This document shows, one piece after another, positions 1-64,000 of a stretch of 64,000 nt of DNA. Source of the stretch: Arthrobacter stackebrandtii (lineage in GTDB: Bacteria > Actinomycetota > Actinomycetes > Actinomycetales > Micrococcaceae); NCBI RefSeq assembly GCF_017876675.1, contig NZ_JAGIOI010000001.1, forward strand, positions 1,922,001-1,986,000, written 5' to 3'. Both the position numbers and the translations under genes were made by a program. The notes beneath the pieces are model-generated. The model was not told the origin of the DNA, made no database searches, and saw only the letters and a program-made list of their open reading frames with translations. Every line of letters starts with the position of its first letter. Position 1 is the first letter of the stretch.

Positions 1-21
1 CAAGGAACAAGGAGCAAGACC

Positions 22-126
22 ATGAATATCACCCCAGTGTTGGTCAGCAGCCCCGCAGTCACGCAGCTCCGCAGCAAGCCCACCGGTATTTGGCCGTCGG
101 GATCCTTCCCCACCAACGACCGCTAA
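22..126 (+). CDS. 34-residue peptide of unknown function upstream of a response regulator
   Basis: A short open frame begins at an ATG about 8 nt after a clear AAGGAG-like ribosome binding site and ends at TAA, giving 34 residues. The peptide has no signal sequence and no cysteine. Its C-terminal part is rich in Pro, Gly, Ser and Trp (a KPTGIWPSGS stretch) and ends in NDR. It lies 86 bp before a LuxR-type response regulator on the same strand. Its position next to a regulator, with a second small peptide gene downstream, suggests a signalling or modified peptide, but nothing in the sequence proves this. It could also be a leader peptide or the tail of an operon that begins outside the window. 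Confidence 0.45.
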   Translation: MNITPVLVSSPAVTQLRSKPTGIWPSGSFPTNDR

Positions 127-212
127 GACTTGCCTGTTCCGGGATGCTCGGCGCCTGCACCGCCTGGCGTCCCGGGGCAGGCATGGTGAGCTGCGTTACG
201 TAGACTGTCACC

Positions 213-881
213 ATGAGCTCGAATGTGGCAGAAGTCCCGTCCATTGACGTAGTCATTGTTGACGATGAAAAATTTGTTCGCGGCGCCTTGCGCACGTACC
301 TGTCCCAAGCGCCGGACGTTGCTGTCGTCGCAGAAGGTGTCAACGGTGCCGAGGCCGTAACGCTGGCACATGAGCACCAGCCCGATGTCATGATCATAGA
401 CATCCAGATGCCTGTCATGGACGGCATCGCGGCAATCCGCCGCATCGTGGCGGAACTTCCCGAAATTCGGATTCTTGTGGTCACGGGCCACATTTCCGAC
501 AGGTACCTCAAGGCTGCCCTCATTGCGGGTGCCAGCGGCTACGTGGTCAAGGATGCCGAACCCGAGCGCATCATCTCCGCCGTGCGCCAGGTCAACGCCG
601 GCGACTGCCCCATCGATGCCGCTGTCACGCACCTGCTGGTTGCCGACGTCCGCAACAGCCTTCCCGGCACGGCGGTCCGGCCCGACCTTGACCTGTCTGC
701 CCGGGAGGAAGACGTCTTGCGGCTGCTGTGCGAGGGGTTGAGCAACAGCGAAATTGCTGCCACATTGTTCCTCTCCGAGTCAACAGTTAAATATCATTTG
801 GTCCGTTTGGGCAGGAAGTTTAACGCGCGAGACAGGCTGCAACTTGTTGTAACGGCGCTGCGCACCGGGGCTGTACTGTAG
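213..881 (+). CDS. NarL/FixJ-family two-component response regulator
   Basis: A 222-residue DNA-binding response regulator. The receiver domain occupies roughly residues 10-130, with acidic residues D17 and D18, the predicted phosphoacceptor D63 in an IIDIQMP motif, and a VKDA segment with the conserved lysine. A LuxR-type helix-turn-helix fills residues 156-222 (LSAREEDVLRLLCEGLSNSE and STVKYHL). Such proteins are phosphorylated by a membrane histidine kinase and then bind promoters as dimers. No kinase gene is in the window; it may lie upstream of base 1. Small peptide genes flank it on both sides, so they are candidate partners or targets. Confidence 0.93.
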   Translation: MSSNVAEVPSIDVVIVDDEKFVRGALRTYLSQAPDVAVVAEGVNGAEAVTLAHEHQPDVMIIDIQMPVMDGIAAIRRIVAELPEIRILVVTGHISDRYLKAALIAGASGYVVKDAEPERIISAVRQVNAGDCPIDAAVTHLLVADVRNSLPGTAVRPDLDLSAREEDVLRLLCEGLSNSEIAATLFLSESTVKYHLVRLGRKFNARDRLQLVVTALRTGAVL

Positions 882-1029
882 GGACTCATCAGGGCCTGCC
901 AGCAAAGACTGTCCAAAAGGATAGGTGCAGGACCGGCTTTTAAGGTGTCGCTCCGGCCAACCCGGACGTATGCTGGGAAGCCAGCCATGCCTTGGTGATC
1001 CACATCATAACTTCTTGAAAGGCACCGCC

Positions 1030-1278
1030 ATGAAATCCCGTTTCACAAAAGCCAGTGTTGCCGCCGCCCTCGCAGCCGGCCTGATCCTCGCCCCCGGACT
1101 GTCCCCCGCCCAGGCCGCCACGTCCGATCTGGGCACTGCCGGCACCAGCATCTCAGGCACCTCGGTGAAGCCGCCGCTGTCGCTGGGCAACGGTCCCGTC
1201 AACGGCGGCGGTGGAACGGCCACCACGTACGGACTGTGGTTCGTTCCCTGTGACTGGATGGGCTTCCGCCTCTGCTAG
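1030..1278 (+). CDS. Small secreted peptide with C-terminal Cys-loop (CDWMGFRLC)
   Basis: An 82-residue protein starting at ATG 1030, preceded by GAAAGG with 7 nt spacing; an in-frame upstream start at 925 lacks a ribosome binding site and would mask the signal peptide. Residues 1-29 form a classical Sec signal with cleavage after AQA. The mature part of about 53 residues is Gly/Ser/Thr rich and ends exactly at a cysteine: C74 and C82 enclose seven residues (DWMGFRL), enough for a small disulfide or thiolactone ring. I do not recognise a family. A terminal Cys ring is compatible with a secreted signal or antimicrobial peptide. A strong hairpin terminator follows at once, so it is probably a monocistronic gene. 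Confidence 0.7.
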   Translation: MKSRFTKASVAAALAAGLILAPGLSPAQAATSDLGTAGTSISGTSVKPPLSLGNGPVNGGGGTATTYGLWFVPCDWMGFRLC

Positions 1279-1289
1279 AACATTCCCTT

Positions 1290-1318
1290 GGCGCCCGGTT
1301 GCAGGCTGCCCGGGCGCC
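1290..1318 (+). terminator. Hairpin terminator after the Cys-loop peptide gene
   Basis: A 9-bp GC-rich perfect stem (arms 1290-1298 and 1310-1318, 11-nt loop) starts 11 nt after the stop codon. It is followed by a T-containing stretch rather than a pure T run. It lies between a plus-strand gene and the convergent RelA/SpoT-domain gene. Confidence 0.6.
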
Positions 1319-1441
1319 ATTGTTGTGCCCATGGGCACGCTAAGATGCCGGCGGGTGCACCTACGTTGTGACGGTGCGCAACTGGCTTAATGTGGCAACT
1401 TGCAGCGGTTGCTGACTAGTCCACAATGTGGCCGCGGCCGG

Positions 1442-2545
1442 CTAAAAGCCCTGCGACTTGCGGTAGCGCTGCATCTGCTGGTGCCTGCGGACCAGGCTGT
1501 CGCGGCGCGGGGTCTGGTCTGAGCCGGCCTCCTCGGCCGTCAGCTCTATGTGGTTCTGGCCAAACTGCCACAGCAGCAGGTCGTCCAGCAGCCGGTCCGG
1601 GCCGGGGGAGTAGCGGTGGTCCAGGGCCTTGCGCACATTGGAGATGATCTCCGGCTGCAGCAGCGCGGCAAGGTCCATGGTTTTGGCCAGCCCGTGGGCG
1701 GCGACCAGCTCGGCAGCCCAGCCCCAGTCGTCGTCGGCCTTTCTGTCAACGTGGGGGAGCAGGGTCTGCCACACCGCCTTGATCCGGTTGGGGGTCAGGG
1801 AAATGTTGCCCTCGCCGTCCTCATCCCAATAGCTGGTGACCGTCTCATACCTGTCATGCAGCTCCGAAAACGCCGACTCCACCGTCTCCAGCATGGCCGC
1901 AGTGGCCGTGAACTGCCGGTCAAAGTACGGGCTCCAGGCGCGGGGGTCCTGTGACTTGAAGCGGATGTCGTGTTCAATCTCGCTCCAGGCGTGCGCGAAG
2001 ATGGTGCGGATCTGGCACTCGAAGAAGTAGCTGCCATTCGGCTTCGTGTCAGGATCAAGCAGCGACTGGTAGGCCCGCACCACATCGTTCTGGATGGTGC
2101 GCAGGATCAGGTGGCGGCTGGAATAGCCGTACGTGCCGGACTCGATCGAGCCGATATCCTTCTCGGTGTCGCCGCGGCAGTCGAAAATGCTGCGCTGGCG
2201 CTTGATCAGATTGGCGGCGACAGCGTTCTCGCCCGGAAGCGTGGTGATGACCCGCACGCCCACCATGTCCGTCAAGTTTCGCAGCGGATCCGGGAACTGC
2301 AGGGCAGGTTCGGCGTCCGGTTCGGTCACCATGCGGGAAGCCTTTTCGCGGAAGGACTCCACGGACTTGGTCCGGCTCGTGACAAACAGCGGCTTGTCCT
2401 CGGCCTCCGCCAGCACCTCCCGGACCAGCGACTCCATCTCCGCGGTGACCTTTTCCAGGGCGGGGCGGGTCCGTTCATAGTCCGCCACCGAGGCCATGAC
2501 GGCAGGGCGCAGTGATTCGTCGAGCCGTTCCCAATTACTACTCAT
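1442..2545 (-). CDS. RelA/SpoT-domain (p)ppGpp synthetase-like protein
   Basis: A 367-residue protein with a central nucleotidyltransferase domain of the RelA/SpoT type (about residues 55-210). Seen motifs are NLTDMVGVRVI (substrate and Mg2+ region), SGTYGYSSRHLIL (the conserved GY-S-H element) and FECQIRTIFAHAWSEIEHD (the E-Q-R signature). There is no HD hydrolase, TGS or ACT domain, so it is not the long bifunctional Rel. Family members transfer pyrophosphate from ATP to GDP or GTP, or to other nucleotides in toxin relatives. Residues 220-367 are a helical C-terminal extension of unknown role. The gene is monocistronic and convergent with the upstream peptide gene. Alarmone synthesis is inferred from family, not shown. 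Confidence 0.85.
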   Translation of the reverse strand: MSSNWERLDESLRPAVMASVADYERTRPALEKVTAEMESLVREVLAEAEDKPLFVTSRTKSVESFREKASRMVTEPDAEPALQFPDPLRNLTDMVGVRVITTLPGENAVAANLIKRQRSIFDCRGDTEKDIGSIESGTYGYSSRHLILRTIQNDVVRAYQSLLDPDTKPNGSYFFECQIRTIFAHAWSEIEHDIRFKSQDPRAWSPYFDRQFTATAAMLETVESAFSELHDRYETVTSYWDEDGEGNISLTPNRIKAVWQTLLPHVDRKADDDWGWAAELVAAHGLAKTMDLAALLQPEIISNVRKALDHRYSPGPDRLLDDLLLWQFGQNHIELTAEEAGSDQTPRRDSLVRRHQQMQRYRKSQGF

Positions 2546-2681
2546 GCATCGAGCCTAAACGCCGCCGCCCACACAGGCGAGCAGCACCGCCGTCGTGCGT
2601 CACAAAAGGGGCCGCCCCGGGCGGGGCAACCCGCTGCTCGTTTGAAGGGCTGCGGGCGCGGGGACATCGTAGGCTAGTGGC

Positions 2682-3620
2682 ATGTTGACTGTTATTGGCG
2701 AAGCCCTGATCGATGAAGTGGTGCAGGACGGCAAGGCGCCCGTCCCGCACGTGGGCGGCAGCCCCATGAACGTGGCCGTGGGCCTGGCCCGGCTGGGGCA
2801 CCCGGTGCAGTTTTTGGGCCGGTTCGGCAAGGATGCGTACGGCGACATGGTGGCCGGGCACCTGCGCGGAAACGACGTGCTGGTGCCGCTGTCCCCGGAT
2901 TCGCACCCCACCTCCGTCGCCCGTGCCGTCCTGGATGCCACCGGTGCGGCGAGCTACGAGTTTGCCCTCGATTGGTCGCTGCCGGAGCTGTCCGGGGCCG
3001 ACGGCGCCCCGCATTTCATGCTGGCCGCCACCACGATGCTGCACACCGGATCCATTGCCACGATGCTGGCCCCCGGCGCGCAGCAGGTGCTGAACGCCGT
3101 CATGGGTGTCCACCCGCGGGCCACGATCGCCTTTGACCCCAACTGCCGCCCCACCATCATCACGGACGTCGACTACGCGCGGGAGCAGGCGGAGAAGTTC
3201 GTGGTGCTGGCCGACGTCGTCAAGGCCTCCGATGAGGACCTCGAGTGGCTGTACCCAGGCGTGGACCCCAAGGAATCCGCGCGCAAGTGGCTGGCCATGG
3301 GCGGCGCGGAAGGCCCCGCCGTCGTGGTTGTCACGCAGGGCGGCGGCGGGCCGTGGGCCGTGTGTGCCGCCGGTGAGGCATCCTGCGAGGTGCCGAAGGT
3401 GCAGGTGGTGGACACGGTGGGCGCCGGCGACTCCTTCATGGCTGCCCTGCTCTCCACACTGGTGGACCGCGAATTGGATGGCGCCCAGCGCCGGCCCGAG
3501 CTGCGCGCCATGAGCCGTGAGACCCTGGCCGAAATCATCGCCTACGCCGCCCGCGCCGCCGCCGTCACCGTCTCGCGCGCCGGGGCCAACCCGCCCAGCC
3601 GCGCCGAACTGCAAAAATAA
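2682..3620 (+). CDS. PfkB-family carbohydrate kinase (fructokinase-like)
   Basis: A 312-residue ribokinase/PfkB kinase that probably phosphorylates a sugar with ATP. The N-terminal PfkB signature is visible (GEALIDEVV then GGSPMNVAVGLARLG), and the C-terminal signature DTVGAGDSFMAALLS carries the catalytic Asp at about residue 249 with the anion-hole GAGD. Length matches bacterial fructokinases. The ATG at 2682 gives the canonical start of the fold, although the ribosome binding site is weak. It precedes the PEBP-like gene by 21 bp, so the two may be cotranscribed. Fructose is the likeliest substrate but the sequence does not settle it. Confidence 0.88.
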   Translation: MLTVIGEALIDEVVQDGKAPVPHVGGSPMNVAVGLARLGHPVQFLGRFGKDAYGDMVAGHLRGNDVLVPLSPDSHPTSVARAVLDATGAASYEFALDWSLPELSGADGAPHFMLAATTMLHTGSIATMLAPGAQQVLNAVMGVHPRATIAFDPNCRPTIITDVDYAREQAEKFVVLADVVKASDEDLEWLYPGVDPKESARKWLAMGGAEGPAVVVVTQGGGGPWAVCAAGEASCEVPKVQVVDTVGAGDSFMAALLSTLVDRELDGAQRRPELRAMSRETLAEIIAYAARAAAVTVSRAGANPPSRAELQK

Positions 3621-3641
3621 CCCGCATCGAGAGAGGCTGCC

Positions 3642-4169
3642 ATGTTTGATTACGATCCCTATTCCTTCCTGACGCCCGTGCCGGAGTTTGAGGTGCGCAG
3701 CGACTCGTTCACGGATGGGGCCACCTTCGCCCCTGCCCAGGTCCACGCGGGCGCCCACCCCGGCGGCCGGGACCTTTCACCGCAGCTGTCCTGGACAGGC
3801 TTCCCGGAAGGCACGCGCAGCTTCGCCGTCACCGTCTATGACCCCGACGCGCCCACCGCCAGCGGCTACTGGCACTGGGCCGTGGCAAACATCCCGGCTT
3901 CTGTGACGGCGCTGGCGGAGGGAGCCGGCACGCCCAGTTCGCCGCTGCTGCCGTCGGGTGCGCTGACCCTGAAGAACGACGGCGGGTTCCCCGGCTACAT
4001 GGGCTCGGCACCTCCGCTGGGCCACGGTCCGCACCGATACATGGTGGTGCATGCCGTCGACATTGAGTCGCTGGATGTCGGTGCGGACCCAACACCCGCG
4101 ACGCTGGGGTTCAACCTGCACTTTCACACCCTGGCCAGGGCGCGGATCACGGGGCCGTACGAGGTGTAG
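3642..4169 (+). CDS. YbhB/YbcL-family PEBP-like protein
   Basis: A 175-residue protein of the phosphatidylethanolamine-binding / Raf-kinase-inhibitor-like fold. The hallmark ligand-site sequences are visible: [33 protein letters not shown] and [12 protein letters not shown]. Bacterial members are cytosolic and their biochemical role is not established; some inhibit proteases or kinases in vitro. A GAGAGG ribosome binding site precedes the ATG. The gene sits 21 bp after the PfkB kinase. Confidence 0.92.
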
Positions 4170-4503
4170 CCGGGCGCCTGTACCCGGATATTTTGTGACG
4201 AAAGTTTACGCGCTGGGCACTGTCCAAACGGACATTCTTGGCGGCGGACTGGCAGCTTGGTGAACATAATTTGACGCGACCATTCAGCGGATTTTTAGAT
4301 ATTCAACGTGTAGGTACTTCGAGCAGACGCCAAATCCGTGCCGAATGGGGATCAATCCGTTGACAGATTTTCAGTATCTCGAGTCCGGGGCGGCATCTGA
4401 CCAACTCTGCATGCGAAAGATTGCGGCCAGGTTCGATGGCAGACTATGGACATTGTTTGGCCAGCCGGCCAGCATCTGGTCTTGTAGATTGAAGGGGAAT
4501 CTT
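4170..4503. other. 334-bp AT-richer intergenic region
   Basis: No convincing gene was found here. It contains a small hairpin (TGTCC/GGACA arms, 4221-4234) soon after the PEBP gene, a possible promoter (4271-4300) and then about 200 nt of apparent leader before the secreted-protein gene. The sequence is visibly poorer in G+C than the flanking kilobases, which marks the left edge of a possible acquired segment. Confidence 0.6.
4271..4300 (+). promoter_or_regulatory. Candidate promoter for the secreted-protein/ABC exporter cassette
   Basis: TTGACG (4271-4276), an 18-nt spacer and TTAGAT (4295-4300) resemble a housekeeping sigma promoter. It would give a leader of about 200 nt before the GTG at 4504. 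A second TTGACA at 4360-4365 has no acceptable -10 partner. Confidence 0.3.
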
Positions 4504-4920
4504 GTGAGAAAGTTGTTGAGTGGAATAACACTTCTGGTGACGATCTGTCTGGGCGGATTGTTTGTAACTCCGGCCGCAAACGCTGCTTCGGCGGGGTTGG
4601 CGGGAACCGTTAATTGCAATGGAAGCTGGGCGACCTATTCGACGGTGCGGAAGACGACGCAATACGGGACAAGTTTCTACCTTGCTCAGGCCGCTGGCAG
4701 TGCTGGGAACCTTGTGTACAAAGCCGACTATTCCATGAACATTGGAATGTATATTGTGGCTATCGGCGTAAACCACAACAAATATTACGCTGGAGCGGGC
4801 CGCAATTACACATTGCAAAATGCCGGCTATGTCCTTGGGACTCGATTCACCATGCAAGCTCAGATGGCTCCATCACATGGAACGTGCTCAAATACGTGGA
4901 ACGGGACGCTTAGCTACTGA
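4504..4920 (+). CDS. Secreted two-cysteine protein of unknown family
   Basis: I chose the GTG at 4504 because AAGGGGAA lies just upstream and the protein then begins with a textbook Sec signal (KLL, a hydrophobic core, cleavage after ANA near residue 27). The mature part is about 111 residues, rich in Tyr, Asn, Gly and Ser, with just two cysteines, C38 and C128, close to its two ends. That layout suggests a small disulfide-closed beta-rich secreted protein. No family was recognised. Its TGA overlaps the ATG of the following lipoprotein by 1 nt, so the two are translationally coupled, and an ABC exporter follows. A bacteriocin- or toxin-like role is inferred only from size, secretion and context. 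Codon use is less GC-rich than in the neighbours. Confidence 0.75.
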   Translation: MRKLLSGITLLVTICLGGLFVTPAANAASAGLAGTVNCNGSWATYSTVRKTTQYGTSFYLAQAAGSAGNLVYKADYSMNIGMYIVAIGVNHNKYYAGAGRNYTLQNAGYVLGTRFTMQAQMAPSHGTCSNTWNGTLSY

Positions 4921-5432
4921 TGCGGAGAAGTTCTGTAAATTTGTCACCCATGGCTGCTGCCTTGGCGTGCGCACTGCTGCTGACGTCGTGTTCGACCAAT
5001 GAACCACAAGCCTCCGCTACAGATGATGGCATCAAGTTGGTAACGTACGCCGACATGACCAAAGATTATGTGGACTCCCAGGCGGACTATCTCTTACCTG
5101 CGGCAGCAACTTATCCTGACATTTCAACGTTTAATCTATATTCCGACGGAACCTTTCAAGATGGCTTTGGCGAAGGCCGGGCCGTGTATATTTGGAATTG
5201 CGCGTGGGCGAGTGAGTATCTCAAGCAGGAGGACAAAAGTAGCGAATCTGCATTACATGCACTCGAAGTGTATGCATCCATGGAAAAAATGGACCCGTAC
5301 ATAAATGATTGGGATGATCAATCCATGAAGATTCCATTCGTAGCGATGGTTGAGAGTGCCAGGTTGGGTGATTCATCAGGTATCCAGCGGGATACAGACA
5401 TCAACTGTCCTGGTGGAGACCCTCGGAGGTGA
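4920..5432 (+). CDS. Putative lipoprotein of unknown function
   Basis: A 170-residue protein with a lipoprotein signal: basic start, hydrophobic core and lipobox LLTSC (lipidated Cys near residue 28). The mature part is acidic, with Tyr/Asp-rich stretches, and no domain was recognised. Its ATG overlaps the stop codon of the secreted two-Cys protein (TGATG), which implies a fixed stoichiometric partnership. An anchored cell-surface partner of a secreted effector often acts as immunity or capture protein; that is inference here. Base composition is also lower in G+C than the window average. The adaptor gene follows after 64 bp. Confidence 0.75.
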   Translation: MRRSSVNLSPMAAALACALLLTSCSTNEPQASATDDGIKLVTYADMTKDYVDSQADYLLPAAATYPDISTFNLYSDGTFQDGFGEGRAVYIWNCAWASEYLKQEDKSSESALHALEVYASMEKMDPYINDWDDQSMKIPFVAMVESARLGDSSGIQRDTDINCPGGDPRR

Positions 5433-5496
5433 CAAGTGCGTGCAACCGCAGCAGGTGTTTGGGCGCGTTGCCCCTTTCTAAAGGCGGAAAGTAATA

Positions 5497-6387
5497 GTGA
5501 AAATGCGTTTTTCCATCAGGTCCGGCTTCGTGCTGCTGGCGTTGTCTGTACTGTTTCCCGTGGCTGTGGCGGCCACGGTTGGCTGTTCTCCCGTACATGA
5601 TGAGGTTCAGGGAGCGCAGCTGGCTGTGACGCCGAACGCGCCTGTGACAGTGGCTGTCCAGCGCAAGGACATGGCCTCCGTTCTGGTCCTGGATGGGGCA
5701 GTCCAGTCCAGGCCTGTCTATGTCATATCCGCGCCGGCAACTGGTGCGATGGCCTTTGCCGATGACGTGGCTGTTGGCGCTTCAGTCATGAAGGGCCAAA
5801 CCGTAGGGACCGTGGACGACATCCCGGTCACTGCCGTTGAGGCGGGAGTGGTTTCCGAGTTGTTGGCGGAGCCGGGAGCGCAGGTATCTGCAAAGGTTCC
5901 CCTGCTGACGGTGAAGTACGGCGGCTTTGGGCTGCTGGCCCAAGTTCCCGTGGACAAATTGTACCGGCTGTATTCGGCACCTGTTTCGGCGCGCGCCAGC
6001 ATCCAGTATGGCCCGGCCGGGCTTGGCTGCGCTCTGACGCCTGCCGCCGCCGACCAGGTTGCCGTTCCGGATGGCGGTTCGGACGGAGGCGTGGGGCCGG
6101 AATTCCTATGCCTGCTCCCGGCTGATGCGGACGTGGTTCCGGGCCTCTTTGGTTCCGTTGGCATTGCACTGGACAAGAAGCCGGGGATCCTCACACTTCC
6201 GGCCACTGCTGTCCGGGGTAGCTCCCAAAAGGGGGTTGTCAGCAAGATTGACGGTGGGTCAACCACGCTTGTTGACGTCCAGTTGGGTATTTCCGATGGC
6301 GTGGACGTTGAGGTCACGGGCGGTCTCAAGGAAGGGGACACGGTCTCCAACCAGGCGCCAGGCTTGATAAATGATGCCGCTCATTAG
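5497..6387 (+). CDS. Periplasmic-adaptor/HlyD-like subunit of a MacB-type ABC exporter
   Basis: A 296-residue exported protein starting at GTG 5497 (AAGGCGGAAAG just upstream). It has an N-terminal membrane segment ending in a possible lipobox (VGC) and then a split lipoyl-like hairpin (AVGASVMKGQTVGTVDD, then AGVVSELLAEPGAQVSAKVP), typical of membrane-fusion adaptors that work with FtsX/MacB permeases in Gram-positive bacteria. The C-terminal part (about 220-290) resembles the membrane-proximal beta domain (LPATAV, GLKEGDTV). It overlaps the ATPase gene by 17 bp, so the two are one operon. Its role is probably to couple substrate handling outside the membrane to the ABC motor. Confidence 0.82.
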   Translation: MKMRFSIRSGFVLLALSVLFPVAVAATVGCSPVHDEVQGAQLAVTPNAPVTVAVQRKDMASVLVLDGAVQSRPVYVISAPATGAMAFADDVAVGASVMKGQTVGTVDDIPVTAVEAGVVSELLAEPGAQVSAKVPLLTVKYGGFGLLAQVPVDKLYRLYSAPVSARASIQYGPAGLGCALTPAAADQVAVPDGGSDGGVGPEFLCLLPADADVVPGLFGSVGIALDKKPGILTLPATAVRGSSQKGVVSKIDGGSTTLVDVQLGISDGVDVEVTGGLKEGDTVSNQAPGLINDAAH

Positions 6388-7078
6388 CGTCGACGGGGCT
6401 TCTTCCCATGTGATGCTGGCCTCGGGTGAGCAATTGACCATCCTTGACGGAATCGACTTTCAGGTCCGGGCGGGCCAGAAAGTCGCCATCTTAGGCCGCT
6501 CCGGCAGTGGAAAGACCACTCTCATGACGTTGCTGGGCATGATGAACAAACCCGACTCTGGGACAGTGGAAATTGCCGGACAGCAGTCAGGACAGCTCAG
6601 CGACACAGGACTTTCACGATTCCGCAGCGCCAACATTGGGTTTGTGTTTCAGAATTACTCGCTCATTCCGCACCTGGACGTGTTTCACAATGTTGAGATG
6701 CCGCTGGTGTACGCAAAAAAGTTCCATCGGCGGGAGTACAAGGCGCGTGTGCGTGCCGCACTGGATGCCGTGGGAATGATGGACAGGATCTCAGAAATGC
6801 CTGCCAAGCTCTCAGGCGGTGAACAGCAACGCGTTGCGATTGCCCGGGCCATAGTCACCGAACCAAAGGTTCTGCTGGCCGACGAACCAACCGGTGCGTT
6901 GGACACGGTGACGGCAGAAAAAATCCTGGACCTCCTGTGCACCATAGGTGGACAGGAAGACTCATGCCTGGTGGTGGTGACCCATGACCCCGAAGTGGCC
7001 CGTGACTTGGACGTCTCTTATGAACTGACACCCGGAGGCTTGCGTCCGCTGGCCGCAGCCGCGGAGGTGGCCCTTTGA
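6371..7078 (+). CDS. ABC transporter ATP-binding protein (MacB/LolD type)
   Basis: A 235-residue ATPase. Walker A is LGRSGSGKTTL, the Q-loop is in VFQNYSLIPHLDV, the signature is LSGGEQQRVAIARA, Walker B is VLLADEPTGAL and the H-loop is VVTHDPE. These are features of the mechanotransmission MacB/LolD/FtsE branch rather than of importers. Start could be ATG 6371 or 6374. It overlaps the adaptor gene upstream and by 4 nt (TTGA) the permease gene downstream, so all three subunits are translationally coupled. Confidence 0.94.
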   Translation: MMPLISVDGASSHVMLASGEQLTILDGIDFQVRAGQKVAILGRSGSGKTTLMTLLGMMNKPDSGTVEIAGQQSGQLSDTGLSRFRSANIGFVFQNYSLIPHLDVFHNVEMPLVYAKKFHRREYKARVRAALDAVGMMDRISEMPAKLSGGEQQRVAIARAIVTEPKVLLADEPTGALDTVTAEKILDLLCTIGGQEDSCLVVVTHDPEVARDLDVSYELTPGGLRPLAAAAEVAL

Positions 7079-8241
7079 TCCGTACGATTCTGCTTGACCT
7101 GCGGGCCAGCAGGCTTCGGGTCACATTGACCGCCTTGAGCATGCTGCTGGGTGTGCTGGCTGTGGTGGGGGTGGCCGTTGGTGGTGTCATTGGCAGGGAC
7201 GCCTTTGTTGGCCAGGCCGAGCAGGAGTCCGGCAGAGCGGTGACGTTTGCGCAAAACTTCCAAGTGGCTGCCAACAACGTGGACAGACTTCCTGCACTGG
7301 CTTCTGCGTTGGGGCAGCGAACCGTGAACTCAGACACGCGGACCATGGTGTCCGTGACAGGATCGACGCCTGTCACCTTAAGATCCACACCTAGTGCCTT
7401 GAACATTGCGTGGTCGTCGACAGATTCCGGGAACTTCTTCAGGCGGCCGTTGCTGGAAGGGAACAGTCTCTATTTTGGTGGCCGTCTGCCGCGTGGGATT
7501 ACCCTCAACCAGCCGGCCAGAACGCAACTGGGAATTGATGTGGGCGGGACTTTCCAGGTTTCATGCCCGGGCAGCGGAAGCCGTGCCGTCTTCACCGTTT
7601 CAGGCATTGTTGATGACGGGGCAAGTGATCCCAACGGCTATTCAGCGCTTCCCCAAATACTAGACGTCTGCCCTGCAGCCCTGGTGGGCGCCAATGCTGA
7701 AATGCGTGTGCAAAGTGCCACGTTGGCGGAGTCCGCTGCTACAGGGGTGATGGCAGACTCGCTCCACTACACGCGGTTTGCGCCCCAGGGCGACGTCCGG
7801 AGGGCAGACACTGTTGACCAGTTGGAGAAAAGCATCGGCATCCTTTCAACTGTCTTCCTTGTTGCCGGGGTGGCGCTGCTGCTGGTGTCCGGGATCGGCA
7901 TCTTGAACGTGGGGCTTGCCTCCGTGAGGGAGCGGGCCCGGGAGCTTGTGGTCCGCCGCGCCATGGGTGCATCAAAGGGCCACATCTTCATCCAGGTCAT
8001 GGGCGGTGCGGTTGTGGTGGGGCTCGGCGTGGGTGCCCTCGGCACCGTGCTGGCAGTGGCCGCCACGTATGCCCTGCCGGGGTTTTTGTCCGCAAACGCA
8101 AGCATCGTTCAGGCGCCGGATTTCCCGTGGTGGGCCTGCGCCGTCGCACTTGGTGCAGCGCTGCTGACCACCATTGCCGGCAACCTTGCCCCCGCCGTGA
8201 AGGCAACACGCCTGCCGGTCGCCTCGGCCCTTCGCGAATAA
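7075..8241 (+). CDS. ABC transporter permease (MacB/FtsX type)
   Basis: A 388-residue permease beginning at TTG 7075, preceded by GGAGG with 7 nt spacing. Topology is typical of MacB/FtsX: one N-terminal membrane helix (about 15-45), a large extracytoplasmic domain (about 46-260), then three C-terminal helices (about 263-290, 307-340 and 352-375). The conserved sequence VRERARELVVRRAMGAS sits after helix 2. It forms a tripartite unit with the adaptor and ATPase. The substrate is unknown; the secreted protein and lipoprotein encoded upstream are the obvious candidates to be exported or to be protected against. Confidence 0.92.
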   Translation: MIRTILLDLRASRLRVTLTALSMLLGVLAVVGVAVGGVIGRDAFVGQAEQESGRAVTFAQNFQVAANNVDRLPALASALGQRTVNSDTRTMVSVTGSTPVTLRSTPSALNIAWSSTDSGNFFRRPLLEGNSLYFGGRLPRGITLNQPARTQLGIDVGGTFQVSCPGSGSRAVFTVSGIVDDGASDPNGYSALPQILDVCPAALVGANAEMRVQSATLAESAATGVMADSLHYTRFAPQGDVRRADTVDQLEKSIGILSTVFLVAGVALLLVSGIGILNVGLASVRERARELVVRRAMGASKGHIFIQVMGGAVVVGLGVGALGTVLAVAATYALPGFLSANASIVQAPDFPWWACAVALGAALLTTIAGNLAPAVKATRLPVASALRE

Positions 8242-8277
8242 AGCCCACCCCGCGCGGGAAGTTGGATAGCCTTGGGT

Positions 8278-9084
8278 ATGCGTTTAATTGCCAGTGACAT
8301 TGACGGAACCATCCTGGGCCACGACGGTAAGATCAGCGACCGCACCGTGGAGGCCTTCGCCGCTGCCGCCGAGGCAGGCATTGACATTGTGTTCGTGACG
8401 GGACGCCCGCCGCGCTGGCTGGACCCCATCCGGGACCGGCTGGGCCACACCGGCACCGTCATCTGCTCCAACGGCGCCGTCAGCTACGATCTCGGCACCG
8501 AGCGGGTCACCGGCGCGCACGTCTTGGACTGGGCCACCGTGGACCGGGTCCGCACCATCGTCAGCGAACTGGCGCCGAACCCGTATTTTGCGCTGGAGTC
8601 CCTCACCGGCTTCCATGTGGAGAAGGGCTTCCACGGCACCCGCGCGGCTGCCAGCGGCGAGTTCGTCCCCGGCCCCCTCACCCCGGACATGGCCGACGGC
8701 GGGATCGTGAAGATGCTCGCCGTGCTGCACGAGGGCAGCGCCGACGACTTCCTGGACCTAGTCAGCCCCCGGCTGAGCCCGCTCCTGGCCGTCACCCACT
8801 CCGCCCCGGACCTGGCGCTGCTGGAAATGGGGCCACTGGGCGTCAACAAGGCCGTGACCCTGGCCGAGTATGCGGCCGCCCGCGGCATTGAGGCGACCGA
8901 CGTCGTGGCCTTCGGCGACATGCCCAACGACATCGAGATGCTCGGCTGGGCCGGTGCCGGCTACGCCATGGCCAGCGGGCACCCCCAGGCGATTGCGGCG
9001 GCGGCGCTGGCGGCCCCACGCTTTGAGGACGACGGCGTGGCCCGCGTCATCGAATCCCGGCTGGCTGCGCTGCGGCTGGCCTAG
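8278..9084 (+). CDS. HAD-superfamily Cof-type phosphatase
   Basis: A 268-residue haloacid-dehalogenase hydrolase of the Cof/YidA subfamily. The catalytic DxD is in motif I (ASDIDGT, residues 6-12), motif II contains VTGRPP, and motif IV is AFGDMPNDIEML. A C2-type cap fills the middle. Such enzymes dephosphorylate sugar phosphates, nucleotides or flavin precursors, with broad specificity. I chose ATG 8278 because it puts the catalytic motif at the usual distance; an in-frame TTG lies 6 nt upstream. The gene follows the exporter permease by 36 bp but is probably unrelated to it. Confidence 0.88.
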   Translation: MRLIASDIDGTILGHDGKISDRTVEAFAAAAEAGIDIVFVTGRPPRWLDPIRDRLGHTGTVICSNGAVSYDLGTERVTGAHVLDWATVDRVRTIVSELAPNPYFALESLTGFHVEKGFHGTRAAASGEFVPGPLTPDMADGGIVKMLAVLHEGSADDFLDLVSPRLSPLLAVTHSAPDLALLEMGPLGVNKAVTLAEYAAARGIEATDVVAFGDMPNDIEMLGWAGAGYAMASGHPQAIAAAALAAPRFEDDGVARVIESRLAALRLA

Positions 9085-9111
9085 GCAACGCACACCGGAA
9101 GGCGGCAGGAC

Positions 9112-9915
9112 ATGGCGCAAGGCGGCAACCTACCAAATCGGCACACGGCACCCAAGCCGTACCTGGATAGCGCCCACCCGGTGGGGATAGCCCACCGAGG
9201 CTTCTCCCGCGACGGGCTGGAAAACTCCCTCACCGCCTTCCATGCCGCCCGCGAGCTGGGGTTTGCGTACCTGGAAACAGACATCAACACCACGTCCGAC
9301 GGTGTGGCGGTGGTGTTCCACGACGCCACCCTGGACCGCACCACGGACGGCCGGGGCGCCATCTCGGAGCTGCCATTTGAGCAGGTGCGGGCCGCCCGCA
9401 TCGGCGGCCGGGAACCCATCGCCACCCTGGACGAGTTCATTGAGGCGCTCCCCGGCGCCCGCTTCAACATCGATGTCAAGGACTCCGGCTCCGTGGCGCC
9501 GCTGGTCCGCGCCATCGAACACTACGGCCTGCACGACCGCGTCTGCGTCGCCTCCTTCTCCGAGCGGCGGCGCCGCAAGGTGCTGGCCGGGCTGAGCCGC
9601 CCGGTGGCCAGCTCGCCGGGGCAGTCGCTTATGGCCGCCTATTTCCTCTTGTCGCCCTGGCTGCCCGGCGCCCTGGTGCGGCGGCTGATGCGCAGCGTGG
9701 ACGTGCTGCAGATCCCCGTGGCCCACAAGGGCCTGCGGCTCGTCACGGCGGCATCCGTTGGGCGCGCCCACCGGCTGGGCCTGAAGGTGCACGTGTGGAC
9801 CATCAACGAGCCCGCCCGCATGGAGGAGCTCCTGGACCTGGGCGTGGACGGCGTCATGACGGACCGGGCCGACCTGCTGGCCGGTGTCATGCGCGGGCGC
9901 GGCTGGCAACCGTAA
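9112..9915 (+). CDS. Glycerophosphodiester phosphodiesterase
   Basis: A 267-residue GDPD-fold enzyme that hydrolyses glycerophosphodiesters to glycerol 3-phosphate and an alcohol. The catalytic region is clear: AHRGFSRDGLENSLTAF, then ETDINTTSDGVAVVFHD and LDRTTDGRG, supplying the metal-binding Glu/Asp and both catalytic histidines. The C-terminal VHVWTINEP and GVDGVMTDRAD close the TIM barrel. It has no signal peptide, so it acts in the cytoplasm. It lies 27 bp after the Cof phosphatase and 52 bp before glycerate kinase, which makes a loose C3-metabolism group. Confidence 0.93.
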   Translation: MAQGGNLPNRHTAPKPYLDSAHPVGIAHRGFSRDGLENSLTAFHAARELGFAYLETDINTTSDGVAVVFHDATLDRTTDGRGAISELPFEQVRAARIGGREPIATLDEFIEALPGARFNIDVKDSGSVAPLVRAIEHYGLHDRVCVASFSERRRRKVLAGLSRPVASSPGQSLMAAYFLLSPWLPGALVRRLMRSVDVLQIPVAHKGLRLVTAASVGRAHRLGLKVHVWTINEPARMEELLDLGVDGVMTDRADLLAGVMRGRGWQP

Positions 9916-9967
9916 AGTAACAGACCGCAAGTTCAGCCCTGCCCGCAAGCGGTGGCAGGATGGGGGC

Positions 9968-11083
9968 ATGCGAATTCTCATTGCCCCCGACAAATTCAAG
10001 GGGACCCTCACCGGGGCGGAAGCCGCGGCTGCCATGGCCGAAGGCGCCCTGCGGGTCTACCCCGACGCCGTGGTGACCACCCTCCCCATCGCCGACGGCG
10101 GTGAAGGCACCGTCGAGGCTGCCGTCGCGGCCGGGTACACGGAGCGCCTGAACGCCGTGGTGGGCCCCATCATCAAGCCGGTCGGCGCCGTCTGGGCGTT
10201 TCATGAAGGCAGCAAGGTCGCTGTCATTGAAACCGCCCAGGCCAGCGGCTACCTGCTGAGCGAGCCCACCGTGGAAAACTCGCTGCGGGCACACTCCTAC
10301 GGCTGCGGCCAGCTGATCGCCGCCGCCATGGACGCCGGCGCCACCGAAATCATCATCGGCCTGGGCGGTTCGGCCATGTCCGACGGCGGTACGGGCGCCC
10401 TGCGTGCCCTGGGCCTCAAGCTCGTGGACGCGCAGGGGAACCTGGTGCCGCTGGGCGGCGGCTCCCTCGTGGACGTCGCGGCGATTGACGCCACCGGACT
10501 GGACCCGCGGCTCGCTGGAGTGAAGCTGCGCATGGCCGTCGACGTGGACAACCCCCTCTACGGCCCGGACGGCGCTGCCCACGTGTTCGGCCCGCAAAAG
10601 GGTGCCGACCCGGACGCCGTCGAACTCCTCGATGCCGGCCTGCGCAACCTGGCCTCGGTGGTCCGCGAGGCCACGGGCGTTGACATCGACCAGCCCGGGG
10701 CGGGCGCCGCCGGCGGCTTCCCCTCAACGTTCACGGCCTACGCGGGCGCCTCCGTGGAGCGCGGCTTTGACCTGGTGGCCGACCTGATCGACCTGGACGC
10801 CCACCTGGACGACGCCGACCTGGTCCTCACCGGGGAAGGCTCCCTGGACGTGCAGTCCCTGTCCGGGAAGGGCCCCCTCGGCGTGGCCGACGCCGCCCAC
10901 GCAAGGGGGCTGCCCGTCGTCGTGGTGGCCGGGCGGATCACTGTGACGCCGGAGCAGCTGGCGCGGCACGGCGTGGTGTCGGCGGTGAGCGCCACCGACG
11001 TGGCCGGCTCGCCAGAGGCGGCGCTCGCCAACGCGGCCCGCTACACCACGCTCGCCACCTCGGAGGCGCTCAACGGCATCTGA
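9968..11083 (+). CDS. Glycerate kinase (GarK/GlxK type)
   Basis: A 371-residue type-1 glycerate kinase that makes phosphoglycerate from glycerate and ATP. Diagnostic sequences are APDKFKGTLTGAEAA at the start, ADGGEGT, GLGGSAMSDGGTGALRALG and LTGEGSLDVQSLSGKGP. ATG 9968 was chosen because the family always starts with the MRIL-APDKFKG strand; an upstream in-frame start at 9884 would lie inside the GDPD gene. The gene is followed by a strong hairpin terminator, and then by an insertion sequence. Confidence 0.95.
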   Translation: MRILIAPDKFKGTLTGAEAAAAMAEGALRVYPDAVVTTLPIADGGEGTVEAAVAAGYTERLNAVVGPIIKPVGAVWAFHEGSKVAVIETAQASGYLLSEPTVENSLRAHSYGCGQLIAAAMDAGATEIIIGLGGSAMSDGGTGALRALGLKLVDAQGNLVPLGGGSLVDVAAIDATGLDPRLAGVKLRMAVDVDNPLYGPDGAAHVFGPQKGADPDAVELLDAGLRNLASVVREATGVDIDQPGAGAAGGFPSTFTAYAGASVERGFDLVADLIDLDAHLDDADLVLTGEGSLDVQSLSGKGPLGVADAAHARGLPVVVVAGRITVTPEQLARHGVVSAVSATDVAGSPEAALANAARYTTLATSEALNGI

Positions 11084-11103
11084 AGCATCCCGTGAACATG
11101 CTG

Positions 11104-11137
11104 CTGCGGCCCCGAAACATCGATTTTGGGGCCGCAG
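11104..11137 (+). terminator. Hairpin terminator after glycerate kinase
   Basis: A 10-bp perfect GC stem (11104-11113 with 11128-11137) flanks an A/T-rich loop that can extend the stem (GAAA opposite TTTT). It begins 20 nt after the glycerate kinase stop codon. Confidence 0.6.
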
Positions 11138-11177
11138 CCGTGTTTCCGGCGGGAAGGACTCAATCACATCTCGGTTT

Positions 11178-11185
11178 GGTAAAAC
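11178..11185. repeat. Left 8-bp target-site duplication of the ISL3 element
   Basis: GGTAAAAC, identical to the octamer at 12634-12641 on the other side of the element. Identity shows that little time has passed since insertion. Confidence 0.92.
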
Positions 11186-12633
11186 GGCTCTTCAGAATTG
11201 AGAGTGTAGTTTCGGTCTGAAGCCGCCGGATTCCAGCAGTGATCTGGCGACGTAGTTGGTGAGGTTGCGGAAGCCAAGGGCGGATCCTCGGAGGTGTTCC
11301 AATCTTCCATTAATTGCTTCAGTTGGGCCGTTAGAAGTTCCCGGACGGTCGAAGTACGCGAGGATGTCAGTTGCCCTGCGTTTGAGTGTTCGGCCCATCT
11401 TTTTCAGTTCTTTCAGAGCTGCAGGGACCCCGCTGCTGAGGGAATCAATGAGGGCTTGCATGAGCTTCTTACCTTGGGCCGGGTCTTCTGCCCGGTAAGC
11501 GGCGATCATGCGTTGATAGGCGCCCCACGTAGCTTCGACTTCGACATGTTTCTCCTCGGCGAAGAGATCAGCGATTCGCTTTTGTTGTTTCTCGGTCAGC
11601 AATCCTTCACCGGTATGCAGCGTCAGCCGGGCTTTGTAGAGCGGATCCCCGGCTCGTCCCCGATGCCCACACGTGGCCTGCTGCACCCGGCGACGGCAGT
11701 CATCGAGCGCGTCGCCGGCAAGACGGACGACATGGAATGGATCCATCACCGCAACAGCGGCAGGCAGCTCTTCGGCGGCAGCGCTTTTGAACCCGGAGAA
11801 CCCGTCCATGGCCACGACTTCCACCCCGTCACGCCAAGCTTGAGGGCGTTCCTTCAACCAGGTAGCGAAGACCTGTTTGGAACGGCCCTCAACCATATCC
11901 AGCAGCCTGGAGGGGCCCTTTTTGTCGCGGACCGGGGTGAGGTCGATGATGACGGTGACGTATTTGTCTCCATGCCTGGTGTGGCGCCACACGTGCTCGT
12001 CAACACCGATGATCTTTACTCCGTCGAAGCGTGTGGGGTCATTGATTAGCACCCGCCGTCCTTCGGCCAACACGGCCTTGTTCGCGGTATTCCAGGACAC
12101 GCCCAGCCCCTCGGCGACGCGAGCGACGGTGAGGTGCTGGCACACGATGCCTTCCAACGCCCACACCAGGCCGCGACGGGAAAGCTTTGACCGTGGTTCG
12201 GCCGCCTGGGTGGTGTCTTGCCGCCAGACATGACCGCACCCGGTACACCGATAGCGGCGGATCCGGACCAGCAACGTCGTCGGCCGCCAGCCGAAGGGTT
12301 CATGGCCGAGTTCCCGGGTCACTGTATCCCGCGGGATACCTTGGCCGCCACACTTACGGCACCATTCATCCGTGGCCACCACCCGACAGGCAATCACAGC
12401 ACGATCAGGAGCAAGGAACTGCCCGGTCGCTTCCAGACCAAGCCTGTCAAGGCGGCAGAAAGTAGTCAGGTCAGGGCATTGAAGAGTAGCGTTGAACACG
12501 AGGGCCTTGCTGTAGAAAAATCTGGATCTAGACAATCTGATTCTCTACCAAGGCCCTCACCTATACCGAAACGAGTTCCTCGCCCGGATTCATCACTGAC
12601 CAACCCCACCTACACCCTGCATTCGGAAGAGCC
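11186..12633 (-). mobile_element. Intact ISL3-family insertion sequence, 1448 bp
   Basis: The element is bounded by 24-bp imperfect terminal inverted repeats: 11186-11209 and 12610-12633 (20 of 24 positions match, both outer ends GGCTCTTC). It is flanked on each side by the identical octamer GGTAAAAC (11178-11185 and 12634-12641), a perfect 8-bp target duplication as expected for ISL3 transposition. It carries one complete transposase gene whose stop codon lies inside the left repeat. The intact ends, open frame and unmutated duplication indicate a recent, probably still functional insertion. It sits directly upstream of the -35 box of the livJ promoter. Confidence 0.95.
11192..12499 (-). CDS. 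ISL3-family transposase
   Basis: A DDE transposase of about 435 residues. The N-terminal zinc-binding part has two CxxC pairs (WCRKCGGQG and RCTGCGHVW), then a helix-turn-helix region, and the RNase-H-like catalytic domain begins near GVDEHVWRH, with further acidic residues in VVAMDGFSGF and in the C-terminal half. I placed the start at GTG 12499 because the sequence from there (VFNATLQCPDLTTFCRLD) looks like the usual N-terminus of the family; a TTG at 12535 is the alternative. The frame is intact. It catalyses cut-and-paste movement of the surrounding element. Confidence 0.93.
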   Translation of the reverse strand: MFNATLQCPDLTTFCRLDRLGLEATGQFLAPDRAVIACRVVATDEWCRKCGGQGIPRDTVTRELGHEPFGWRPTTLLVRIRRYRCTGCGHVWRQDTTQAAEPRSKLSRRGLVWALEGIVCQHLTVARVAEGLGVSWNTANKAVLAEGRRVLINDPTRFDGVKIIGVDEHVWRHTRHGDKYVTVIIDLTPVRDKKGPSRLLDMVEGRSKQVFATWLKERPQAWRDGVEVVAMDGFSGFKSAAAEELPAAVAVMDPFHVVRLAGDALDDCRRRVQQATCGHRGRAGDPLYKARLTLHTGEGLLTEKQQKRIADLFAEEKHVEVEATWGAYQRMIAAYRAEDPAQGKKLMQALIDSLSSGVPAALKELKKMGRTLKRRATDILAYFDRPGTSNGPTEAINGRLEHLRGSALGFRNLTNYVARSLLESGGFRPKLHSQF

Positions 12634-12641
12634 GGTAAAAC
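12634..12641. repeat. Right 8-bp target-site duplication of the ISL3 element
   Basis: GGTAAAAC, identical to 11178-11185. It ends only 2 bp before the TTGACA -35 hexamer of the predicted livJ promoter. Confidence 0.92.
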
Positions 12642-12643
12642 TG

Positions 12644-12672
12644 TTGACATCAAAACGCGTAACATGTCATAT
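12644..12672 (+). promoter_or_regulatory. livJ promoter with overlapping inverted-repeat operator
   Basis: TTGACA (12644-12649), a 17-nt spacer and TCATAT (12667-12672) form a good promoter about 100 nt before livJ. Two inverted copies of one hexamer, TGACAT (12645-12650) and ATGTCA (12664-12669), overlap the -35 and the -10 and are 13 nt apart. The same ATGTCA core recurs upstream of other genes of the catabolic region, so this is a plausible operator for the GntR regulator encoded at 24902. Confidence 0.5.
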
Positions 12673-12771
12673 TTTACTGATTAGCGAAGTGTGATCTACC
12701 CGACAGCAGGCAGCATGCGGGAGTATCCGTGTGGCTGGCTTTGCGTTGTTGCGTCAAAGGAGATGTGGACA

Positions 12772-13938
12772 ATGAAGCTTCGAATTCCCCGTGCACTCGG
12801 CATGGCCGCAGTGGCCGCAACCGTCCTCGCCACCACGGCATGTGGCGGCATTCTCGGCGGGGGAGGTGAGAAAACCGCGGACTCCGGCCCCATCAAGGTT
12901 GCAGCCGTCATCCCGCTGTCCGGATCCAGCGCACCCACCGGCGCGTTCATGAAGAACGGCATGCAGATGGCCGTCGACGAGATCAACGCCAAGGGCGGCG
13001 TCCTGGGCCGCCAGCTCCAGCTCGACGCCGAGGACGAGGCCTGCGATCCCACCCAGGCCGCGGCGGCCGCCAACAAGGCTGTCTCCAACGGTGCCGTGAT
13101 CTCCGTGGGCGGCTACTGTTCCGGCGCCACGCTGCCAACGCTGCCGATTTTCCAAAAAGCCAACATCCCCATGATCATTCCCGCCGCCAACTCGCAGGAC
13201 CTGGTCAACCAGAAGCTGCCCAACGTGTTCCTCATCAACGGAACCGGTGCGCAGCAGTCCGCGGCCGCCGTGAAGTTCATGGTCAAGGACGGGGTGAAGT
13301 CCGTGGCACTGGTGGATGACAACACCAGCTATTCCAAGGACATCGCCACCGAGACCAAAAAGGACCTGGAGGCCGACGGCAACGTCAAGGTTGCCCTGGC
13401 CACCTCGGTGACTGCCGGTGAAAGCGACTACTCCTCCGTGGTCCACGACATCATGGGCGCCAACCCGGACATGCTCTACTGGACCGGCTACTACCAGGAG
13501 GGCGGGCTGATCATCAACCAGCTCAAGGCGGCCGGCTACACAGGCAAGATCATGGTGGCCGACGGCAGTGTTGACGCCTCCCTGATCAAGATCGCCGGCG
13601 GCTCCAACGCCGAAGGCGTCCTCGCCACCATGACCCAGACGCCGGACACCATCAAGGGCGCCGAGTCCTGGATTGCGGACTACACCAAGAAGTTCGGCAG
13701 CGCCCCCGGCCCGTACTCCACCCAGTCCTACGACGCCGTCCGACTGGCAGCCGAGGCCATCACGAAGGCCGGCAGCACCGACGGCACCAAGGTCATCGCC
13801 GCGCTTGAAGCCATTGACGGCTTTGAACTGTTCTCCGGACCGTTGAAGTTCACGCCGGAACACACGCTGTCCAGCGGCGGATTCCAGATCCTCGTGGTCC
13901 AGGACGGCAAGTTTGTCCTCAAGGACGCCCTGAGCTGA
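12772..13938 (+). CDS. ABC transporter substrate-binding lipoprotein (LivJ-like)
   Basis: A 388-residue periplasmic-binding-type lipoprotein. It starts at ATG 12772 (AAAGGAG at 12756-12762, 9 nt spacing) with a signal and lipobox LATTAC, lipidated at C24. The mature domain is the Leu/Ile/Val-binding fold: IKVAAVIPLSG, NGMQMAVDEINAKGG, and the paired alpha/beta lobes. It captures the substrate for the LivHMGF importer downstream. In this genetic context the ligand is more likely hydroxyproline, proline or a related imino acid than a branched-chain amino acid; that is inference from the neighbours. A 12-bp hairpin separates it from livH, consistent with a higher level of this subunit. Confidence 0.9.
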   Translation: MKLRIPRALGMAAVAATVLATTACGGILGGGGEKTADSGPIKVAAVIPLSGSSAPTGAFMKNGMQMAVDEINAKGGVLGRQLQLDAEDEACDPTQAAAAANKAVSNGAVISVGGYCSGATLPTLPIFQKANIPMIIPAANSQDLVNQKLPNVFLINGTGAQQSAAAVKFMVKDGVKSVALVDDNTSYSKDIATETKKDLEADGNVKVALATSVTAGESDYSSVVHDIMGANPDMLYWTGYYQEGGLIINQLKAAGYTGKIMVADGSVDASLIKIAGGSNAEGVLATMTQTPDTIKGAESWIADYTKKFGSAPGPYSTQSYDAVRLAAEAITKAGSTDGTKVIAALEAIDGFELFSGPLKFTPEHTLSSGGFQILVVQDGKFVLKDALS

Positions 13939-13944
13939 CCATCC

Positions 13945-13975
13945 GCAACCGGCGGGCCGCGAGCCCGCCGGTTGC
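13945..13975 (+). terminator. Perfect 12-bp hairpin between livJ and livH
   Basis: Arms 13945-13956 and 13964-13975 are perfectly complementary around a 7-nt loop; no T run follows. Placed between the binding-protein and permease genes, it is probably a partial terminator or 3'-end stabiliser that raises the amount of binding protein over membrane subunits. Confidence 0.5.
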
Positions 13976-14015
13976 CCTGGTTCCCCACCGGTTTCAACGC
14001 CAAGGCAGGACAAGC

Positions 14016-14909
14016 ATGACCCAACTCATCTGGAACGGCCTCTTCGTGGGCTCGTTTTACGCACTCGTCGCCCTGGGCTATTCCATGGTCTACGGCATCA
14101 TCAAGCTGCTGAACTTCGCCCACGGCGACATCTACATGCTCGGCGCCTTCATCGGCTTCGCCATGCTGACCTCCGTCGGCGTGATCCCGGCATCCCTGTC
14201 CATCACGGCGCTGCTCATTGTGCTGCTGCTGGTCATGATCAGCACCGGCGCCATCGGCGTTGCCATTGAGCGCGTGGCCTACCGCCCGCTGCGCAACTCG
14301 CCCCGCCTGGCCGTGCTGATCACCGCAGTGGGCGCATCCTTCACCCTGGAATACGGCGTCGCGGCCATGGCCGGACCCAACCCGAGGGTGTTCCCCGTGC
14401 GCCTGGAAGGCCAGACCTTCGACGTCCTCGGTGCACGCATCTCCGCACCCCAGATCGTCCTGATGGTCGTGGCGATCATCCTCATGCTGGGCCTGAACTC
14501 CTACGTCCAGCGCACCTCCATGGGGCGGGCCATGCGGGCCATCGCCCTGGACCCCAAGGGCTCGCTGCTCATGGGCATCAACGTCAACAAGGTCATCACC
14601 TGGACATTCTTCATCGGCTCCGCGCTCGCAGGTGCGGCCGGTGTCATGGCCGGGGCCTATTACGGAAAAATCGACTTCCTCATGGGCTTCATCATCGGCC
14701 TGAAGGCGTTCACCGCAGCCGTGATCGGCGGCATCGGCAACATCAAGGGCGCCATGCTCGGAGGACTCCTCCTGGGCCTCCTGGAAGCGTTCGGTTCACA
14801 ATGGCTGGGCGGGCAGTGGCGCGACGTCTTCACCTTCGCCGTGCTGATCCTGTTCCTGACCTTGAAACCCACCGGCCTGCTGGGCGAACGAGTGACGGAG
14901 CGTGTCTAG
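14016..14909 (+). CDS. livH: Branched-chain/imino acid-type ABC permease LivH
   Basis: A 297-residue inner-membrane permease with about eight hydrophobic segments. It shows the LivH signature (YALVALGYSMVYGIIKLLNFAHGDIYMLGAF) and the EAA-like coupling region (IALDPKGSLLMGINVNKVI). It pairs with LivM to form the channel. It stops at 14909, and livM starts on the next base, so the genes are cotranslated. Substrate assignment follows the operon context (see livJ). Confidence 0.92.
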   Translation: MTQLIWNGLFVGSFYALVALGYSMVYGIIKLLNFAHGDIYMLGAFIGFAMLTSVGVIPASLSITALLIVLLLVMISTGAIGVAIERVAYRPLRNSPRLAVLITAVGASFTLEYGVAAMAGPNPRVFPVRLEGQTFDVLGARISAPQIVLMVVAIILMLGLNSYVQRTSMGRAMRAIALDPKGSLLMGINVNKVITWTFFIGSALAGAAGVMAGAYYGKIDFLMGFIIGLKAFTAAVIGGIGNIKGAMLGGLLLGLLEAFGSQWLGGQWRDVFTFAVLILFLTLKPTGLLGERVTERV

Positions 14910-16034
14910 ATGAGCGAGAACGTAGATTCCTCCACCGCCCCCCGGCTGATCGGCAAGCCCGCCAGCGCCGTCTCCCGGCTGTTTGAAAGCAAGCAGCTGG
15001 GCTGGGCCGCCTTCGCCATCGCGGTCGTTTTCCCCTTTCTAATCGCCAACAACTACGCCATGAACATCGCCACGACGGCCGTGATCTTCGTGCTGCTGGC
15101 CTCCGGCCTGAACATGGTGGTGGGCTACTGCGGGCTGCTGGACCTGGGCTACATTGCCTTCATGGCGGTGGGCGCCTACACGGCGGGCATCGTGTCCAAG
15201 GCCTTTGAGCTGCCCATCCTCTACACCATCCCGGCCGTCATCATCATGTGCATCCTGTCCGGCCTGGTCATTGGCGGTCCCACGCTGCGCCTGCGCAGCG
15301 ACTACCTGGCCATCGTGACCCTGGGTTTCGGCGAGATCATCCGCCTCACCGCCAACAACCTGGACATCACCGGCGGCCCCTCGGGCATCTACGGCATCCC
15401 GGGCATCCAGCTGTTCGGCCTCGACCTGTCAGCCCCCGTCCCGTTCTACTACTTCTGCGTGGTGGTGGTTTCCCTGCTGGTGCTGGGCTCGGCACGCCTG
15501 GGCAAGTCGCGGCTGGGCCGGGCCTGGCGCTTTGTCCGCGAGGACGAGGACGCCGCCGAGGCCATGGGCATCCACACCTACAAGGTGAAACTGGCCGCCT
15601 ACATCTTTGGCGCGGTTTGGGGCGGCTTCGGCGGACTGTTGTTCGCCGCGCACCTCTCCGCCATCTCGCCGCAAAGCTTCGTGTTCCTGCAGTCCGCACT
15701 GGTCCTCATGGCCGTGGTGCTGGGCGGCATGGGCAACACCCGCGGAGTGGTGGTGGGCGCCGTCGTCATTTCGCTGATGCCGGAGCTGCTGCGCGACATG
15801 GGCAACCTGCGCTACGTCATCTTTGGTGTGGTCCTGGTGGCCATGATGGTCCTGCGGCCCCAGGGTTTCTGGCCGGCCCGGGCCTACGAGCCAGAGCGGC
15901 CCGTCCACGACAATGATCCGCCGGGTGGCGGTCCCGGGAGGCCCGACGGCGGCACGCGCCCGGGTGCCCGCGGCCGCAGGAGCCGTGGCGCCGGCGCCAC
16001 CGGGGCGGACAGTGCGAAGGGAGGGGCGGCATGA
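14910..16034 (+). CDS. livM: Branched-chain/imino acid-type ABC permease LivM
   Basis: A 374-residue permease with the LivM pattern: GLNMVVGYCGLLDLGYIAFMAVGAYT, VTLGFGEIIRL and the coupling loop VREDEDAAEAMGIHTYKVK. The last 50 or so residues form a hydrophilic Pro/Gly/Arg-rich tail that is not part of the membrane domain and is unusual for the family. It overlaps livG by 4 nt (ATGA). Confidence 0.92.
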   Translation: MSENVDSSTAPRLIGKPASAVSRLFESKQLGWAAFAIAVVFPFLIANNYAMNIATTAVIFVLLASGLNMVVGYCGLLDLGYIAFMAVGAYTAGIVSKAFELPILYTIPAVIIMCILSGLVIGGPTLRLRSDYLAIVTLGFGEIIRLTANNLDITGGPSGIYGIPGIQLFGLDLSAPVPFYYFCVVVVSLLVLGSARLGKSRLGRAWRFVREDEDAAEAMGIHTYKVKLAAYIFGAVWGGFGGLLFAAHLSAISPQSFVFLQSALVLMAVVLGGMGNTRGVVVGAVVISLMPELLRDMGNLRYVIFGVVLVAMMVLRPQGFWPARAYEPERPVHDNDPPGGGPGRPDGGTRPGARGRRSRGAGATGADSAKGGAA

Positions 16035-16867
16035 GCCCGCTGCTTGAGGTCAAGGACCTGCAAATTGCCTTTGGCGGCGTCAAGGCTGTCAACGGGCTCA
16101 GCTTCACCGCGGACGCCGGAGAAATTGTCTCCGTGATCGGGCCCAACGGTGCCGGAAAAACCAGTGCATTCAACTGCATCACCGGCTTCTACAAGCCGGT
16201 CAGCGGGTCCGTGACCGTGGACGGCCAGGATGTGACGGGCAGGCGTCCGGCCGTGATCGCCGCGACAGGGGTGACCCGCACGTTCCAGAACCTGCGGCTC
16301 TTCCCGGACCTGACGGTGCTGGACAACGTCCGCGGCGGCATGCACTTGTACGGCGGGCAGAACTTCATGGACTCCCTGTTCCACACGCCGCGGTTCAAGA
16401 AAAGCGAGGCGTACTACACGGAGGAGGCCCACCGCTGGCTGGACTTTGTGGGGTACAAGGGCGGGCGCGGCATCCCGGTCCGCAACCTTGCCTACGGCCA
16501 GCAGCGGCAGGTGGAGATGGCCCGGGCCATGGCCCGCAAGGCCAAGCTGGTGCTGCTCGATGAACCCGGCGCCGGCCTGAACCACTCCGAAAAGCAGGAC
16601 CTGCTGGCACTGTGCCGCAAGATCCGGGACCTGGGGGCCGCCGTCGTGCTCATTGAGCATGACATGGGCGTGGTCATGGAGGTCAGTGAACGGATCGTGG
16701 TCATGAACTTTGGCAAGGAGATCGCCGACGGCACGCCAGCGGAGGTCAAGCGGAACCCGGCGGTGATCGAGGCTTACCTGGGCAAGGACGACGATAGTGA
16801 GGCGGGCGCCAGCCCGGCGGCCAGGGACAGTGCCGCGGACAACGAACCGGAAGGGGGCGGAGCCTGA
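16031..16867 (+). CDS. livG: ABC transporter ATP-binding protein LivG
   Basis: A 278-residue ATPase. Walker A is GPNGAGKTSAF, the signature is LAYGQQRQVEMARAM, Walker B is LVLLDEPGAGL and the H-loop is LIEHDMGVVMEVS; these are LivG-specific features. A low-complexity acidic tail of about 27 residues follows the domain. It overlaps livM upstream by 4 nt, and its last base is the first base of livF. It powers uptake together with LivF. Confidence 0.93.
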   Translation: MSPLLEVKDLQIAFGGVKAVNGLSFTADAGEIVSVIGPNGAGKTSAFNCITGFYKPVSGSVTVDGQDVTGRRPAVIAATGVTRTFQNLRLFPDLTVLDNVRGGMHLYGGQNFMDSLFHTPRFKKSEAYYTEEAHRWLDFVGYKGGRGIPVRNLAYGQQRQVEMARAMARKAKLVLLDEPGAGLNHSEKQDLLALCRKIRDLGAAVVLIEHDMGVVMEVSERIVVMNFGKEIADGTPAEVKRNPAVIEAYLGKDDDSEAGASPAARDSAADNEPEGGGA

Positions 16868-17577
16868 TGTCGATGCTTGAATTTGAGAACGTAGAGGTGT
16901 TTTACGGCAAGATCCAGGCGCTGCGCGGCATGAGCATCCGGGTGGAGGAAGGCGAGATCGTCTCGCTGCTGGGGAACAACGGGGCGGGCAAGACCACCAC
17001 GCTGTCCACGGCCTCGGCCATTGTGAAGGCGCATTCGGGCAGGATCAGCTTTGCCGGCTCCGACATCACCCGCGCCAAGCCCTGGGAAGTGGTGGCCGGC
17101 GGGCTCATCCACGTGCCGGAAGGGCGGCGGATCTTCTCCACCCTGACAGTGGCGGAAAACCTGCAGCTGGGCGGCTACCTCGTCAAGGACCGCGGCGCCG
17201 TGGCCAAGCGGATGAAAGAGGTCTATGAGATGCTGCCGCTTCTGGCCGAGCGGCGCAGCCAGCAGGGCGGCACCCTTTCCGGCGGCGAGCAGCAGATGCT
17301 CGCGATCGGCCGCGCGCTCATTGCCGGTCCCAGGATGCTTATGCTGGATGAACCATCCATGGGGCTGGCGCCGCTCATCGTGGCCCAGGTAATGGAGGTC
17401 ATCAAGGACGTCAACGCCAACGGCACCACGGTTTTGCTCGTGGAGCAGAATGCGCGGGCGGCCCTGAAGATCACCAGCCGCGGCTACGTCATTGAGGGCG
17501 GCGCCACCACCATGACCGGAACGGGGCCGGAACTGCTGGCCGATTCAAGGATTGTGGAGGCATATCTTGGCGCCTGA
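16867..17577 (+). CDS. livF: ABC transporter ATP-binding protein LivF
   Basis: A 236-residue ATPase with Walker A LGNNGAGKTTT, the Q-loop region VPEGRRIFSTLTV, signature LSGGEQQMLAIGRAL, Walker B LMLDEPSMGLAP and the LVEQNARAALKI H-loop substitute, as in LivF proteins. Its 3' end overlaps the start of the racemase-family enzyme gene by 11 nt, which directly ties the importer to hydroxyproline catabolism. Confidence 0.94.
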   Translation: MSMLEFENVEVFYGKIQALRGMSIRVEEGEIVSLLGNNGAGKTTTLSTASAIVKAHSGRISFAGSDITRAKPWEVVAGGLIHVPEGRRIFSTLTVAENLQLGGYLVKDRGAVAKRMKEVYEMLPLLAERRSQQGGTLSGGEQQMLAIGRALIAGPRMLMLDEPSMGLAPLIVAQVMEVIKDVNANGTTVLLVEQNARAALKITSRGYVIEGGATTMTGTGPELLADSRIVEAYLGA

Positions 17578-18616
17578 GCCTGGCACGACGCGCGACGAGG
17601 TGGCGCAGGCCGCGAAGTGGACGGTCAAAACGGTGGACTACCACACGGGCGGGGAGCCGTTCCGGATCGTGCCGGAACTTCCCTTCGACATCCCAGGTGC
17701 CACGGTCCTGGACCGCCGCCAGGCCGCCCAGTCCGGCCCGGCCGACGTGCTGCGCCGGCTGCTGGTCAACGAGCCGCGCGGCCACGCAGACATGTACGGC
17801 GGCTTCATCGTCCCGCCAAACGACCCCGGCGCCCACCTGGGCGTGCTGTTCTGGCACAAGGACGGCTTCTCAACCGCCTGCGGCCACGGCACCATTGCGC
17901 TCGGCGCCTGGGCCGTGGAGTCCGGACTCGTCAATGCCCCGGACGACGGCGAAACGGACGTGGTCATTGACGTCCCCTCGGGGCGCGTCACGGCCAAGGT
18001 GACGACGGTGGCCGGCCAGGTTGAGGCCGTCACCTTCGTCAACGTGCCCTCCGCCGTCACGGCGCGCTCCATCACCGTGGACACCGAAGCCTTTGGCCGG
18101 CTCGAGGTGGATGTGCTGTGGGGCGGCGCCCTGTACGCCTCACTTGCCGCACAGGCAGCGGGACTGGACGTCACGCCGTCGGACTTGAACAAGCTGATCG
18201 AGGCGGGGCGGGCGATCAAGGCCGCGCTCGCAGGCCACCCCGCGGCACGTCACCCCCTCGAGCCGCGGCTGGACGGCATCTACGGCACCATTTTCCACCA
18301 GGCCATGGACCCGGTGGACGGCAACCTCGCACAGCGCAACGTCACGATTTTTGCCGACGGGCAGGTGGACCGCTCGCCGTGCGGCTCGGGGACGGCGGCC
18401 CGGGTGGCGGGGCTTGACGACTCCGGCGAGCTGGCGGACGGGGCAGTGCTGGAGCACTTCTCCATTGTTGACTCGCACTTTGCGGCACACGTGGCAGCCC
18501 GGGAGGAGTCCGGAGTGGTGGTGGCGGCGGTGCGCGGCACCGCGTTCGAGGTGGCGCGCTGTTCGTTCACGCTGGATGCGCGGGACACCCTGGGGCTGGG
18601 GTTTGTGCTGCGGTGA
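17567..18616 (+). CDS. Proline racemase-superfamily enzyme, trans-3-hydroxyproline dehydratase-like
   Basis: A 349-residue enzyme of the proline racemase / hydroxyproline epimerase superfamily. I chose TTG 17567 because GGAGG (17556-17560) precedes it by 6 nt. Motif 1, ACGHGT, supplies C105, and motif 2, DRSPCGSGT, supplies C272. Several stretches (VDYHTGGEP, EPRGHADMYGG, HLGVLF, IYGTIF, FADGQVDRSP) resemble the trans-3-hydroxy-L-proline dehydratase clade (human L3HYPDH). That clade typically has Thr instead of the second Cys, whereas both Cys are present here. So it may be an epimerase, a racemase or a bifunctional enzyme. It overlaps livF by 11 nt. Confidence 0.85.
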   Translation: MAPEPGTTRDEVAQAAKWTVKTVDYHTGGEPFRIVPELPFDIPGATVLDRRQAAQSGPADVLRRLLVNEPRGHADMYGGFIVPPNDPGAHLGVLFWHKDGFSTACGHGTIALGAWAVESGLVNAPDDGETDVVIDVPSGRVTAKVTTVAGQVEAVTFVNVPSAVTARSITVDTEAFGRLEVDVLWGGALYASLAAQAAGLDVTPSDLNKLIEAGRAIKAALAGHPAARHPLEPRLDGIYGTIFHQAMDPVDGNLAQRNVTIFADGQVDRSPCGSGTAARVAGLDDSGELADGAVLEHFSIVDSHFAAHVAAREESGVVVAAVRGTAFEVARCSFTLDARDTLGLGFVLR

Positions 18617-18674
18617 GCCGCGCCGGGGCCGCGGCTGCGGAACGTATCGGCGGACCGCTTGAGAGGATGGGGCC

Positions 18675-19979
18675 ATGAACGAAACAAATTACATCATCCC
18701 TGGCATGGCCGTGACCGACTTCTTCACCGAGGTCCCCCTGGACTGGTTTGACCCGTCCTCGACCGCGACCATCAAGGTGTTTGCACGCGAACTGGTGGAC
18801 CCCGTCCGCCGCGGCCAGGAACTGCCCGTCATGGTGTTCCTGCAGGGCGGCCCCGGCGGGAAGGGGCCCCGGCCGCTGGGTGCCACCGGCTGGATCGGCC
18901 AGGCACTGAAGACCCACCGCGTGCTTCTGCTGGACCAGCGCGGCACCGGCCGCAGCACCCGCATCGACGCCGCCACCATGGCCCGCTTTGGCGAGGGCCC
19001 GGCAGCGGATGCCGCCGGCGCCGACTACCTCTCACGCTTCCGGGCGGACTCGATCGTGTCCGACGCCGAGCACATCCGCAAGACCCGCTACGCCGGCCGC
19101 CGCTGGTCCACCATGGGGCAGAGCTATGGCGGGTTCCTGACGCTGACGTACCTCTCGCGCGTGCCCGAGGCCCTCGACGCCTGCTATGTCACCGGCGGGC
19201 TGGCCAGCATCTGGCCCGACGCCTCCGAGGTCTACCGCCGCACCTTCCCGCGCACGGCCGGGAAAAACCGCCAGTTCTACGCCCGCTACCCGCACCAGAT
19301 GGAGCAGGTGGCAGCCATTGCCGATTACCTCGCGGCCCATGATGTCCGCCTGCCCGACGGCGACCGGCTCACCGTGCGCCGCTTCCAGACGCTGGGGATC
19401 GACTTCGGCATGAAGCCCGGGTTCGAGCGCATGCACTGGCTGCTCGAGGAGGCCTTCACGGACGAGGGGACACTCAGCGACGGCTTCCTGTCGCAGGTGC
19501 TGGCGCGGACGTCCTTTGCCGAGAACCCGCTGTTCGCGGCGCTGCAGGAGAGCATCTACTCCCATGGCGGCAACGGCCCCACCAATTGGGCCGCCGAGCG
19601 GGAGCGGGCCAACCACCCCGAGTTTGCCGAAGAAGCCCGCCCGCTCTTGTTCACCGGCGAGATGATGTTCCCCTGGATGTTTGAGGAGATCCGCCTGCTG
19701 CGCCCCTTCGCGGGCGCCGTCAACGAGATGGCCCGGCGCGCGGACTACAGCGAGCTCTACGACGTGGAGCGGCTCGCCGCCAACGAGGTGCCCGTGGCTG
19801 CGGCCGTCTACTACGACGACATGTACGTCGACGCCGGGCTGCAGCTGGACACCGCGGCCGCCGTGGGCAACGTGCACGCCTGGGTCACCAACGAGTTTGA
19901 GCACGACGGCATCGGCGACGACCGCGTCTTCGCCAACCTGCGCCGGACCGTGGACAGCCTCGGCGGCCCGCTGCAGTAA
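18675..19979 (+). CDS. S33-family alpha/beta hydrolase (proline iminopeptidase-like)
   Basis: A 434-residue cytosolic alpha/beta hydrolase. The oxyanion segment FLQGGPGGKGP, LLLDQRGTGRS, the nucleophile elbow GQSYGGF (Ser) and a C-terminal His in FEHDGIGDD match the prolyl aminopeptidase family S33. Such enzymes release N-terminal proline, and often hydroxyproline, from short peptides. It lies between two proline-racemase-superfamily genes on the same strand. A role in freeing imino acids from collagen-derived peptides is therefore a reasonable inference. Confidence 0.85.
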   Translation: MNETNYIIPGMAVTDFFTEVPLDWFDPSSTATIKVFARELVDPVRRGQELPVMVFLQGGPGGKGPRPLGATGWIGQALKTHRVLLLDQRGTGRSTRIDAATMARFGEGPAADAAGADYLSRFRADSIVSDAEHIRKTRYAGRRWSTMGQSYGGFLTLTYLSRVPEALDACYVTGGLASIWPDASEVYRRTFPRTAGKNRQFYARYPHQMEQVAAIADYLAAHDVRLPDGDRLTVRRFQTLGIDFGMKPGFERMHWLLEEAFTDEGTLSDGFLSQVLARTSFAENPLFAALQESIYSHGGNGPTNWAAERERANHPEFAEEARPLLFTGEMMFPWMFEEIRLLRPFAGAVNEMARRADYSELYDVERLAANEVPVAAAVYYDDMYVDAGLQLDTAAAVGNVHAWVTNEFEHDGIGDDRVFANLRRTVDSLGGPLQ

Positions 19980-20036
19980 CACGTCCCGTCGTGCGGCGCT
20001 GCCCGGTGCAAAATAGTCACCCGAAACTCCTAGTGG

Positions 20037-20073
20037 AATGTGACATTGTACTGTTAGGCTGATCTCGTAATGC
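20037..20073 (+). promoter_or_regulatory. Candidate operator and promoter upstream of the DHDPS-family gene
   Basis: AATGTGACATT (20037-20047) is a perfect 11-bp palindrome; its reverse strand carries the ATGTCA core found at the livJ and gntR promoters. A weak promoter may overlap it: TTGTAC (20046-20051), 16 nt, TAATGC (20068-20073). Confidence 0.35.
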
Positions 20074-20156
20074 TTTGTTGGCAGCGCCGCCGGCACTCTT
20101 TTTGCGGACTGCGCAGCCTGCGCCCCCATGGCGGCCCCACCTGCAAGGAGACATTC

Positions 20157-21062
20157 ATGACCACCCGCACCCAGCCCTGGCAGGGCATCCACGTTGCCAC
20201 GGCACTTCCCTTCAATGACGGCCTCAGTGTGGACTACGCCGCCTTCGGCGAACACGTTGCCTGGCTGGCGGCCAACGGCTGCGACGGCGTCTGCCCCAAC
20301 GGCTCGCTCGGTGAGTACCAGACCCTGACTGACGAGGAGCGGGCCAAGGTGGTGGAAACCGCCGTCGCCGCATCCCCGGAGGGCTTCACCGTGATGCCCG
20401 GCGTCGCTGCGTACGGTGCCGCGGAATCCCGCCGCTGGGCGGAGCAGGCCCGCGACGCCGGAGCTGCGTCTGTGCTGGCCCTGCCTCCCAACACCTACCG
20501 GGCCGACGCCGACACCGTCGTGGACCACTACCGTGAGGTGGCCAAGGCCGGCCTGCCGATCGTGGCGTACAACAACCCCCTGGACACCAAGGTTGACCTG
20601 GTGCCGCCGCTGCTCGCCCGCCTGTACGAGGAGGGCCTGATTGTGGCCGTGAAGGAGTTCACCGGCGATGTCCGCCGCGCCTACGAAATTGCCGAGCTGG
20701 CCCCCGGCCTGGACCTGTTGATCGGAACCGACGACGTGCTCCTGGAGATGGGCCTCGCCGGGGCCGTCGGCTGGATCGCCGGCTACCCCAACGCCATCCC
20801 GCAAAGCACGGTGGAACTGTACAACCTGGCCACCAGCGGCAGCATGGATGACATTGCCACGGCACTGCCCATCTACCGCGACCTGCACCCGCTGCTGCGC
20901 TGGGACTCCAAGACCGAGTTTGTCCAGTCCATCAAGCTCTCCATGGACATCGTGGGACGCAAGGGCGGCGCCTGCCGCCAGCCGCGCCTGCCGCTCTCAC
21001 CCGAGCTCAACGCCCGCATTGCGGCCGACACCGAGGCCGTCCTGGCCAAGGGCTACAAGTAA
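20157..21062 (+). CDS. DHDPS-family 1-pyrroline-4-hydroxy-2-carboxylate deaminase (probable)
   Basis: A 301-residue (beta/alpha)8 aldolase-class protein of the dihydrodipicolinate synthase/NAL family. The Schiff-base lysine is K166 (AVKEFTGD) and the conserved tyrosine is Y138 (AYNNP). Start ATG 20157 follows AAGGAG by 6 nt. In hydroxyproline pathways a member of this family deaminates 1-pyrroline-4-hydroxy-2-carboxylate to 2-oxoglutarate semialdehyde. That job fits here because the preceding and following steps are encoded nearby. It is unlikely to be lysine-pathway dapA, which is normally found with dapB. A 2-keto-3-deoxysugar aldolase is the other alternative. Confidence 0.82.
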   Translation: MTTRTQPWQGIHVATALPFNDGLSVDYAAFGEHVAWLAANGCDGVCPNGSLGEYQTLTDEERAKVVETAVAASPEGFTVMPGVAAYGAAESRRWAEQARDAGAASVLALPPNTYRADADTVVDHYREVAKAGLPIVAYNNPLDTKVDLVPPLLARLYEEGLIVAVKEFTGDVRRAYEIAELAPGLDLLIGTDDVLLEMGLAGAVGWIAGYPNAIPQSTVELYNLATSGSMDDIATALPIYRDLHPLLRWDSKTEFVQSIKLSMDIVGRKGGACRQPRLPLSPELNARIAADTEAVLAKGYK

Positions 21063-21085
21063 GCCACACCCGAAAAAGAGGTCCG

Positions 21086-22087
21086 ATGCGTTCAAAGAGG
21101 GTTTTCCACGCAGTAGATTCCCACACCGAGGGGATGCCCACCAGGGTCATCACCGGCGGTGTGGGGACCATCCCGGGCGCCACCATGGCCGAGAGGCGCC
21201 TGTGGTTCATGGAGAACAGCGACGACATCCGGACCCTGCTCATGTACGAGCCCAGGGGGCACGCCTCCATGAGCGGCGCCATCCTGCAACCGCCCACAAG
21301 GCCGGACGCAGACTTTGGCGTGCTGTTCATCGAGGTCTCCGGGCTGCTGCCCATGTGTGGGCACGGCACCATTGGCGTGGCCACTGTGCTGGTGGAAACC
21401 GGCATGGTCCCGGTCCTGGAGCCCGTCACCACCATCCGGCTGGACACCCCGGCCGGACTGGTGGTGGCGGACGTCCACGTGGAGAATGGAGCGGCCAAGT
21501 CGGTCACCATCACCAACGTCCCCTCTTTCTCCCTGGCCCTGGACCAGGCCGTGGAGGTGCCCGGATTCGGCCAAGTCCACTACGACATGGCGTTTGGCGG
21601 CAATTTCTACGCCGTCGTGGACCTGGAGGAACTGAAGCTTCCGTTCGAGCGGGAGGCGAAGGACAAACTGCTGGCCGCCGGGCTGGCCATCATGGACGCC
21701 ATCAACAACAGCAGCCCGCCCGTGCACCCCGAGCGCCCGGACATCCATGGCTGCCACCACGTCTACCTGAAGGCGCCGGGCTCCACGGCCCAACACTCAC
21801 GCCACGCCATGGCCATCCACCCTGGCTGGTTTGACCGCTCACCCTGCGGCACGGGCACCAGCGCCCGCATGGCCGCGCTGCACGCCCGCGGCGAACTGGC
21901 ACTGGACACCGACTTCATCAACGAGAGCTTCATCGGCACCACGTTCACCGGCCGGCTCGTCGGCGAGACCACGGTGGGCGGACTGCCCGCCGTCATCCCC
22001 ACCATTACGGGGCGTGCCTGGGTCACCGGCATGGGCCAGTACCTGCTGGACCCGGACGACCCCTTCCCTGCCGGGTTCCTGCTGTGA
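21086..22087 (+). CDS. Proline racemase / 4-hydroxyproline 2-epimerase
   Basis: A 333-residue enzyme of the two-thiol racemase superfamily. C91 in PMCGHGTIG and C254 in DRSPCGTGTSAR are the paired acid/base cysteines. The sequence closely follows the layout of Clostridium proline racemase (MAERR, YEPRGH, PDADFGVLF, ETGMVPVLEPVT). In this pathway the expected reaction is epimerisation of trans-4-hydroxy-L-proline to cis-4-hydroxy-D-proline, which the FAD dehydrogenase downstream then oxidises. Plain proline racemase activity cannot be excluded. It lies 23 bp after the deaminase gene and overlaps the aconitase X gene by 4 nt. Confidence 0.88.
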   Translation: MRSKRVFHAVDSHTEGMPTRVITGGVGTIPGATMAERRLWFMENSDDIRTLLMYEPRGHASMSGAILQPPTRPDADFGVLFIEVSGLLPMCGHGTIGVATVLVETGMVPVLEPVTTIRLDTPAGLVVADVHVENGAAKSVTITNVPSFSLALDQAVEVPGFGQVHYDMAFGGNFYAVVDLEELKLPFEREAKDKLLAAGLAIMDAINNSSPPVHPERPDIHGCHHVYLKAPGSTAQHSRHAMAIHPGWFDRSPCGTGTSARMAALHARGELALDTDFINESFIGTTFTGRLVGETTVGGLPAVIPTITGRAWVTGMGQYLLDPDDPFPAGFLL

Positions 22088-23361
22088 ACGGCCCGGCGCT
22101 TGTCCTCACGCCTGAGGAGGAGGCCATGCTCGACGGCGGCCGCGGTCCCGGAACTGCCATGGCCATGCGCATCGTGGTGGCCGTGGCCGGAGTGCTGGGC
22201 GCCGACAGGCTCATGCCCATCACCGGCGCGCACATTGACGCCTGCCTCTACCATGGGCAGGCCGGCCTGGACTTTGCCCAAAAGCTGGCGGACCTGGGCG
22301 CCAAGGTCGCCGTTCCCACCACGCTGAACACCAGCTCGCTGGACCTGATGCACCCCGGCCTGGTGCGCCTGCCGCCCAGCGAAGCGGTCCCCGCCCGGGC
22401 CCTCATGGATGCCTACCGGGCCCTCGGCGCCCGTGCCACCTGGACGTGCGCGCCCTACCAGTCCACGGAGCGCCCGGCCTTTGGCGAAAACATCGCCTGG
22501 GCCGAATCCAACGCCATCGTCTTTGCCAACTCCGTCCTGGGTGCACGCACCGAACGGTACGGCGACTTCCTGGACATCTGTGCCGCCGTCACCGGCCGCG
22601 TCCCGCACGCCGGCCTGCACATGGGCGAACACCGGATGCCCGCCATCGAGCTCGACTGCTCCCCGCTCTCCAGCGAAATGCTGGGGCATGAGGCCGTGTG
22701 GGCTGCGCTGGGCGGGGTGGTGGGGCGCCTCGTCGGGGAGAAGATCCCGCTGTTGACCGGCATCGATCCGGCCGTGGTGGACGAGGACAAGCTCAAGGCC
22801 TTCGGCGCCACTGCCGCCTCCTCCGGCGGCGTGGCCCTGTTTCACATTGCCGGCGTGACACCCGAGGCGCTCGCCGCCGGCTGGGACAGCGGCGGGGACG
22901 CACCGGGAAAAACCGTCATCACGCCCGCCCTGGTGTGTGCCATGCGCGATGAACTGACGACGGCGGACCCCGCAGCGCCGCTGGACGCGGTGGCCCTGGG
23001 CACCCCGCACTTTTCCGTCAAGGAATTCCGGCAGCTCGCCGGACTGCTTGAAGGCGGGCCGTCATTTCGCCCCGGCTGCACCGTCTGGATCAACACTTCC
23101 CGCGAGGTCCTCGAACAGGCCCGCGGGGACGGCACGGCCCAGGCCGCCGAGGAGCGCGGGGCGCGGATCGTGGTGGACACGTGCACCTACATCACCCCCA
23201 TCCTCGGCCCCGAGGAGCGCTCCGTCATGACGCCCTCGGGCAAGTGGGCCTGGTATGCGCCCATGAACATCGGCGTGGACATCATCTTCGGCACCATGGC
23301 CGAATGCGTGGACTCCGCAATCTCCGGAAAGGTGGTCCGCCATGACCAGCAGTGGACCTGA
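22084..23361 (+). CDS. Aconitase X catalytic (large) subunit, probable cis-3-hydroxy-L-proline dehydratase
   Basis: A 425-residue protein of the AcnX/DUF521 family, with typical stretches such as MPITGAHIDACLY, VPTTLNTSSLDLMH, YQSTERPAFGENIAWAESNA and VVDTCTYITP, which includes a putative iron-ligand cysteine. Bacterial members dehydrate cis-3-hydroxy-L-proline to 1-pyrroline-2-carboxylate. The start (GTG 22084) overlaps the racemase gene stop, and its 3' end overlaps the small-subunit gene by 20 bp, so large and small subunits are made together. The reaction is assigned from family and context; archaeal relatives act on mevalonate 5-phosphate. Confidence 0.85.
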   Translation: MNGPALVLTPEEEAMLDGGRGPGTAMAMRIVVAVAGVLGADRLMPITGAHIDACLYHGQAGLDFAQKLADLGAKVAVPTTLNTSSLDLMHPGLVRLPPSEAVPARALMDAYRALGARATWTCAPYQSTERPAFGENIAWAESNAIVFANSVLGARTERYGDFLDICAAVTGRVPHAGLHMGEHRMPAIELDCSPLSSEMLGHEAVWAALGGVVGRLVGEKIPLLTGIDPAVVDEDKLKAFGATAASSGGVALFHIAGVTPEALAAGWDSGGDAPGKTVITPALVCAMRDELTTADPAAPLDAVALGTPHFSVKEFRQLAGLLEGGPSFRPGCTVWINTSREVLEQARGDGTAQAAEERGARIVVDTCTYITPILGPEERSVMTPSGKWAWYAPMNIGVDIIFGTMAECVDSAISGKVVRHDQQWT

Positions 23362-23854
23362 GGCGGAAATCGCGGCCGCCACTGAACCGGCCGCCGCCTT
23401 CGGCGGCATGACACTCTGCGCCGGGTCCGGATCCGGCCCGCTGCTGGCCCTTGCGGAACCGCTCTCGTTCTGGGGCGGCACCGACAGGAACACCGGCGAA
23501 ATCATCGACGCACACCACCCCCAGCGCGGCCGGCTGCTGGGCGGGCAGGTCCTGGTCATGGACGCCTCGCGCGGATCCAGTTCCTCGTCCTCCGTGCTGG
23601 CAGAGCAGCTGCGGGCAGGAGTCGGCCCCGCCGCCATCCTGCTCACGGCCCGTGACGCCATCGTCTGCCTGGGCGTGCTAGCCGCCGCGGAACTGTACGG
23701 CGGCGGGATCCCGGTGGTGCTGCTGGACCATTCCGACGCCGATAGACTGCACCAAAGTGCCCTCCCGGCCAGCGTGTCGGTGACGGCCGAGCCCGGCGGG
23801 CGTGCCGCCGTCGTACTTTCAACCGGGGCCGGAGCCCCGGAACCCCAACCCTAG
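23342..23854 (+). CDS. Aconitase X swivelling-domain (small) subunit
   Basis: A 170-residue protein of the AcnX small-subunit (DUF126) family. Residues 20-155 contain the expected swivelling domain: LSFWGGTDRNTGEIIDAHHP, GGQVLVMDASRGSSSSSSVL, then hydrophobic beta strands ending in GIPVVLL. The Ser-rich loop is the substrate phosphate/carboxylate-binding element known from aconitase-type enzymes. It overlaps the catalytic subunit gene by 20 bp. In other bacteria the two parts are fused into a single chain; here they are separate. Confidence 0.85.
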   Translation: MTSSGPEAEIAAATEPAAAFGGMTLCAGSGSGPLLALAEPLSFWGGTDRNTGEIIDAHHPQRGRLLGGQVLVMDASRGSSSSSSVLAEQLRAGVGPAAILLTARDAIVCLGVLAAAELYGGGIPVVLLDHSDADRLHQSALPASVSVTAEPGGRAAVVLSTGAGAPEPQP

Positions 23855-23861
23855 GACAACC

Positions 23862-24812
23862 ATGACACTGCCCTACTTTGACGCCGCACAGCTGCAGGAA
23901 CTGCTGCCGCCCGGGACCGCCGTGGCCGCGCTGGAGGAGGCGCTGCGCGGCGGGCTCGATCCGGAGCTGGATTCGCCACGGCTGTTTGCGCCGCTGGACG
24001 CGGGCGAGTTCCTGCTGATGCCGGCGCAGTCGGCCCGGTACGCCGGGATTAAGGTGGTCACCGTGGCGCCGGAGAACCCCGCCAAGGGGCACCCCAAGAT
24101 CCAGGGCACGTACCTGCTGCTGGACAAGGACACGCTGGCGCCGCTGGCCGCCATGGATGGGGCCGAGCTGACGCTGATCCGCACGCCCGCCGTGACCACC
24201 ATGGCCGTCAAGGGGTTGCTGGCGCTGCGCGGCGCGGAATCGGCCGGGACCGTGGCCGTTCTGGGGACGTCGCTGCAGGCGGACCGGCACATCGAGGCGC
24301 TCGCAGCAGTGTGCGGCATCGGGGAGCTTGTGGTCATTGGCCGGCGTCCCGAGGCTGCGCAGGCGCTCGCCGACAAGTGGGCCGCGCAGGGAATCCCTTC
24401 GCGCGCGGGCAGCCACGGAGACCTGGCGGCAGCCGATGTCATCCTCTGCGCCACGTCCTCCGCCGAGCCGGTGTTTGACGGTGCGCTGCCCAAGGATTCG
24501 GCCGTGATTGCGGCGATCGGCTCCCACGGGCTCGATGCGCGGGAGATCGACCCCGTCCTGGCCCGCCGCGCAGAAGTGGTGGTGGAGGGGCGGGCGTCGG
24601 CGCTGCGTGAGGCCGGCGACCTGATTCCGGCACGTTCGGCGCAAGAGTGGCAGGAGCGCGGCCTGGCCACGCTGTCGGACCTTGCCAACGGCCGCTTCGA
24701 CCCAGACCCCGGAAAGCCGCTGCTGTACACCGGTGTTGGCATGTCGTGGGAGGACATCGTGGTGGCGGGCCGGGCCTTTGAATCCGCAGGCTCCGCCGGG
24801 GGCGTGCACTAA
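23862..24812 (+). CDS. Ornithine cyclodeaminase-family 1-pyrroline-2-carboxylate reductase (probable)
   Basis: A 316-residue Rossmann-fold protein of the ornithine cyclodeaminase / mu-crystallin family. The NAD(P)-binding region is VAVLGTSLQADRHIEAL; catalytic-site residues are in YAGIKVVTVAP and LTLIRTPAVTT. Start ATG 23862 is 8 nt after the AcnX small-subunit stop. Family members in 3-hydroxyproline pathways reduce 1-pyrroline-2-carboxylate to L-proline, the step that follows AcnX. True ornithine cyclodeaminase is less likely in this setting. Confidence 0.83.
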   Translation: MTLPYFDAAQLQELLPPGTAVAALEEALRGGLDPELDSPRLFAPLDAGEFLLMPAQSARYAGIKVVTVAPENPAKGHPKIQGTYLLLDKDTLAPLAAMDGAELTLIRTPAVTTMAVKGLLALRGAESAGTVAVLGTSLQADRHIEALAAVCGIGELVVIGRRPEAAQALADKWAAQGIPSRAGSHGDLAAADVILCATSSAEPVFDGALPKDSAVIAAIGSHGLDAREIDPVLARRAEVVVEGRASALREAGDLIPARSAQEWQERGLATLSDLANGRFDPDPGKPLLYTGVGMSWEDIVVAGRAFESAGSAGGVH

Positions 24813-24814
24813 AA

Positions 24815-24826
24815 TGTCATATGACA
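24815..24826. promoter_or_regulatory. Perfect palindromic operator TGTCATATGACA upstream of gntR
   Basis: A 12-bp perfect palindrome two bases after the preceding stop codon and 75 bp before the GntR regulator start. FCD-type GntR proteins bind such short palindromes, so autoregulation is likely. The half-site ATGTCA is shared with the livJ (12664), 20037 and 25687 regions. Confidence 0.55.
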
Positions 24827-24901
24827 GTGGGGCGCAACAGCCGTTCCGCTGCCGCATGGGGCGGTGAGTCCGCTTCAGAAGGGTCCTAGAGGGGGAACGG
24901 C

Positions 24902-25564
24902 ATGGAAACTGCGTCTCATTTGACCATGGTCAAGAAAAACGTCAGCCTGCGAGAAACGGTGACGCTTGCACTGCGGGCCGCCGTCATTTCGGGTGAAATG
25001 AAACCCGGTGAGGTGTACTCCGCCCCGGCTCTCGGCAAGCGCTTCGGCGTCTCGCCCACGCCCGTGCGCGAGGCCATGCTGGACCTTGCGAAGGAGGGCC
25101 TGGTGACCTCGCTGCCCAACAAGGGGTTCCGCGTCACCGAAGTCTCTGACGAGGACCTCGACGAGATCACTGCCCTGCGCCTGCTCATCGAGCCGCCCAC
25201 CGTCCGGCAGGTCACCCCGCTGATTGACGACGCCGGGCTGGCCCGCCTCCGCCAGATGGCCGATGCGATCGTGGGATTCGCCGTCGCCGGCGACCTCATC
25301 CAGTACACCGAAGCCGACCGCGCGTTCCACATTGCCATCCTTGAATACAGCGGCAACAAACGCCTGGTCGCCCTGATTTCCGAGCTGCGCGCCCACACCC
25401 GGCTGCTGGGGCTGGCCCCGCTGGCCGCAGCCGGCACGCTGCAGGATTCGGCGCAGGAGCACGTGGAGCTCGTGGAGCTGATTGCGGCCGGCAAGGCCGC
25501 GGAGGCGCAGGAGCTGATGACCGTGCACATCGGCCACGTCCGTACCGACTGGGCCAGGCACTAG
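24902..25564 (+). CDS. GntR-family (FCD/FadR-type) transcriptional regulator
   Basis: A 220-residue regulator. The N-terminal winged helix (about residues 15-80) has LGKRFGVSPTPVREAMLDLAKEGLV and NKGFRVTEVS, and the C-terminal all-helical FCD ligand domain (about 85-215) includes ALRLLIEPPTVRQ and the metal/ligand histidine region FHIAIL and EHVELVELI. Proteins of this kind are usually repressors released by a pathway intermediate. Placed inside the hydroxyproline gene set, it probably controls it. The perfect palindrome just upstream is a likely autoregulatory site. GAGGGGGA precedes the ATG. Confidence 0.92.
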   Translation: METASHLTMVKKNVSLRETVTLALRAAVISGEMKPGEVYSAPALGKRFGVSPTPVREAMLDLAKEGLVTSLPNKGFRVTEVSDEDLDEITALRLLIEPPTVRQVTPLIDDAGLARLRQMADAIVGFAVAGDLIQYTEADRAFHIAILEYSGNKRLVALISELRAHTRLLGLAPLAAAGTLQDSAQEHVELVELIAAGKAAEAQELMTVHIGHVRTDWARH

Positions 25565-25684
25565 GCATTTTCGCCGGGGAGGGGGCACCGGTGGCGGGCC
25601 CGGCCCGCGGTGGAGGCCTGGCGGTGCCCCGTGCCGTCACAAAACTGGCGCAAAAAGTATCAGGACACCCCGCCACGGAGCTGT

Positions 25685-25700
25685 GGTGTGTGACATACTA
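25685..25700 (+). promoter_or_regulatory. Half-operator close to the start of the D-hydroxyproline dehydrogenase operon
   Basis: GTGTGACATACTA reads ATGTCACAC on the other strand, matching the ATGTCA core of the other sites. It is only 6-15 nt before the ATG at 25706, and a CATACT -10-like hexamer overlaps it, so the mRNA may be leaderless or have a very short leader. Confidence 0.3.
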
Positions 25701-25705
25701 CCGTC

Positions 25706-26881
25706 ATGAGTCTTCCCCGATTCGTTGACGTTGTGGTCATCGGCGGAGGTGCCGTCGGTGCCGCCTGTGCTTATTTTGCCGCGCGCTCCGGCCTGTCCGT
25801 GGCGGTGGTGGAACGGGGCGCGGTGGCCTCGGGAACCTCCAGTGCCTGCGAGGGCAACATCCTGGTCTCCGACAAGGAAGCCGGCCCCGAACTGGACCTG
25901 GCCCAGTACTCGCAAGGCCTGTGGCGCGGGGACCTCGCCGAGTTCGGCCGCCTGTGGGAGTTTGAGGCCAAGGGCGGGCTGGTTGTCTCCGCCCGGCCCG
26001 GCACCCAGGAGAACCTCGCCCTCCTCGCCGAACGCCAGCGCGCAGCCGGAATCGATGTCGAGCTGGTTGCAGCAGACGGCCTGGCCGAACTTGAGCCGCA
26101 ACTGAACCCGAACATGGCCGGCGGGGCATATTATCCGCAGGACGCCCAGGTCCAGCCGATGCTGGCCGCGGCCCACCTGCTGCGCCTGGCCCGCGGGTTT
26201 GGCGCCACCGTTCACACACAGACCACCGTCACCGGATTCCTGCGCCGCGGCGACGCCGTCACGGGCGTCGTGACCAGCGGCGGAACCGTCAGCGCCCCCG
26301 CCGTCGTCAATGCCGCGGGAACCTGGGGCGGTGCCGTGGCACAGCTGGCCGGTGTCAACGTTCCGGTCCTGCCCCGCAAGGGCTACGTGTTGGTGACGGA
26401 ACCGCTGCCCATCAAGGTCCGGCACAAGGTATACGCGGCCGAGTATGTGGACAACGTGGCAAGTTCCGATGCCGGCCTGCAGACCTCCCCCGTGGTGGAG
26501 GGAACCCGCGGCGGCACCATCCTGATCGGCTCCAGCCGCGAACGGGTGGGCTTCGACAAGGCCGTCGACCCGCGGGTGCTGGCTGCCATGGCGGGCAGGG
26601 CGATCGGGCTGTTCCCCTTTCTCGCCGGGGCCAAGGCGCTGCGCAGCTACTTCGGATTCCGGCCGTACTGTCCCGACCACCTGCCGGTCATCGGTGCAGA
26701 CCCCCGGGCTCCCGGGCTGTGGCATGCCTGCGGGCACGAGGGCGCGGGCATCGGCCTGAGCGTCGGCACGGGCGCCCTGCTCGCAGCCGCCCTTACGGGC
26801 ACCGCGCCCGCAATGGACCTGGCGCCGTTCGCGCCCGAACGCTTTGACATCCCCGCCGCCCAGGAGGCCGCCCATGCCTGA
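25706..26881 (+). CDS. FAD-dependent D-hydroxyproline dehydrogenase, DAO-fold (beta) subunit
   Basis: A 391-residue D-amino-acid-oxidase/DadA-type flavoprotein. The dinucleotide-binding motif VVVIGGGAVGAACAYFAARSG is at residues 10-30, followed by GTSSACEGN and, near the C-terminus, FGFRPYCPDHLPVIG and CGHEGAGIGLSVGTG. With the small ferredoxin-like subunit and the pyridine-nucleotide-type subunit encoded immediately downstream, it forms the heterotrimeric dehydrogenase that oxidises cis-4-hydroxy-D-proline to 1-pyrroline-4-hydroxy-2-carboxylate. The next gene overlaps its 3' end by 8 nt. Confidence 0.88.
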   Translation: MSLPRFVDVVVIGGGAVGAACAYFAARSGLSVAVVERGAVASGTSSACEGNILVSDKEAGPELDLAQYSQGLWRGDLAEFGRLWEFEAKGGLVVSARPGTQENLALLAERQRAAGIDVELVAADGLAELEPQLNPNMAGGAYYPQDAQVQPMLAAAHLLRLARGFGATVHTQTTVTGFLRRGDAVTGVVTSGGTVSAPAVVNAAGTWGGAVAQLAGVNVPVLPRKGYVLVTEPLPIKVRHKVYAAEYVDNVASSDAGLQTSPVVEGTRGGTILIGSSRERVGFDKAVDPRVLAAMAGRAIGLFPFLAGAKALRSYFGFRPYCPDHLPVIGADPRAPGLWHACGHEGAGIGLSVGTGALLAAALTGTAPAMDLAPFAPERFDIPAAQEAAHA

Positions 26882-27137
26882 CATACAGATGACCCTCGAC
26901 GGCGCACCGCTGCCGGCCCGCCCTGGCCAGACCGTGGGCGCAGCACTCACCGCCGCCGGTGTCACCAGTTGGCGCACCACCAGGGCGGGACGCCCCCGCG
27001 GGCTGTTCTGCGGCATCGGTGCCTGCTTCGACTGCCTGATCACGGCCGACGGCGCACTCAACCAGCGCGCCTGTCTCACCCCCGTGCATGATGGCATGGT
27101 CCTTGAAACCGGAACGGCAGGCGCGCATGAAGAATGA
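26874..27137 (+). CDS. [2Fe-2S] subunit (gamma) of D-hydroxyproline dehydrogenase
   Basis: An 87-residue ferredoxin-like protein. C46, C51, C54 and C67 (FCGIGACFDC then RAC) give the C-x4-C-x2-C-x12-C pattern of plant-type [2Fe-2S] subunits. It starts at ATG 26874, overlapping the stop of the flavoprotein gene by 8 nt; an earlier in-frame start would lie deeper inside that gene. Its own 3' end overlaps the alpha-subunit gene by 11 nt. It carries electrons between the two flavin subunits. Confidence 0.9.
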   Translation: MPDIQMTLDGAPLPARPGQTVGAALTAAGVTSWRTTRAGRPRGLFCGIGACFDCLITADGALNQRACLTPVHDGMVLETGTAGAHEE

Positions 27138-28701
27138 AACGGGCGCGGACCCGGAAATGGCCTTTGACGTTGCCGTGGTCGGCGCCGGGCCTGCAGGGCT
27201 GGCCGCGGCCGTGCACGCGGGCGACTGCGGCCTGGCCGTGGTGCTCATCGACGCCGGACAGCAGCCCGGCGGGCAGTTCTGGCGCCACCGCGACGAGGAG
27301 GTGCACGGAGCTTCCGGCACCCCGGCCGAGGGCGCCGGGGACGAAGGAGGCGCTGAGGAAGGCGCCGGGCACCACGACTGGAAGACCTTCACGGAGCTGC
27401 GTTCACGCCTTTACGCGCATGAAACCTCCGGCCGGGTTCGCTACCTTCGGGGCACGCAGCTGTGGTTGCTGGACACACCCGCCCCCGACGGCACCCGCGT
27501 CTTGCAGCTGAGCCCTGTGCTGGAGGTTCCTGCGGACGGAACCCCAGCCGCGGAAGCGGCGCCCGGCTCCGTGCGGGCAGGCCGGCTGGTCCTGTGCCCC
27601 GGCGGCTACGACCGCCAGCTGCCCGTGCCGGGCTGGGAGCTGCCCGGTGTCATGGCGGCCGGCGGGGTGCAGGCACTGCTGAAGGGCAGCATGGTGGTCC
27701 CGGGCGGCACCGGCGTCGTGGGCGGGACGGGGCCGTTCCTGCTGCCTGTCGCGGCGGGGCTGGCCCGCGCGGGCGTCAAGGTCGCTGCCGTCTGCGAGGC
27801 CAACTCGCCCACGGGCTGGCTGAGGAACCTGCGCGGCGCCGTCCGCGCCCCGGAGAAGGTCCCGGAAGGCGTGGAATATGCGGCAGTGCTGGCCCGGCAC
27901 CGCATCCCGTACCGGACCCGCACGGCGGTGACGGAAATCCATGGAACGGACCGGGTGGAGGCCGTGACCCTTTCTAAGCTCACGCCCGACGGCGCCGTCG
28001 TGGCCGGCAGCGGCAGGCGCGTGCCGTGCGACTTCGTGGCGCTGGGCTGGGGCTTCACGCCGTCGCTGGAACTGGTGCTCGCCGCCGGGGCCGCCACCGC
28101 CCTCGACGTGGACGGCTCCCTCGTTGCCGTGGTGGACGACCGGCTGAACAGTTCCGTGCCCGGCGTCAGCGTTGCGGGGGAGGCCACGGGGATCGGCGGT
28201 GCCGCCATGGCTGTGGTCGAGGGCGAGCTCGCCGCCCTGTCCGCCGCTGCCGCCCGCGGTGGCGAATCCCCGGACCTGCCGGGCAGGATCGCCCGGCTGC
28301 AGCGCGAACGCGCCCGGTTGCGGGCCTTCGCCGTCGCCATGCACAGGGCCAACCCCGTCCCCGCGCGCTGGACCGGCTGGCTCACCCCGGACACCATTGT
28401 GTGCCGCTGTGAGGAAGCCAGCTACGGGGACCTGTGCAACGCGCACGCCGAGCTGGGTGCCGACGACGCCCGGAGCCTGAAGTCATATGCCCGGCCCGGC
28501 ATGGGCTGGTGCCAGGGCCGGGTCTGCGGCTTTGCGACGACGTCGATCGCGGCGGACCTGGCAGGACGCGGCCCCACCGCCGAGGACCTGCAGGCCATGT
28601 CCAAGAGGACGCTTGCCGCACCTGTCTCGCTGGGCCGCCTCGCGGCGCTCACCGATTCAGGCATGGAGCTCCCGCACGGTGCCGCAGGCGAAAGCCCCTG
28701 A
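27127..28701 (+). CDS. NAD(P)/FAD-type (alpha) subunit of D-hydroxyproline dehydrogenase
   Basis: A 524-residue flavoprotein. The N-terminal VAVVGAGPAGLAAAVHAGDCG binds FAD. An acidic Gly/Glu-rich insert lies at about residues 56-84, and the second nucleotide site is near GGTGVVGGTGPFLL. A C-terminal BFD-type cluster uses C426, C428, C462 and C467 (CRCEE and WCQGRVC). This architecture matches the large subunit of heterotrimeric opine/hydroxyproline dehydrogenases. ATG 27127 was chosen because it overlaps the gamma-subunit stop. It probably passes electrons from the substrate flavin to the respiratory chain. Confidence 0.88.
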   Translation: MKNETGADPEMAFDVAVVGAGPAGLAAAVHAGDCGLAVVLIDAGQQPGGQFWRHRDEEVHGASGTPAEGAGDEGGAEEGAGHHDWKTFTELRSRLYAHETSGRVRYLRGTQLWLLDTPAPDGTRVLQLSPVLEVPADGTPAAEAAPGSVRAGRLVLCPGGYDRQLPVPGWELPGVMAAGGVQALLKGSMVVPGGTGVVGGTGPFLLPVAAGLARAGVKVAAVCEANSPTGWLRNLRGAVRAPEKVPEGVEYAAVLARHRIPYRTRTAVTEIHGTDRVEAVTLSKLTPDGAVVAGSGRRVPCDFVALGWGFTPSLELVLAAGAATALDVDGSLVAVVDDRLNSSVPGVSVAGEATGIGGAAMAVVEGELAALSAAAARGGESPDLPGRIARLQRERARLRAFAVAMHRANPVPARWTGWLTPDTIVCRCEEASYGDLCNAHAELGADDARSLKSYARPGMGWCQGRVCGFATTSIAADLAGRGPTAEDLQAMSKRTLAAPVSLGRLAALTDSGMELPHGAAGESP

Positions 28702-28767
28702 CGGTCCTGAAAGACACCCGCAACATTGAACGCCACACACGATCGTCAAGATGAAGGAAGCAATGCC

Positions 28768-30228
28768 ATGACTGAAACCGCCACCACAGCCGAAGAGCTG
28801 GAGGCCGTGCTCGCCGCGGCCCACGCCGCATCGGGACAGTGGGGCCGACGCCCCGCCGAGGACCGCGCCGCCGCCCTCGTGGCCGCCGCCGACGCCCTGG
28901 ATGCGGCGGGTCCCGAGCTCATCCCCATCGCGCAGGAGGAGACGAACCTGCCCGAGGCGCGGCTCAGCGGGGAACTCAAGCGCACCACGTTCCAGCTGCG
29001 GCTTTTCGCCGAGCTGCTGAATGACGGCGGCTACCTCGACGCCAGGATCGACCATGCCGACGACGCCTGGCCCATGGGGCCACGCCCCGACATCCGCCGC
29101 GTCCTGGAACCGCTGGGCCCGGTGCTGGTGTTCGCCGCCAGCAACTTCCCGTTTGCCTTCAGCGTGGCGGGAGGCGACACCTGTTCGGCCCTCGCCGCTG
29201 GCTGTGCCGTGGTGCTGAAGGTCCACTCCGGCCACCCCCGTCTCTCGGCCGCCGTGGGTCGCGTGGCCGCCGCAGCGCTGGAAGGTGCCGGTGCGCCGTC
29301 GGGCATCCTGCAGCTCATTTACGGCACACAGGCCGGGCGCGACGCCATCCTGGACCCGCGCATCAAGGCCGGTGCGTTCACCGGGTCCATCCCCGGCGGG
29401 CGGGCGCTGTTCGACCTGGCCACCTCCCGGCCCGACCCCATCCCGTTCTACGGCGAGCTGGGCAGCGTCAACCCGGTCTTCGTGACGGAGGCGGCGGCAG
29501 CGGCGCGCGGGGCGGAGATTGCGGCGGGCTTTGTGGCGTCGTACACCATGGGCGCCGGGCAGTTCTGCACCAAGCCCGGCATCCTGCTGGTGCCGGCCGG
29601 CTCGGCCATGGTGTCGGAGCTGGCCGGCACGGCCCGCCCCGCCCCGGCGCCGCTGCTCAACGACAGGATTGCGCAGGGCTACGCGGACTCGCTGCAGGGC
29701 CTGTTGGCGCACGACGCCGTTTCCCCCTTGGGCGGCACCGGCGGCACCACCTCGTCCCCGCCCGCGCCGGCGCTCAACGTGACCACGGCGGCGGCGCTGC
29801 TGGCGGACCCGGAGGGGCTGATCAGGGAGTGCTTCGGGCCGTCGGCGCTCGTGGCCGCCTACGACTCCGAGGCGGAGCTGCTGGAGGTGGCGGGCGTGCT
29901 GGACGGGCAGTTGACGGCCACGATCCAGGGCGAGGACTCCGACGCTGTGGCCCCGGAACTGGTGCGGATCCTGGCCGACAGGGCCGGGAGGGTGCTGTGG
30001 AACCAGTGGCCCACGGGCGTCTCGGTGACGTATGCGCAGCAGCACGGCGGGCCGTACCCGGCCACCACCGCACCCACCACGACGTCCGTGGGGACGGCCG
30101 GGATCACCCGCTTCCTGCGGCCCGTGGCCTACCAGGGGCTGCCGGACCACCTGCTGCCGGCAGCCCTGCGTGACGGCAACCCGCTGGGAGTGCCGCAACG
30201 CATCAACGGGGTGCTCAGCCCTTCGTGA
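28768..30228 (+). CDS. 2-oxoglutarate semialdehyde (2,5-dioxovalerate) dehydrogenase
   Basis: A 486-residue NAD(P)-dependent aldehyde dehydrogenase. Catalytic Cys is C267 (GAGQFCTKPG), general base E230 (GELGSVNPV), and the cofactor segment includes FAASNFPFAF. The EETNLPEARLSGEL region is typical of the KGSADH subfamily. Start ATG 28768 has GAAGGAAG 7 nt upstream. It completes the pathway by oxidising 2-oxoglutarate semialdehyde to 2-oxoglutarate. The gene lies 66 bp after the alpha subunit and converges with the permease gene downstream, overlapping it by 14 bp at the 3' ends. Confidence 0.9.
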   Translation: MTETATTAEELEAVLAAAHAASGQWGRRPAEDRAAALVAAADALDAAGPELIPIAQEETNLPEARLSGELKRTTFQLRLFAELLNDGGYLDARIDHADDAWPMGPRPDIRRVLEPLGPVLVFAASNFPFAFSVAGGDTCSALAAGCAVVLKVHSGHPRLSAAVGRVAAAALEGAGAPSGILQLIYGTQAGRDAILDPRIKAGAFTGSIPGGRALFDLATSRPDPIPFYGELGSVNPVFVTEAAAAARGAEIAAGFVASYTMGAGQFCTKPGILLVPAGSAMVSELAGTARPAPAPLLNDRIAQGYADSLQGLLAHDAVSPLGGTGGTTSSPPAPALNVTTAAALLADPEGLIRECFGPSALVAAYDSEAELLEVAGVLDGQLTATIQGEDSDAVAPELVRILADRAGRVLWNQWPTGVSVTYAQQHGGPYPATTAPTTTSVGTAGITRFLRPVAYQGLPDHLLPAALRDGNPLGVPQRINGVLSPS

Positions 30229-31534
30229 GCGCTGCCGCTGCGGGGTCTTCCTCGGGGTCCAGGGGGTTGGCGGCGGTGCCGCGCCACTTCGCCAGGGCGC
30301 TCATGCCGTGGTAGATGATGAGCGCGGCGGCCGTGCCGAGGGCGATGCCCTCGAAGGTGAGGGAGCCGGCTGCCCAGGTGAAGTTTGCCACGCCGATGAT
30401 CAGCGCGACGGCGGCCGTGGTCAGGTTGATGTTGTTGGAGAAGCTGACCTTGTTCTGCACCCAGATCCGCACACCCAGCACGCCGATCATGCCATAGAGC
30501 AGGGTGGCGGCACCGCCCAGGACGCCCACGGGGACGGTGGCGATCAGCTCGCCGAACTTGGGGGAGAAGCTCAGCAGCAGGGCCGCGAGGCCTGCAACGT
30601 AGTACGCGGCGGTGGAGTAGACCTTGGTGGCGGCCATGACGCCGATGTTCTCGGCGTAGGTGGTGGTGCCGGAGCCGCCGCCGAGGCCGGCCAGGGTGGT
30701 GGCGACGCCGTCGGCAACGATGGCGCGGCCGGCGTAGGGGTCCAGGTCCTCGCCTGTCATCAGGGCAACGGACTTCACATGGCCGATGTTCTCGGCGACG
30801 AGCACCAGCACCACGGGGATGAACAGGCCCAGGACGGCAAAGTGGAAGGTGGGTGTCTGGAAGTGCGGCAGGCCGATCCAGGCGGCGGAGTCGAACTTGG
30901 AGAAGTCCACCTCGCCGCGCAGCACGGCCACAAAGTAGCCCACCACGACCCCGACCAGGATGGCCAGGCGGCCCAGGATGCCGCGGAACAGCACACTGAC
31001 CAGGATGATGACCAGCAGCGTGACCAGGGCCGTGACGGGCGCCTTTTCAAAGTTGGCGCGCGCTGAAGGCGCCAGGTTCAGGCCGATCAGGGCCACGATG
31101 GTGCCGGTGACGGGTGCGGGCATGAGCCGGTTGATCCACGAGGCTCCGAATTTCTGCACAACCAGGCCCAGGACGGCGAGTGTCACACCGGCCACCACCA
31201 CGCCGCCGAGCGCCCCGGACACGCCGAACTGCTGCTGCGATGCCATGATTGGGGCGATGAACGCGAAGCTGGAGCCCAGGTAGCTGGGCACGCGGCCGCG
31301 CGTCAGGACCAGGAAAAGCAGGGTGCCGATGCCGGAGAAAAACAACGTGGTGGCCGGCGGCATGCCGGTGATCAGCGGCACCAGGAACGTGGCGCCGAAC
31401 ATGGCCACCACGTGCTGCAGGCCGATCCCGATGGTCCGGGGCCAGCTCAGCCGCTCATCCGGGGTGACGACCTGCCCCGGGGCAATGCTCTTGCCGTCGC
31501 CGTGAACGGTCCATTTTGTGCCCAGCAAACTCAT
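30215..31534 (-). CDS. NCS2-family uracil/xanthine permease
   Basis: A 439-residue nucleobase:cation symporter with 12-14 hydrophobic segments. NCS2 signatures are visible: LQHVVAMFGATFLVPLITG near the N-terminus, LGSSFAFIAPIMA, and GLGGGSGTTTYAENIGVMAATKV (the QxxxxT-like substrate region). The sequence is closest in style to UraA/PyrP uracil permeases. ATG 31534 is favoured over the TTG 3 nt upstream because GGAGAG lies 5 nt before it. A 37-nt hairpin lies in the leader. It overlaps the convergent aldehyde dehydrogenase gene by 14 bp. Confidence 0.88.
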   Translation of the reverse strand: MSLLGTKWTVHGDGKSIAPGQVVTPDERLSWPRTIGIGLQHVVAMFGATFLVPLITGMPPATTLFFSGIGTLLFLVLTRGRVPSYLGSSFAFIAPIMASQQQFGVSGALGGVVVAGVTLAVLGLVVQKFGASWINRLMPAPVTGTIVALIGLNLAPSARANFEKAPVTALVTLLVIILVSVLFRGILGRLAILVGVVVGYFVAVLRGEVDFSKFDSAAWIGLPHFQTPTFHFAVLGLFIPVVLVLVAENIGHVKSVALMTGEDLDPYAGRAIVADGVATTLAGLGGGSGTTTYAENIGVMAATKVYSTAAYYVAGLAALLLSFSPKFGELIATVPVGVLGGAATLLYGMIGVLGVRIWVQNKVSFSNNINLTTAAVALIIGVANFTWAAGSLTFEGIALGTAAALIIYHGMSALAKWRGTAANPLDPEEDPAAAALTKG

Positions 31535-31546
31535 CAATGCTCTCCG

Positions 31547-31583
31547 TTATCCGCCAGCGCACCTGCGCGTGGCCCGCGGATAA
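31547..31583 (-). promoter_or_regulatory. Hairpin in the leader of the uracil/xanthine permease gene
   Basis: Perfect 8-bp outer arms (TTATCCGC, 31547-31554, and GCGGATAA, 31576-31583) enclose 21 nt with its own GCGC pairing. It is 13 nt upstream of the start codon. A regulatory RNA element or an operator are both possible; it does not match the known purine riboswitch core. Confidence 0.3.
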
Positions 31584-31675
31584 GAATATCGGAGTGCGTG
31601 CCGCCGTGGGTGCAGTGCGCGGCTGCCCGGGCTCCGGCCCTGCCGTGCAGCACCGTTCCCGGCTAGGATCACGTT

Positions 31676-32530
31676 ATGTGCCGACTATTTGGACTCCATG
31701 CGGGCGCCGGGCCGGTGAAGGCAACGTTTTGGCTGCTCAAGGCCCCGGACAGCCTGTCCGAACAAAGCCGCCGGGAGCCGGACGGCACCGGCATCGGCAT
31801 CTTTGAGGCGAACGGGGAACCGGCCATTTTCAGGCAGCCCATCGCAGCGTTTGAGGATGCCGCCTTTGCCGCCGAGGCGCGGGAGCTGGAAAGTGCCACG
31901 TTCGTGGCCCACGTCCGGTACGCCACCACTGGCGCCCACACGGTGGAAAACACCCACCCGTTCGAGCAGGACGGCCGCATCTTCGCCCACAACGGCGCCT
32001 TTGGCGAGCTGGGCAAGATCGACTCGCGGATTGCCGGGCTCGGCGGTTCGGGGCTGGTCCTCGGCGACACCGACAGCGAGCGGATGTTTGCCCTGATCAC
32101 CCTGGAAACCAGGCGCCGCGGCGGAGACCTCGAGGCGGGCATCACCGCCGCCGTGGCGTGGATTGCTGCGAACCTGCCCGTCTACAGCCTGAACTTCATC
32201 ATCACCACGGCCACCGGGCTCTGGGCGCTGCGCTACCCGGAAACGCACGAACTCCATGTCCTCGAGCGTGCCCCCGGCGGCCACCGGGACAGCCAGCCGT
32301 TGGCGGTGGACAGCCCTCGCATCAAGGGGCGCAGCCACGACCTGGCCGGGCGGGGTTCGGTGGTCATCGCCACGGAGCCCATGGATGCCGACCCCGGCTG
32401 GCGGATGCTGGCTCCGGGCGAATTGCTCCATGTGGGGCCGGACCTGGCGCTTCACTGCACCGTCCCCGTGCCGCAGGACCCGGCGCGCAGGCTGGAACTG
32501 GCGGAACCGGTGGCCGGGTCCGCGCCGTAG
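31676..32530 (+). CDS. Class II glutamine amidotransferase (YafJ-like)
   Basis: A 284-residue Ntn-type amidotransferase domain protein. The catalytic nucleophile is C2 (MCRLFGLHAG). The glutamine-binding elements VAHVRYATTG and ENTHPFEQDGRIFAHNGAFGEL are intact. No synthase domain is attached, so it is a stand-alone YafJ-type hydrolase. It may supply ammonia to a partner or hydrolyse a gamma-glutamyl compound; the substrate is not known. It reads away from the permease and converges with the ArsR gene. Confidence 0.88.
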   Translation: MCRLFGLHAGAGPVKATFWLLKAPDSLSEQSRREPDGTGIGIFEANGEPAIFRQPIAAFEDAAFAAEARELESATFVAHVRYATTGAHTVENTHPFEQDGRIFAHNGAFGELGKIDSRIAGLGGSGLVLGDTDSERMFALITLETRRRGGDLEAGITAAVAWIAANLPVYSLNFIITTATGLWALRYPETHELHVLERAPGGHRDSQPLAVDSPRIKGRSHDLAGRGSVVIATEPMDADPGWRMLAPGELLHVGPDLALHCTVPVPQDPARRLELAEPVAGSAP

Positions 32531-32566
32531 CTCCGGGAGGCTGCGGCCGGGATGCAGGGGGCCGGC

Positions 32567-32878
32567 TCAGTGGTGCGGGATGTGGTTTTCGCTGGCCAGA
32601 AGCACGACGCCGAGGAGGTCGTTGAGTGCGTGGGCCAGGTCCGGATGGGCCAATTCATACCGGGAGCGGCGGCCTTCCGGGACTGCCACGGCCAAACCGC
32701 AGTCCCGCAGGCAGGACAAGTGGTTTGAGATGCTCTGACGTGAAACGCCCAAAGTCTCGGCAAGATCCGCGGGGTAGCGGGGCTCCTTGGCCAGCGCCAT
32801 GAGGATCTCTGCCCTGGTGGGATCCGAAAGTGCGTAGCCAAAGCGGGCCAGGACCGCTGCGTTGCTAATGGGCTTCAT
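32567..32878 (-). CDS. ArsR-family metal-responsive repressor
   Basis: A 103-residue winged-helix regulator. The DNA-binding segment ADLAETLGVSRQSISNHLSCLRDCGLAVA occupies residues 39-67, followed by the wing (EGRRSRYEL). Metal-ligand candidates are Cys58 and Cys62 in the recognition region and the C-terminal His pair (IPHH). It diverges from a CDF zinc/cadmium exporter with only 53 bp between start codons. The shared operator suggests that it represses the exporter until metal binds. ATG 32878 is preferred to the TTG two codons upstream. Confidence 0.9.
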   Translation of the reverse strand: MKPISNAAVLARFGYALSDPTRAEILMALAKEPRYPADLAETLGVSRQSISNHLSCLRDCGLAVAVPEGRRSRYELAHPDLAHALNDLLGVVLLASENHIPHH

Positions 32879-32880
32879 TC

Positions 32881-32930
32881 TCAATATGGTACATCATTTG
32901 GTTAATTCAGCGTTCGATGTACTATTGAGG
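32881..32930. promoter_or_regulatory. ArsR operator and overlapping divergent promoters (arsR / CDF exporter)
   Basis: An imperfect inverted repeat joins TCAATATGGTACATC (32881-32895) with GATGTACTATTGA (about 32916-32928). The right arm contains a -10 box TACTAT (32920-32925) that pairs with TTGGTT (32898-32903) across 16 nt. Transcription would then begin at about the A of the exporter ATG (32932), which means a leaderless mRNA. Repressor binding would cover both promoters. Confidence 0.5.
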
Positions 32931-32931
32931 C

Positions 32932-33867
32932 ATGTCAGGTCACGATCACTCTCATTCACATTCTCATGGCGGCGCGCCCGGCGAGAGCCACCACAAGCGC
33001 ATTGCCATTGCCCTGGGTATTACGCTGGCCGTCTTTGTCTTCCAGGTCATCGGGTCAATCCTCACGGGATCCCTGGCCCTGCTCTTTGATTCGGCCCACG
33101 TCCTGACCGACGCCGGCGGGCTGGCCATGGCACTGCTGGCCGCCCGGCTGATGGTCCGCCCGGCCAGCAGCAAGCGCACCTGGGGATTCGCCCGCGCCGA
33201 GGTGTTGGCGGCAACAGCGCAGGCCGCGGTGCTTCTCGCCGTCGGGCTTGTTGTCTTGGTGGAGGGCATCCAGCGGCTGTTCAACCCCACGGAAATTGCG
33301 TCGCAGGAAATGATCTGGTTCGGTGCGATCGGCCTGCTGGGCAACATCATTTCGATGTTTGTGCTGATGGGCGGGCGCAACAAGAACTTCAACATGCGCG
33401 CCGCGTTCCTGGAAGTGCTCAACGATGCGCTCGGGTCGGTGGCCGTGATCGTCGCCGCAATTATCATCTCCACGACCGGCTGGCTGCAGGCCGACGCCAT
33501 CGTGGCCATGCTGATCGGCGCCTTGATCCTGCCCCGCACCGTGAAGCTGCTGCTGGAGACCATCCACGTGCTGCTGGAATCCACGCCGTCGGGCCTTGAC
33601 CTGGACGAGGTCCGCAAGCACATCCTCGGCCTGGATCATGTGCGCAGCGTCCACGACCTGCATGCGAGCCAGATTGCGACCGGGCTGCCGATTCTGTCAG
33701 CGCACGTGGTGGTGGATGACGAATGCTTCCATGACGGGCACGCGCCGCAGATGCTCGACGCCCTGCAAAGCTGCGTGGCCGGCCACTTCGCGGTCAGCAT
33801 CGAGCACTCAACGTTCCAGCTGGAACCGGAAAGCCACGCCGAACACGAACTCGGCGCCCACCACTGA
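32932..33867 (+). CDS. CDF-family divalent metal cation exporter
   Basis: A 311-residue cation diffusion facilitator. A His-rich N-terminal tail (six His within residues 4-12) precedes six membrane helices. TM2 has the zinc-type HxxxD (H56, D60). TM5 has ExxxD (E161, D165), where most zinc exporters have HxxxD. The cytoplasmic domain (about 205-300) has several His/Asp residues and ends in another His-rich tail. It exports Zn2+ or Cd2+ by proton antiport. The divergent ArsR gene is the likely regulator. The start codon follows the -10 box so closely that the transcript is probably leaderless. Confidence 0.92.
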   Translation: MSGHDHSHSHSHGGAPGESHHKRIAIALGITLAVFVFQVIGSILTGSLALLFDSAHVLTDAGGLAMALLAARLMVRPASSKRTWGFARAEVLAATAQAAVLLAVGLVVLVEGIQRLFNPTEIASQEMIWFGAIGLLGNIISMFVLMGGRNKNFNMRAAFLEVLNDALGSVAVIVAAIIISTTGWLQADAIVAMLIGALILPRTVKLLLETIHVLLESTPSGLDLDEVRKHILGLDHVRSVHDLHASQIATGLPILSAHVVVDDECFHDGHAPQMLDALQSCVAGHFAVSIEHSTFQLEPESHAEHELGAHH

Positions 33868-33935
33868 CGTTGGCTGCGCAGCGGCCTGTGCGTGTTGAGC
33901 AGGTCAAGTTATGCGCATTGTTCCGCTCTGAGCCT

Positions 33936-33967
33936 GCGCATAGGCCAAGGCCGCTTGGCCTATGCGC
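33936..33967 (+). terminator. Perfect 14-bp hairpin downstream of the CDF exporter
   Basis: Arms 33936-33949 and 33954-33967 around a GCCG loop, 68 bp after the exporter stop codon. There is no T run, so it may be a structural repeat rather than an intrinsic terminator. Confidence 0.4.
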
Positions 33968-34159
33968 TAACGGGGCACTCGGCGCTTGCGCATAAGGCCC
34001 CATGCGCACTGTGAGCACCCTGGGCTTGCGCATGGCAAAACTCCGGATTCCCTATGCGCCCGGTTGGGCGTGGGCGTGGCGCACAATGCATGGGCGGGCT
34101 CTGTAGCCGGCGCAGAGCCGGGTGCGTTTTCGCCGCAGCGGAGCAGCAAACGAAAAGTA

Positions 34160-34216
34160 CGCCCGTTCCCCAATTAATGCGCCCCGTAGACCGGGCGCAT
34201 TAATGGGGAACGGGCG
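34160..34216 (-). terminator. Long hairpin downstream of phosphoglucomutase
   Basis: Arms of about 24 bp (34160-34184 and 34193-34216) with a single bulged base and an 8-nt loop, ending 13 bp before the phosphoglucomutase stop codon. It probably terminates or protects the pgm transcript and may act in both directions. Confidence 0.55.
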
Positions 34217-34228
34217 CGGAAACGGGCG

Positions 34229-35872
34229 TTAGGAGATGACCCCGTCCACGAGGGCCTTCGCCTCGGCCTGGACCTGGGCGAGGTGCTCGTCGCCCTTGAA
34301 GGATTCGGCGTAAATCTTGTACACGTCTTCGGTGCCGGAGGGGCGGGCTGCGAACCAGGCGTTCTCCGTGGTGACCTTCAGGCCTCCGATGGCCGCGCCG
34401 TTGCCGGGGGCCTCCGTCAGCTTGGCCGTGATGGTTTCCCCGGCGAGCGTGGTGGCTGAAACGTCGGCGGCGGAGAGCTTGCCGAGCGCGGCCTTCTGGT
34501 CCCGGGTGGCGGCGGCGTCGATGCGCGCGTAGGACGGCGCCCCAAAGCGGGCGGTCAGATCGCCGTAGTGCTGGGACGGCGACTTGCCCGTGACGGCCGT
34601 GATTTCCGAGGCGAGCAGGGCCAGCAGGATTCCGTCCTTGTCAGTGGTCCAGACGGAGCCGTCCTTCTTTACAAAGGAGGCGCCGGCGGATTCCTCGCCG
34701 CCGAACACACCCTCGCCCGAGAGCAGGCCGGGCACAAACCACTTGAAGCCCACAGGGACCTCCACGAGCTGGCGGCCGAGGTCGGCGGCCACCCGGTCAA
34801 TGATGGAGGAGGACACCAGCGTCTTTCCCACGCCGGCGGTGGCGGGCCACTGCGAGCGGTGCGTGTACAGATATTGGATGGCCACGGCCAGGTAGTGGTT
34901 CGGGTTCATCAGCCCGCCGTCGGGGGTGACGATGCCGTGGCGGTCGGCGTCGGCGTCGTTGCCCGTGGCGATGTCGAAGGGAGCCCCTGCGGACAGCTTG
35001 TTGATCAGGGAAGCCATGGCCGACGGCGATGAGCAGTCCATGCGGATCTTCTCGTCCCAGTCGAGGGTCATGAAGGCCCACTGCGGGTCCACGAGCGGGT
35101 TGACCACTGTCAGGTCCAGGTTGTGGCGTTCGCCAATCTCGCCCCAGTAGTCAACGGAGGCCCCGCCCATGGGGTCCGCGCCGATGCGCACGCCGGCGGC
35201 CCGGATGGCGTCGAGGTCAAGGACGGAGGGCAGGTCGTCCACGTAACCGGAAAGGAAGTCGAACTTGCCCGTGGTGGAAGCATCCATGGCCTGCTGGAAC
35301 GGCACGCGGCGCACACCGCGCAGCCCGTCTTCGAGGAGCTCGTTGGCGCGGTTCGCGATCCAGCCTGTGGCGTCTGAATCGGCCGGTCCGCCGTGCGGCG
35401 GGTTGTACTTGAAGCCGCCGTCGCCGGGCGGGTTGTGGGACGGGGTGACCACAATGCCGTCCGCGAGCCCGTCCGTACGGCCCTTGTTGTGGCTGAGGAT
35501 GGCGTGGGAGACGGCGGGGGTGGGCGTGTAGCCGTGGCGGGCGTCAATGAGAACCTCGACGCCGTTTCCCGCCAACACTTCCAGCGCCGTGTTCTGTGCA
35601 GGCTCGCTCAGGGCGTGGGTGTCCTTGCCCATGAACAGCGGGCCGGTGATGCCCTGTCCGGCACGGTATTCCACGATCGCCTGCGTGATGGCTGCGATGT
35701 GGCCCTCATTGAAGGAGGACTTCAGGGAGGAGCCCCGGTGCCCGGAAGTGCCGAACGCGACCCTCTGGGCCGGATCGCCCAGATCCGGGGTCAGGTCGTA
35801 GTAGGCGTCCATCAGTGCGGTGATGTCGACAAGGTCTTGGGGAAGGGCAAGTGTGCCCGCGCGGCTGGCCAT
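34229..35872 (-). CDS. pgm: Alpha-D-glucose phosphate-specific phosphoglucomutase
   Basis: A 547-residue enzyme that interconverts glucose 1-phosphate and glucose 6-phosphate. Phosphoserine loop: [20 protein letters not shown]. Metal loop: [10 protein letters not shown]. Sugar loop: [10 protein letters not shown]. Phosphate-binding loop: [10 protein letters not shown]. Start ATG at 35872 gives the same length and the same N-terminal layout (FGTSGHRGS near residue 40) as E. coli Pgm (546 residues). The frame stays open for 650 bp upstream, but that sequence is the antisense of the next gene and has no homologous content. Confidence 0.96.
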
Positions 35873-36022
35873 AAACCCAGCATGACAGAACACTCCATCT
35901 TTTGGCATCCGATGCCCAGCTTGTGAACCAGCAATACGCGCGGGGAAATCCATGGCTGGATTACGATGGAAGGCACCCGCCGGGTGCGAAGTGTCCGGCG
36001 GTGACAGTCCAAGGAGTCCGTG

Positions 36023-36472
36023 ATGACCCACTTTCAGCAGCCGCCGCTGCCCCCGCAGCAGCCGCAGCAGCCGGGCCCGCAAGCCTGGCAGGAGCAGTCG
36101 ACGGCGTGGCAGCAGGAACAGCCTGTGCCGGCATGGCAGCAGCAGCCAAACGGTGCCCCCGCCCAGCACGACGGCGGCCCCGTCCCTGTGCGGAAATCCG
36201 GCGAGTCTCAGCAGTTGAGCCTGGCGAGCATGATCCTGGGCCTGGGTTCGCTGTTGTTCCTGGGCTGGCTGATGTTTCCGCAAGTCATCGGGATTGTCGT
36301 GGGCCACATGGGGCTGGCAAAGGAGAGCCCGCAGGGGCGCAGCTTCGCCGTCACTGGACTTGTCACCAGCTACCTGGCCCTGGCGATCTGGGGTGCGCTG
36401 TGGGCGTTCGGCCTGTTCTTCCTCGCCGCGCTCATGGGCTCGCTGGAAAGCGACTTCACCACCTACACCTGA
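36023..36472 (+). CDS. DUF4190-type membrane protein with Pro/Gln-rich N-terminus
   Basis: A 149-residue protein. Residues 1-55 are an unstructured Pro/Gln-rich segment (repeats of QQP and WQQ), and residues 68-140 contain two strong hydrophobic helices joined by [19 protein letters not shown], the pattern of DUF4190 proteins. The function is unknown; such proteins are common in Actinomycetota envelopes. AAGGAG (36011-36016) is 6 nt before ATG 36023, which is preferred to the adjacent GTG. It diverges from pgm and converges with the peptide transporter. Confidence 0.8.
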
Positions 36473-36535
36473 CGCACGACGGCGGCCTGGCAAGCGCCAT
36501 GGGAAGGCCGCCCGCGGAGGCGCCACCCAAGCAAA

Positions 36536-36580
36536 GGCGGCACCCCACCCGGCGCCATAATCGCCAGGCGGGGTGCCGCC
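36536..36580. terminator. Bidirectional hairpin terminator
   Basis: Perfect 11-bp arms (36536-36546 and 36570-36580) between the convergent DUF4190 and peptide-transporter genes. The spacer can pair further (GGCGCC). Confidence 0.55.
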
Positions 36581-36610
36581 GTCGTGCTTCAGGGGTGGAG
36601 CCCCAAAGCG

Positions 36611-38143
<1,533 letters not shown>

Positions 38144-38254
38144 GGGGTGTTTGCCTCCGGCGCATGGCTCCGGCCAGCCCCCGCTTCGCTCCGCACCGGC
38201 GCGGGGACTACGCTTGAAGCAGCTAAGGACTTTTTGTGTGCAAGGAGAATGCAG

Positions 38255-38581
38255 ATGTCAGACATCATGAACGTAAATGTCAGTGAATTGGCCGCCGACT
38301 CGGTGATCCTTGACGTCCGCGAAGACTACGAATGGGAGGCCGGGCACGTGGACGGCGCCCTGCACATCCCGCTCGAGCAGCTGCCGGAGCGCCTGGAGGA
38401 ACTGGATCCGGACGTTGACGTGAATGTCATCTGCCGCACGGGCGGGCGATCCTTCCGGGCCACCAGCTGGCTGGTCCAGAACGGCTACTCCGCGTTCAAC
38501 GTAACGGGCGGCATGGGTGCCTGGTTCGAGGCGGACAAGCCCATGGTCTCCTCCAACGGCGAAACCCCGCGCGTCCTCTAA
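38255..38581 (+). CDS. Single-domain rhodanese-like protein
   Basis: A 108-residue rhodanese fold. The active-site loop CRTGGRSF holds the catalytic cysteine that carries a persulfide, and ILDVREDYEWEAGHVDGALHIPL is the conserved first half. ATG 38255 follows AAGGAG by 7 nt. Stand-alone rhodaneses move sulfur for cofactor synthesis or detoxification. It lies 38 bp before prephenate dehydratase. Confidence 0.92.
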   Translation: MSDIMNVNVSELAADSVILDVREDYEWEAGHVDGALHIPLEQLPERLEELDPDVDVNVICRTGGRSFRATSWLVQNGYSAFNVTGGMGAWFEADKPMVSSNGETPRVL

Positions 38582-38619
38582 ATCTGCACGCCCGCAGCCC
38601 CCATAACGACAGGTTCCCC

Positions 38620-39558
38620 ATGACTTCCGCGCCCTTTGACACCTCCCTGCCCCTGACCTTCCTGGGCCCGGAGGGGACGTTTACGGAATCTGCCCTGCTG
38701 CAGGTTCCTGGCGCCGCCGGCATGGCACGGATCCCGTCAACGAACGCCGCAGCGGCGCTGGCCAAGGTGCGTTCCGGCGAGGCATTCGCCGCGATGCTGC
38801 CCATCGAGAACTCCATTGAGGGCGGTGTCCCGGCAACCCTCGACGCCATCTCCAACGGGGTCGAGCTGCGGATCCTCCACGAGGTGGTGGTCCCGGTCAG
38901 CTTTGTGCTGCTGGCACCGGACGGCGTCTCCCTGGCCGACATCACTGCCGTGGGCACCCACCCGCATGCCTGGGCCCAGACCCGCGACTGGTTTGGGGCG
39001 CACCTGCCGGATGCCAGCTACGTCCCGGCCAATTCGACGGCGGCTGCCGCGCACGCGCTGGTGGCCGGCACCGACGCCTTCCAGGCCGCCGTCTCGGCGC
39101 CCCTCGTGGCGGAGCAGACCGGGCTGAACATCCTGGCCGCGGGCATTGAGGACAACCTGGGTGCGGTGACCCGCTTTGTGCTGGTGGGACAGCCCGGAAC
39201 CCTGCCCGAACCCACGGGGGCAGACAAGACCACGCTGGCGATCCCGCTGCCGGAAGACCATCCCGGCGCGCTCATGGCCATCCTGGAACAGTTCGCCAGC
39301 CGCGGCGTGAACCTGAGCCGCATTGAGTCCCGGCCCACCGGCCAGTTCCTGGGCCACTACACCTTCAGCGTGGACGTGGACGGGCACATCCGGGACGCCC
39401 GCGTGGCCGACGCCCTCCGCGGCCTGCACCGGGTCAGCCCGGGCATCCGCTTCCTTGGCTCGTACCCGCGCGCCGACAGGCAGCCGCCGCAGATCCGCTC
39501 CTACAACGCCGACGCCGCATTCGACGAGGCGGCGACGTGGGTGGACACCCTCCTGTAG
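38620..39558 (+). CDS. pheA: Prephenate dehydratase
   Basis: A 312-residue monofunctional enzyme that converts prephenate to phenylpyruvate, the last committed step to phenylalanine. The dehydratase domain (residues 5-190) contains FLGPEGTFTESALL, IENSIEGGVPATLD and TRFVLVG. The ACT regulatory domain (about 205-285) contains GALMAILEQFASRGVNLSRIESRP, a typical phenylalanine-binding ESRP element. No chorismate mutase domain is attached, as is usual in Actinomycetota. Confidence 0.95.
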   Translation: MTSAPFDTSLPLTFLGPEGTFTESALLQVPGAAGMARIPSTNAAAALAKVRSGEAFAAMLPIENSIEGGVPATLDAISNGVELRILHEVVVPVSFVLLAPDGVSLADITAVGTHPHAWAQTRDWFGAHLPDASYVPANSTAAAAHALVAGTDAFQAAVSAPLVAEQTGLNILAAGIEDNLGAVTRFVLVGQPGTLPEPTGADKTTLAIPLPEDHPGALMAILEQFASRGVNLSRIESRPTGQFLGHYTFSVDVDGHIRDARVADALRGLHRVSPGIRFLGSYPRADRQPPQIRSYNADAAFDEAATWVDTLL

Positions 39559-39752
39559 CCCCTGTTCCCCTTCGGCTCGAGGGGGTGATGCGGTTTCACG
39601 CGGTCACGCCTGCCCGCTTTTTGCACCCGAATGAATCGAGGGGAGCTGGCACCGGCGCGTCCCTTTCCCCGCGCGGCGGCCGGGCCTATGCTTGGCGTAT
39701 CCCCAGAGGGATGCGAAAACGTTGGTCCCAGCAGGGAAGAGGCGAATCGGAC

Positions 39753-39917
39753 ATGGACCCGCAGGCACGAAAAAATGAAGGCCGCATTGTCAATCCCAAG
39801 CACAATGAAGGCCCTGACACGTCCGTGGGGGACGAAGGCGACGACGCCAACGAACTGCGCTTCGACGAAGAGGAACGCCTCATCCGCGAGCAGTCGCAAC
39901 GCCCGGAAACGGACTAG
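39753..39917 (+). CDS. 54-residue acidic protein of unknown function
   Basis: A very hydrophilic 54-residue product (MDPQARKNEGRI start, DEGDDANELRFDEEERLIRE core). It lacks any signal or membrane segment and is rich in Asp and Glu. A GAAGAGG ribosome binding site precedes ATG 39753. Coding potential is supported by the charged, regular composition and by a clean gap between pheA and the convergent lipid-kinase gene. I cannot assign a function. Confidence 0.55.
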   Translation: MDPQARKNEGRIVNPKHNEGPDTSVGDEGDDANELRFDEEERLIREQSQRPETD

Positions 39918-39988
39918 GCTCCCCGAACGGGAACAGGCACGGGCAACGCCGGCAGGGGGCAACGCGCCTGCCCGGGCCGACCGCCGGC

Positions 39989-41059
39989 CTATGCGCCGGG
40001 GTTGTTTGGCGCCGACACGCGCACCAGCACGGCCTTGGGCTCCACGCTGACCTTCACCTGCGTTGCGGAACCGGACGGGTCGCCGTCAATCTGTGTCTCC
40101 ACCGGCAGCACGGTCCGGATGGTCACGCCCGTGGAGCGGTAGAAGTCGATCACCGGCAGGTGGTTCTTGTGCTGCAGCACCACCTTCCCCGCCATCGCCA
40201 GCCAGCCCAGGGCACTTCGGGGACTGACCACCACAATGTCCAGCACGCCGTCATCAATCAGGGCGTCCGGCACGAAATCAATGCCGCCGGGAAGCCGGCC
40301 GCAGTTGGCAAACAGCACGGAGCGGACCTTGCGCTGCTGGGCGGGTTCGTCGTCGAGCGTGATGCTGACCTTCTTCCGCCGCCCCGCCATGTGCCGCAGC
40401 CCGGCCTCGCTGTAGGCCAGCCAGCCCACGTGCTCCTTGAGCTTGGAATTGGTGTCGCCCATGACCTCGGCATCCATGCCCAGCCCGGCAATCACCATGA
40501 AGGAATGCTTCGCCACGGCGCCCGTCACGCCGTCCTCAATCTCCATGAGCCCCGCGTCGATGTGGCGCTGGTGGCCAAAAAGGGCAATCTGCACGCTCGC
40601 CGCAATGTCCGTGACATCCAGGTCCAGGTTGCGGGCCAGCAGGTTCCCGGTGCCCAGCGGAACAATCGCCATGGGCACCTCGGTGTGCCGCAGGGTCTGG
40701 GCCACGGCGCGCACGGTGCCGTCGCCGCCGCCCACAATGACGACGTCGGCCTTCGCCTCAAGCGCAGCCGTCGCCATCGCGACGCCCGGGTCCTCCGCCG
40801 TCGTCTCGAGGAAGATGGGCGCGGGCCAGTCGGCCTTGGAGACGGAGCGCGTGATGAGAGTCTTGGCGTCCTCCGCCCCGTTTTTGGTGGGGTTGTGGAT
40901 GAACACGACCTGCTGGCGGGCCAGGTGGATTTTGTGCGGGGAATCGGCCACGGCGCTGCGGGTGTGCTTCTGCGCGAGCTTGCGCACACCCAGCCAGCTG
41001 AAGACGACCGCGAGGAAAATGGCGGCCACAATGACGACGACGAGGATTTCAGTTGGCAT
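39989..41059 (-). CDS. Diacylglycerol/lipid kinase family protein (YegS-like)
   Basis: A 356-residue protein with an N-terminal membrane helix (about residues 4-24) and a DAGK catalytic domain. Motifs seen are VFIHNPTKNGAEDAKTL, the nucleotide-binding GGGDGTVRAVAQTL and PLGTGNLLARNLDLD. The C-terminal half has the beta-rich second domain. These enzymes phosphorylate diacylglycerol or related lipids at the membrane and feed phospholipid recycling. It diverges from serS with 51 bp between the starts. Confidence 0.88.
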   Translation of the reverse strand: MPTEILVVVIVAAIFLAVVFSWLGVRKLAQKHTRSAVADSPHKIHLARQQVVFIHNPTKNGAEDAKTLITRSVSKADWPAPIFLETTAEDPGVAMATAALEAKADVVIVGGGDGTVRAVAQTLRHTEVPMAIVPLGTGNLLARNLDLDVTDIAASVQIALFGHQRHIDAGLMEIEDGVTGAVAKHSFMVIAGLGMDAEVMGDTNSKLKEHVGWLAYSEAGLRHMAGRRKKVSITLDDEPAQQRKVRSVLFANCGRLPGGIDFVPDALIDDGVLDIVVVSPRSALGWLAMAGKVVLQHKNHLPVIDFYRSTGVTIRTVLPVETQIDGDPSGSATQVKVSVEPKAVLVRVSAPNNPGA

Positions 41060-41110
41060 GATTCCCTAACCTTATCCGGTGAACTTGTTTTGATTGGATA
41101 GGCTTAGCGG

Positions 41111-42388
41111 GTGATCGATGTACGAGACCTCTGCGAAAATCCTGAAATCTACCGTGCCAGCCAGCGGGCCCGCGGTGCCGAACCGTCCCTGGTGGACGCC
41201 ATTGTTGCGGCCGACGCCGACCGGAAGTCCGCGATCACCTCCTTTGAGGAGCTGCGCGCCGCCCAAAATGCTTTTGGCAAGAAGGTGGCCAAGGCCAAGG
41301 GCGAGGAAAAGCAGGCGCTGCTGGCCGAGGTGAAGGAACTGGCCGCCTCGGTGAAGGCCGCCTCCGCCGCAGCCGATGCCGCCGCCGCCGGGCAGGACGC
41401 CCTGGTGCGCAGCCTGCCCAACCTGGTCTCCGACGGCGTCCCCGAAGGCGGCGAAGACGACTACGTTGTGGTCAAGACCGTTGGCACGCCCCGCGAATTC
41501 CCCGACTTTGAGCCCCGCGACCACCTGGAGATCGGCGAGCTCATCGGCGCGATCGACATGGAACGCGGCGCCAAGGTCTCCGGCTCGCGCTTCTACTTCC
41601 TCAAGGGTGTTGGTGCCCGCCTGGAAATGGCGCTGCTGCAGATGGCCATGGACCAGGCCATCGAGGCCGGCTTCACCCCCATGATCACCCCCACCCTGGT
41701 GCTGCCGGAGACCATGGCCGGCACCGGTTTTGATGTGGAGCACGACGCCGAAATCTACCGTCTCGCCGACGACGACCTTTACCTTGTGGGCACCTCCGAG
41801 GTGGCCCTCGCCGGGTACCACGGCAACGAGATCATCAACGTGGCCGAGCCCGTGCGCTACGCCGGATGGTCCTCCTGCTACCGCCGCGAGGCCGGTTCGC
41901 ACGGCAAGGACACCCGCGGCATCATCCGCGTGCACCAGTTCAACAAGGTGGAAATGTTTGTCTACACCTCCGTTGACAAGGCCGCCGAGGAGCACCAGCG
42001 CCTGCTGGCCTGGGAAGAGGAGATGCTCGCCAAGGTGGAGCTGCCCTACCGTGTCATCGACACCGCTGCCGGCGACTTGGGCATGTCCGCCTCCCGCAAG
42101 TTTGACTGCGAGGCGTGGGTCCCCACCCAGGACGCCTACCGGGAGCTGACCTCCACCTCCAACTGCACCACGTTCCAGGCCCGGCGCCTGAACATCCGCG
42201 AACGCCAGGTTGCAGCCGACGGCGGCAAGGGAAGCACCCGGGCGGTGGCCACACTCAACGGCACGCTGGCCACCACGCGCTGGATCGTGGCAATCCTGGA
42301 ACACCACCAGAACGCCGACGGTTCCGTCAACGTCCCCGTGGCCCTGCGCAAGTACCTGGGCGGGCTGGAAGTGTTCCCGGTCCTGTAG
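41111..42388 (+). CDS. serS: Seryl-tRNA synthetase
   Basis: A 425-residue class II synthetase that charges tRNA-Ser and tRNA-Sec. It begins with the coiled-coil tRNA-binding arm (about 1-110, [21 protein letters not shown]). Motif 2 is [28 protein letters not shown] (read in parts), and motif 3 is [19 protein letters not shown]. The start is GTG 41111. A perfect 20-bp inverted repeat follows the gene. Length is normal for the family. Confidence 0.97.
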
Positions 42389-42410
42389 CGGCCGGCTTTC
42401 CGTTGGCCTT

Positions 42411-42473
42411 GGTGAACACCGGGCAAATACTCACACTGTGCAAAGGGCTGTGGGTATTTGCCCGGTGTTCACC
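42411..42473 (+). terminator. Perfect 20-bp inverted repeat after serS
   Basis: Arms 42411-42430 and 42454-42473 are exactly complementary and enclose 23 nt that can pair in part. There is no T tract. It is a strong RNA hairpin, probably a rho-independent-like terminator or mRNA 3' stabiliser, 22 bp after the serS stop codon. Confidence 0.6.
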
Positions 42474-42528
42474 GCTTTAACAGCCAACGGTGTGTGCCAT
42501 TGCCGGCGTTGCATGTTTGACTTGGGTC

Positions 42529-43374
42529 ATGACAATGACAGCAAACACTGCAATCACCGGCATCGACGACCGGACCAGCCAGAAAACCCAATACCTTGTG
42601 GCCCTTGACGTGGACGGCACGCTCGTGGACCACGACGGCGGCATGACCGATTCCGTCCGGGCCGCAGCCCAGGCCGTCGTCGAAGCCGGGAACCACGTCA
42701 TCATCGCCACGGGGCGCTCGCTTGGCGCGGTGCTTCCCGTCGTCGAGATGATCGGCATGCGCCGCGGCTATGCCGTGTGCTCCAACGGCGGCGTGACCAT
42801 CCGGCTGGACCCTGAACTGCCTGACGGCTACGAAGTGATCCACCGCGAGACGTTCGACCCGGCCCCCGCCCTGACCGCGCTGCGGGACAAGATCCCCGGT
42901 GCCCGCTTCGCCCTCGAGGACGCAGAGGGCAACTTCCTGGCCACCTCCCGATTCCAGGATGACAGCTTCGGCATCGCGGCGCGCGGGGTGGACTTCCACC
43001 ACCTGCTCGAGGCCGAGGCGGTGCGGGTGGTGGTGAACAGTGCCGAGGCCAGCACCGACGCGTTCGCGGAGGCGATCGCAGCGGCCGGGCTGCACGGGGT
43101 CACCTACGCCATCGGCTGGAGCGCCTGGCTGGACATCGCGGCAGAGGGTGTCACCAAGGCCTCGGCCCTGGAGGTGCTGCGCGCCGAACTTGGGGTGGAC
43201 AGGTCGCTGACGGTCGCCGTGGGCGACGGCACCAACGACCTTGAAATGCTGCAATGGGCCGGCCGCGGCGTGGCGATGGGCCAGTCGATCGACGTGGTCA
43301 AGGCCGCGGCCGACGAGGTAGCCGGATCCGTCTACGACGACGGCCTGGTCCCGGTGCTGCGCAGCCTCCTCTAG
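42529..43374 (+). CDS. HAD-superfamily Cof-type phosphatase
   Basis: A 281-residue Cof/YidA-type HAD hydrolase. Motif I is ALDVDGTLVDHDGG, motif II is ATGRSLG, motif III Lys is in TKASALEVL, and motif IV is AVGDGTNDLEMLQWAGRG. It is a paralogue of the enzyme encoded at 8278, but the two have clearly diverged. The start is uncertain (ATG 42529 or 42535) because there is no clear ribosome binding site. It is convergent with the pyrophosphatase gene, and a shared terminator lies between them. Confidence 0.88.
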   Translation: MTMTANTAITGIDDRTSQKTQYLVALDVDGTLVDHDGGMTDSVRAAAQAVVEAGNHVIIATGRSLGAVLPVVEMIGMRRGYAVCSNGGVTIRLDPELPDGYEVIHRETFDPAPALTALRDKIPGARFALEDAEGNFLATSRFQDDSFGIAARGVDFHHLLEAEAVRVVVNSAEASTDAFAEAIAAAGLHGVTYAIGWSAWLDIAAEGVTKASALEVLRAELGVDRSLTVAVGDGTNDLEMLQWAGRGVAMGQSIDVVKAAADEVAGSVYDDGLVPVLRSLL

Positions 43375-43409
43375 CAACGGCCGGCAGGGTTCGCCGGCCA
43401 AAAAACAAA

Positions 43410-43440
43410 GGCGGCGCCCCCACTCAAGGGGAGCGCCGCC
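43410..43440. terminator. Bidirectional hairpin terminator between HAD phosphatase and ppa
   Basis: Stem of 12 bp with one bulge (GGCGGCGCCCC at 43410-43420, complementary arm ending at 43440). Preceded by a run of A residues, which is a T run for the minus-strand ppa transcript. Confidence 0.65.
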
Positions 43441-43461
43441 GTCGTCAATCAAAAACAGTTG

Positions 43462-43947
43462 CTACTTGGTGTCTTCGTAGCGCTTGATGGAAGCGGTCAG
43501 CTCGGCTTCGGCGGCTGCGCGGTCGGCCCAGCCCTCGGCCTTGACCCACTTGCCGGGCTCCAGGTCCTTGTAACGGGTGAAGAAGTGCTCGATCTCCTTG
43601 ACCAGGAATTCATCCACGTCGGAGAGTTCCTGGATGTGGTCGAAGCGCTTGTCGTCAACAACGCAGAGAACCTTGGCGTCGCCGCCGCCGTCGTCCGTCA
43701 TGTTGAACACGGCGATGGGGCGGGCGTCCACCACAACGCCGGGGTGCAGGTCAAAGTCCTGCAGCATGACCAGGGCGTCCAGCGGGTCGCCGTCTTCGCC
43801 CAGGGTGTTGTCGAAGAAGCCGTAGTGCGTGGGGTACTGCATGGAGGTGAAGAGCACGCGGTCCAGGCGCACGCGGCCGGTCTCGTGGTCGACCTCATAC
43901 TTGACGCGTGAGCCGCGGGGGATCTCAATCGTTACGTCGTGCTTCAT
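43462..43947 (-). CDS. ppa: Inorganic pyrophosphatase
   Basis: A 161-residue family I soluble pyrophosphatase, which hydrolyses PPi to drive biosynthesis. Active-site features are the N-terminal [40 protein letters not shown] with the metal-binding Asp residues, and [14 protein letters not shown]. The length is the short actinobacterial type. AGGAG lies 7 nt before the ATG at 43947. Confidence 0.97.
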
Positions 43948-44134
43948 AGTGTTACTCCTCGTAATCGGGTTTGCGCGGCCCGACAGGGCTCCGCGCAGGA
44001 ATTCCGTCTACTATGAGGATATAGGCGCAATGGATGCGCTAAAAACCCGCCCGGAATCGCTGGGCATATTACTGCCCATTTCGGCGTGAGACATTGAGCC
44101 GGACCACGAGTTTGCGAAGGAACCACCTATTTCC

Positions 44135-45532
44135 ATGGGACGCACGTCGAAAATTGTGACGGGCGGATTGCTTGTCTGTGCCCTCGTTGCCATCAGTATT
44201 CCTGTGGGCAAGGAAGTGGTTCCGGGGCTCTTTCCGCAGGACCAGTCGTCAACGGTCACCACGCCGGCCGCCCAGCTGCCCCCTGCCGCGCTGAGCCAGG
44301 TGGCGAGCGTTTCGGAGCTGAGCCCCGACGCGCCGCTGCCGGACGCCGCCGCGCTGTCGGACCAGCTGAAGGAAGCCCTGAAGTACGACGGCGCGGGCAC
44401 AGTGAGCGTTTACGTCTCCGACGTCCTGACCGGGGAAGAGCTGTTCTCCGCCGACGGCTGGACCGCGCGGACCCCGGCATCAAACCAGAAGCTGCTCACC
44501 GCCGGCGCCGCACTGGCGACTCTCGGCCCCCAGACCCGCTTCACCACGCGCGCCGTGACCGGAAGCCAGCCCAACCAGATTGTGCTGCAGGCCGGCGGCG
44601 ACGTCATGCTGGGCCGGGATGACAGCAAGCCCAATGAGATCATGGGCCACGCGGGCATTGCCACGCTGGCGAAGAAGACCGCCGAGTCTCTCGCCGGCGC
44701 CCCGGGACCATACACCCTCGCGATCGACGACACCATGTTCACGGGGTCGACGTTGAACCCGTACTGGCCGACCGAAGACGTGGCCGCAGGTGAAATTGCG
44801 CCGATTTACCCCATGGCCCTGTTCGGTGCCCGGTATGTTGCCGGCGAGCTGACGGGGCCCCGCCCCCACGACGCCCCGGTGGAAGTGGCCGAGGCCTTCG
44901 CCGTTGCACTTGAGCGGGCCGGCGTGGAGACCATTGGAATCATCACCCGCTCGAAGACGCCGGAAGGCGCCACGGAGCTGGGTTCCGTCCAGTCCGCAAC
45001 GGTCGACGAGCAGACCCAGTACATGATGCAGTGGTCGGACAACTACGTGGCAGAGGTGCTTGGCCGCATGGTGGCGCGAAAGCTCGGCGAGCCCGTCACC
45101 AACGAAGGCGCCGTGTACGCCGTCCGCAAGTCCGTCCGGAACCTCGGCCTGCCGATGGACACGATCTGGACTGTCGACAATTCCGGCCTGTCCGTGAGCA
45201 ACCGCGTCAGCCCGGCACAGCTGGTGCAGTACCTGAACATCCTCCTGAAGAACCCCGCCTCCAGCGCCGGCCAGGAACTGAAGGGCCTGCCCATAGCCGG
45301 CCTGACCGGCAGCCTGTCCGACCGCTATATCGAGCCGCCTTCCTGGGAGGCAGCCGGCGTGGTCAGGGCCAAGACGGGAACACTGAACCTGGTCACCGCG
45401 CTGAGCGGCTACGTGGTGAACTCCGACGGGCGCCTGCTCTCCTTTGCCATGATCGGCAACGGTCTCACCGACGGCCCCGCCCCGCTGCGGACGGTGTTCG
45501 ACAACGCCGCGACGGTCCTCGCCAAGAGCTAG
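44135..45532 (+). CDS. dacB: D-alanyl-D-alanine carboxypeptidase/endopeptidase (PBP4, S13 family)
   Basis: A 465-residue low-molecular-weight penicillin-binding protein. An N-terminal membrane anchor (residues 8-30) is followed by a Ser/Thr/Pro-rich linker and the S13 peptidase domain. The catalytic SxxK is S116-N-Q-K119, the SxN is in WSDNYVAEVL, and the KTG triad is in VRAKTGTLNL. It trims D-Ala and cuts cross-links in peptidoglycan outside the membrane. GAAGGAA is upstream of ATG 44135. Confidence 0.94.
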   Translation: MGRTSKIVTGGLLVCALVAISIPVGKEVVPGLFPQDQSSTVTTPAAQLPPAALSQVASVSELSPDAPLPDAAALSDQLKEALKYDGAGTVSVYVSDVLTGEELFSADGWTARTPASNQKLLTAGAALATLGPQTRFTTRAVTGSQPNQIVLQAGGDVMLGRDDSKPNEIMGHAGIATLAKKTAESLAGAPGPYTLAIDDTMFTGSTLNPYWPTEDVAAGEIAPIYPMALFGARYVAGELTGPRPHDAPVEVAEAFAVALERAGVETIGIITRSKTPEGATELGSVQSATVDEQTQYMMQWSDNYVAEVLGRMVARKLGEPVTNEGAVYAVRKSVRNLGLPMDTIWTVDNSGLSVSNRVSPAQLVQYLNILLKNPASSAGQELKGLPIAGLTGSLSDRYIEPPSWEAAGVVRAKTGTLNLVTALSGYVVNSDGRLLSFAMIGNGLTDGPAPLRTVFDNAATVLAKS

Positions 45533-45566
45533 AGGCTCTCCTGCGAGCCGGGCTGCAGACAGTTGC

Positions 45567-46979
45567 TCAGGCCGCGGGCAGCTGCGATTTCAGGGACTCG
45601 GTGCGCTTCTGCGCGAAAGCTTTCACCGTGGCGGAACTGGTGGCGATGCTGTCGCTGGTCAGGGCGTCGCTGCTGGGGATGGATGCGGTGATCTGCTCCA
45701 GCAGTTCCAGCGCCTTGCCGCTGGAATACATCTGTGAGTACAGCTCCACGTAGGCGCTGTCGTAGAGTTTCTTGAAGCTTGCCGCGGCCAGGAACCGGCT
45801 CTTTAGTGGATTCCCGCCCCGGCCGCCGCTGCCTCCTCCGCCCATGGTCAATGACTGCTCCGGGCTGGCCGTGGCATTGCTGCTCATGGCCATGTTCAGA
45901 TCCCAGGAAATGACGGTGAGCAGTTTCGTTTCCACGTTGTAGCCAAGGTAATAGTTCTGGCCCGGACCGGCCATGTCATCCGTGTTGGCAAGTAGGTTTT
46001 GCGTGGCCGTGTACCTGGCGAAGGATGGAACATCCACCCAGTTGGCCAATTGCGCCTCAAAGGTGGCGTCATCGGCCTCGCCAAGCCATTTGAGGAAGTC
46101 GATGATGGGTGCCAGATCCTGAGTATCCTCTTGATTCAGCTGCTTGAACTGCTCTTCATAGGTGGCCTTGTCGTCCCCTTGGTAGCTGAAAGACGACTCG
46201 GAGTCAGCCTTGAACAAGACGGTCTTGCCGTTGTCGAGGGCATCGGCGTAGTCTTCGGCCGGGTTTTCCAACAACAGCCGGGACTGGGTCTCGGAACCGT
46301 TGACCGAATAACTCGCGTACGCAAAGCGCTGGGAGGCCTGGCCCGTGGCCGCCGTCAGCCCCAGGGCCAGGGCCTCGTTGATCACGGGCGAACCGGGCCG
46401 CAGCGCCAACTCGGTCAGTCCCTGATACTTGGTGCCCTTGACGTACTTGTCGAAGCGGATCAGCAACGGCAGAGACTGCGGAACATCGGCCGAGATTCCG
46501 TTGGAGGCGCCCATCCCCCCACCCATGCCACCGGGGTAGTTTCCGCCGCCGCGGCCGGCAGCGCCGGTGGGCATATCGGTGGGCCGGGTTCCGCCGTTGG
46601 GTGCCCCGTCCGGGAAGTTTTTGCCGCCCATGCCGCCGGAACCGCCCAGAGTGCGCAGCGTGGAGTTGCCCTTGAGCCGGACGCCGACGTTCTTGATCAG
46701 CACACCGTCAATGGTGAGGTCTGCGCTGATCCACTCCTTGCTGGAATCGGTGCCATAGGCGTCGATCATGCCCTGGTAGTCGTCCTCGTTCCAGCTCAGG
46801 CTCAACTGATGGCTGACACCGGTGCCGAACAAGGCGGTGCCGCCATCGATGGCCGTGCCGGCGGCGGCAGTTCTCACCGCCGCGGTCTCGGTTTTGGAGC
46901 AGGCGGCCGTGGCAAGGGCAAGCCCGGCGACGGAGAAGGCCAGAAAGTGCCTGCGTGAGGGGGATTTGTGCTGTTTCAT
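45567..46979 (-). CDS. CotH-kinase-family exported lipoprotein
   Basis: A 470-residue protein. ATG 46979 follows AAAGGAAG and gives a twin-arginine lipoprotein signal (RR at 9-10, lipobox ATAAC with C27). The CotH part shows GVRLKGNSTLR, LPLLIRFDKYVKG, LALRPGSPVINEAL and the metal-binding WDLNMAMSS. CotH proteins are atypical secreted kinases known from spore coats, but this organism is probably not a sporulator. A Gly/Met/Asn-rich insert (about residues 110-155, with MGGGMG repeats) splits the domain. Six more minus-strand envelope and regulator genes lie upstream of it. Its target is unknown, though the neighbouring beta-helix lipoprotein is a candidate. Confidence 0.85.
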   Translation of the reverse strand: MKQHKSPSRRHFLAFSVAGLALATAACSKTETAAVRTAAAGTAIDGGTALFGTGVSHQLSLSWNEDDYQGMIDAYGTDSSKEWISADLTIDGVLIKNVGVRLKGNSTLRTLGGSGGMGGKNFPDGAPNGGTRPTDMPTGAAGRGGGNYPGGMGGGMGASNGISADVPQSLPLLIRFDKYVKGTKYQGLTELALRPGSPVINEALALGLTAATGQASQRFAYASYSVNGSETQSRLLLENPAEDYADALDNGKTVLFKADSESSFSYQGDDKATYEEQFKQLNQEDTQDLAPIIDFLKWLGEADDATFEAQLANWVDVPSFARYTATQNLLANTDDMAGPGQNYYLGYNVETKLLTVISWDLNMAMSSNATASPEQSLTMGGGGSGGRGGNPLKSRFLAAASFKKLYDSAYVELYSQMYSSGKALELLEQITASIPSSDALTSDSIATSSATVKAFAQKRTESLKSQLPAA

Positions 46980-47058
46980 TTTTTGGGCTTCCTTTGGATG
47001 TCGGGGCGGGACCCGGCGATTCATGGGGTTTGATGGGTGGTAGTGACGCTGCGGGACC

Positions 47059-48678
47059 CTAGCGGCGCCCCGGGGCGGGCGCGGTGGTGTAGTCGCCGGC
47101 GGTGACAGAGGCCAGTTGGGTGGCCCCGTCCGTGGCTCCCGAGCCTCCGCTGTTAACCGTGTACTGGGCCCCGGCGGAGATGTCGGGAGAGGTGAATACC
47201 AGCGAGGAGGCGGCCTTGGCGGTGACGAAGGCGGCCACCACGGCTCCGGAAGAGTCGGTGATGTTCAGCGTGGTGCCGGACGGAATGGTGGAGTCAAATG
47301 TGAACTGGAGTCCGGACTGGCTGGAGGAGTCGCTGGGGGCCACCGCCATGCCGGCGCTGCCGACAGCGGTGAGGGTGCCGCCGGTGACGGTCAGGTCCCC
47401 GTTGACATCCAGGGCGCCATTTCCGTCAGTGGTGGGACCGTTGACCACCACTGTGCCGCCGCTGATGGTGGCGTTGCCGTTGGAATCCAGCCCGTCGCCA
47501 TCGGCATTGACGGTGATGGCTCCCCCGGAAATATCCAGCGAGAAGTCTCCCACCTCATCCATGCCGCCGCCCATTCCGCGGCCCATTCCGCCGACGGGCG
47601 CGTCGGCCGGTGCCTCGGCGGTGCCGGTGCCCGTGCTGCTGCCGCCTGCGGCGTTGATGCCATCATCGCTCGAGGTGACGTTCACGATGCCGCCGGAGAT
47701 GGCGATGTGGGCTGCCTCCAAACCCTCGTTGGACTCGGCGACGGTGGCGGTTCCGCCGCTGATGGTCAGCGTGGTCGCGGCCTTGATGCCGTCGTCGCCA
47801 GCTGCAACGTTGAGTGATCCGCCGGCCAACAGCAGCCAGCCACGGTCTGCATCCGTATCGTTGGTGGATTTGACGCCGTCATCGCCGGCCTTGACGGTGT
47901 AGCTGCCGTCCAAAAGCGCCAGGTAGTCCTTGCCCTTGATTCCGTCGTCGATCGCATCAACGGTGACCGTGCCCGACGCCAGCACCAGCCCGTCCTGAGA
48001 GACAACGCCATCGGCGTAGTTGCCATGGACCGTCAGGGAGCCGGGTCCGGCAATGGTCAGGTCGGCCTTGGAATACACGGCGGCGTTGGGTGCATCCGTG
48101 GCGGTGTTGGCGTAGCTGCTGCCGTCGCTGAGCGTGTTGGCGGTTCCCCCGGCCAGGTACAGAAGCACCTCGTTGGCGCTTTGGATGTCCACGACGGGGC
48201 CGGTGGCACTGCTGATGTTGGCGTCATCAAGCACGATCCTCACCACGTCGTCAGCCGCGGCCACCACAATGCTGCCATCGTCCAGGGAGCCGGAGATCCT
48301 GTACGTGCCGCCGGCACTGATGGTCAGAACCCCGGAGTGCACTGCCACGTTCGCGGCGTTCGCACCGGCTGCCGTCCCGGAGCCATTGGCCAGGGTGATG
48401 GACGTTTCTGTTGCGGCGTCCCATGCCAGGTCATCGTCATCAAAGTGTGTGGCGTCTGCAATGCTGGCGGCCAGTTCGGCGCTGGTCCCGGAGGCGGCCG
48501 CGCCGGAGGCGGCGGAAGCGTCCGTTGCCGTCCCAGCAGCGTCGGCAGCCGACGATGTTGCGCTGGAGGTGGGGACCGGCGTCGTCCCTGTTGAAGCCGA
48601 CGAGCAACCGGCGAGGGCCAGGGCCAGGGCGAATGCGGCGACGGAGGTGACTTGTTTGGCCTTGGGAAGGAATTTCAT
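47059..48678 (-). CDS. Beta-helix carbohydrate-binding-type lipoprotein (DUF4353)
   Basis: A 539-residue lipoprotein: signal with lipobox ALAGC (C25), a Ser/Ala/Thr-rich linker to about residue 75, then repeated short units rich in Gly, Asp, Ala and Val (patterns like ISGGTATV, DGIKAA, DDGINAAGG). These are typical of a right-handed parallel beta-helix of the DUF4353 type. A Gly/Met segment near residue 365 (GMGRGMGGGM) resembles the insert in the CotH neighbour. ATG 48678 follows AAGGAG and overlaps the VTC gene stop (ATGA). Surface polymer binding is the likely role. Confidence 0.8.
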   Translation of the reverse strand: MKFLPKAKQVTSVAAFALALALAGCSSASTGTTPVPTSSATSSAADAAGTATDASAASGAAASGTSAELAASIADATHFDDDDLAWDAATETSITLANGSGTAAGANAANVAVHSGVLTISAGGTYRISGSLDDGSIVVAAADDVVRIVLDDANISSATGPVVDIQSANEVLLYLAGGTANTLSDGSSYANTATDAPNAAVYSKADLTIAGPGSLTVHGNYADGVVSQDGLVLASGTVTVDAIDDGIKGKDYLALLDGSYTVKAGDDGVKSTNDTDADRGWLLLAGGSLNVAAGDDGIKAATTLTISGGTATVAESNEGLEAAHIAISGGIVNVTSSDDGINAAGGSSTGTGTAEAPADAPVGGMGRGMGGGMDEVGDFSLDISGGAITVNADGDGLDSNGNATISGGTVVVNGPTTDGNGALDVNGDLTVTGGTLTAVGSAGMAVAPSDSSSQSGLQFTFDSTIPSGTTLNITDSSGAVVAAFVTAKAASSLVFTSPDISAGAQYTVNSGGSGATDGATQLASVTAGDYTTAPAPGRR

Positions 48679-49493
48679 GGTGTGCTCCTTGTGGGAGAAG
48701 TGGGGTGCGGCATGTGTTGGCGCAGTGTGCGATGCCAGCGGTTGGCGGGCAGGTCCGGGATAAGCAACGCCATCCCGGTGGCGAATTTGGATATGCGGCT
48801 GGGACGGATGCCTGCCCGCCACAGGTGCTTGTCCAGGCCGGAGGGTGCAGAACCGGACTTCGTTTCCACCACCACCTTCCCAGACAGGACCAGTTGCGGG
48901 CCCTCCGGAATGGTCCACGTGACGGCGAGGTCAATCGTGGCCCGGCTGTTGGACTCCGGCAGCAGCAAGGTGATGCGGTTGTATCGGGTCTCCAGCACCG
49001 GTGCCAGTGCCTCCGGGGACAGGGCTGGTGCGGTGTCGGCGAGGGTTTCGCGGATGTAGGCGGCGCCGTCGGCGGTGATCGTGGAACGGTCCGCCGGGAG
49101 GTAGGGGATGTGCTCCTTCACGGTGGCGCTGCGGGAACCCTCCGTCTTGACCTCCAGGAAGCAGATGCCGGCATCCTGGTAGCTGCGGGTGCGGATCTTG
49201 AACCGGCGACGGCGCCCGTGTGCGGCAAGGTGGTAGCTGGCCAGTTCGGGGGTGTCGAAATACACCGAATCGTAGGCGAAGGCACGGATGTCGTCCGTTT
49301 CCAGAACCCGCATCTCCTCGTTTACTCCGGCCAAGAGGCCGGGCAGCCGGTGGGCCGGGACCACGTATTTGCGGTCAATGCGGGTCTGCAAGGAGGCCAG
49401 TTCATTGAGCTCAGCCAGTGAAACGACGGGCAGCTGGGCCAGCGAAGCGGGCAGGGTGGTGGCGGCGTTGGCTGGGACGGTTGCGTGGCTCAT
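48675..49493 (-). CDS. VTC-domain (polyphosphate polymerase-type) protein
   Basis: A 272-residue protein of the VTC/triphosphate-tunnel family. The tunnel residues appear in order: RIDRKYVVP, FKIRTRSY, FLEVKTEG, ETRYNRITLLL, IDLAVTW and VVETKSG, with the Lys/Arg/Glu pattern needed to bind phosphates and metal. In yeast the VTC domain makes polyphosphate from ATP at the membrane. Bacterial versions are found beside CotH and DUF4956 genes, as here. It overlaps both neighbours by 4 nt (ATGA), so the three are translationally coupled. Polyphosphate synthesis is inferred. Confidence 0.85.
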   Translation of the reverse strand: MSHATVPANAATTLPASLAQLPVVSLAELNELASLQTRIDRKYVVPAHRLPGLLAGVNEEMRVLETDDIRAFAYDSVYFDTPELASYHLAAHGRRRRFKIRTRSYQDAGICFLEVKTEGSRSATVKEHIPYLPADRSTITADGAAYIRETLADTAPALSPEALAPVLETRYNRITLLLPESNSRATIDLAVTWTIPEGPQLVLSGKVVVETKSGSAPSGLDKHLWRAGIRPSRISKFATGMALLIPDLPANRWHRTLRQHMPHPTSPTRSTP

Positions 49494-50146
49494 GGTGCGG
49501 TCACCGAGTTCAGGGCCGGCAGTGACGCCCGGGCGTCCTTCGTTCCTTGGGAACCGTGGGCCGGGAGTTGCTCCTGCGCCGGCCCGTGCGGGGCAGCGGT
49601 CCGGCCGGGCAGTTCGAATCGGACGTCAACTGTGGTCTTGTCATTGACCAGGTCCAGGTTTTGCACAATGGCGGTGTGCACCCGGCTGCCCAGGACCTCC
49701 TCCAACCGGGCCTCCAAGGCAGCCGGATCACCGATGGCCTGGTCCAGAACCACGATTTGCTGGCGGTACCGGGGCAGGAGCCGCTGGTGGTCGCCGAGGA
49801 AGACCACGGTCAGGATCAGGCCCATGAGGGAGAGTGTGAGCCACACAGGTTCCACGCCGAGGCCGGCAATGAGGCCAAGGGCCAGGGCGGAGAAGTAGTA
49901 GGCCACCTCATGCTGGGACAACTCGGTGGAGCGCAGCCGGATGATGGAGAGCACCCCGAACAAACCCAGGCCCAGCCCCACTCCGGCGGCCGAGGAGGCC
50001 AGGGCCGTGGCCACCGCGAGCACGCCCACATTGATGCCGAGGTAGGAAACCAGCAGGTCTCGGCGCCGGTGGCGTCGCAGGTACATGCCAAAGGTCAATA
50101 TGCTGATGGCCAGCAGGTCGGCGGCCACAAAAATCCAAGTGTTCAT
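49490..50146 (-). CDS. DUF4956-family membrane protein
   Basis: A 218-residue protein with three to four N-terminal membrane helices (about residues 5-22, 34-70 and 82-122) and a soluble C-terminal alpha/beta region (about 130-195) ending in a disordered tail. The loop IIRLRSTELSQHEVAYYFSALA is the recognisable DUF4956 feature. The function is unknown; the family repeatedly occurs next to VTC-domain and CotH genes. Its stop overlaps the VTC start (ATGA), so it probably anchors the VTC protein at the membrane. Confidence 0.85.
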   Translation of the reverse strand: MNTWIFVAADLLAISILTFGMYLRRHRRRDLLVSYLGINVGVLAVATALASSAAGVGLGLGLFGVLSIIRLRSTELSQHEVAYYFSALALGLIAGLGVEPVWLTLSLMGLILTVVFLGDHQRLLPRYRQQIVVLDQAIGDPAALEARLEEVLGSRVHTAIVQNLDLVNDKTTVDVRFELPGRTAAPHGPAQEQLPAHGSQGTKDARASLPALNSVTAP

Positions 50147-50176
50147 CGTCTCTCCAAAAATCGGGTGCGGGGGCTA

Positions 50177-51277
50177 CTATGACCAGACTTTCGTCTGAGC
50201 CTGTGCCGAATCTGTGTCGGTGGAAAGCTGGGCTTGTGAATGTTGTGCGGTGTTCGCAGCTGGCCGGTTGCGGAAAAGGAAGCGTCTTTGCAGAGCAAAG
50301 CTGGCAAGGAACAGAACCGCCTCGGTGACCGCCTTCGCCGGCAGTGGCGTCAGCCCGGCACCCGTGAAGCTCAGCAGCAGGACATAATTGGCACCCAAAA
50401 GCCCGGCCGCCAGCAACAGGTAGCGCCCAGCCGAGCGCCGCACCGGCACGGCGCGCCCCTCCGGAAACACCAGAGTGCGGTTGACGCAGAAGTTCAACCC
50501 GGCACTGACGGCGCGGGCACCAAGCACCGCCAGCCACAAGGGGCCGCCAACCGCGACAAGGGCCACAAACGCTGCGGTGTCCACCAGGAACCCCAGGAAT
50601 GAGGAGGCGGAAAACTTCAGCAGCGGGGCGTAAATGCGCGCAGAGTCCCGCACCGGCCGGAAATGTGAGGACTTGTTGCTGTTCAGGTAAATGGTGGCGA
50701 TGGGCACTGATTCGAAGCCGAAGCCGCGGCTGCGAGCCTCCAACAGCACATTGAGCTCGTACTCGTAGCGGTCCCCGCGGACGGTGGCCAGCCAGGGCAG
50801 CAACTGGGCCGGATAGCCGCGCAGCCCCGTCTGGGTGTCGCTCAGCCAGGAGCCCGTGGCCAGGGCAAAGAACAGCCGGGTGGCACTGTTGCCAATGCTG
50901 CTGCGCAACGGAATCCGGCCGCTGAAATGGCGCTCGCCGAGAACCACCGTGTTCTCGGCGTTCACAGCCTTGGCTACGCGCAGGATGTCCACCACACTGT
51001 GCTGGCCGTCGCTGTCGGCGCATACCACCGGCTGGCCCGGATGGTGGGCGGCAATGTAGCTGAACCCGGTCTTCAGTGCCTGGCCCTTGCCGTGGTTGTT
51101 GGGGTAGCCAACGACGGTTGCCCCGCACTCCTTGGACCGGGCAAAGACGGAATCGAAGTCGGGGGAACTGCCGTCGTTGACTACAACGACGGGGTGGTTG
51201 GGGGCTGCCTGCCGCAGCGCCTCCACCAGGGAGGGCAGGTTCTCATCCGGTTGGTAGGCCGGGATCAAGATGATCAT
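50177..51277 (-). CDS. Bifunctional GT2 glycosyltransferase / GtrA-like flippase protein
   Basis: A 366-residue fusion. Residues 1-225 are a family 2 glycosyltransferase (ILIPAYQPDENL, VVVVNDGSS, NNHGKGQALKTG, CADSDGQH, TGLRGYPAQLLPWL), similar to polyprenyl-phosphate sugar transferases. Residues 240-345 form a GtrA domain with four membrane helices. Such fusions attach a sugar to a lipid carrier and help to move it across the membrane. Its start codon is a few bases from the stop of the phosphodiester glycosidase. It suggests that the cluster decorates or exports a glycan. Confidence 0.88.
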   Translation of the reverse strand: MIILIPAYQPDENLPSLVEALRQAAPNHPVVVVNDGSSPDFDSVFARSKECGATVVGYPNNHGKGQALKTGFSYIAAHHPGQPVVCADSDGQHSVVDILRVAKAVNAENTVVLGERHFSGRIPLRSSIGNSATRLFFALATGSWLSDTQTGLRGYPAQLLPWLATVRGDRYEYELNVLLEARSRGFGFESVPIATIYLNSNKSSHFRPVRDSARIYAPLLKFSASSFLGFLVDTAAFVALVAVGGPLWLAVLGARAVSAGLNFCVNRTLVFPEGRAVPVRRSAGRYLLLAAGLLGANYVLLLSFTGAGLTPLPAKAVTEAVLFLASFALQRRFLFRNRPAANTAQHSQAQLSTDTDSAQAQTKVWS

Positions 51278-51284
51278 GGCGCGG

Positions 51285-52304
51285 CTACTTTCCGAGGTAG
51301 AGAATGTCGGAGGTGCCGCGTTCCTGGTCTCTGCCCAGCGGCTTGTTGACGAGGTGCCCGTTGAAGTACATGGTGGAGGAGCCGCCACCGTCGATGTTGT
51401 AGGCGGTGACGGCGCCCAAATCCAGCATGATCTGGGCCAGCTCCGTCATGGTGACCCCCGTGCTGTAGCCGGGCGCACGCCCGTCCACAACCACAAACAC
51501 CAGGTGGTTGGGACCCAGGACGCCCACGGCGGTGCGCGGCTGCAGCCCCTGGATGGAGTGGTTGCCAAAGTTGGTGTCCACCTCCACCTCGGCAATGCCG
51601 TCACGGATGCTGCCGCCTTCTATGAGGGAGGGGCCAAAGGAGAGCGTGTTCCACACCCCGGCCGCCACGAGAGCCTCGGCGTTGACGGCGGTTTCGTCAT
51701 ACACCTCAACTGTGCCGTCCCGGTGGAAGGCAAGCCCCTCACGGGCGCCCTTGTCCCGATAGGCGACGCCATTGCGAATCACGATCCCGGTGTCGCGAAA
51801 GCCGTAATAGTCGCCGTTGATGGCAAAGACGGCTCCATTTTCCTCAGCGATGGTGGAGGTGGTGGCGGTGATGTTTTCACCAAACTTGTTCTGCGCAAAC
51901 GCTGAGCGCAAAACGGTGGCATCTGTGAGCCTCAGATCGGCCGTGAAGTAGGCCAGGGCCGTGTTCCCGCTGCCGGAGGTCACCGCCTTGATGGCCAGCG
52001 TGCCCTGATCGGATGTGTAGCTGTTGGCACTTGCGACGGCGGTCGCACCGGTCCCAGCCCCGTCGCTGGCCCCCGAGAGTGAGCCTGTGTCTGCGGCCCG
52101 GCTGGATTCGTACGCGGAGACGTCGTCAATTTCCACATGCGGGACCACGAAGCGCTCCAGCGCCCAGGTGGCGGCACCGCCGGCGGACAGCAACAGGCCC
52201 AGGGCCCCGCCGAGTACCACCCGGCGGCTGGGCCCGCTCCGTGGTGTGGCCGGGGATTCCTGGGGTCGGGTGGCAGGGGGAGCGGGAGGGGGAGAAGTAG
52301 TCAT
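51285..52304 (-). CDS. Phosphodiester glycosidase family exported protein (NAGPA domain)
   Basis: A 339-residue protein with an N-terminal membrane anchor (about residues 25-50) and a C-terminal phosphodiester glycosidase domain (about 130-335). Characteristic sequences are FAINGDYYGFRDTGIVIRNG, RTAVGVLGPNHLVFVVVDGR and YNIDGGGSSTMYFNG. Related enzymes remove sugars from phosphodiester-linked glycans at the cell surface. It lies between the GT2-GtrA gene and the histidine kinase gene, so it may process the same surface polymer. Confidence 0.88.
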   Translation of the reverse strand: MTTSPPPAPPATRPQESPATPRSGPSRRVVLGGALGLLLSAGGAATWALERFVVPHVEIDDVSAYESSRAADTGSLSGASDGAGTGATAVASANSYTSDQGTLAIKAVTSGSGNTALAYFTADLRLTDATVLRSAFAQNKFGENITATTSTIAEENGAVFAINGDYYGFRDTGIVIRNGVAYRDKGAREGLAFHRDGTVEVYDETAVNAEALVAAGVWNTLSFGPSLIEGGSIRDGIAEVEVDTNFGNHSIQGLQPRTAVGVLGPNHLVFVVVDGRAPGYSTGVTMTELAQIMLDLGAVTAYNIDGGGSSTMYFNGHLVNKPLGRDQERGTSDILYLGK

Positions 52305-52370
52305 GCTTCTTTTTTATGCAGCCACCCTGTGCCGTTTGCAGGGCAATCTTGTGCTGAAGCTGTGACTGAC

Positions 52371-53903
52371 CTACACAGTGGGAAGATGCAGCGTGAAGCG
52401 TGTCCTGCCGGGGACGCTTGTCACAGTGACGGAGCCGCCGTTGGCCTGGGCCAGTGCCTCAACAATGGCCAGCCCCAGCCCGGAACTATTGCCGCTGCTG
52501 CTGGCCCGTGCAGGGTCCGCCCTGCTGAAGCGGGTGAAAATTTGCTCCAGGTACTCGTCGGGGATGCCCCCGCCGTCGTCTTCCACGGCCAGTTCTGCCA
52601 CCCCGTCCGCCGCGGTGAGGCTGACCCGGACATGGGTTCCGGCCGGGGTGTGCTTGGCGGCGTTGGAGAGCAAATTGATCAGAATCTGGCGCACCTCAGA
52701 CTCCACCGCGTGAACGCTCACCGGCTCCTCGGGCAGTTGCAGGGACCATCGGTGATCCAGGGAGGCGACCTTGCTGTCCTGGGTGGTTTCCATCAAAAGG
52801 TCCGTCAGGTCTGTGTCCGCAGCCTCCCCGCGCTGGCCCTCATCGAGCCGGGCCAGCAGCAGCAGATCTTCCACCAGGGCGGACATCCTCCGGGATTCGC
52901 TGTCCACCCTTCGCAGGGCGGAGGCGCCGGCCGGGGAGAGCCGCTCGCTCAGCAGCACCAGTTCGGTGTAGCCGCGGATGGAGGTCAGCGGGGTGCGCAG
53001 CTCGTGGCTGGCGTCGGCCACGAATTGGCGGACCTTGACCTCCCCGGCATGGCGGGCGGCGAAGGCCCTGGTCAGGTGGTCCAGCATGTTGTTGAATGCA
53101 ACGCCCACCTCGCCGACCTCAGTGCCGGGTTGGGAGGCCAATGGCGGGATGCGCACATGGATGGCGGCCTCGCCGGACTCCAGCGGCAGGGATGCCACGG
53201 TGGTGGCCACCGCGGACAGCTCGTCCAGCGGGCGCAGGGAACGTCGGACAATGATGGTGCCCGCCAGGCCAATGATGCCCAGCCCCGCCACTGAAACCGT
53301 GGTGGTGACCAGGTTCAAGGAACGCAGGATCGAGTCGCGCTCCGTGGTGGACAGCCCTGCCACCAGCATCCCGTCCTGCACAGTCCTGGTGGTGTAGGCG
53401 GCGAGCCTGTAATGGCCGCTGGAGAGCGTGAGATCGGTGGGTTCGCCGTTCGGGTCCAGGCCCTGGACAAGCAGCAGGTCCGCGGCGGTCAGGGGAAGGG
53501 TGGAGCCGTCGTTTTGCACCACGGCCGAAGACGCATCCGCGCCATCGGCGAAGAGCGCCACAATGGTGCCGGGGCGTTGGCCGCGGGTGTCGAGCGGGTT
53601 GGGCCCGCCGCTGTCGATGGTGGTTGAAACAGAGGGGGACGGCAGCCCGGTGCTGCTGCCCGGGGGCGGGCCCTTGGGGCCGAAGGAACGCATGGCCGCC
53701 TCATGCAGGCCCGAGTCGATCTGCGCCGTGAGGTAGCTGTTCATGGCCAGATGGCTTACCACGCCCACGCTGGCGCAAATGGCGGCCAGCAGTGCCAGCA
53801 TGGCCAGAATCAACTTGGTGCGCAGCCGGTGGGACCTGTGCGGTCGCTTGGCCCGGGTTGAGGGAGTGCCTGGTGTGGGGGCCGATACCGGGGCGGCGGT
53901 CAT
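52371..53903 (-). CDS. HAMP-domain sensor histidine kinase
   Basis: A 510-residue kinase. ATG 53903 overlaps the response regulator stop (ATGA); upstream in-frame codons fall inside that gene. It has a membrane helix (about 30-50), an extracytoplasmic sensor region (about 55-205), a second helix (about 208-230), HAMP, the H-box DASHELRTPLTSIRGYTEL, N-box NLLSNAAKHTPAG, G1 VEDDGGGIPDEYLEQIFTRF and G2 SGLGLAIVEAL. It senses an external cue and phosphorylates the partner regulator. The paired location suggests control of the adjacent envelope genes. Confidence 0.93.
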   Translation of the reverse strand: MTAAPVSAPTPGTPSTRAKRPHRSHRLRTKLILAMLALLAAICASVGVVSHLAMNSYLTAQIDSGLHEAAMRSFGPKGPPPGSSTGLPSPSVSTTIDSGGPNPLDTRGQRPGTIVALFADGADASSAVVQNDGSTLPLTAADLLLVQGLDPNGEPTDLTLSSGHYRLAAYTTRTVQDGMLVAGLSTTERDSILRSLNLVTTTVSVAGLGIIGLAGTIIVRRSLRPLDELSAVATTVASLPLESGEAAIHVRIPPLASQPGTEVGEVGVAFNNMLDHLTRAFAARHAGEVKVRQFVADASHELRTPLTSIRGYTELVLLSERLSPAGASALRRVDSESRRMSALVEDLLLLARLDEGQRGEAADTDLTDLLMETTQDSKVASLDHRWSLQLPEEPVSVHAVESEVRQILINLLSNAAKHTPAGTHVRVSLTAADGVAELAVEDDGGGIPDEYLEQIFTRFSRADPARASSSGNSSGLGLAIVEALAQANGGSVTVTSVPGRTRFTLHLPTV

Positions 53904-54646
53904 GCAACGGCCGGCTTGAGCACGTACCCCACGCCGCGGACGGTGTGAATCATGGGTTCGCGTCCGACGTCGATCTTCTTGCGCAGGTAGGAGACATACA
54001 GCTCCACAATGTTCGCCTGCCCGCCAAAGTCGTAATTCCACACTTGGTCCAGAATCTGGGCCTTGCTGACCACCCTGCGGGCATTCTCCATGAGATAGCG
54101 CAATAGCTCCCACTGGGTGGCTGTCAGCTCAATGTCCGTCCCGCCCCGGGTGACTTCGCGGGTGTCCTGGTTGAGCACCAAATCACCCACCACCAGCTCG
54201 GCATTGTCCGACGCCGCAACACCAGAACGCTGGACGAGCCGGTGCAGGCGCAGCATCAATTCCTCCATGCTGAAAGGCTTTGTGACGTAGTCATCCCCGC
54301 CGGCGGCCAGGCCCGTGATCCGGTCCTGAACGGCGTCGCGGGCGGTCAAAAACAGTGCAGGCACCTCCGGATACAGTTCACGAATCCGTCCCAGCGCCGC
54401 AATCCCGTCCATGCCCGGCATCATGACATCGAGCACCAACACGTCGGGGCGAAAGGAGCGAGCGGTGCGCACGGCCTCGTCGCCGCCGGCCGCCGTGGCC
54501 ACCTCCCAATTGGCCATGCGCAGGCCCATGCTGATCAGCTCTGTCAAGGACGCCTCATCATCAACCACCAGGGCGCGGATGGGGGTGCCGTCCGGGTGGA
54601 ACAGCGGGGGGAGGTCGGTGAAGGAATTCCGCGGCGGCTGGCTCAT
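53900..54646 (-). CDS. OmpR-family response regulator
   Basis: A 248-residue regulator. The receiver domain (about residues 25-140) has VVDDEAS, phosphoacceptor Asp in VLVLDVMMPGMDG and the Lys in VTKPFSMEEL. The C-terminal winged helix (about 150-245) has TATQWELLRYLMENARRVV and VELYVSYLRKKID. ATG 54646 was preferred to the start six codons upstream because a GAAGAGAG element precedes it. It overlaps the kinase gene by 4 nt and is the first gene of the minus-strand run, so it may autoregulate and drive the envelope genes. Confidence 0.94.
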   Translation of the reverse strand: MSQPPRNSFTDLPPLFHPDGTPIRALVVDDEASLTELISMGLRMANWEVATAAGGDEAVRTARSFRPDVLVLDVMMPGMDGIAALGRIRELYPEVPALFLTARDAVQDRITGLAAGGDDYVTKPFSMEELMLRLHRLVQRSGVAASDNAELVVGDLVLNQDTREVTRGGTDIELTATQWELLRYLMENARRVVSKAQILDQVWNYDFGGQANIVELYVSYLRKKIDVGREPMIHTVRGVGYVLKPAVA

Positions 54647-54849
54647 TGGCGTCTCTCTTCTCAAGTCAGGGCGGGGTGGCCCGGATCTGCTGCTTCCACC
54701 CTAGTGGCGCACGGACCCGGGCGGCAGCGATGGGCAGTGGCTGTGACTCCAGTGTGTCCGCCGTTGCCATGCCGGGGCCAGATCCTGGCTGTGCGCCAGC
54801 TGTGAAGGGTCTGCTGCCCGCGGCGCCGGAATTGTGATCTGATGGAACC

Positions 54850-56010
54850 ATGAGCCCGCAGAAACGCCCCGCCGCCGCCCCAGCTCCGAAATCACTTGTC
54901 AATTGGGAGCTGGCCGCAAAAACAGCGGCCACCCTGGCGCCGGCCGGCCCGGACCTGAGCGGGTCGGAAATTTCCTCCGCCGTGGACAACCTTCGCCGCA
55001 TGGCGGAGAAGTCCGTGCCGCACGTGCATGAAATCAGCCAGCTGGAGGCCGCCCGGGATTTGCATGACTCCGAGGTGCTCGTCGTGGACCGCGCGTCGTG
55101 GGCCCGGGCCAACACACAAAGCTTTTCCGTCATGATGGACCCGGTGCTGCGCGCCCTGGCTGCCAAGGCCGCCGAAACCGCCGAGAAGTCCCCGGGCGGT
55201 TCGGCCGCGACAGTCAGCGCCACCGTCACGGGCGCCCAGCTGGGGGGTGCGCTGGCATTCCTCTCCAGCAAGGTGCTGGGCCAGTACGACCCCTTTGCCG
55301 CACTGGCGCCCAGGGCCTCCGCCAGGGCGCAGGCGTCCGGCGGGCGCCTGCTGCTGGTGGCCCCGAACATCATCACGGTGGAGCGCGAACTCAAGGTGGA
55401 CCCCTCCGACTTCCGCCTCTGGGTCTGCCTGCACGAGCAAACCCACCGCGTGCAGTTTGCCGCGGCCCCGTGGCTGCGCCACCACATGCTCGGCGAGATT
55501 GAAAAGCTGGGCACGCTGCTGGTGGGAGACTCCGAGAACTTCGGCGAACGCCTGCTGCAGTCCGCCAGGGAACTTGGCACCAAGCGGAGCAAGCCGGCGG
55601 AGCCAGGCGCAGCCGCGGAGCAGGGGCGCGGCAGCGTCCTGGACCTGCTGCAAAATCCGGAGCAGAAGGCCTCACTGTCCCACCTGACCGCCGTCATGAG
55701 CCTGCTCGAAGGCCACGCCAACGTGGTCATGGACGGGGTCGACCAGCGGATCGTCCCCACCGTGCGCACCATTCGCCAGCGCTTCAACAACCGGGGCAGG
55801 GAGCGCGGCATGATTGAGAAATTCATCCGCAATCTCATGGGCCTGGACGCGAAAATGCGCCAGTACAGCGACGGTGCCAAGTTCGTCCGCCAGGTGGTGG
55901 ACATCGCCGGCATGGACGGCTTCAACAATGTCTGGACCCGGGCCGAGAACCTGCCCACCGAGCCGGAAATCCATGACGCGCGCCTCTGGGTTGAGCGGAT
56001 GGGCCTCTAG
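54850..56010 (+). CDS. Zinc-dependent metalloprotease-like protein (DUF2342 family)
   Basis: A 386-residue actinobacterial protein. The zincin motif HEQTH (H195-H199) is followed by VQFAAAPWL, and the third ligand is probably Glu in MSLLEGHANVVMDGV. This is the DUF2342 family, sometimes annotated as coenzyme F420-associated, although no F420 genes are nearby. It has no signal peptide, so it acts in the cytoplasm. Its stop codon is immediately followed by the ATG of tilS, an arrangement typical for actinobacteria. The substrate is not known. Confidence 0.85.
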   Translation: MSPQKRPAAAPAPKSLVNWELAAKTAATLAPAGPDLSGSEISSAVDNLRRMAEKSVPHVHEISQLEAARDLHDSEVLVVDRASWARANTQSFSVMMDPVLRALAAKAAETAEKSPGGSAATVSATVTGAQLGGALAFLSSKVLGQYDPFAALAPRASARAQASGGRLLLVAPNIITVERELKVDPSDFRLWVCLHEQTHRVQFAAAPWLRHHMLGEIEKLGTLLVGDSENFGERLLQSARELGTKRSKPAEPGAAAEQGRGSVLDLLQNPEQKASLSHLTAVMSLLEGHANVVMDGVDQRIVPTVRTIRQRFNNRGRERGMIEKFIRNLMGLDAKMRQYSDGAKFVRQVVDIAGMDGFNNVWTRAENLPTEPEIHDARLWVERMGL

Positions 56011-57126
56011 ATGGCGCCGGACAGCCGCCCCGTGCGCCGCCGCCTCGACCCCACCGTGGGCAAGGCCCGCGCCATGGTCGGGGCCCTCCTCGGCCTGAAA
56101 ACGACCGGGAAAAACCGCGTGGTGGAAAACCCCCCGCTCATCCTGGTGGGCTGCAGCGGCGGCCCCGACTCCCTCGCCCTGGCCGCCGTGTGCGCGTTTT
56201 TCGCCCGGCGCGGCGAGGTGCGGGTGGGCGCCGTCGTGGTGGACCACCAGATGCAGGACGGCAGTGCAGAGGTGGCCCGCAACACGGCCGCCCAGTTGCG
56301 GGAGCTGGGACTGGACCCGGTCCTGGTCCGCACGGTCGAGCTGGATTACGACGGCGTTGGCCCGGAAGCTGCGGCCCGCGCCGCCCGCTTCGGGGCACTT
56401 GAGGCGGCCGCGCTCGAGGTGGGCGCCAGCAACGTCCTGCTGGGCCACACCCTCGACGACCAGGCCGAATCGGTTCTGCTGGGGCTGGCCCGCGGCTCGG
56501 GAACCCGCTCCCTGGCCGGCATGCGCGAACGCCGCGGAATCTACCTGCGCCCGTTCCTGGGCCTGCGCCGGGAGGAAACCCTGGAGATTTGCGACGCACT
56601 GGAGCTTCAGCCGTGGCACGACCCCGCCAACCAGGACCCCGCCTACCTGCGGGTCCGGGTGCGCCACGGGGTCATCCCGTTCCTGCAGGATGAACTGGGC
56701 CCGGGCATCGCCGAATCCCTGGCACGCTCGGCCGGAATCCTGGGCCGGGACGCGGACTTCCTGGACGAACTGGCCGCCGCGGAATACGGCAAACTGGCCG
56801 AACGCGGCGGTGCCGCCGGCGCGGCGGGTGCCGAAAACACGGGCGAAAAAGGTGACCTTGGCCAAATTTGGCTCCCGGAAGCGGCGCTTCGGGGACTGGC
56901 CCCGGCCCTGAGGATGAGGGTGTTGGCGCTGGCCGCCGTCGAACTTGGCGGGGTGCAGCCAAGCCTTGAACGGCTGGCTGCAGCGGAGAAACTGCTGGCC
57001 CGGGAGGGCTCGGCCGGACCGGTGCAACTGGCGGGCAAGGTCGCGGTCTACCGCCAATCCCGGAACCAGGCAGGTCCCCACGAGGGGCCCGGCTATGGGA
57101 AGCTTGTCCTTAGACGCAACACATAA
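56011..57126 (+). CDS. tilS: tRNA(Ile)-lysidine synthetase
   Basis: A 371-residue PP-loop enzyme. The ATP-binding motif is SGGPDS (49-54, after VGCSGG). LLGHTLDDQAESVLLGLARGSGTRSLAGM and the FLGLRREETLEICDALEL region complete the N-type ATP pyrophosphatase fold. It makes lysidine at C34 of tRNA-Ile, which allows AUA decoding. The start directly abuts the stop of the metalloprotease gene. The C-terminal TilS domain is shorter than in Proteobacteria, as usual in this phylum. Confidence 0.94.
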   Translation: MAPDSRPVRRRLDPTVGKARAMVGALLGLKTTGKNRVVENPPLILVGCSGGPDSLALAAVCAFFARRGEVRVGAVVVDHQMQDGSAEVARNTAAQLRELGLDPVLVRTVELDYDGVGPEAAARAARFGALEAAALEVGASNVLLGHTLDDQAESVLLGLARGSGTRSLAGMRERRGIYLRPFLGLRREETLEICDALELQPWHDPANQDPAYLRVRVRHGVIPFLQDELGPGIAESLARSAGILGRDADFLDELAAAEYGKLAERGGAAGAAGAENTGEKGDLGQIWLPEAALRGLAPALRMRVLALAAVELGGVQPSLERLAAAEKLLAREGSAGPVQLAGKVAVYRQSRNQAGPHEGPGYGKLVLRRNT

Positions 57127-57168
57127 GCGCCAAAAAAGTACTACAACCTTCACAACCAGGAGCCATGG

Positions 57169-57720
57169 GTGGATTCACAAGACGTCGCAGCCGACCTGAA
57201 GCATGTTCTGTACACCAAGGAGCAAATCCAAACACGCGTCGCCGAACTGGCTGCGCAGATTGATGCCGACTACCAGGGCCGCGATGTCCTGCTGGTGGGT
57301 GTCCTCAAGGGCGCCGTCATGGTCATGGCCGACCTGTCCCGGGCACTCCACAGCCACGTAACCATGGACTGGATGGCTGTCTCCTCCTACGGCTCGGGCA
57401 CCCAGTCCTCCGGCGTTGTCCGGATCCTGAAGGACCTCGAGACCGACCTCATGGGCAAGCACGTGCTCATCGTTGAGGACATCATCGACTCCGGCCTGAC
57501 CCTGTCCTGGCTGCGCGCGAACCTCATGTCCCGCGGTCCGGCATCGGTGGAAATCTGCACGCTGCTGCGCAAGCCCGCCGCCGCCAAGGTTGAGATTGAC
57601 GTGAAGTACGTCGGCTACGAGATCCCCAACGAATTTGTTGTGGGCTACGGCCTGGACTTCGCCGAGAAGTACCGCAACCTCGACTTCATCGGCACCCTGT
57701 CCCCGCACGTTTACGAGTAA
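57169..57720 (+). CDS. hpt: Hypoxanthine phosphoribosyltransferase
   Basis: A 183-residue purine salvage enzyme that makes IMP or GMP from hypoxanthine or guanine and PRPP. The PRPP-binding loop is [17 protein letters not shown]. Substrate-side features are [16 protein letters not shown] and [19 protein letters not shown] 57169 (AGGAG 6 nt upstream) is the start; the ATG four bases earlier is in another frame. It is followed by a very strong terminator and then ftsH. Confidence 0.95.
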
Positions 57721-57740
57721 ACGGCGCTCAGGCGTTTTCG

Positions 57741-57804
57741 GACGGCGTTTGCGGGTTCGGACACAGGCATGCCGGTGTCCGAACCCGCAAACGCCGTCTT
57801 TTTT
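57741..57804 (+). terminator. Strong intrinsic terminator after hpt (24-bp perfect stem, T6)
   Basis: Arms 57741-57764 and 57775-57798 are perfectly complementary over 24 bp around a 10-nt loop, and six T residues follow (57799-57804). It ends the tilS-hpt transcript, so ftsH must have its own promoter in the 160 bp that follow. Confidence 0.85.
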
Positions 57805-57965
57805 GCCCGCACAGGGCAATTCGTTATGCCCTCAGGGAACTAATGGCCCCTGCTGTACGTGTACTAAGGCGAACGGTGTAAAGCTAGTACTTGGGGACGT
57901 GGCGGACGCGTCCGGGACGAGCACGAATTGGTTGAGCGGGAGGGACGAGGCCTGGCCTCGAACAC

Positions 57966-60038
57966 ATGAAAGTTAAGAAACTCTTCAAGGGTCCATTTGT
58001 CTGGATCGTTGTGGTGGTGGTGCTCATTGGTGCTGCGCTCTTCACCCTGACGGGCACCGGGCAGACCCGCATCGGCACTTCCGAGGCCCTGGGCCTGCTC
58101 CAGAACGACAAGGCCGTCTCGGTCAAGGTCTTCGGCTCCGAAGGCCGCGTGGACATGGTCCTCAAGGACGACTACACCACGGCCGACGGCGTGAAGGCCG
58201 GCAAGAACGTCCAGTTCTACTACGGCGCCTACCGTGCAACCACACTGCCGGAAATCATCGACAACGCACAGTTGAAGTCCTTCGACGACCAGCCGGCCAC
58301 CAACAACTTCTGGTCCAGCATGCTCTCGCTGCTGATCCCGTTTGTCCTGATCGGGCTGATCTTCTGGTTCCTGTTCTCCCGCATGCAGGGCGGCGGCTCC
58401 AAGGTCATGCAGTTCGGCAAGTCCAAGGCCAAGCTGCTCACCAAGGACCACCCGCAGGTCACCTTCAGCGACGTGGCAGGTGCCGACGAGGCCGTGGAGG
58501 AGCTCCACGAGATCAAGGACTTCCTGCAGAGCCCGGACAAGTTCACGGCCGTGGGTGCCAAGATCCCCAAGGGCGTTCTGCTCTACGGCCCTCCCGGCAC
58601 CGGCAAGACCCTGCTGGCCCGCGCCGTCGCAGGCGAGGCCGGCGTGCCGTTCTACTCCATCTCCGGCTCCGACTTTGTTGAAATGTTCGTCGGCGTGGGC
58701 GCCTCCCGTGTCCGCGACCTGTTCGAGCAGGCCAAGGCCAACTCCCCGGCCATCATCTTCGTTGACGAGATCGACGCCGTGGGCCGCCACCGCGGCGCCG
58801 GAATCGGCGGAGGCAACGACGAGCGCGAGCAGACCCTCAACCAGCTGCTCGTGGAAATGGACGGCTTTGACGTCAAGACCAACGTCATCCTGATCGCCGC
58901 CACCAACCGGCCCGACGTCCTGGACCCGGCCCTGCTGCGCCCCGGCCGCTTCGACCGGCAGATCCCCGTCGAGGCCCCGGACCGCCTGGGCCGCGAACGG
59001 ATCCTGAAGGTGCACGCCAAGGGCAAGCCCATGGCGCCCGGCGTGGACCTGAACGCCGTCGCCAAGAAGACGCCCGGCTACACGGGTGCCGACCTCGCCA
59101 ACGTCCTGAACGAGGCCGCCCTGCTGACCGCCCGCTCCAACGCGCAGCTGATCGATGACCGCGCCCTGGACGAGTCCATCGACCGCGTCATGGCCGGCCC
59201 GCAGAAGCGCACCCGCGTCATGAAGGAACTCGAGCGCAAGATCACCGCGTACCACGAAGGCGGCCACGCCCTGGTTGCCGCGGCCATGCACAACACGGCC
59301 CCGGTCACCAAGATCACCATCCTGCCCCGCGGCCGCGCCCTGGGCTACACCATGGTGGTCCCCGAGGACGACAAGTACTCGATCACCCGCAACGAACTGC
59401 TGGATCAGATGGCGTACGCCATGGGCGGGCGCGTCGCCGAGGAAATCGTGTTCCACGACCCCTCCACCGGCGCCTCCAATGACATTGAAAAGGCAACGGC
59501 CACGGCCCGCGCCATGGTCACCCAGTACGGCATGAGCGAGCGCATCGGCGCCGTGAAGCTGGGCCAGGCAGCCGGCGAGCCCTTCCTGGGCGGCAGCGCC
59601 GGCCACGACCGCGACTACTCCGAAGCCGTCGCCTCCGTGGTGGATGAGGAAGTCCGCAAGCTCATCGACCAGGCCCATGACGACGCCTACGAGGCGCTCA
59701 TCATGAACCGCGACGTCCTGGACCGGCTGGCCCTGGAACTGCTGGAACGCGAGACCCTGAACCAGGCCGAGATTGCCGAGATCTTCACCGACCTTCGCAA
59801 GCCGGCCCAGCGCAAGGTGTGGCTGTCCAAGGACTCCCGCCCCGTCTCGGACCTGCCCCCCGTCGTCACGGAGAAGGAGCGCCTCGAGGCACAGGCCGCC
59901 GGCGCCCCGGACCCCTCCACCGTCTCACCCCAGGACCAGCTGGCCAACGCCAACCTGGACGGGGAGGTTGACGCCCCCGCCAGCAAGCCCGGCATCGACC
60001 TGGGCAAGGGCGACGCCCCGGAACTGCCCGGCCAGTAG
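57966..60038 (+). CDS. ftsH: ATP-dependent zinc metalloprotease FtsH
   Basis: A 690-residue membrane AAA+ protease. Two N-terminal helices (about 9-30 and 115-135) flank the extracytoplasmic domain. Walker A is GPPGTGKT (208-215), Walker B is [15 protein letters not shown] is [14 protein letters not shown], and the zinc site is HEGGH (430-434). The tail after about residue 615 is Pro/Ala-rich. It degrades unassembled or damaged membrane proteins. The leader contains a short hairpin (57946-57960) just before the ATG and no canonical Shine-Dalgarno nearby, so translation may be controlled there. Confidence 0.96.
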
Positions 60039-60062
60039 CGTCCCCGCGATAGGATCACTTCC

Positions 60063-60701
60063 GTGACTGATTACGACGACGAACCCGGCTTCGCGCCCGG
60101 CGGCACCCCTGGTGCCGCCGGGGCAGGCGACGGACACAAGGTGGACCTGCCCCGCATCGAGGCCGCCGTCCGTGAGATCCTGCTGGCCATCGGCGAGGAC
60201 CCGGAACGCAGCGGACTGCTGGACACGCCCAAGCGGGTGGCCAAGGCCTACGGCGAAGTCTTCGCAGGCCTGCACCAGGACCCGGCCGATGTTTTGGGCA
60301 CCACCTTTGACATCGCCCACGAGGAAATGGTGCTCGTCAAGGACATCCCGTTCTACTCCACCTGTGAACACCACCTTGTCCCGTTCCACGGCAGTGCGCA
60401 CGTGGGCTACATCCCGTCGTCGGACGGCCGGGTGACAGGGCTGAGCAAGCTGGCCCGCCTCGTGGACATTTTCGCCAAGCGCCCCCAGGTCCAGGAACGG
60501 CTCACCAGCCAGATCGCCGACGCGCTGATCGAACATCTCAAACCTCGCGGCGCCATTGTCGTTGTCGAGTGTGAACACATGTGCATGTCCATGCGTGGCG
60601 TGCGCAAGCCAGGGGCCAAGACAGTCACCAGTGCTGTCCGCGGCCTGCTTCACGAGCCCGCCACCCGGGCCGAAGCCATGAGCCTGATTCTCGGAAGGTA
60701 A
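60063..60701 (+). CDS. folE: GTP cyclohydrolase I
   Basis: A 212-residue type I enzyme that converts GTP to 7,8-dihydroneopterin triphosphate, the first folate step. Zinc and active-site motifs are [20 protein letters not shown] and [11 protein letters not shown]. The start is GTG 60063, 24 bp after ftsH. The N-terminal 20 residues are a Gly/Asp-rich extension. It opens the folate operon folE-folP-folB-folK. Confidence 0.96.
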
Positions 60702-60712
60702 CTAGATACACC

Positions 60713-61675
60713 ATGGATTCCCTCGCAGCCGCACCCGGCACGGGCCCGGCCACCTCGCCCCTGCCCGTGCTCCGCGCACGCAAGTCAATGACCACCTTTG
60801 CCTCCCTTCCCACGGACCGCATGGTGGTCATGGGAATCCTGAACTGCACCCCTGACTCCTTCAGCGACGGCGGCGACTACAACTCCACCGAAACCGCCAT
60901 CGCCCACGGCCTGCGCATGTACTACGGCGGTGCCGACATCATCGACGTCGGCGGCGAATCCACCCGGCCCGGCGCCGAGGACGTGGACGAGGCCGAGGAG
61001 CAGGCACGGATCCTGCCCGTCATCGCCACCCTGGCCAAGGCCGGCGCGCTGGTCAGCGTGGACACCCGCCACGCCTCCACGGCCGAACTGGCGCTCGACG
61101 CAGGTGCCGGGCTCATCAACGACGTCTCCGGCGCCAACGTCCACGAGGACATGATCACGCTCATCGCCAAGCGCCAGGTCCCCTATGTGCTCATGCACAG
61201 CCGCGGCGACTCCCGCCACATGGACTCCCTCACGCAATACACGGACGTGGTGGAGGACGTCGTCGCCGAACTCGGCGAGATCCGCGAACGTTTCTACGCG
61301 GCCGGCGTCAAGGCCGAAAACCTGATCCTGGACCCGGGCATCGGCTTCTCCAAGAACGCCGAGCAGAACTGGGAACTGCTGGCCAACCTGGACCGCGTGG
61401 CAGAAATGGGCAACAAGATCCTGGTGGGCACCTCCCGCAAGCGCTTCCTCGGCTCGCTGCTGACCAGTGCAGGTAAGGCCGCCGCCCCCAAGGAGCGCGA
61501 CGACGCCACCTCCGCCACCTCCGCCCTCGCCGGTGCGCAGGGCATTTGGGGCGTCCGCGTGCACGACGTCGGCGCCAGCCTTGACGCCGCCAAGGTCGCC
61601 GCACGCCTGCGGGCCGGGCGGAAGAGCCGCGACGCACGGCTGGCCGCTGCCGGACAGGCCCGGGACGCACAGTGA
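60713..61675 (+). CDS. folP: Dihydropteroate synthase
   Basis: A 320-residue enzyme joining p-aminobenzoate to the pterin diphosphate; it is the sulfonamide target. MGILNCTPDSFSDGGDY, GGESTRPGAE, the DVSG strand, DPGIGFSKNAEQNW and GTSRKRFLG are the hallmarks. ATG 60713 leaves an N-terminal extension of about 35 residues before the TIM barrel; an internal start is possible. It overlaps folB by 4 nt (GTGA). Confidence 0.95.
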   Translation: MDSLAAAPGTGPATSPLPVLRARKSMTTFASLPTDRMVVMGILNCTPDSFSDGGDYNSTETAIAHGLRMYYGGADIIDVGGESTRPGAEDVDEAEEQARILPVIATLAKAGALVSVDTRHASTAELALDAGAGLINDVSGANVHEDMITLIAKRQVPYVLMHSRGDSRHMDSLTQYTDVVEDVVAELGEIRERFYAAGVKAENLILDPGIGFSKNAEQNWELLANLDRVAEMGNKILVGTSRKRFLGSLLTSAGKAAAPKERDDATSATSALAGAQGIWGVRVHDVGASLDAAKVAARLRAGRKSRDARLAAAGQARDAQ

Positions 61676-62067
61676 CGCGCCCCGACACCATCACGCTCAA
61701 GGGCGTCACCGCCATCGGCTACCACGGCGTCTTTGACCACGAAAAGCGCGACGGGCAGCCGTTCATCACCGACGTGGTGCTGCACCTGGACATCGCCGCC
61801 GCGGCCGCAACGGACGACCTCTCCAAGACCGCGGACTACGGCGCCGTGGCCGAGGCCATTGTGGCCCTGGTGACCGGCGACCCGCACGACCTCATCGAGA
61901 CGCTCAGCACCCGCATCGCGGAGAAGCTGCTGGCGGACTTCCCGGTGCTCGACGCCGTCGAGGTCACCGTCCACAAGCCCAAGGCGCCCATCCAGGTGCC
62001 GTTTGGCGACGTCGCCATCACCGTGTTCCGCAGCCGCAGCGCCGCCGGGGAAGCAGTGCCGGCATGA
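61672..62067 (+). CDS. folB: Dihydroneopterin aldolase
   Basis: A 131-residue enzyme that cleaves dihydroneopterin to 6-hydroxymethyl-dihydropterin. It has the compact fold with KGVTAIGYHGVFDHEKRDGQPF, the active-site Glu in the ADYGAVAEAI helix and a VHKPKAPI end strand. GTG 61672 overlaps the folP stop, and the folK ATG overlaps the folB stop (ATGA). Confidence 0.95.
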   Translation: MTRPDTITLKGVTAIGYHGVFDHEKRDGQPFITDVVLHLDIAAAAATDDLSKTADYGAVAEAIVALVTGDPHDLIETLSTRIAEKLLADFPVLDAVEVTVHKPKAPIQVPFGDVAITVFRSRSAAGEAVPA

Positions 62068-62588
62068 CTGCCCCGCAGCCACACGTCCGGGCCGTCCTGG
62101 CGCTGGGCAGCAACCTGGGCGAGCGCGAGGGCACGCTGCAAGGTGCCGTCGCAGACCTGGTGGACCGGCCCGAGGTGCGCCTGCTCAACGTCTCTCCCGT
62201 GGTGACCACCAAGCCCGTTGGCGGGCCACCCGGGCAGCCGGACTTCCTGAACATGGTCATCGCGGTCGAGACCACTCTGGAGCCCCTGGACCTGCTGGCC
62301 CACTGCCAGGCCGTGGAACTGGCGCACCACCGCACCCGGGAGGTGCGCTGGGGTGCCCGCACCCTGGACGTGGACATCATCAGCTACGGCTCCGTGACAA
62401 GCGCGGACCCCGTGCTGACGCTGCCGCACCCGCGGGCGGCCGGGCGGGCCTTTGTGCTTTACCCGTGGTCGCTCATGGACCCGCAGGCAACCCTGGCCGG
62501 GGAGTCGGTTGCCGCCCTTGCGGCGGCGGCACCGGACATGGCAGGCATTGCCCACGTGCAGGATGTGCCGCAGGGCCAGGAGCCCTAG
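62064..62588 (+). CDS. folK: 2-amino-4-hydroxy-6-hydroxymethyldihydropteridine pyrophosphokinase
   Basis: A 174-residue kinase that activates the pterin by transferring pyrophosphate from ATP. LALGSNLGEREGTLQGA, the GQPDFLNMVIAVET segment, and RWGARTLDVDII with LPHPRAAGRAFVLYP are the conserved loops. It overlaps folB by 4 nt. It completes the clustered pterin branch. Confidence 0.95.
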   Translation: MTAPQPHVRAVLALGSNLGEREGTLQGAVADLVDRPEVRLLNVSPVVTTKPVGGPPGQPDFLNMVIAVETTLEPLDLLAHCQAVELAHHRTREVRWGARTLDVDIISYGSVTSADPVLTLPHPRAAGRAFVLYPWSLMDPQATLAGESVAALAAAAPDMAGIAHVQDVPQGQEP

Positions 62589-62706
62589 CGCCCCGAATTC
62601 CGGCCGCGGACCGCGCACAGCAACTTTGGCGCGCCGGGGCCAGTGCATTCCTGCAAAAACCCAGTACGGTTAAATATGTAGTTCCCGGCAAAGCGATGAG
62701 GCAGCA

Positions 62707-63222
62707 ATGAGTAACACGATGCGGACCATCAGGCCTGCATGGCTGGTGGCCGTGGCCGTGGTCACGGCGGCGGTCGGATGGCTGGTCACCGAACTGACCT
62801 CCAGGGCCAGCATGGCCCTGCCCGTCCTGCCCCTGAGTTCGCTGATCACCATGGGCTTGATCGTTGTTGTGTGCCTGATCCTCGGGTTGAAGGTCCGCCG
62901 CTGGCGCGACGGCAACCGGAACAAACACCTCGACCCGCTGCTGGCCGCCCGCACCGTGGTGCTTGCCCAGGCGTGCGCCTATGCAGGGGCAGTGCTGTTT
63001 GGCTGGCATGCCGGCATTATGCTGGACCAGCTCCCCACCGTCGCCATGCGCGCAGACCTTGCCGTCATTTGGCAGATCGTGGCACTTCTGGCCGGCGGGC
63101 TGGTCATGGTGGCAGTAGGCGTCATGGTTGAACGGTTCTGCAAGCTGCCGCCGGAGGACAATGATCCGGCAGCGAAAACCCGGCCCAAGCACGAGGGCCG
63201 CGGGGAGGAAGAATTTGCCTAA
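62707..63222 (+). CDS. DUF3180-family membrane protein
   Basis: A 171-residue protein with four hydrophobic segments (about residues 10-30, 38-60, 85-105 and 118-140), the typical DUF3180 topology. It is conserved next to folK in Actinomycetota, but its function is not known. The hydrophilic C-terminus ends in KHEGRGEEEFA. It overlaps the following PH-domain gene by 8 bp. Confidence 0.85.
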   Translation: MSNTMRTIRPAWLVAVAVVTAAVGWLVTELTSRASMALPVLPLSSLITMGLIVVVCLILGLKVRRWRDGNRNKHLDPLLAARTVVLAQACAYAGAVLFGWHAGIMLDQLPTVAMRADLAVIWQIVALLAGGLVMVAVGVMVERFCKLPPEDNDPAAKTRPKHEGRGEEEFA

Positions 63223-63736
63223 GGCACACCGCAGTCCCATCGACCCCGCCGGCGTGGATTTCCTGCCGGTTTCAGAAAACCTCATCACCGCCCGGTTGAT
63301 CGAGCGCGGCCTGACAGGCCTGGTGATTGCCGCACTCACGGCCATCCCGCTCGTCCTGATGCTGGTGGGCGTGTGGGAAGGCTACCCCGCATGGCTCGCC
63401 TGGCTGCTGCCGGCCGCCGTCGTGGTGGTCACGGTTTGGGAGATGGCCATCGTCCCGCGCCAGGTGCGCGCCATGGGGTACGCCGAACGCGACGAGGACC
63501 TCCTCCTGCGCAGCGGCATCATGTTCCACAAGGTCATGGTGGTCCCCTACGGGCGCATGCAATATGTTGACGTTTCCATGGGCCCGCTGGAGCGCATGCT
63601 GGGGCTGAGCACCATTCACCTGCACACCGCCTCGCCGGGCACCAACGCACTGCTCCGGGGGCTGCCGGCGTCGGAGGCATCACGACTGCGCGAGCAGCTG
63701 TCCTCCCGCGGTGAGGCAAAATTGGCCGGGCTGTGA
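63215..63736 (+). CDS. PH-domain membrane protein (YdbS-like)
   Basis: A 173-residue protein beginning at TTG 63215, with GGAGG 6 nt upstream. Two membrane helices (about 28-50 and 53-75) precede a bacterial pleckstrin-homology (DUF304/bPH2) domain (about 95-165: DLLLRSGIMFHKVMVVPYGRMQYVDV and LHTASPGTNALLRGL). These small proteins occur with a larger partner, as here, and are linked to envelope stress and bacteriocin resistance in Bacillus. It overlaps DUF3180 by 8 bp and its larger partner by 4 nt. Confidence 0.88.
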   Translation: MPKAHRSPIDPAGVDFLPVSENLITARLIERGLTGLVIAALTAIPLVLMLVGVWEGYPAWLAWLLPAAVVVVTVWEMAIVPRQVRAMGYAERDEDLLLRSGIMFHKVMVVPYGRMQYVDVSMGPLERMLGLSTIHLHTASPGTNALLRGLPASEASRLREQLSSRGEAKLAGL

Positions 63737-64000
63737 GCGGGAACCTGGTGGGTGAAGAGCCCGCCCTGACCACCGACCCCGTGGACATCTGGCACCGGGT
63801 CCATCCCATTTCCCCGCTGGTCCGAGGCTGGGTTGCCGTTGCCGCGATCGTGTTTGTCCTTGGCCGAAACTCCCTCGAGGAGCTGTTCTACGCCACTGAC
63901 AACGGCATCGGCGTGAAGGGCCCGGACCTGGCCGAATTGCGGGTCCTGTTCGCGGTGACGGGTGTCGCCGTCCTGGTATTCAGCATCGCCTTCTTCCTGC
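63733..64000 (+). CDS. PH-domain membrane protein (YdbT-like), truncated by the window end
   Basis: A GTG at 63733 overlaps the stop of the smaller PH-domain protein (GTGA). The visible 89 residues include a hydrophilic start (WHRVHPISPLVRGW), a first hydrophobic helix, a soluble loop and the beginning of a second helix. The reading frame stays open to base 64000. The pairing of a small and a large PH-domain protein matches the Bacillus ydbS-ydbT arrangement. The rest lies outside the window. Confidence 0.78.
   Translation, partial: MSGNLVGEEPALTTDPVDIWHRVHPISPLVRGWVAVAAIVFVLGRNSLEELFYATDNGIGVKGPDLAELRVLFAVTGVAVLVFSIAFFL

What the first reader, a model, noticed from the sequence alone, without database searches (positions are those of the whole stretch)
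4271..8241. Secreted two-Cys protein, coupled lipoprotein and MacB-type exporter: possible undescribed antagonism/immunity cassette
Seen: five same-strand genes with TGATG, 17-bp and TTGA overlaps. They encode a secreted 111-residue mature protein with cysteines near both ends, a lipoprotein, an adaptor, an ATPase and a MacB/FtsX permease. Known: MacB-like ABC systems in Gram-positive bacteria often give immunity or exporter function beside bacteriocin genes. Inference: the secreted protein is an effector or signal and the lipoprotein plus ABC system protects or exports. Neither of the first two proteins matched a family that I know.
Basis: partly seen in the sequence, partly recalled or inferred. 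Interest (0 to 1): 0.72.

Follow-up and report, generated by a model that had tools for sequence, protein, structure and literature searches.

The report
Secreted protein with ABC immunity cassette
A recently acquired five-gene set in an actinobacterium belongs to an undescribed, widely scattered gene set that pairs a small secreted protein with a membrane-anchored partner and a pump, arranged like a bacterial weapon and its antidote, although no killing has been tested.

Summary
In detail: five tightly packed + strand genes (4504-8241) encode a secreted protein (P1), a lipoprotein (P2), an adaptor-like protein (P3), an ATPase (P4) and a MacB/FtsX permease (P5). They fill a ~4.07-kb low-GC islet absent from the same site in 22 of 22 other genomes of the genus. 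Single-sequence searches with P1 and P2 found only themselves or a near-identical copy. Profile searches revealed an unnamed P1 family (77 proteins) and an unnamed P2 family. In 21 of 21 P1-bearing genomes examined, P2 lies beside P1; in 20 of 21 the P3-P5 genes do too (Actinomycetota, Streptococcus suis, Dethiobacter; one set in a prophage). Permeases beside P2 form one clade (100/100). Eight loci keep P2-P5 without P1, scattered over the tree; two carry P1 remnants while P2-P5 remain open. That fits a lost weapon with kept immunity. P1 has its own Sec-type signal, so the ABC set more likely protects than exports. Best reading: a bacteriocin/immunity cassette of a new type, working like lactococcin 972 or NisI/NisFEG systems but without detectable homology to lactococcin 972. 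Solitary P2 relatives also exist. Killing is untested.

The parts
4504..4920 (+). P1: secreted 138-aa protein (about 111 aa mature), all-beta model; member of an unnamed family
   Evidence: no significant match in Pfam, NCBIfam, PHROGs or PADLOC for the family
4920..5432 (+). P2: 170-aa lipoprotein (lipobox cysteine C24, my reading), helical model; C94 and C163 conserved in most relatives
   Evidence: no significant Pfam or NCBIfam match
5497..6387 (+). P3: MacA/RND-type adaptor-like protein, 296 aa; several relatives appear to have a lipobox (my reading)
   Evidence: (TIGR01730, below cut-off)
6371..7078 (+). P4: MacB/LolD-type ABC ATPase, 235 aa
7075..8241 (+). P5: MacB/FtsX-type permease, 388 aa (TTG start)
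4170..8239 (.). Islet that holds the cassette, between a PEBP-family gene (ends 4169) and a HAD-family gene (from 8272); GC 57.9% against 69.7% in the flanks (family names of the flanks are my reading)

Best explanation
The islet is a small antagonism and self-immunity cassette. P1 is secreted through Sec (inferred from its signal peptide), folds as a small basic beta-sandwich (model, moderate confidence), and acts on the envelope of neighbouring Gram-positive cells (inferred). P2, tethered by its lipid anchor, binds or shields against P1 at the membrane surface (inferred). P3-P4-P5, a MacAB-like machine working from the outer face, uses ATP to push P1 or P1-bound material away from the membrane (inferred, by analogy with YknXYZ, NisI/NisFEG and AS-48 transporter 2). 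Shown: the genes, the recurring linkage, the single P2-associated permease clade, recent acquisition in this genome, and repeated absence of P1 with P2-P5 intact.
For: P2 beside P1 in 21 of 21 P1-bearing genomes examined, and P3-P5 in 20 of 21, across Actinomycetota and Bacillota with three gene arrangements. The P5 tree puts all 28 permeases of P2-bearing loci on one side of a 100/100 branch, apart from 10 relatives without P2. Eight loci have P2-P5 without P1; this label needs 5 changes on the tree, 4 of them forced by supported branches. In two of them P1 has lost its start codon and carries gaps that break the frame, while P2-P5 stay open: dN/dS 0.07-0.28 against the relative with intact P1 (L035), and 0.04-0.12 for P2, P4 and P5 (0.51 for P3, few changes) between the two P1-less loci. 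One genome (G686) carries both a full set (L082) and a P1-less set (L083). LuxR-type response regulators or a HisKA_3 kinase lie near four sets in the family that includes Bifidobacterium (L083, L088, L128, L129), and an HTH regulator lies upstream in S. suis. One set sits between endolysin and integrase genes of a prophage. P1 is basic (window mature pI 9.4; median 9.1 over the last 105 residues of 51 members). Precedents, from passages or abstracts read: Lcn972 binds lipid II and is encoded with putative ABC immunity genes (PMC4055356); [quoted passage not shown] NisI and NisFEG act together (PMC4828448); YknWXYZ protects from SDP (PMC4887032, abstract; PMC5985334).
Against: No experiment shows killing. 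P1 has no detectable homology to a known bacteriocin; hhalign of mature domains against six lactococcin 972 family rows gave probability 0.1. The P1 fold search gave only generic beta-sandwich matches, none with Foldseek E at or below 0.001, and the model is only moderately confident (pLDDT 72). P2-like lipoproteins also occur alone, without P1 or P3-P5 in the 7-10 kb fetched, in 11 of the 16 P2 loci fetched in the window's family. Symbioplanes has P1 and P2 without the ABC genes within 7 kb. In L033-L035 the P3-P5 genes appear recently exchanged (dS 0.035-0.079 against about 0.5-0.6 for P2 and an upstream gene), so their conservation after P1 loss is shown over little time. The pneumococcal strains with immunity genes but no peptide do not appear to express them (PMC11796350), and the same paper says that the two accessory genes of lactococcin 972 loci have not been verified by experiment. 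P1-less sets would also fit a resistance or sensing module whose ligand comes from other cells.
Confidence: 0.57

Rival explanations
1. P1 is a secreted signal or kin-recognition ligand; P2 is its surface receptor and P3-P5 a MacB-like mechanotransmission device that passes the signal inward or clears the ligand.
For: P1-P2 linkage in 21 of 21 genomes and regulators near some sets. MacB-type transporters also serve in sensing (PMC5985334, passages). P1-less sets could be eavesdroppers.
Against: I see no regulator gene in the window islet: among the mechanical ORFs of 4170-8271 only the five genes look real to me. An adaptor is more typical of efflux or protection systems (recalled). Repeated P1 absence with P2-P5 kept fits immunity at least as well.
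Confidence: 0.2
2. P3-P5 export or release P1, as the first reader also proposed: the ABC machine extrudes P1 from the membrane or wall zone, and P2 is an accessory chaperone.
For: Co-localisation of P1 with P3-P5 in 20 of 21 genomes. MacB systems handle substrates up to 10 kDa proteins, and the review lists AS-48H with 'export?' (PMC5985334, passages).
Against: P1 has a Sec-type signal peptide (my reading). Eight P2-P5 sets are kept without P1. Symbioplanes has P1 and P2 without ABC genes within 7 kb.
Confidence: 0.12
3. The set is an envelope-maintenance or adhesion system: P1 is a secreted wall-binding or appendage protein and P2-P5 traffic lipoproteins or wall material, as LolCDE or FtsEX do.
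For: Generic beta-sandwich model with carbohydrate-binding and appendage proteins among weak matches; the best NCBIfam match of P4 is LolD, below its cut-off.
Against: Patchy, horizontally moved distribution: absent at the site in 22 of 22 genus mates, present in a prophage, and only 3 of 390 family genomes with a strong P1. Repeated P1 absence is also unlike a housekeeping role.
Confidence: 0.11

Closest known systems
Lactococcin 972 and streptococcin loci (TIGR01653; lcn972-orf2-orf3, scbABC)
   Same: Small secreted bacteriocin, thought to use Sec and forming a beta-sandwich, encoded with putative ABC-type immunity genes; some pneumococci lack the functional peptide but still have the immunity genes, apparently not expressed (PMC4055356 and PMC11796350, passages).
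   Different: P1 is longer (about 111 mature residues against 66 in 2lgn) and shows no detectable profile homology. No P2 lipoprotein or adaptor is mentioned for those loci in the passages read. P4 is below the cut-off of the Lcn972 ABC model TIGR03608 (189.9 against 254.85 bits).
Nisin immunity NisI + NisFEG
   Same: Lipoprotein plus ABC transporter that cooperate in self-protection, with a two-component system in the cluster (PMC4828448, passages).
   Different: NisI is mainly beta-sheet whereas P2 is modelled as helical. The producer peptide is a lantibiotic. That NisFEG has no MacA-like adaptor is recalled.
YknWXYZ of Bacillus (protection from SDP toxin)
   Same: MacA-like adaptor, separate ATPase and MacB-like permease that protect from a Sec-dependent endogenous toxin (PMC4887032 abstract; PMC5985334 passages).
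   Different: The fourth component YknW is a membrane protein, not described as a lipoprotein in the text read; the toxin is a 42-residue peptide. That the transporter genes are unlinked to the toxin gene is recalled.
Enterocin AS-48 transporter 2 (AS-48EFGH)
   Same: ABC set in a bacteriocin cluster; transporter 2 gives cross-resistance to enterocins MR10A/B (PMC8306556 abstract); AS-48H is listed among MacB homologues (PMC5985334 passages).
   Different: The review lists its function as 'export?'. AS-48 is a circular hydrophobic peptide (abstract of PMC3942455 in search listing); no P2-like lipoprotein is mentioned in the text seen.

Membership tests
Lactococcin 972 family bacteriocins | Match to TIGR01653 (curated cut-off 32.1 bits) | tested here: not met
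   Window P1 is not matched even at E 10. Of 21 P1-family members, one matches at E 0.058 and the others not at E 1.
Lactococcin 972 family bacteriocins | Detectable profile homology of the mature domain | tested here: not met
   hhalign of trimmed mature alignments (51 and 6 rows), probability 0.1. Untrimmed alignments gave 60-65% but mostly over signal peptides.
Lactococcin 972 family bacteriocins | Beta-sandwich fold like 2lgn | tested here: inconclusive
   P1 model is all-beta (pLDDT 72); 2lgn is not among the 50 rows shown of either list, and the model is only moderately confident.
Lactococcin 972 family bacteriocins | Antibacterial activity through lipid II | not testable with these tools
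   Needs purified protein.
MacB family (MacAB / YknXYZ-type) ABC systems | FtsX/MacB-type permease plus MacB/LolD-type ATPase | tested here: met
   PF02687 E 1.1e-16 and PF00005 E 9.1e-36, both over the curated cut-off; LolD and MacB models head the NCBIfam list for P4, below their equivalog cut-offs.
MacB family (MacAB / YknXYZ-type) ABC systems | MacA-like adaptor in the operon | tested here: inconclusive
   P3 matches TIGR01730 at E 9.9e-9 but 34.6 bits against a cut-off of 94.9; no Pfam match at E 1e-4. Adaptor-like, not a full family call.
LanI/LanFEG immunity | Immunity lipoprotein and ABC genes beside a secreted antimicrobial | tested here: inconclusive
   The layout is met, but P2 matches no family and P1's activity is unknown.
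LanI/LanFEG immunity | Lanthipeptide modification enzymes in the cluster | tested here: not met
   None of the five islet proteins matches such an enzyme in Pfam or NCBIfam (for P4 the best 25 NCBIfam rows are shown, all ABC ATPases). Other operons were not tested for this.

The most novel reading that the evidence does not exclude
A new class of Sec-secreted protein bacteriocin, without detectable sequence relation to lactococcin 972, with its own two-layer immunity (helical lipoprotein plus adaptor-equipped MacB machine). It would be shared by Actinomycetota and Bacillota and spread in part by prophages, with P1-less 'immunity-only' sets acting as inherited defences against neighbours that carry P1.
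Probability: 0.48. Interest if true: 0.76.

Novelty: new variant of a known kind. Interest (0 to 1): 0.64.

Why it matters
It defines two unnamed protein families and a five-gene unit that recurs across genera and crosses phyla. If P1 kills, this is a new protein antibiotic class whose resistance genes are already present, without P1, in several bacteria including relatives of Bifidobacterium. Orphan P2-P5 sets would then mark who is protected, and the ecological prediction (P1 producers against P2-P5 carriers) can be tested directly. Even if P1 is a signal, the linkage makes the question 'what do adaptor-bearing MacB systems of Gram-positive bacteria act on?' directly testable, because the likely ligand is encoded next door.

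Tried and rejected
Single-sequence searches with P1 and P2 found only themselves or a near-identical copy, which looked like orphan genes; the profile search overturned this. Homology to lactococcin 972 was suspected from a similar-looking stretch and one weak model match; untrimmed hhalign gave 60-65% probability, but mostly over signal peptides, and on trimmed mature domains it vanished. Rejected as membership, kept as analogy. Fold searches of P1 and P2 against the PDB gave no specific relative. A sequence-profile search of PDB chains with the P1 family found none at E 10. Relatives of P1 in plasmid and phage records were sought by tblastn with one family member, P0042, and not found; divergent copies may be missed. 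PADLOC and PHROGs have no significant model for P1. The paper searches gave no description of this family among the titles and abstract starts listed (open-licence PMC only). I first counted L075 as lacking P1, as tree still labels it; a six-frame scan found a full-length P1 frame without ATG, GTG or TTG start, and the labels were redone. P1 rows dropped before counting: weak partial hits L133/L123 (G226) and L102-L105. P2 rows dropped: 7 of the 24 hits (L021, L022, L024, L026-L028, L031), short matches in frames of other length, not fetched. P3 rows not followed: 5 of the 25 non-window matches (G605, G511, G670, G524, G467).
Full report
WHAT IS THERE. The five genes are present as described, on the + strand, with the overlaps named. 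P4 and P5 are clear MacB-family components, P3 is adaptor-like, and P1 and P2 have no significant match in Pfam or NCBIfam. The simple promoter scan found no sigma-70-type site in 4100-8400, so nothing is claimed about the promoter.

A RECENT ISLET. In 22 of 22 other genomes of the genus the flanking genes (a PfkB-type kinase, usually the PEBP-family gene, then the HAD-family and GDPD-type genes; names are my reading) lie together without room for the cassette. The PEBP gene was not found between them in 4 of the 22 (L140, L141, L145, L149), and in L157 the PEBP-HAD gap is about 770 bp. P1 itself was found in 1 of 23 genomes of the genus, the window's own. Against the closest relative (L137), similarity stops at about the PEBP stop codon and resumes at about 8240. 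The islet has 57.9% GC against 69.7% for the flanks; P1 and P2 are lowest, at 51.6% and 49.5%.

THE P1 FAMILY. Single-sequence search of 5.8 billion proteins found only P1 itself. A whole-genome search with P2 (24 of 395 family genomes at E 0.01) led to a second complete operon in another genus of the family (L035; P1 41% identical over 123 residues) and, with P3, to more distant P1s beside related ABC genes. A five-row profile then found 77 proteins, the window's own included, the weakest at E 1.5e-5; only the 7998 candidates sharing most words were scored, so this is a lower bound. Where a source name is shown it is 'hypothetical' or 'uncharacterized', apart from a 'Porin' label in one UniRef entry that looks spurious to me. 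Named sources include Trueperella, Schaalia, Boudabousia, Arcanobacterium, Bifidobacterium, Clavibacter, Symbioplanes, Streptococcus and [Ruminococcus] gnavus. The consensus of the main group runs YVSG.LNTSGSLVQYDYTRTHTFTGPISLS...MPSGYLRLGLRNMK.SGGPQFT.TLQWN..G.K.W..IL.GTRFAFQGRM.AC.WFCDN.WGG.LTY. No library searched has a significant model for it. The window protein belongs to a divergent branch with P0062 and P0068 (42-47% identity). Frequency: strong P1 in 3 of 390 genomes of the family (a fourth, G226, is weak and partial), 3 of 326 of the phylum with the window included, and 8 of 189 of the family that includes Bifidobacterium (12 with weak partial hits). That last family is named from a contig shared with B. 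polysaccharolyticum.

LINKAGE. I examined 21 distinct genomes with a strong P1: the window, L035, L036, L075, L078, L079, L082, L126-L132 and L109-L115. P2 lies beside P1 in 21 of 21 and P3-P4-P5 in 20 of 21; in L115 the P5 gene is cut by the contig end. The exception is Symbioplanes (L114), with P1 and P2 only within 7 kb on either side. L107, L108 and L116 repeat loci already counted. The other proteins have no context that I looked at. Gene order is P1-P2-P3-P4-P5 in 11 (window, L035, L075, L082, L113, L115, L126, L127, L129, L131, L132), P1-P3-P4-P5-P2 in 7 (L078, L079, L130, L109-L112), and P3-P5 divergent from P1 and P2 in 2 (L036, L128), so the linkage has survived rearrangement.

A TRANSPORTER CLADE TIED TO P2. 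Of 20 fetched P3-like regions from the order (19 genomes; 20 of the 25 non-window matches), 10 have P2 (one, L074, as a fragment cut by the contig start) and 10 do not. In a P5 tree of 38 rows, the 28 permeases of P2-bearing loci lie on one side of a 100/100 branch and the 10 without P2 on the other. Three of those 10 rows are poorly filled, and L132 has a long branch. The Streptococcus suis set lies inside a 100/100 group of otherwise actinobacterial rows, which implies transfer between phyla. The profile used to pick P5 was built from operon members, but all 38 loci put in gave a P5-like row, so the split is not a product of selection by that profile.

P1 IS MISSING, P2-P5 ARE KEPT. Eight loci have P2-P5 but no P1 (L033, L034, L044, L081, L083, L088, L089, L090); L074 cannot be judged. 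On the tree this label needs 5 changes, and supported branches force at least 4; a change may be a gain or a loss. L033 and L034 belong to the same genus as L035 and show P1 remnants without the start codon and with gaps that break the frame. Their P2-P5 remain open. Against L035, dN/dS is 0.07-0.28; between L033 and L034, both without P1, it is 0.04 (P2), 0.51 (P3, few changes), 0.11 (P4) and 0.12 (P5). The P3-P5 genes of these three loci have low dS (0.035-0.079) and look recently exchanged, so this shows retention over a short time only. A six-frame scan (pieces of 20 residues or more) of ten loci that seemed to lack P1 found one overlooked P1, in L075; remnants were looked for at the DNA level only in L033 and L034. 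Against a strict unit: 11 of 16 fetched P2-family loci in the window's family are solitary lipoprotein genes without P1 or P3-P5 in the 7-10 kb fetched.

STRUCTURE. P1: all-beta, eight strands, mean pLDDT 72, pTM 0.57; weak matches to many unrelated beta-sandwiches and no Foldseek E at or below 0.001. P2: helical with two short strands, mean pLDDT 80, pTM 0.71; no match at E 0.001. P2's C94 and C163 are invariant in a 15-row family alignment but missing in the S. suis and Dethiobacter copies.

MECHANISM. Shown: the genes, the linkage, the clade, the acquisition, the absences of P1. Inferred: P1 leaves by Sec, acts on other cells, P2 binds it at the membrane surface and P3-P5 clear it. The immunity reading is preferred over export because P1 has its own signal peptide and the ABC set occurs without P1. 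It is preferred over structure or adhesion because the set is patchy and mobile, and over pure signalling because the closest documented analogues are mostly protective (PMC4055356, PMC11796350, PMC4828448 and PMC5985334, passages read; PMC4887032 and PMC8306556, abstracts read). Two cautions from those texts: the accessory genes of lactococcin 972 loci are only predicted to give immunity and transport (PMC11796350), and one MacB homologue in a bacteriocin cluster is listed as a possible exporter (AS-48H, PMC5985334). I put the immunity reading at 0.57.

NOVELTY. The architecture is that of known bacteriocin-immunity systems, but the secreted family (four libraries) and the lipoprotein family (two libraries) have no model there. 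Of the ten paper searches made, searches were aimed at novelty and listed nothing that describes this set; they cover only open-licence PMC papers. I file it as a new variant of a known kind, not as a member of the lactococcin 972 family, whose model and profile tests were not met.

Noticed in passing
L109 6932-10682; L116 9893-13682 (IMG/VR record): In Boudabousia liubingyangii the cassette sits in a prophage between holin/endolysin genes and two integrase-type serine recombinases (PHROGs): a prophage-carried antagonism cassette.
   Followed up: partly
L033, L034 and L035, P2 to P5: L035 differs from L033 and L034 with dS about 0.5-0.6 for P2 and an upstream aminopeptidase-like gene but only 0.035-0.079 for P3-P5, which suggests recent exchange of the ABC genes with a breakpoint between P2 and P3.
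   Followed up: partly
L037-L043, L045-L048: Solitary P2-family lipoproteins in the window's family, without P1 or P3-P5 in the DNA fetched: possible orphan immunity genes or a different role.
   Followed up: partly
L075 from about 3338, + strand: Full-length P1-family frame with signal-like start but no ATG, GTG or TTG start codon in frame: rare start codon, sequencing error or early decay.
   Followed up: no
L082 and L083 (same genome, G686): One genome of the Bifidobacterium family carries a full cassette and, elsewhere, a P1-less P2-P5 set beside a response regulator and a histidine kinase.
   Followed up: partly
L128 4829-5221 and 7381-7836: Two different P1-family genes in one cluster, with a LuxR-type response regulator and two more minus-strand genes between them.
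   Followed up: no
L111 5875-6852: An HTH_3 regulator, Rgg-like by my reading, lies upstream of the S. suis set on the opposite strand.
   Followed up: partly
L133 4708-5157 (G226): A weak P1-like frame (E 5e-4, 5e-6, N-terminal part only) without P2 or P3-P5 recognised nearby; not counted as P1.
   Followed up: partly
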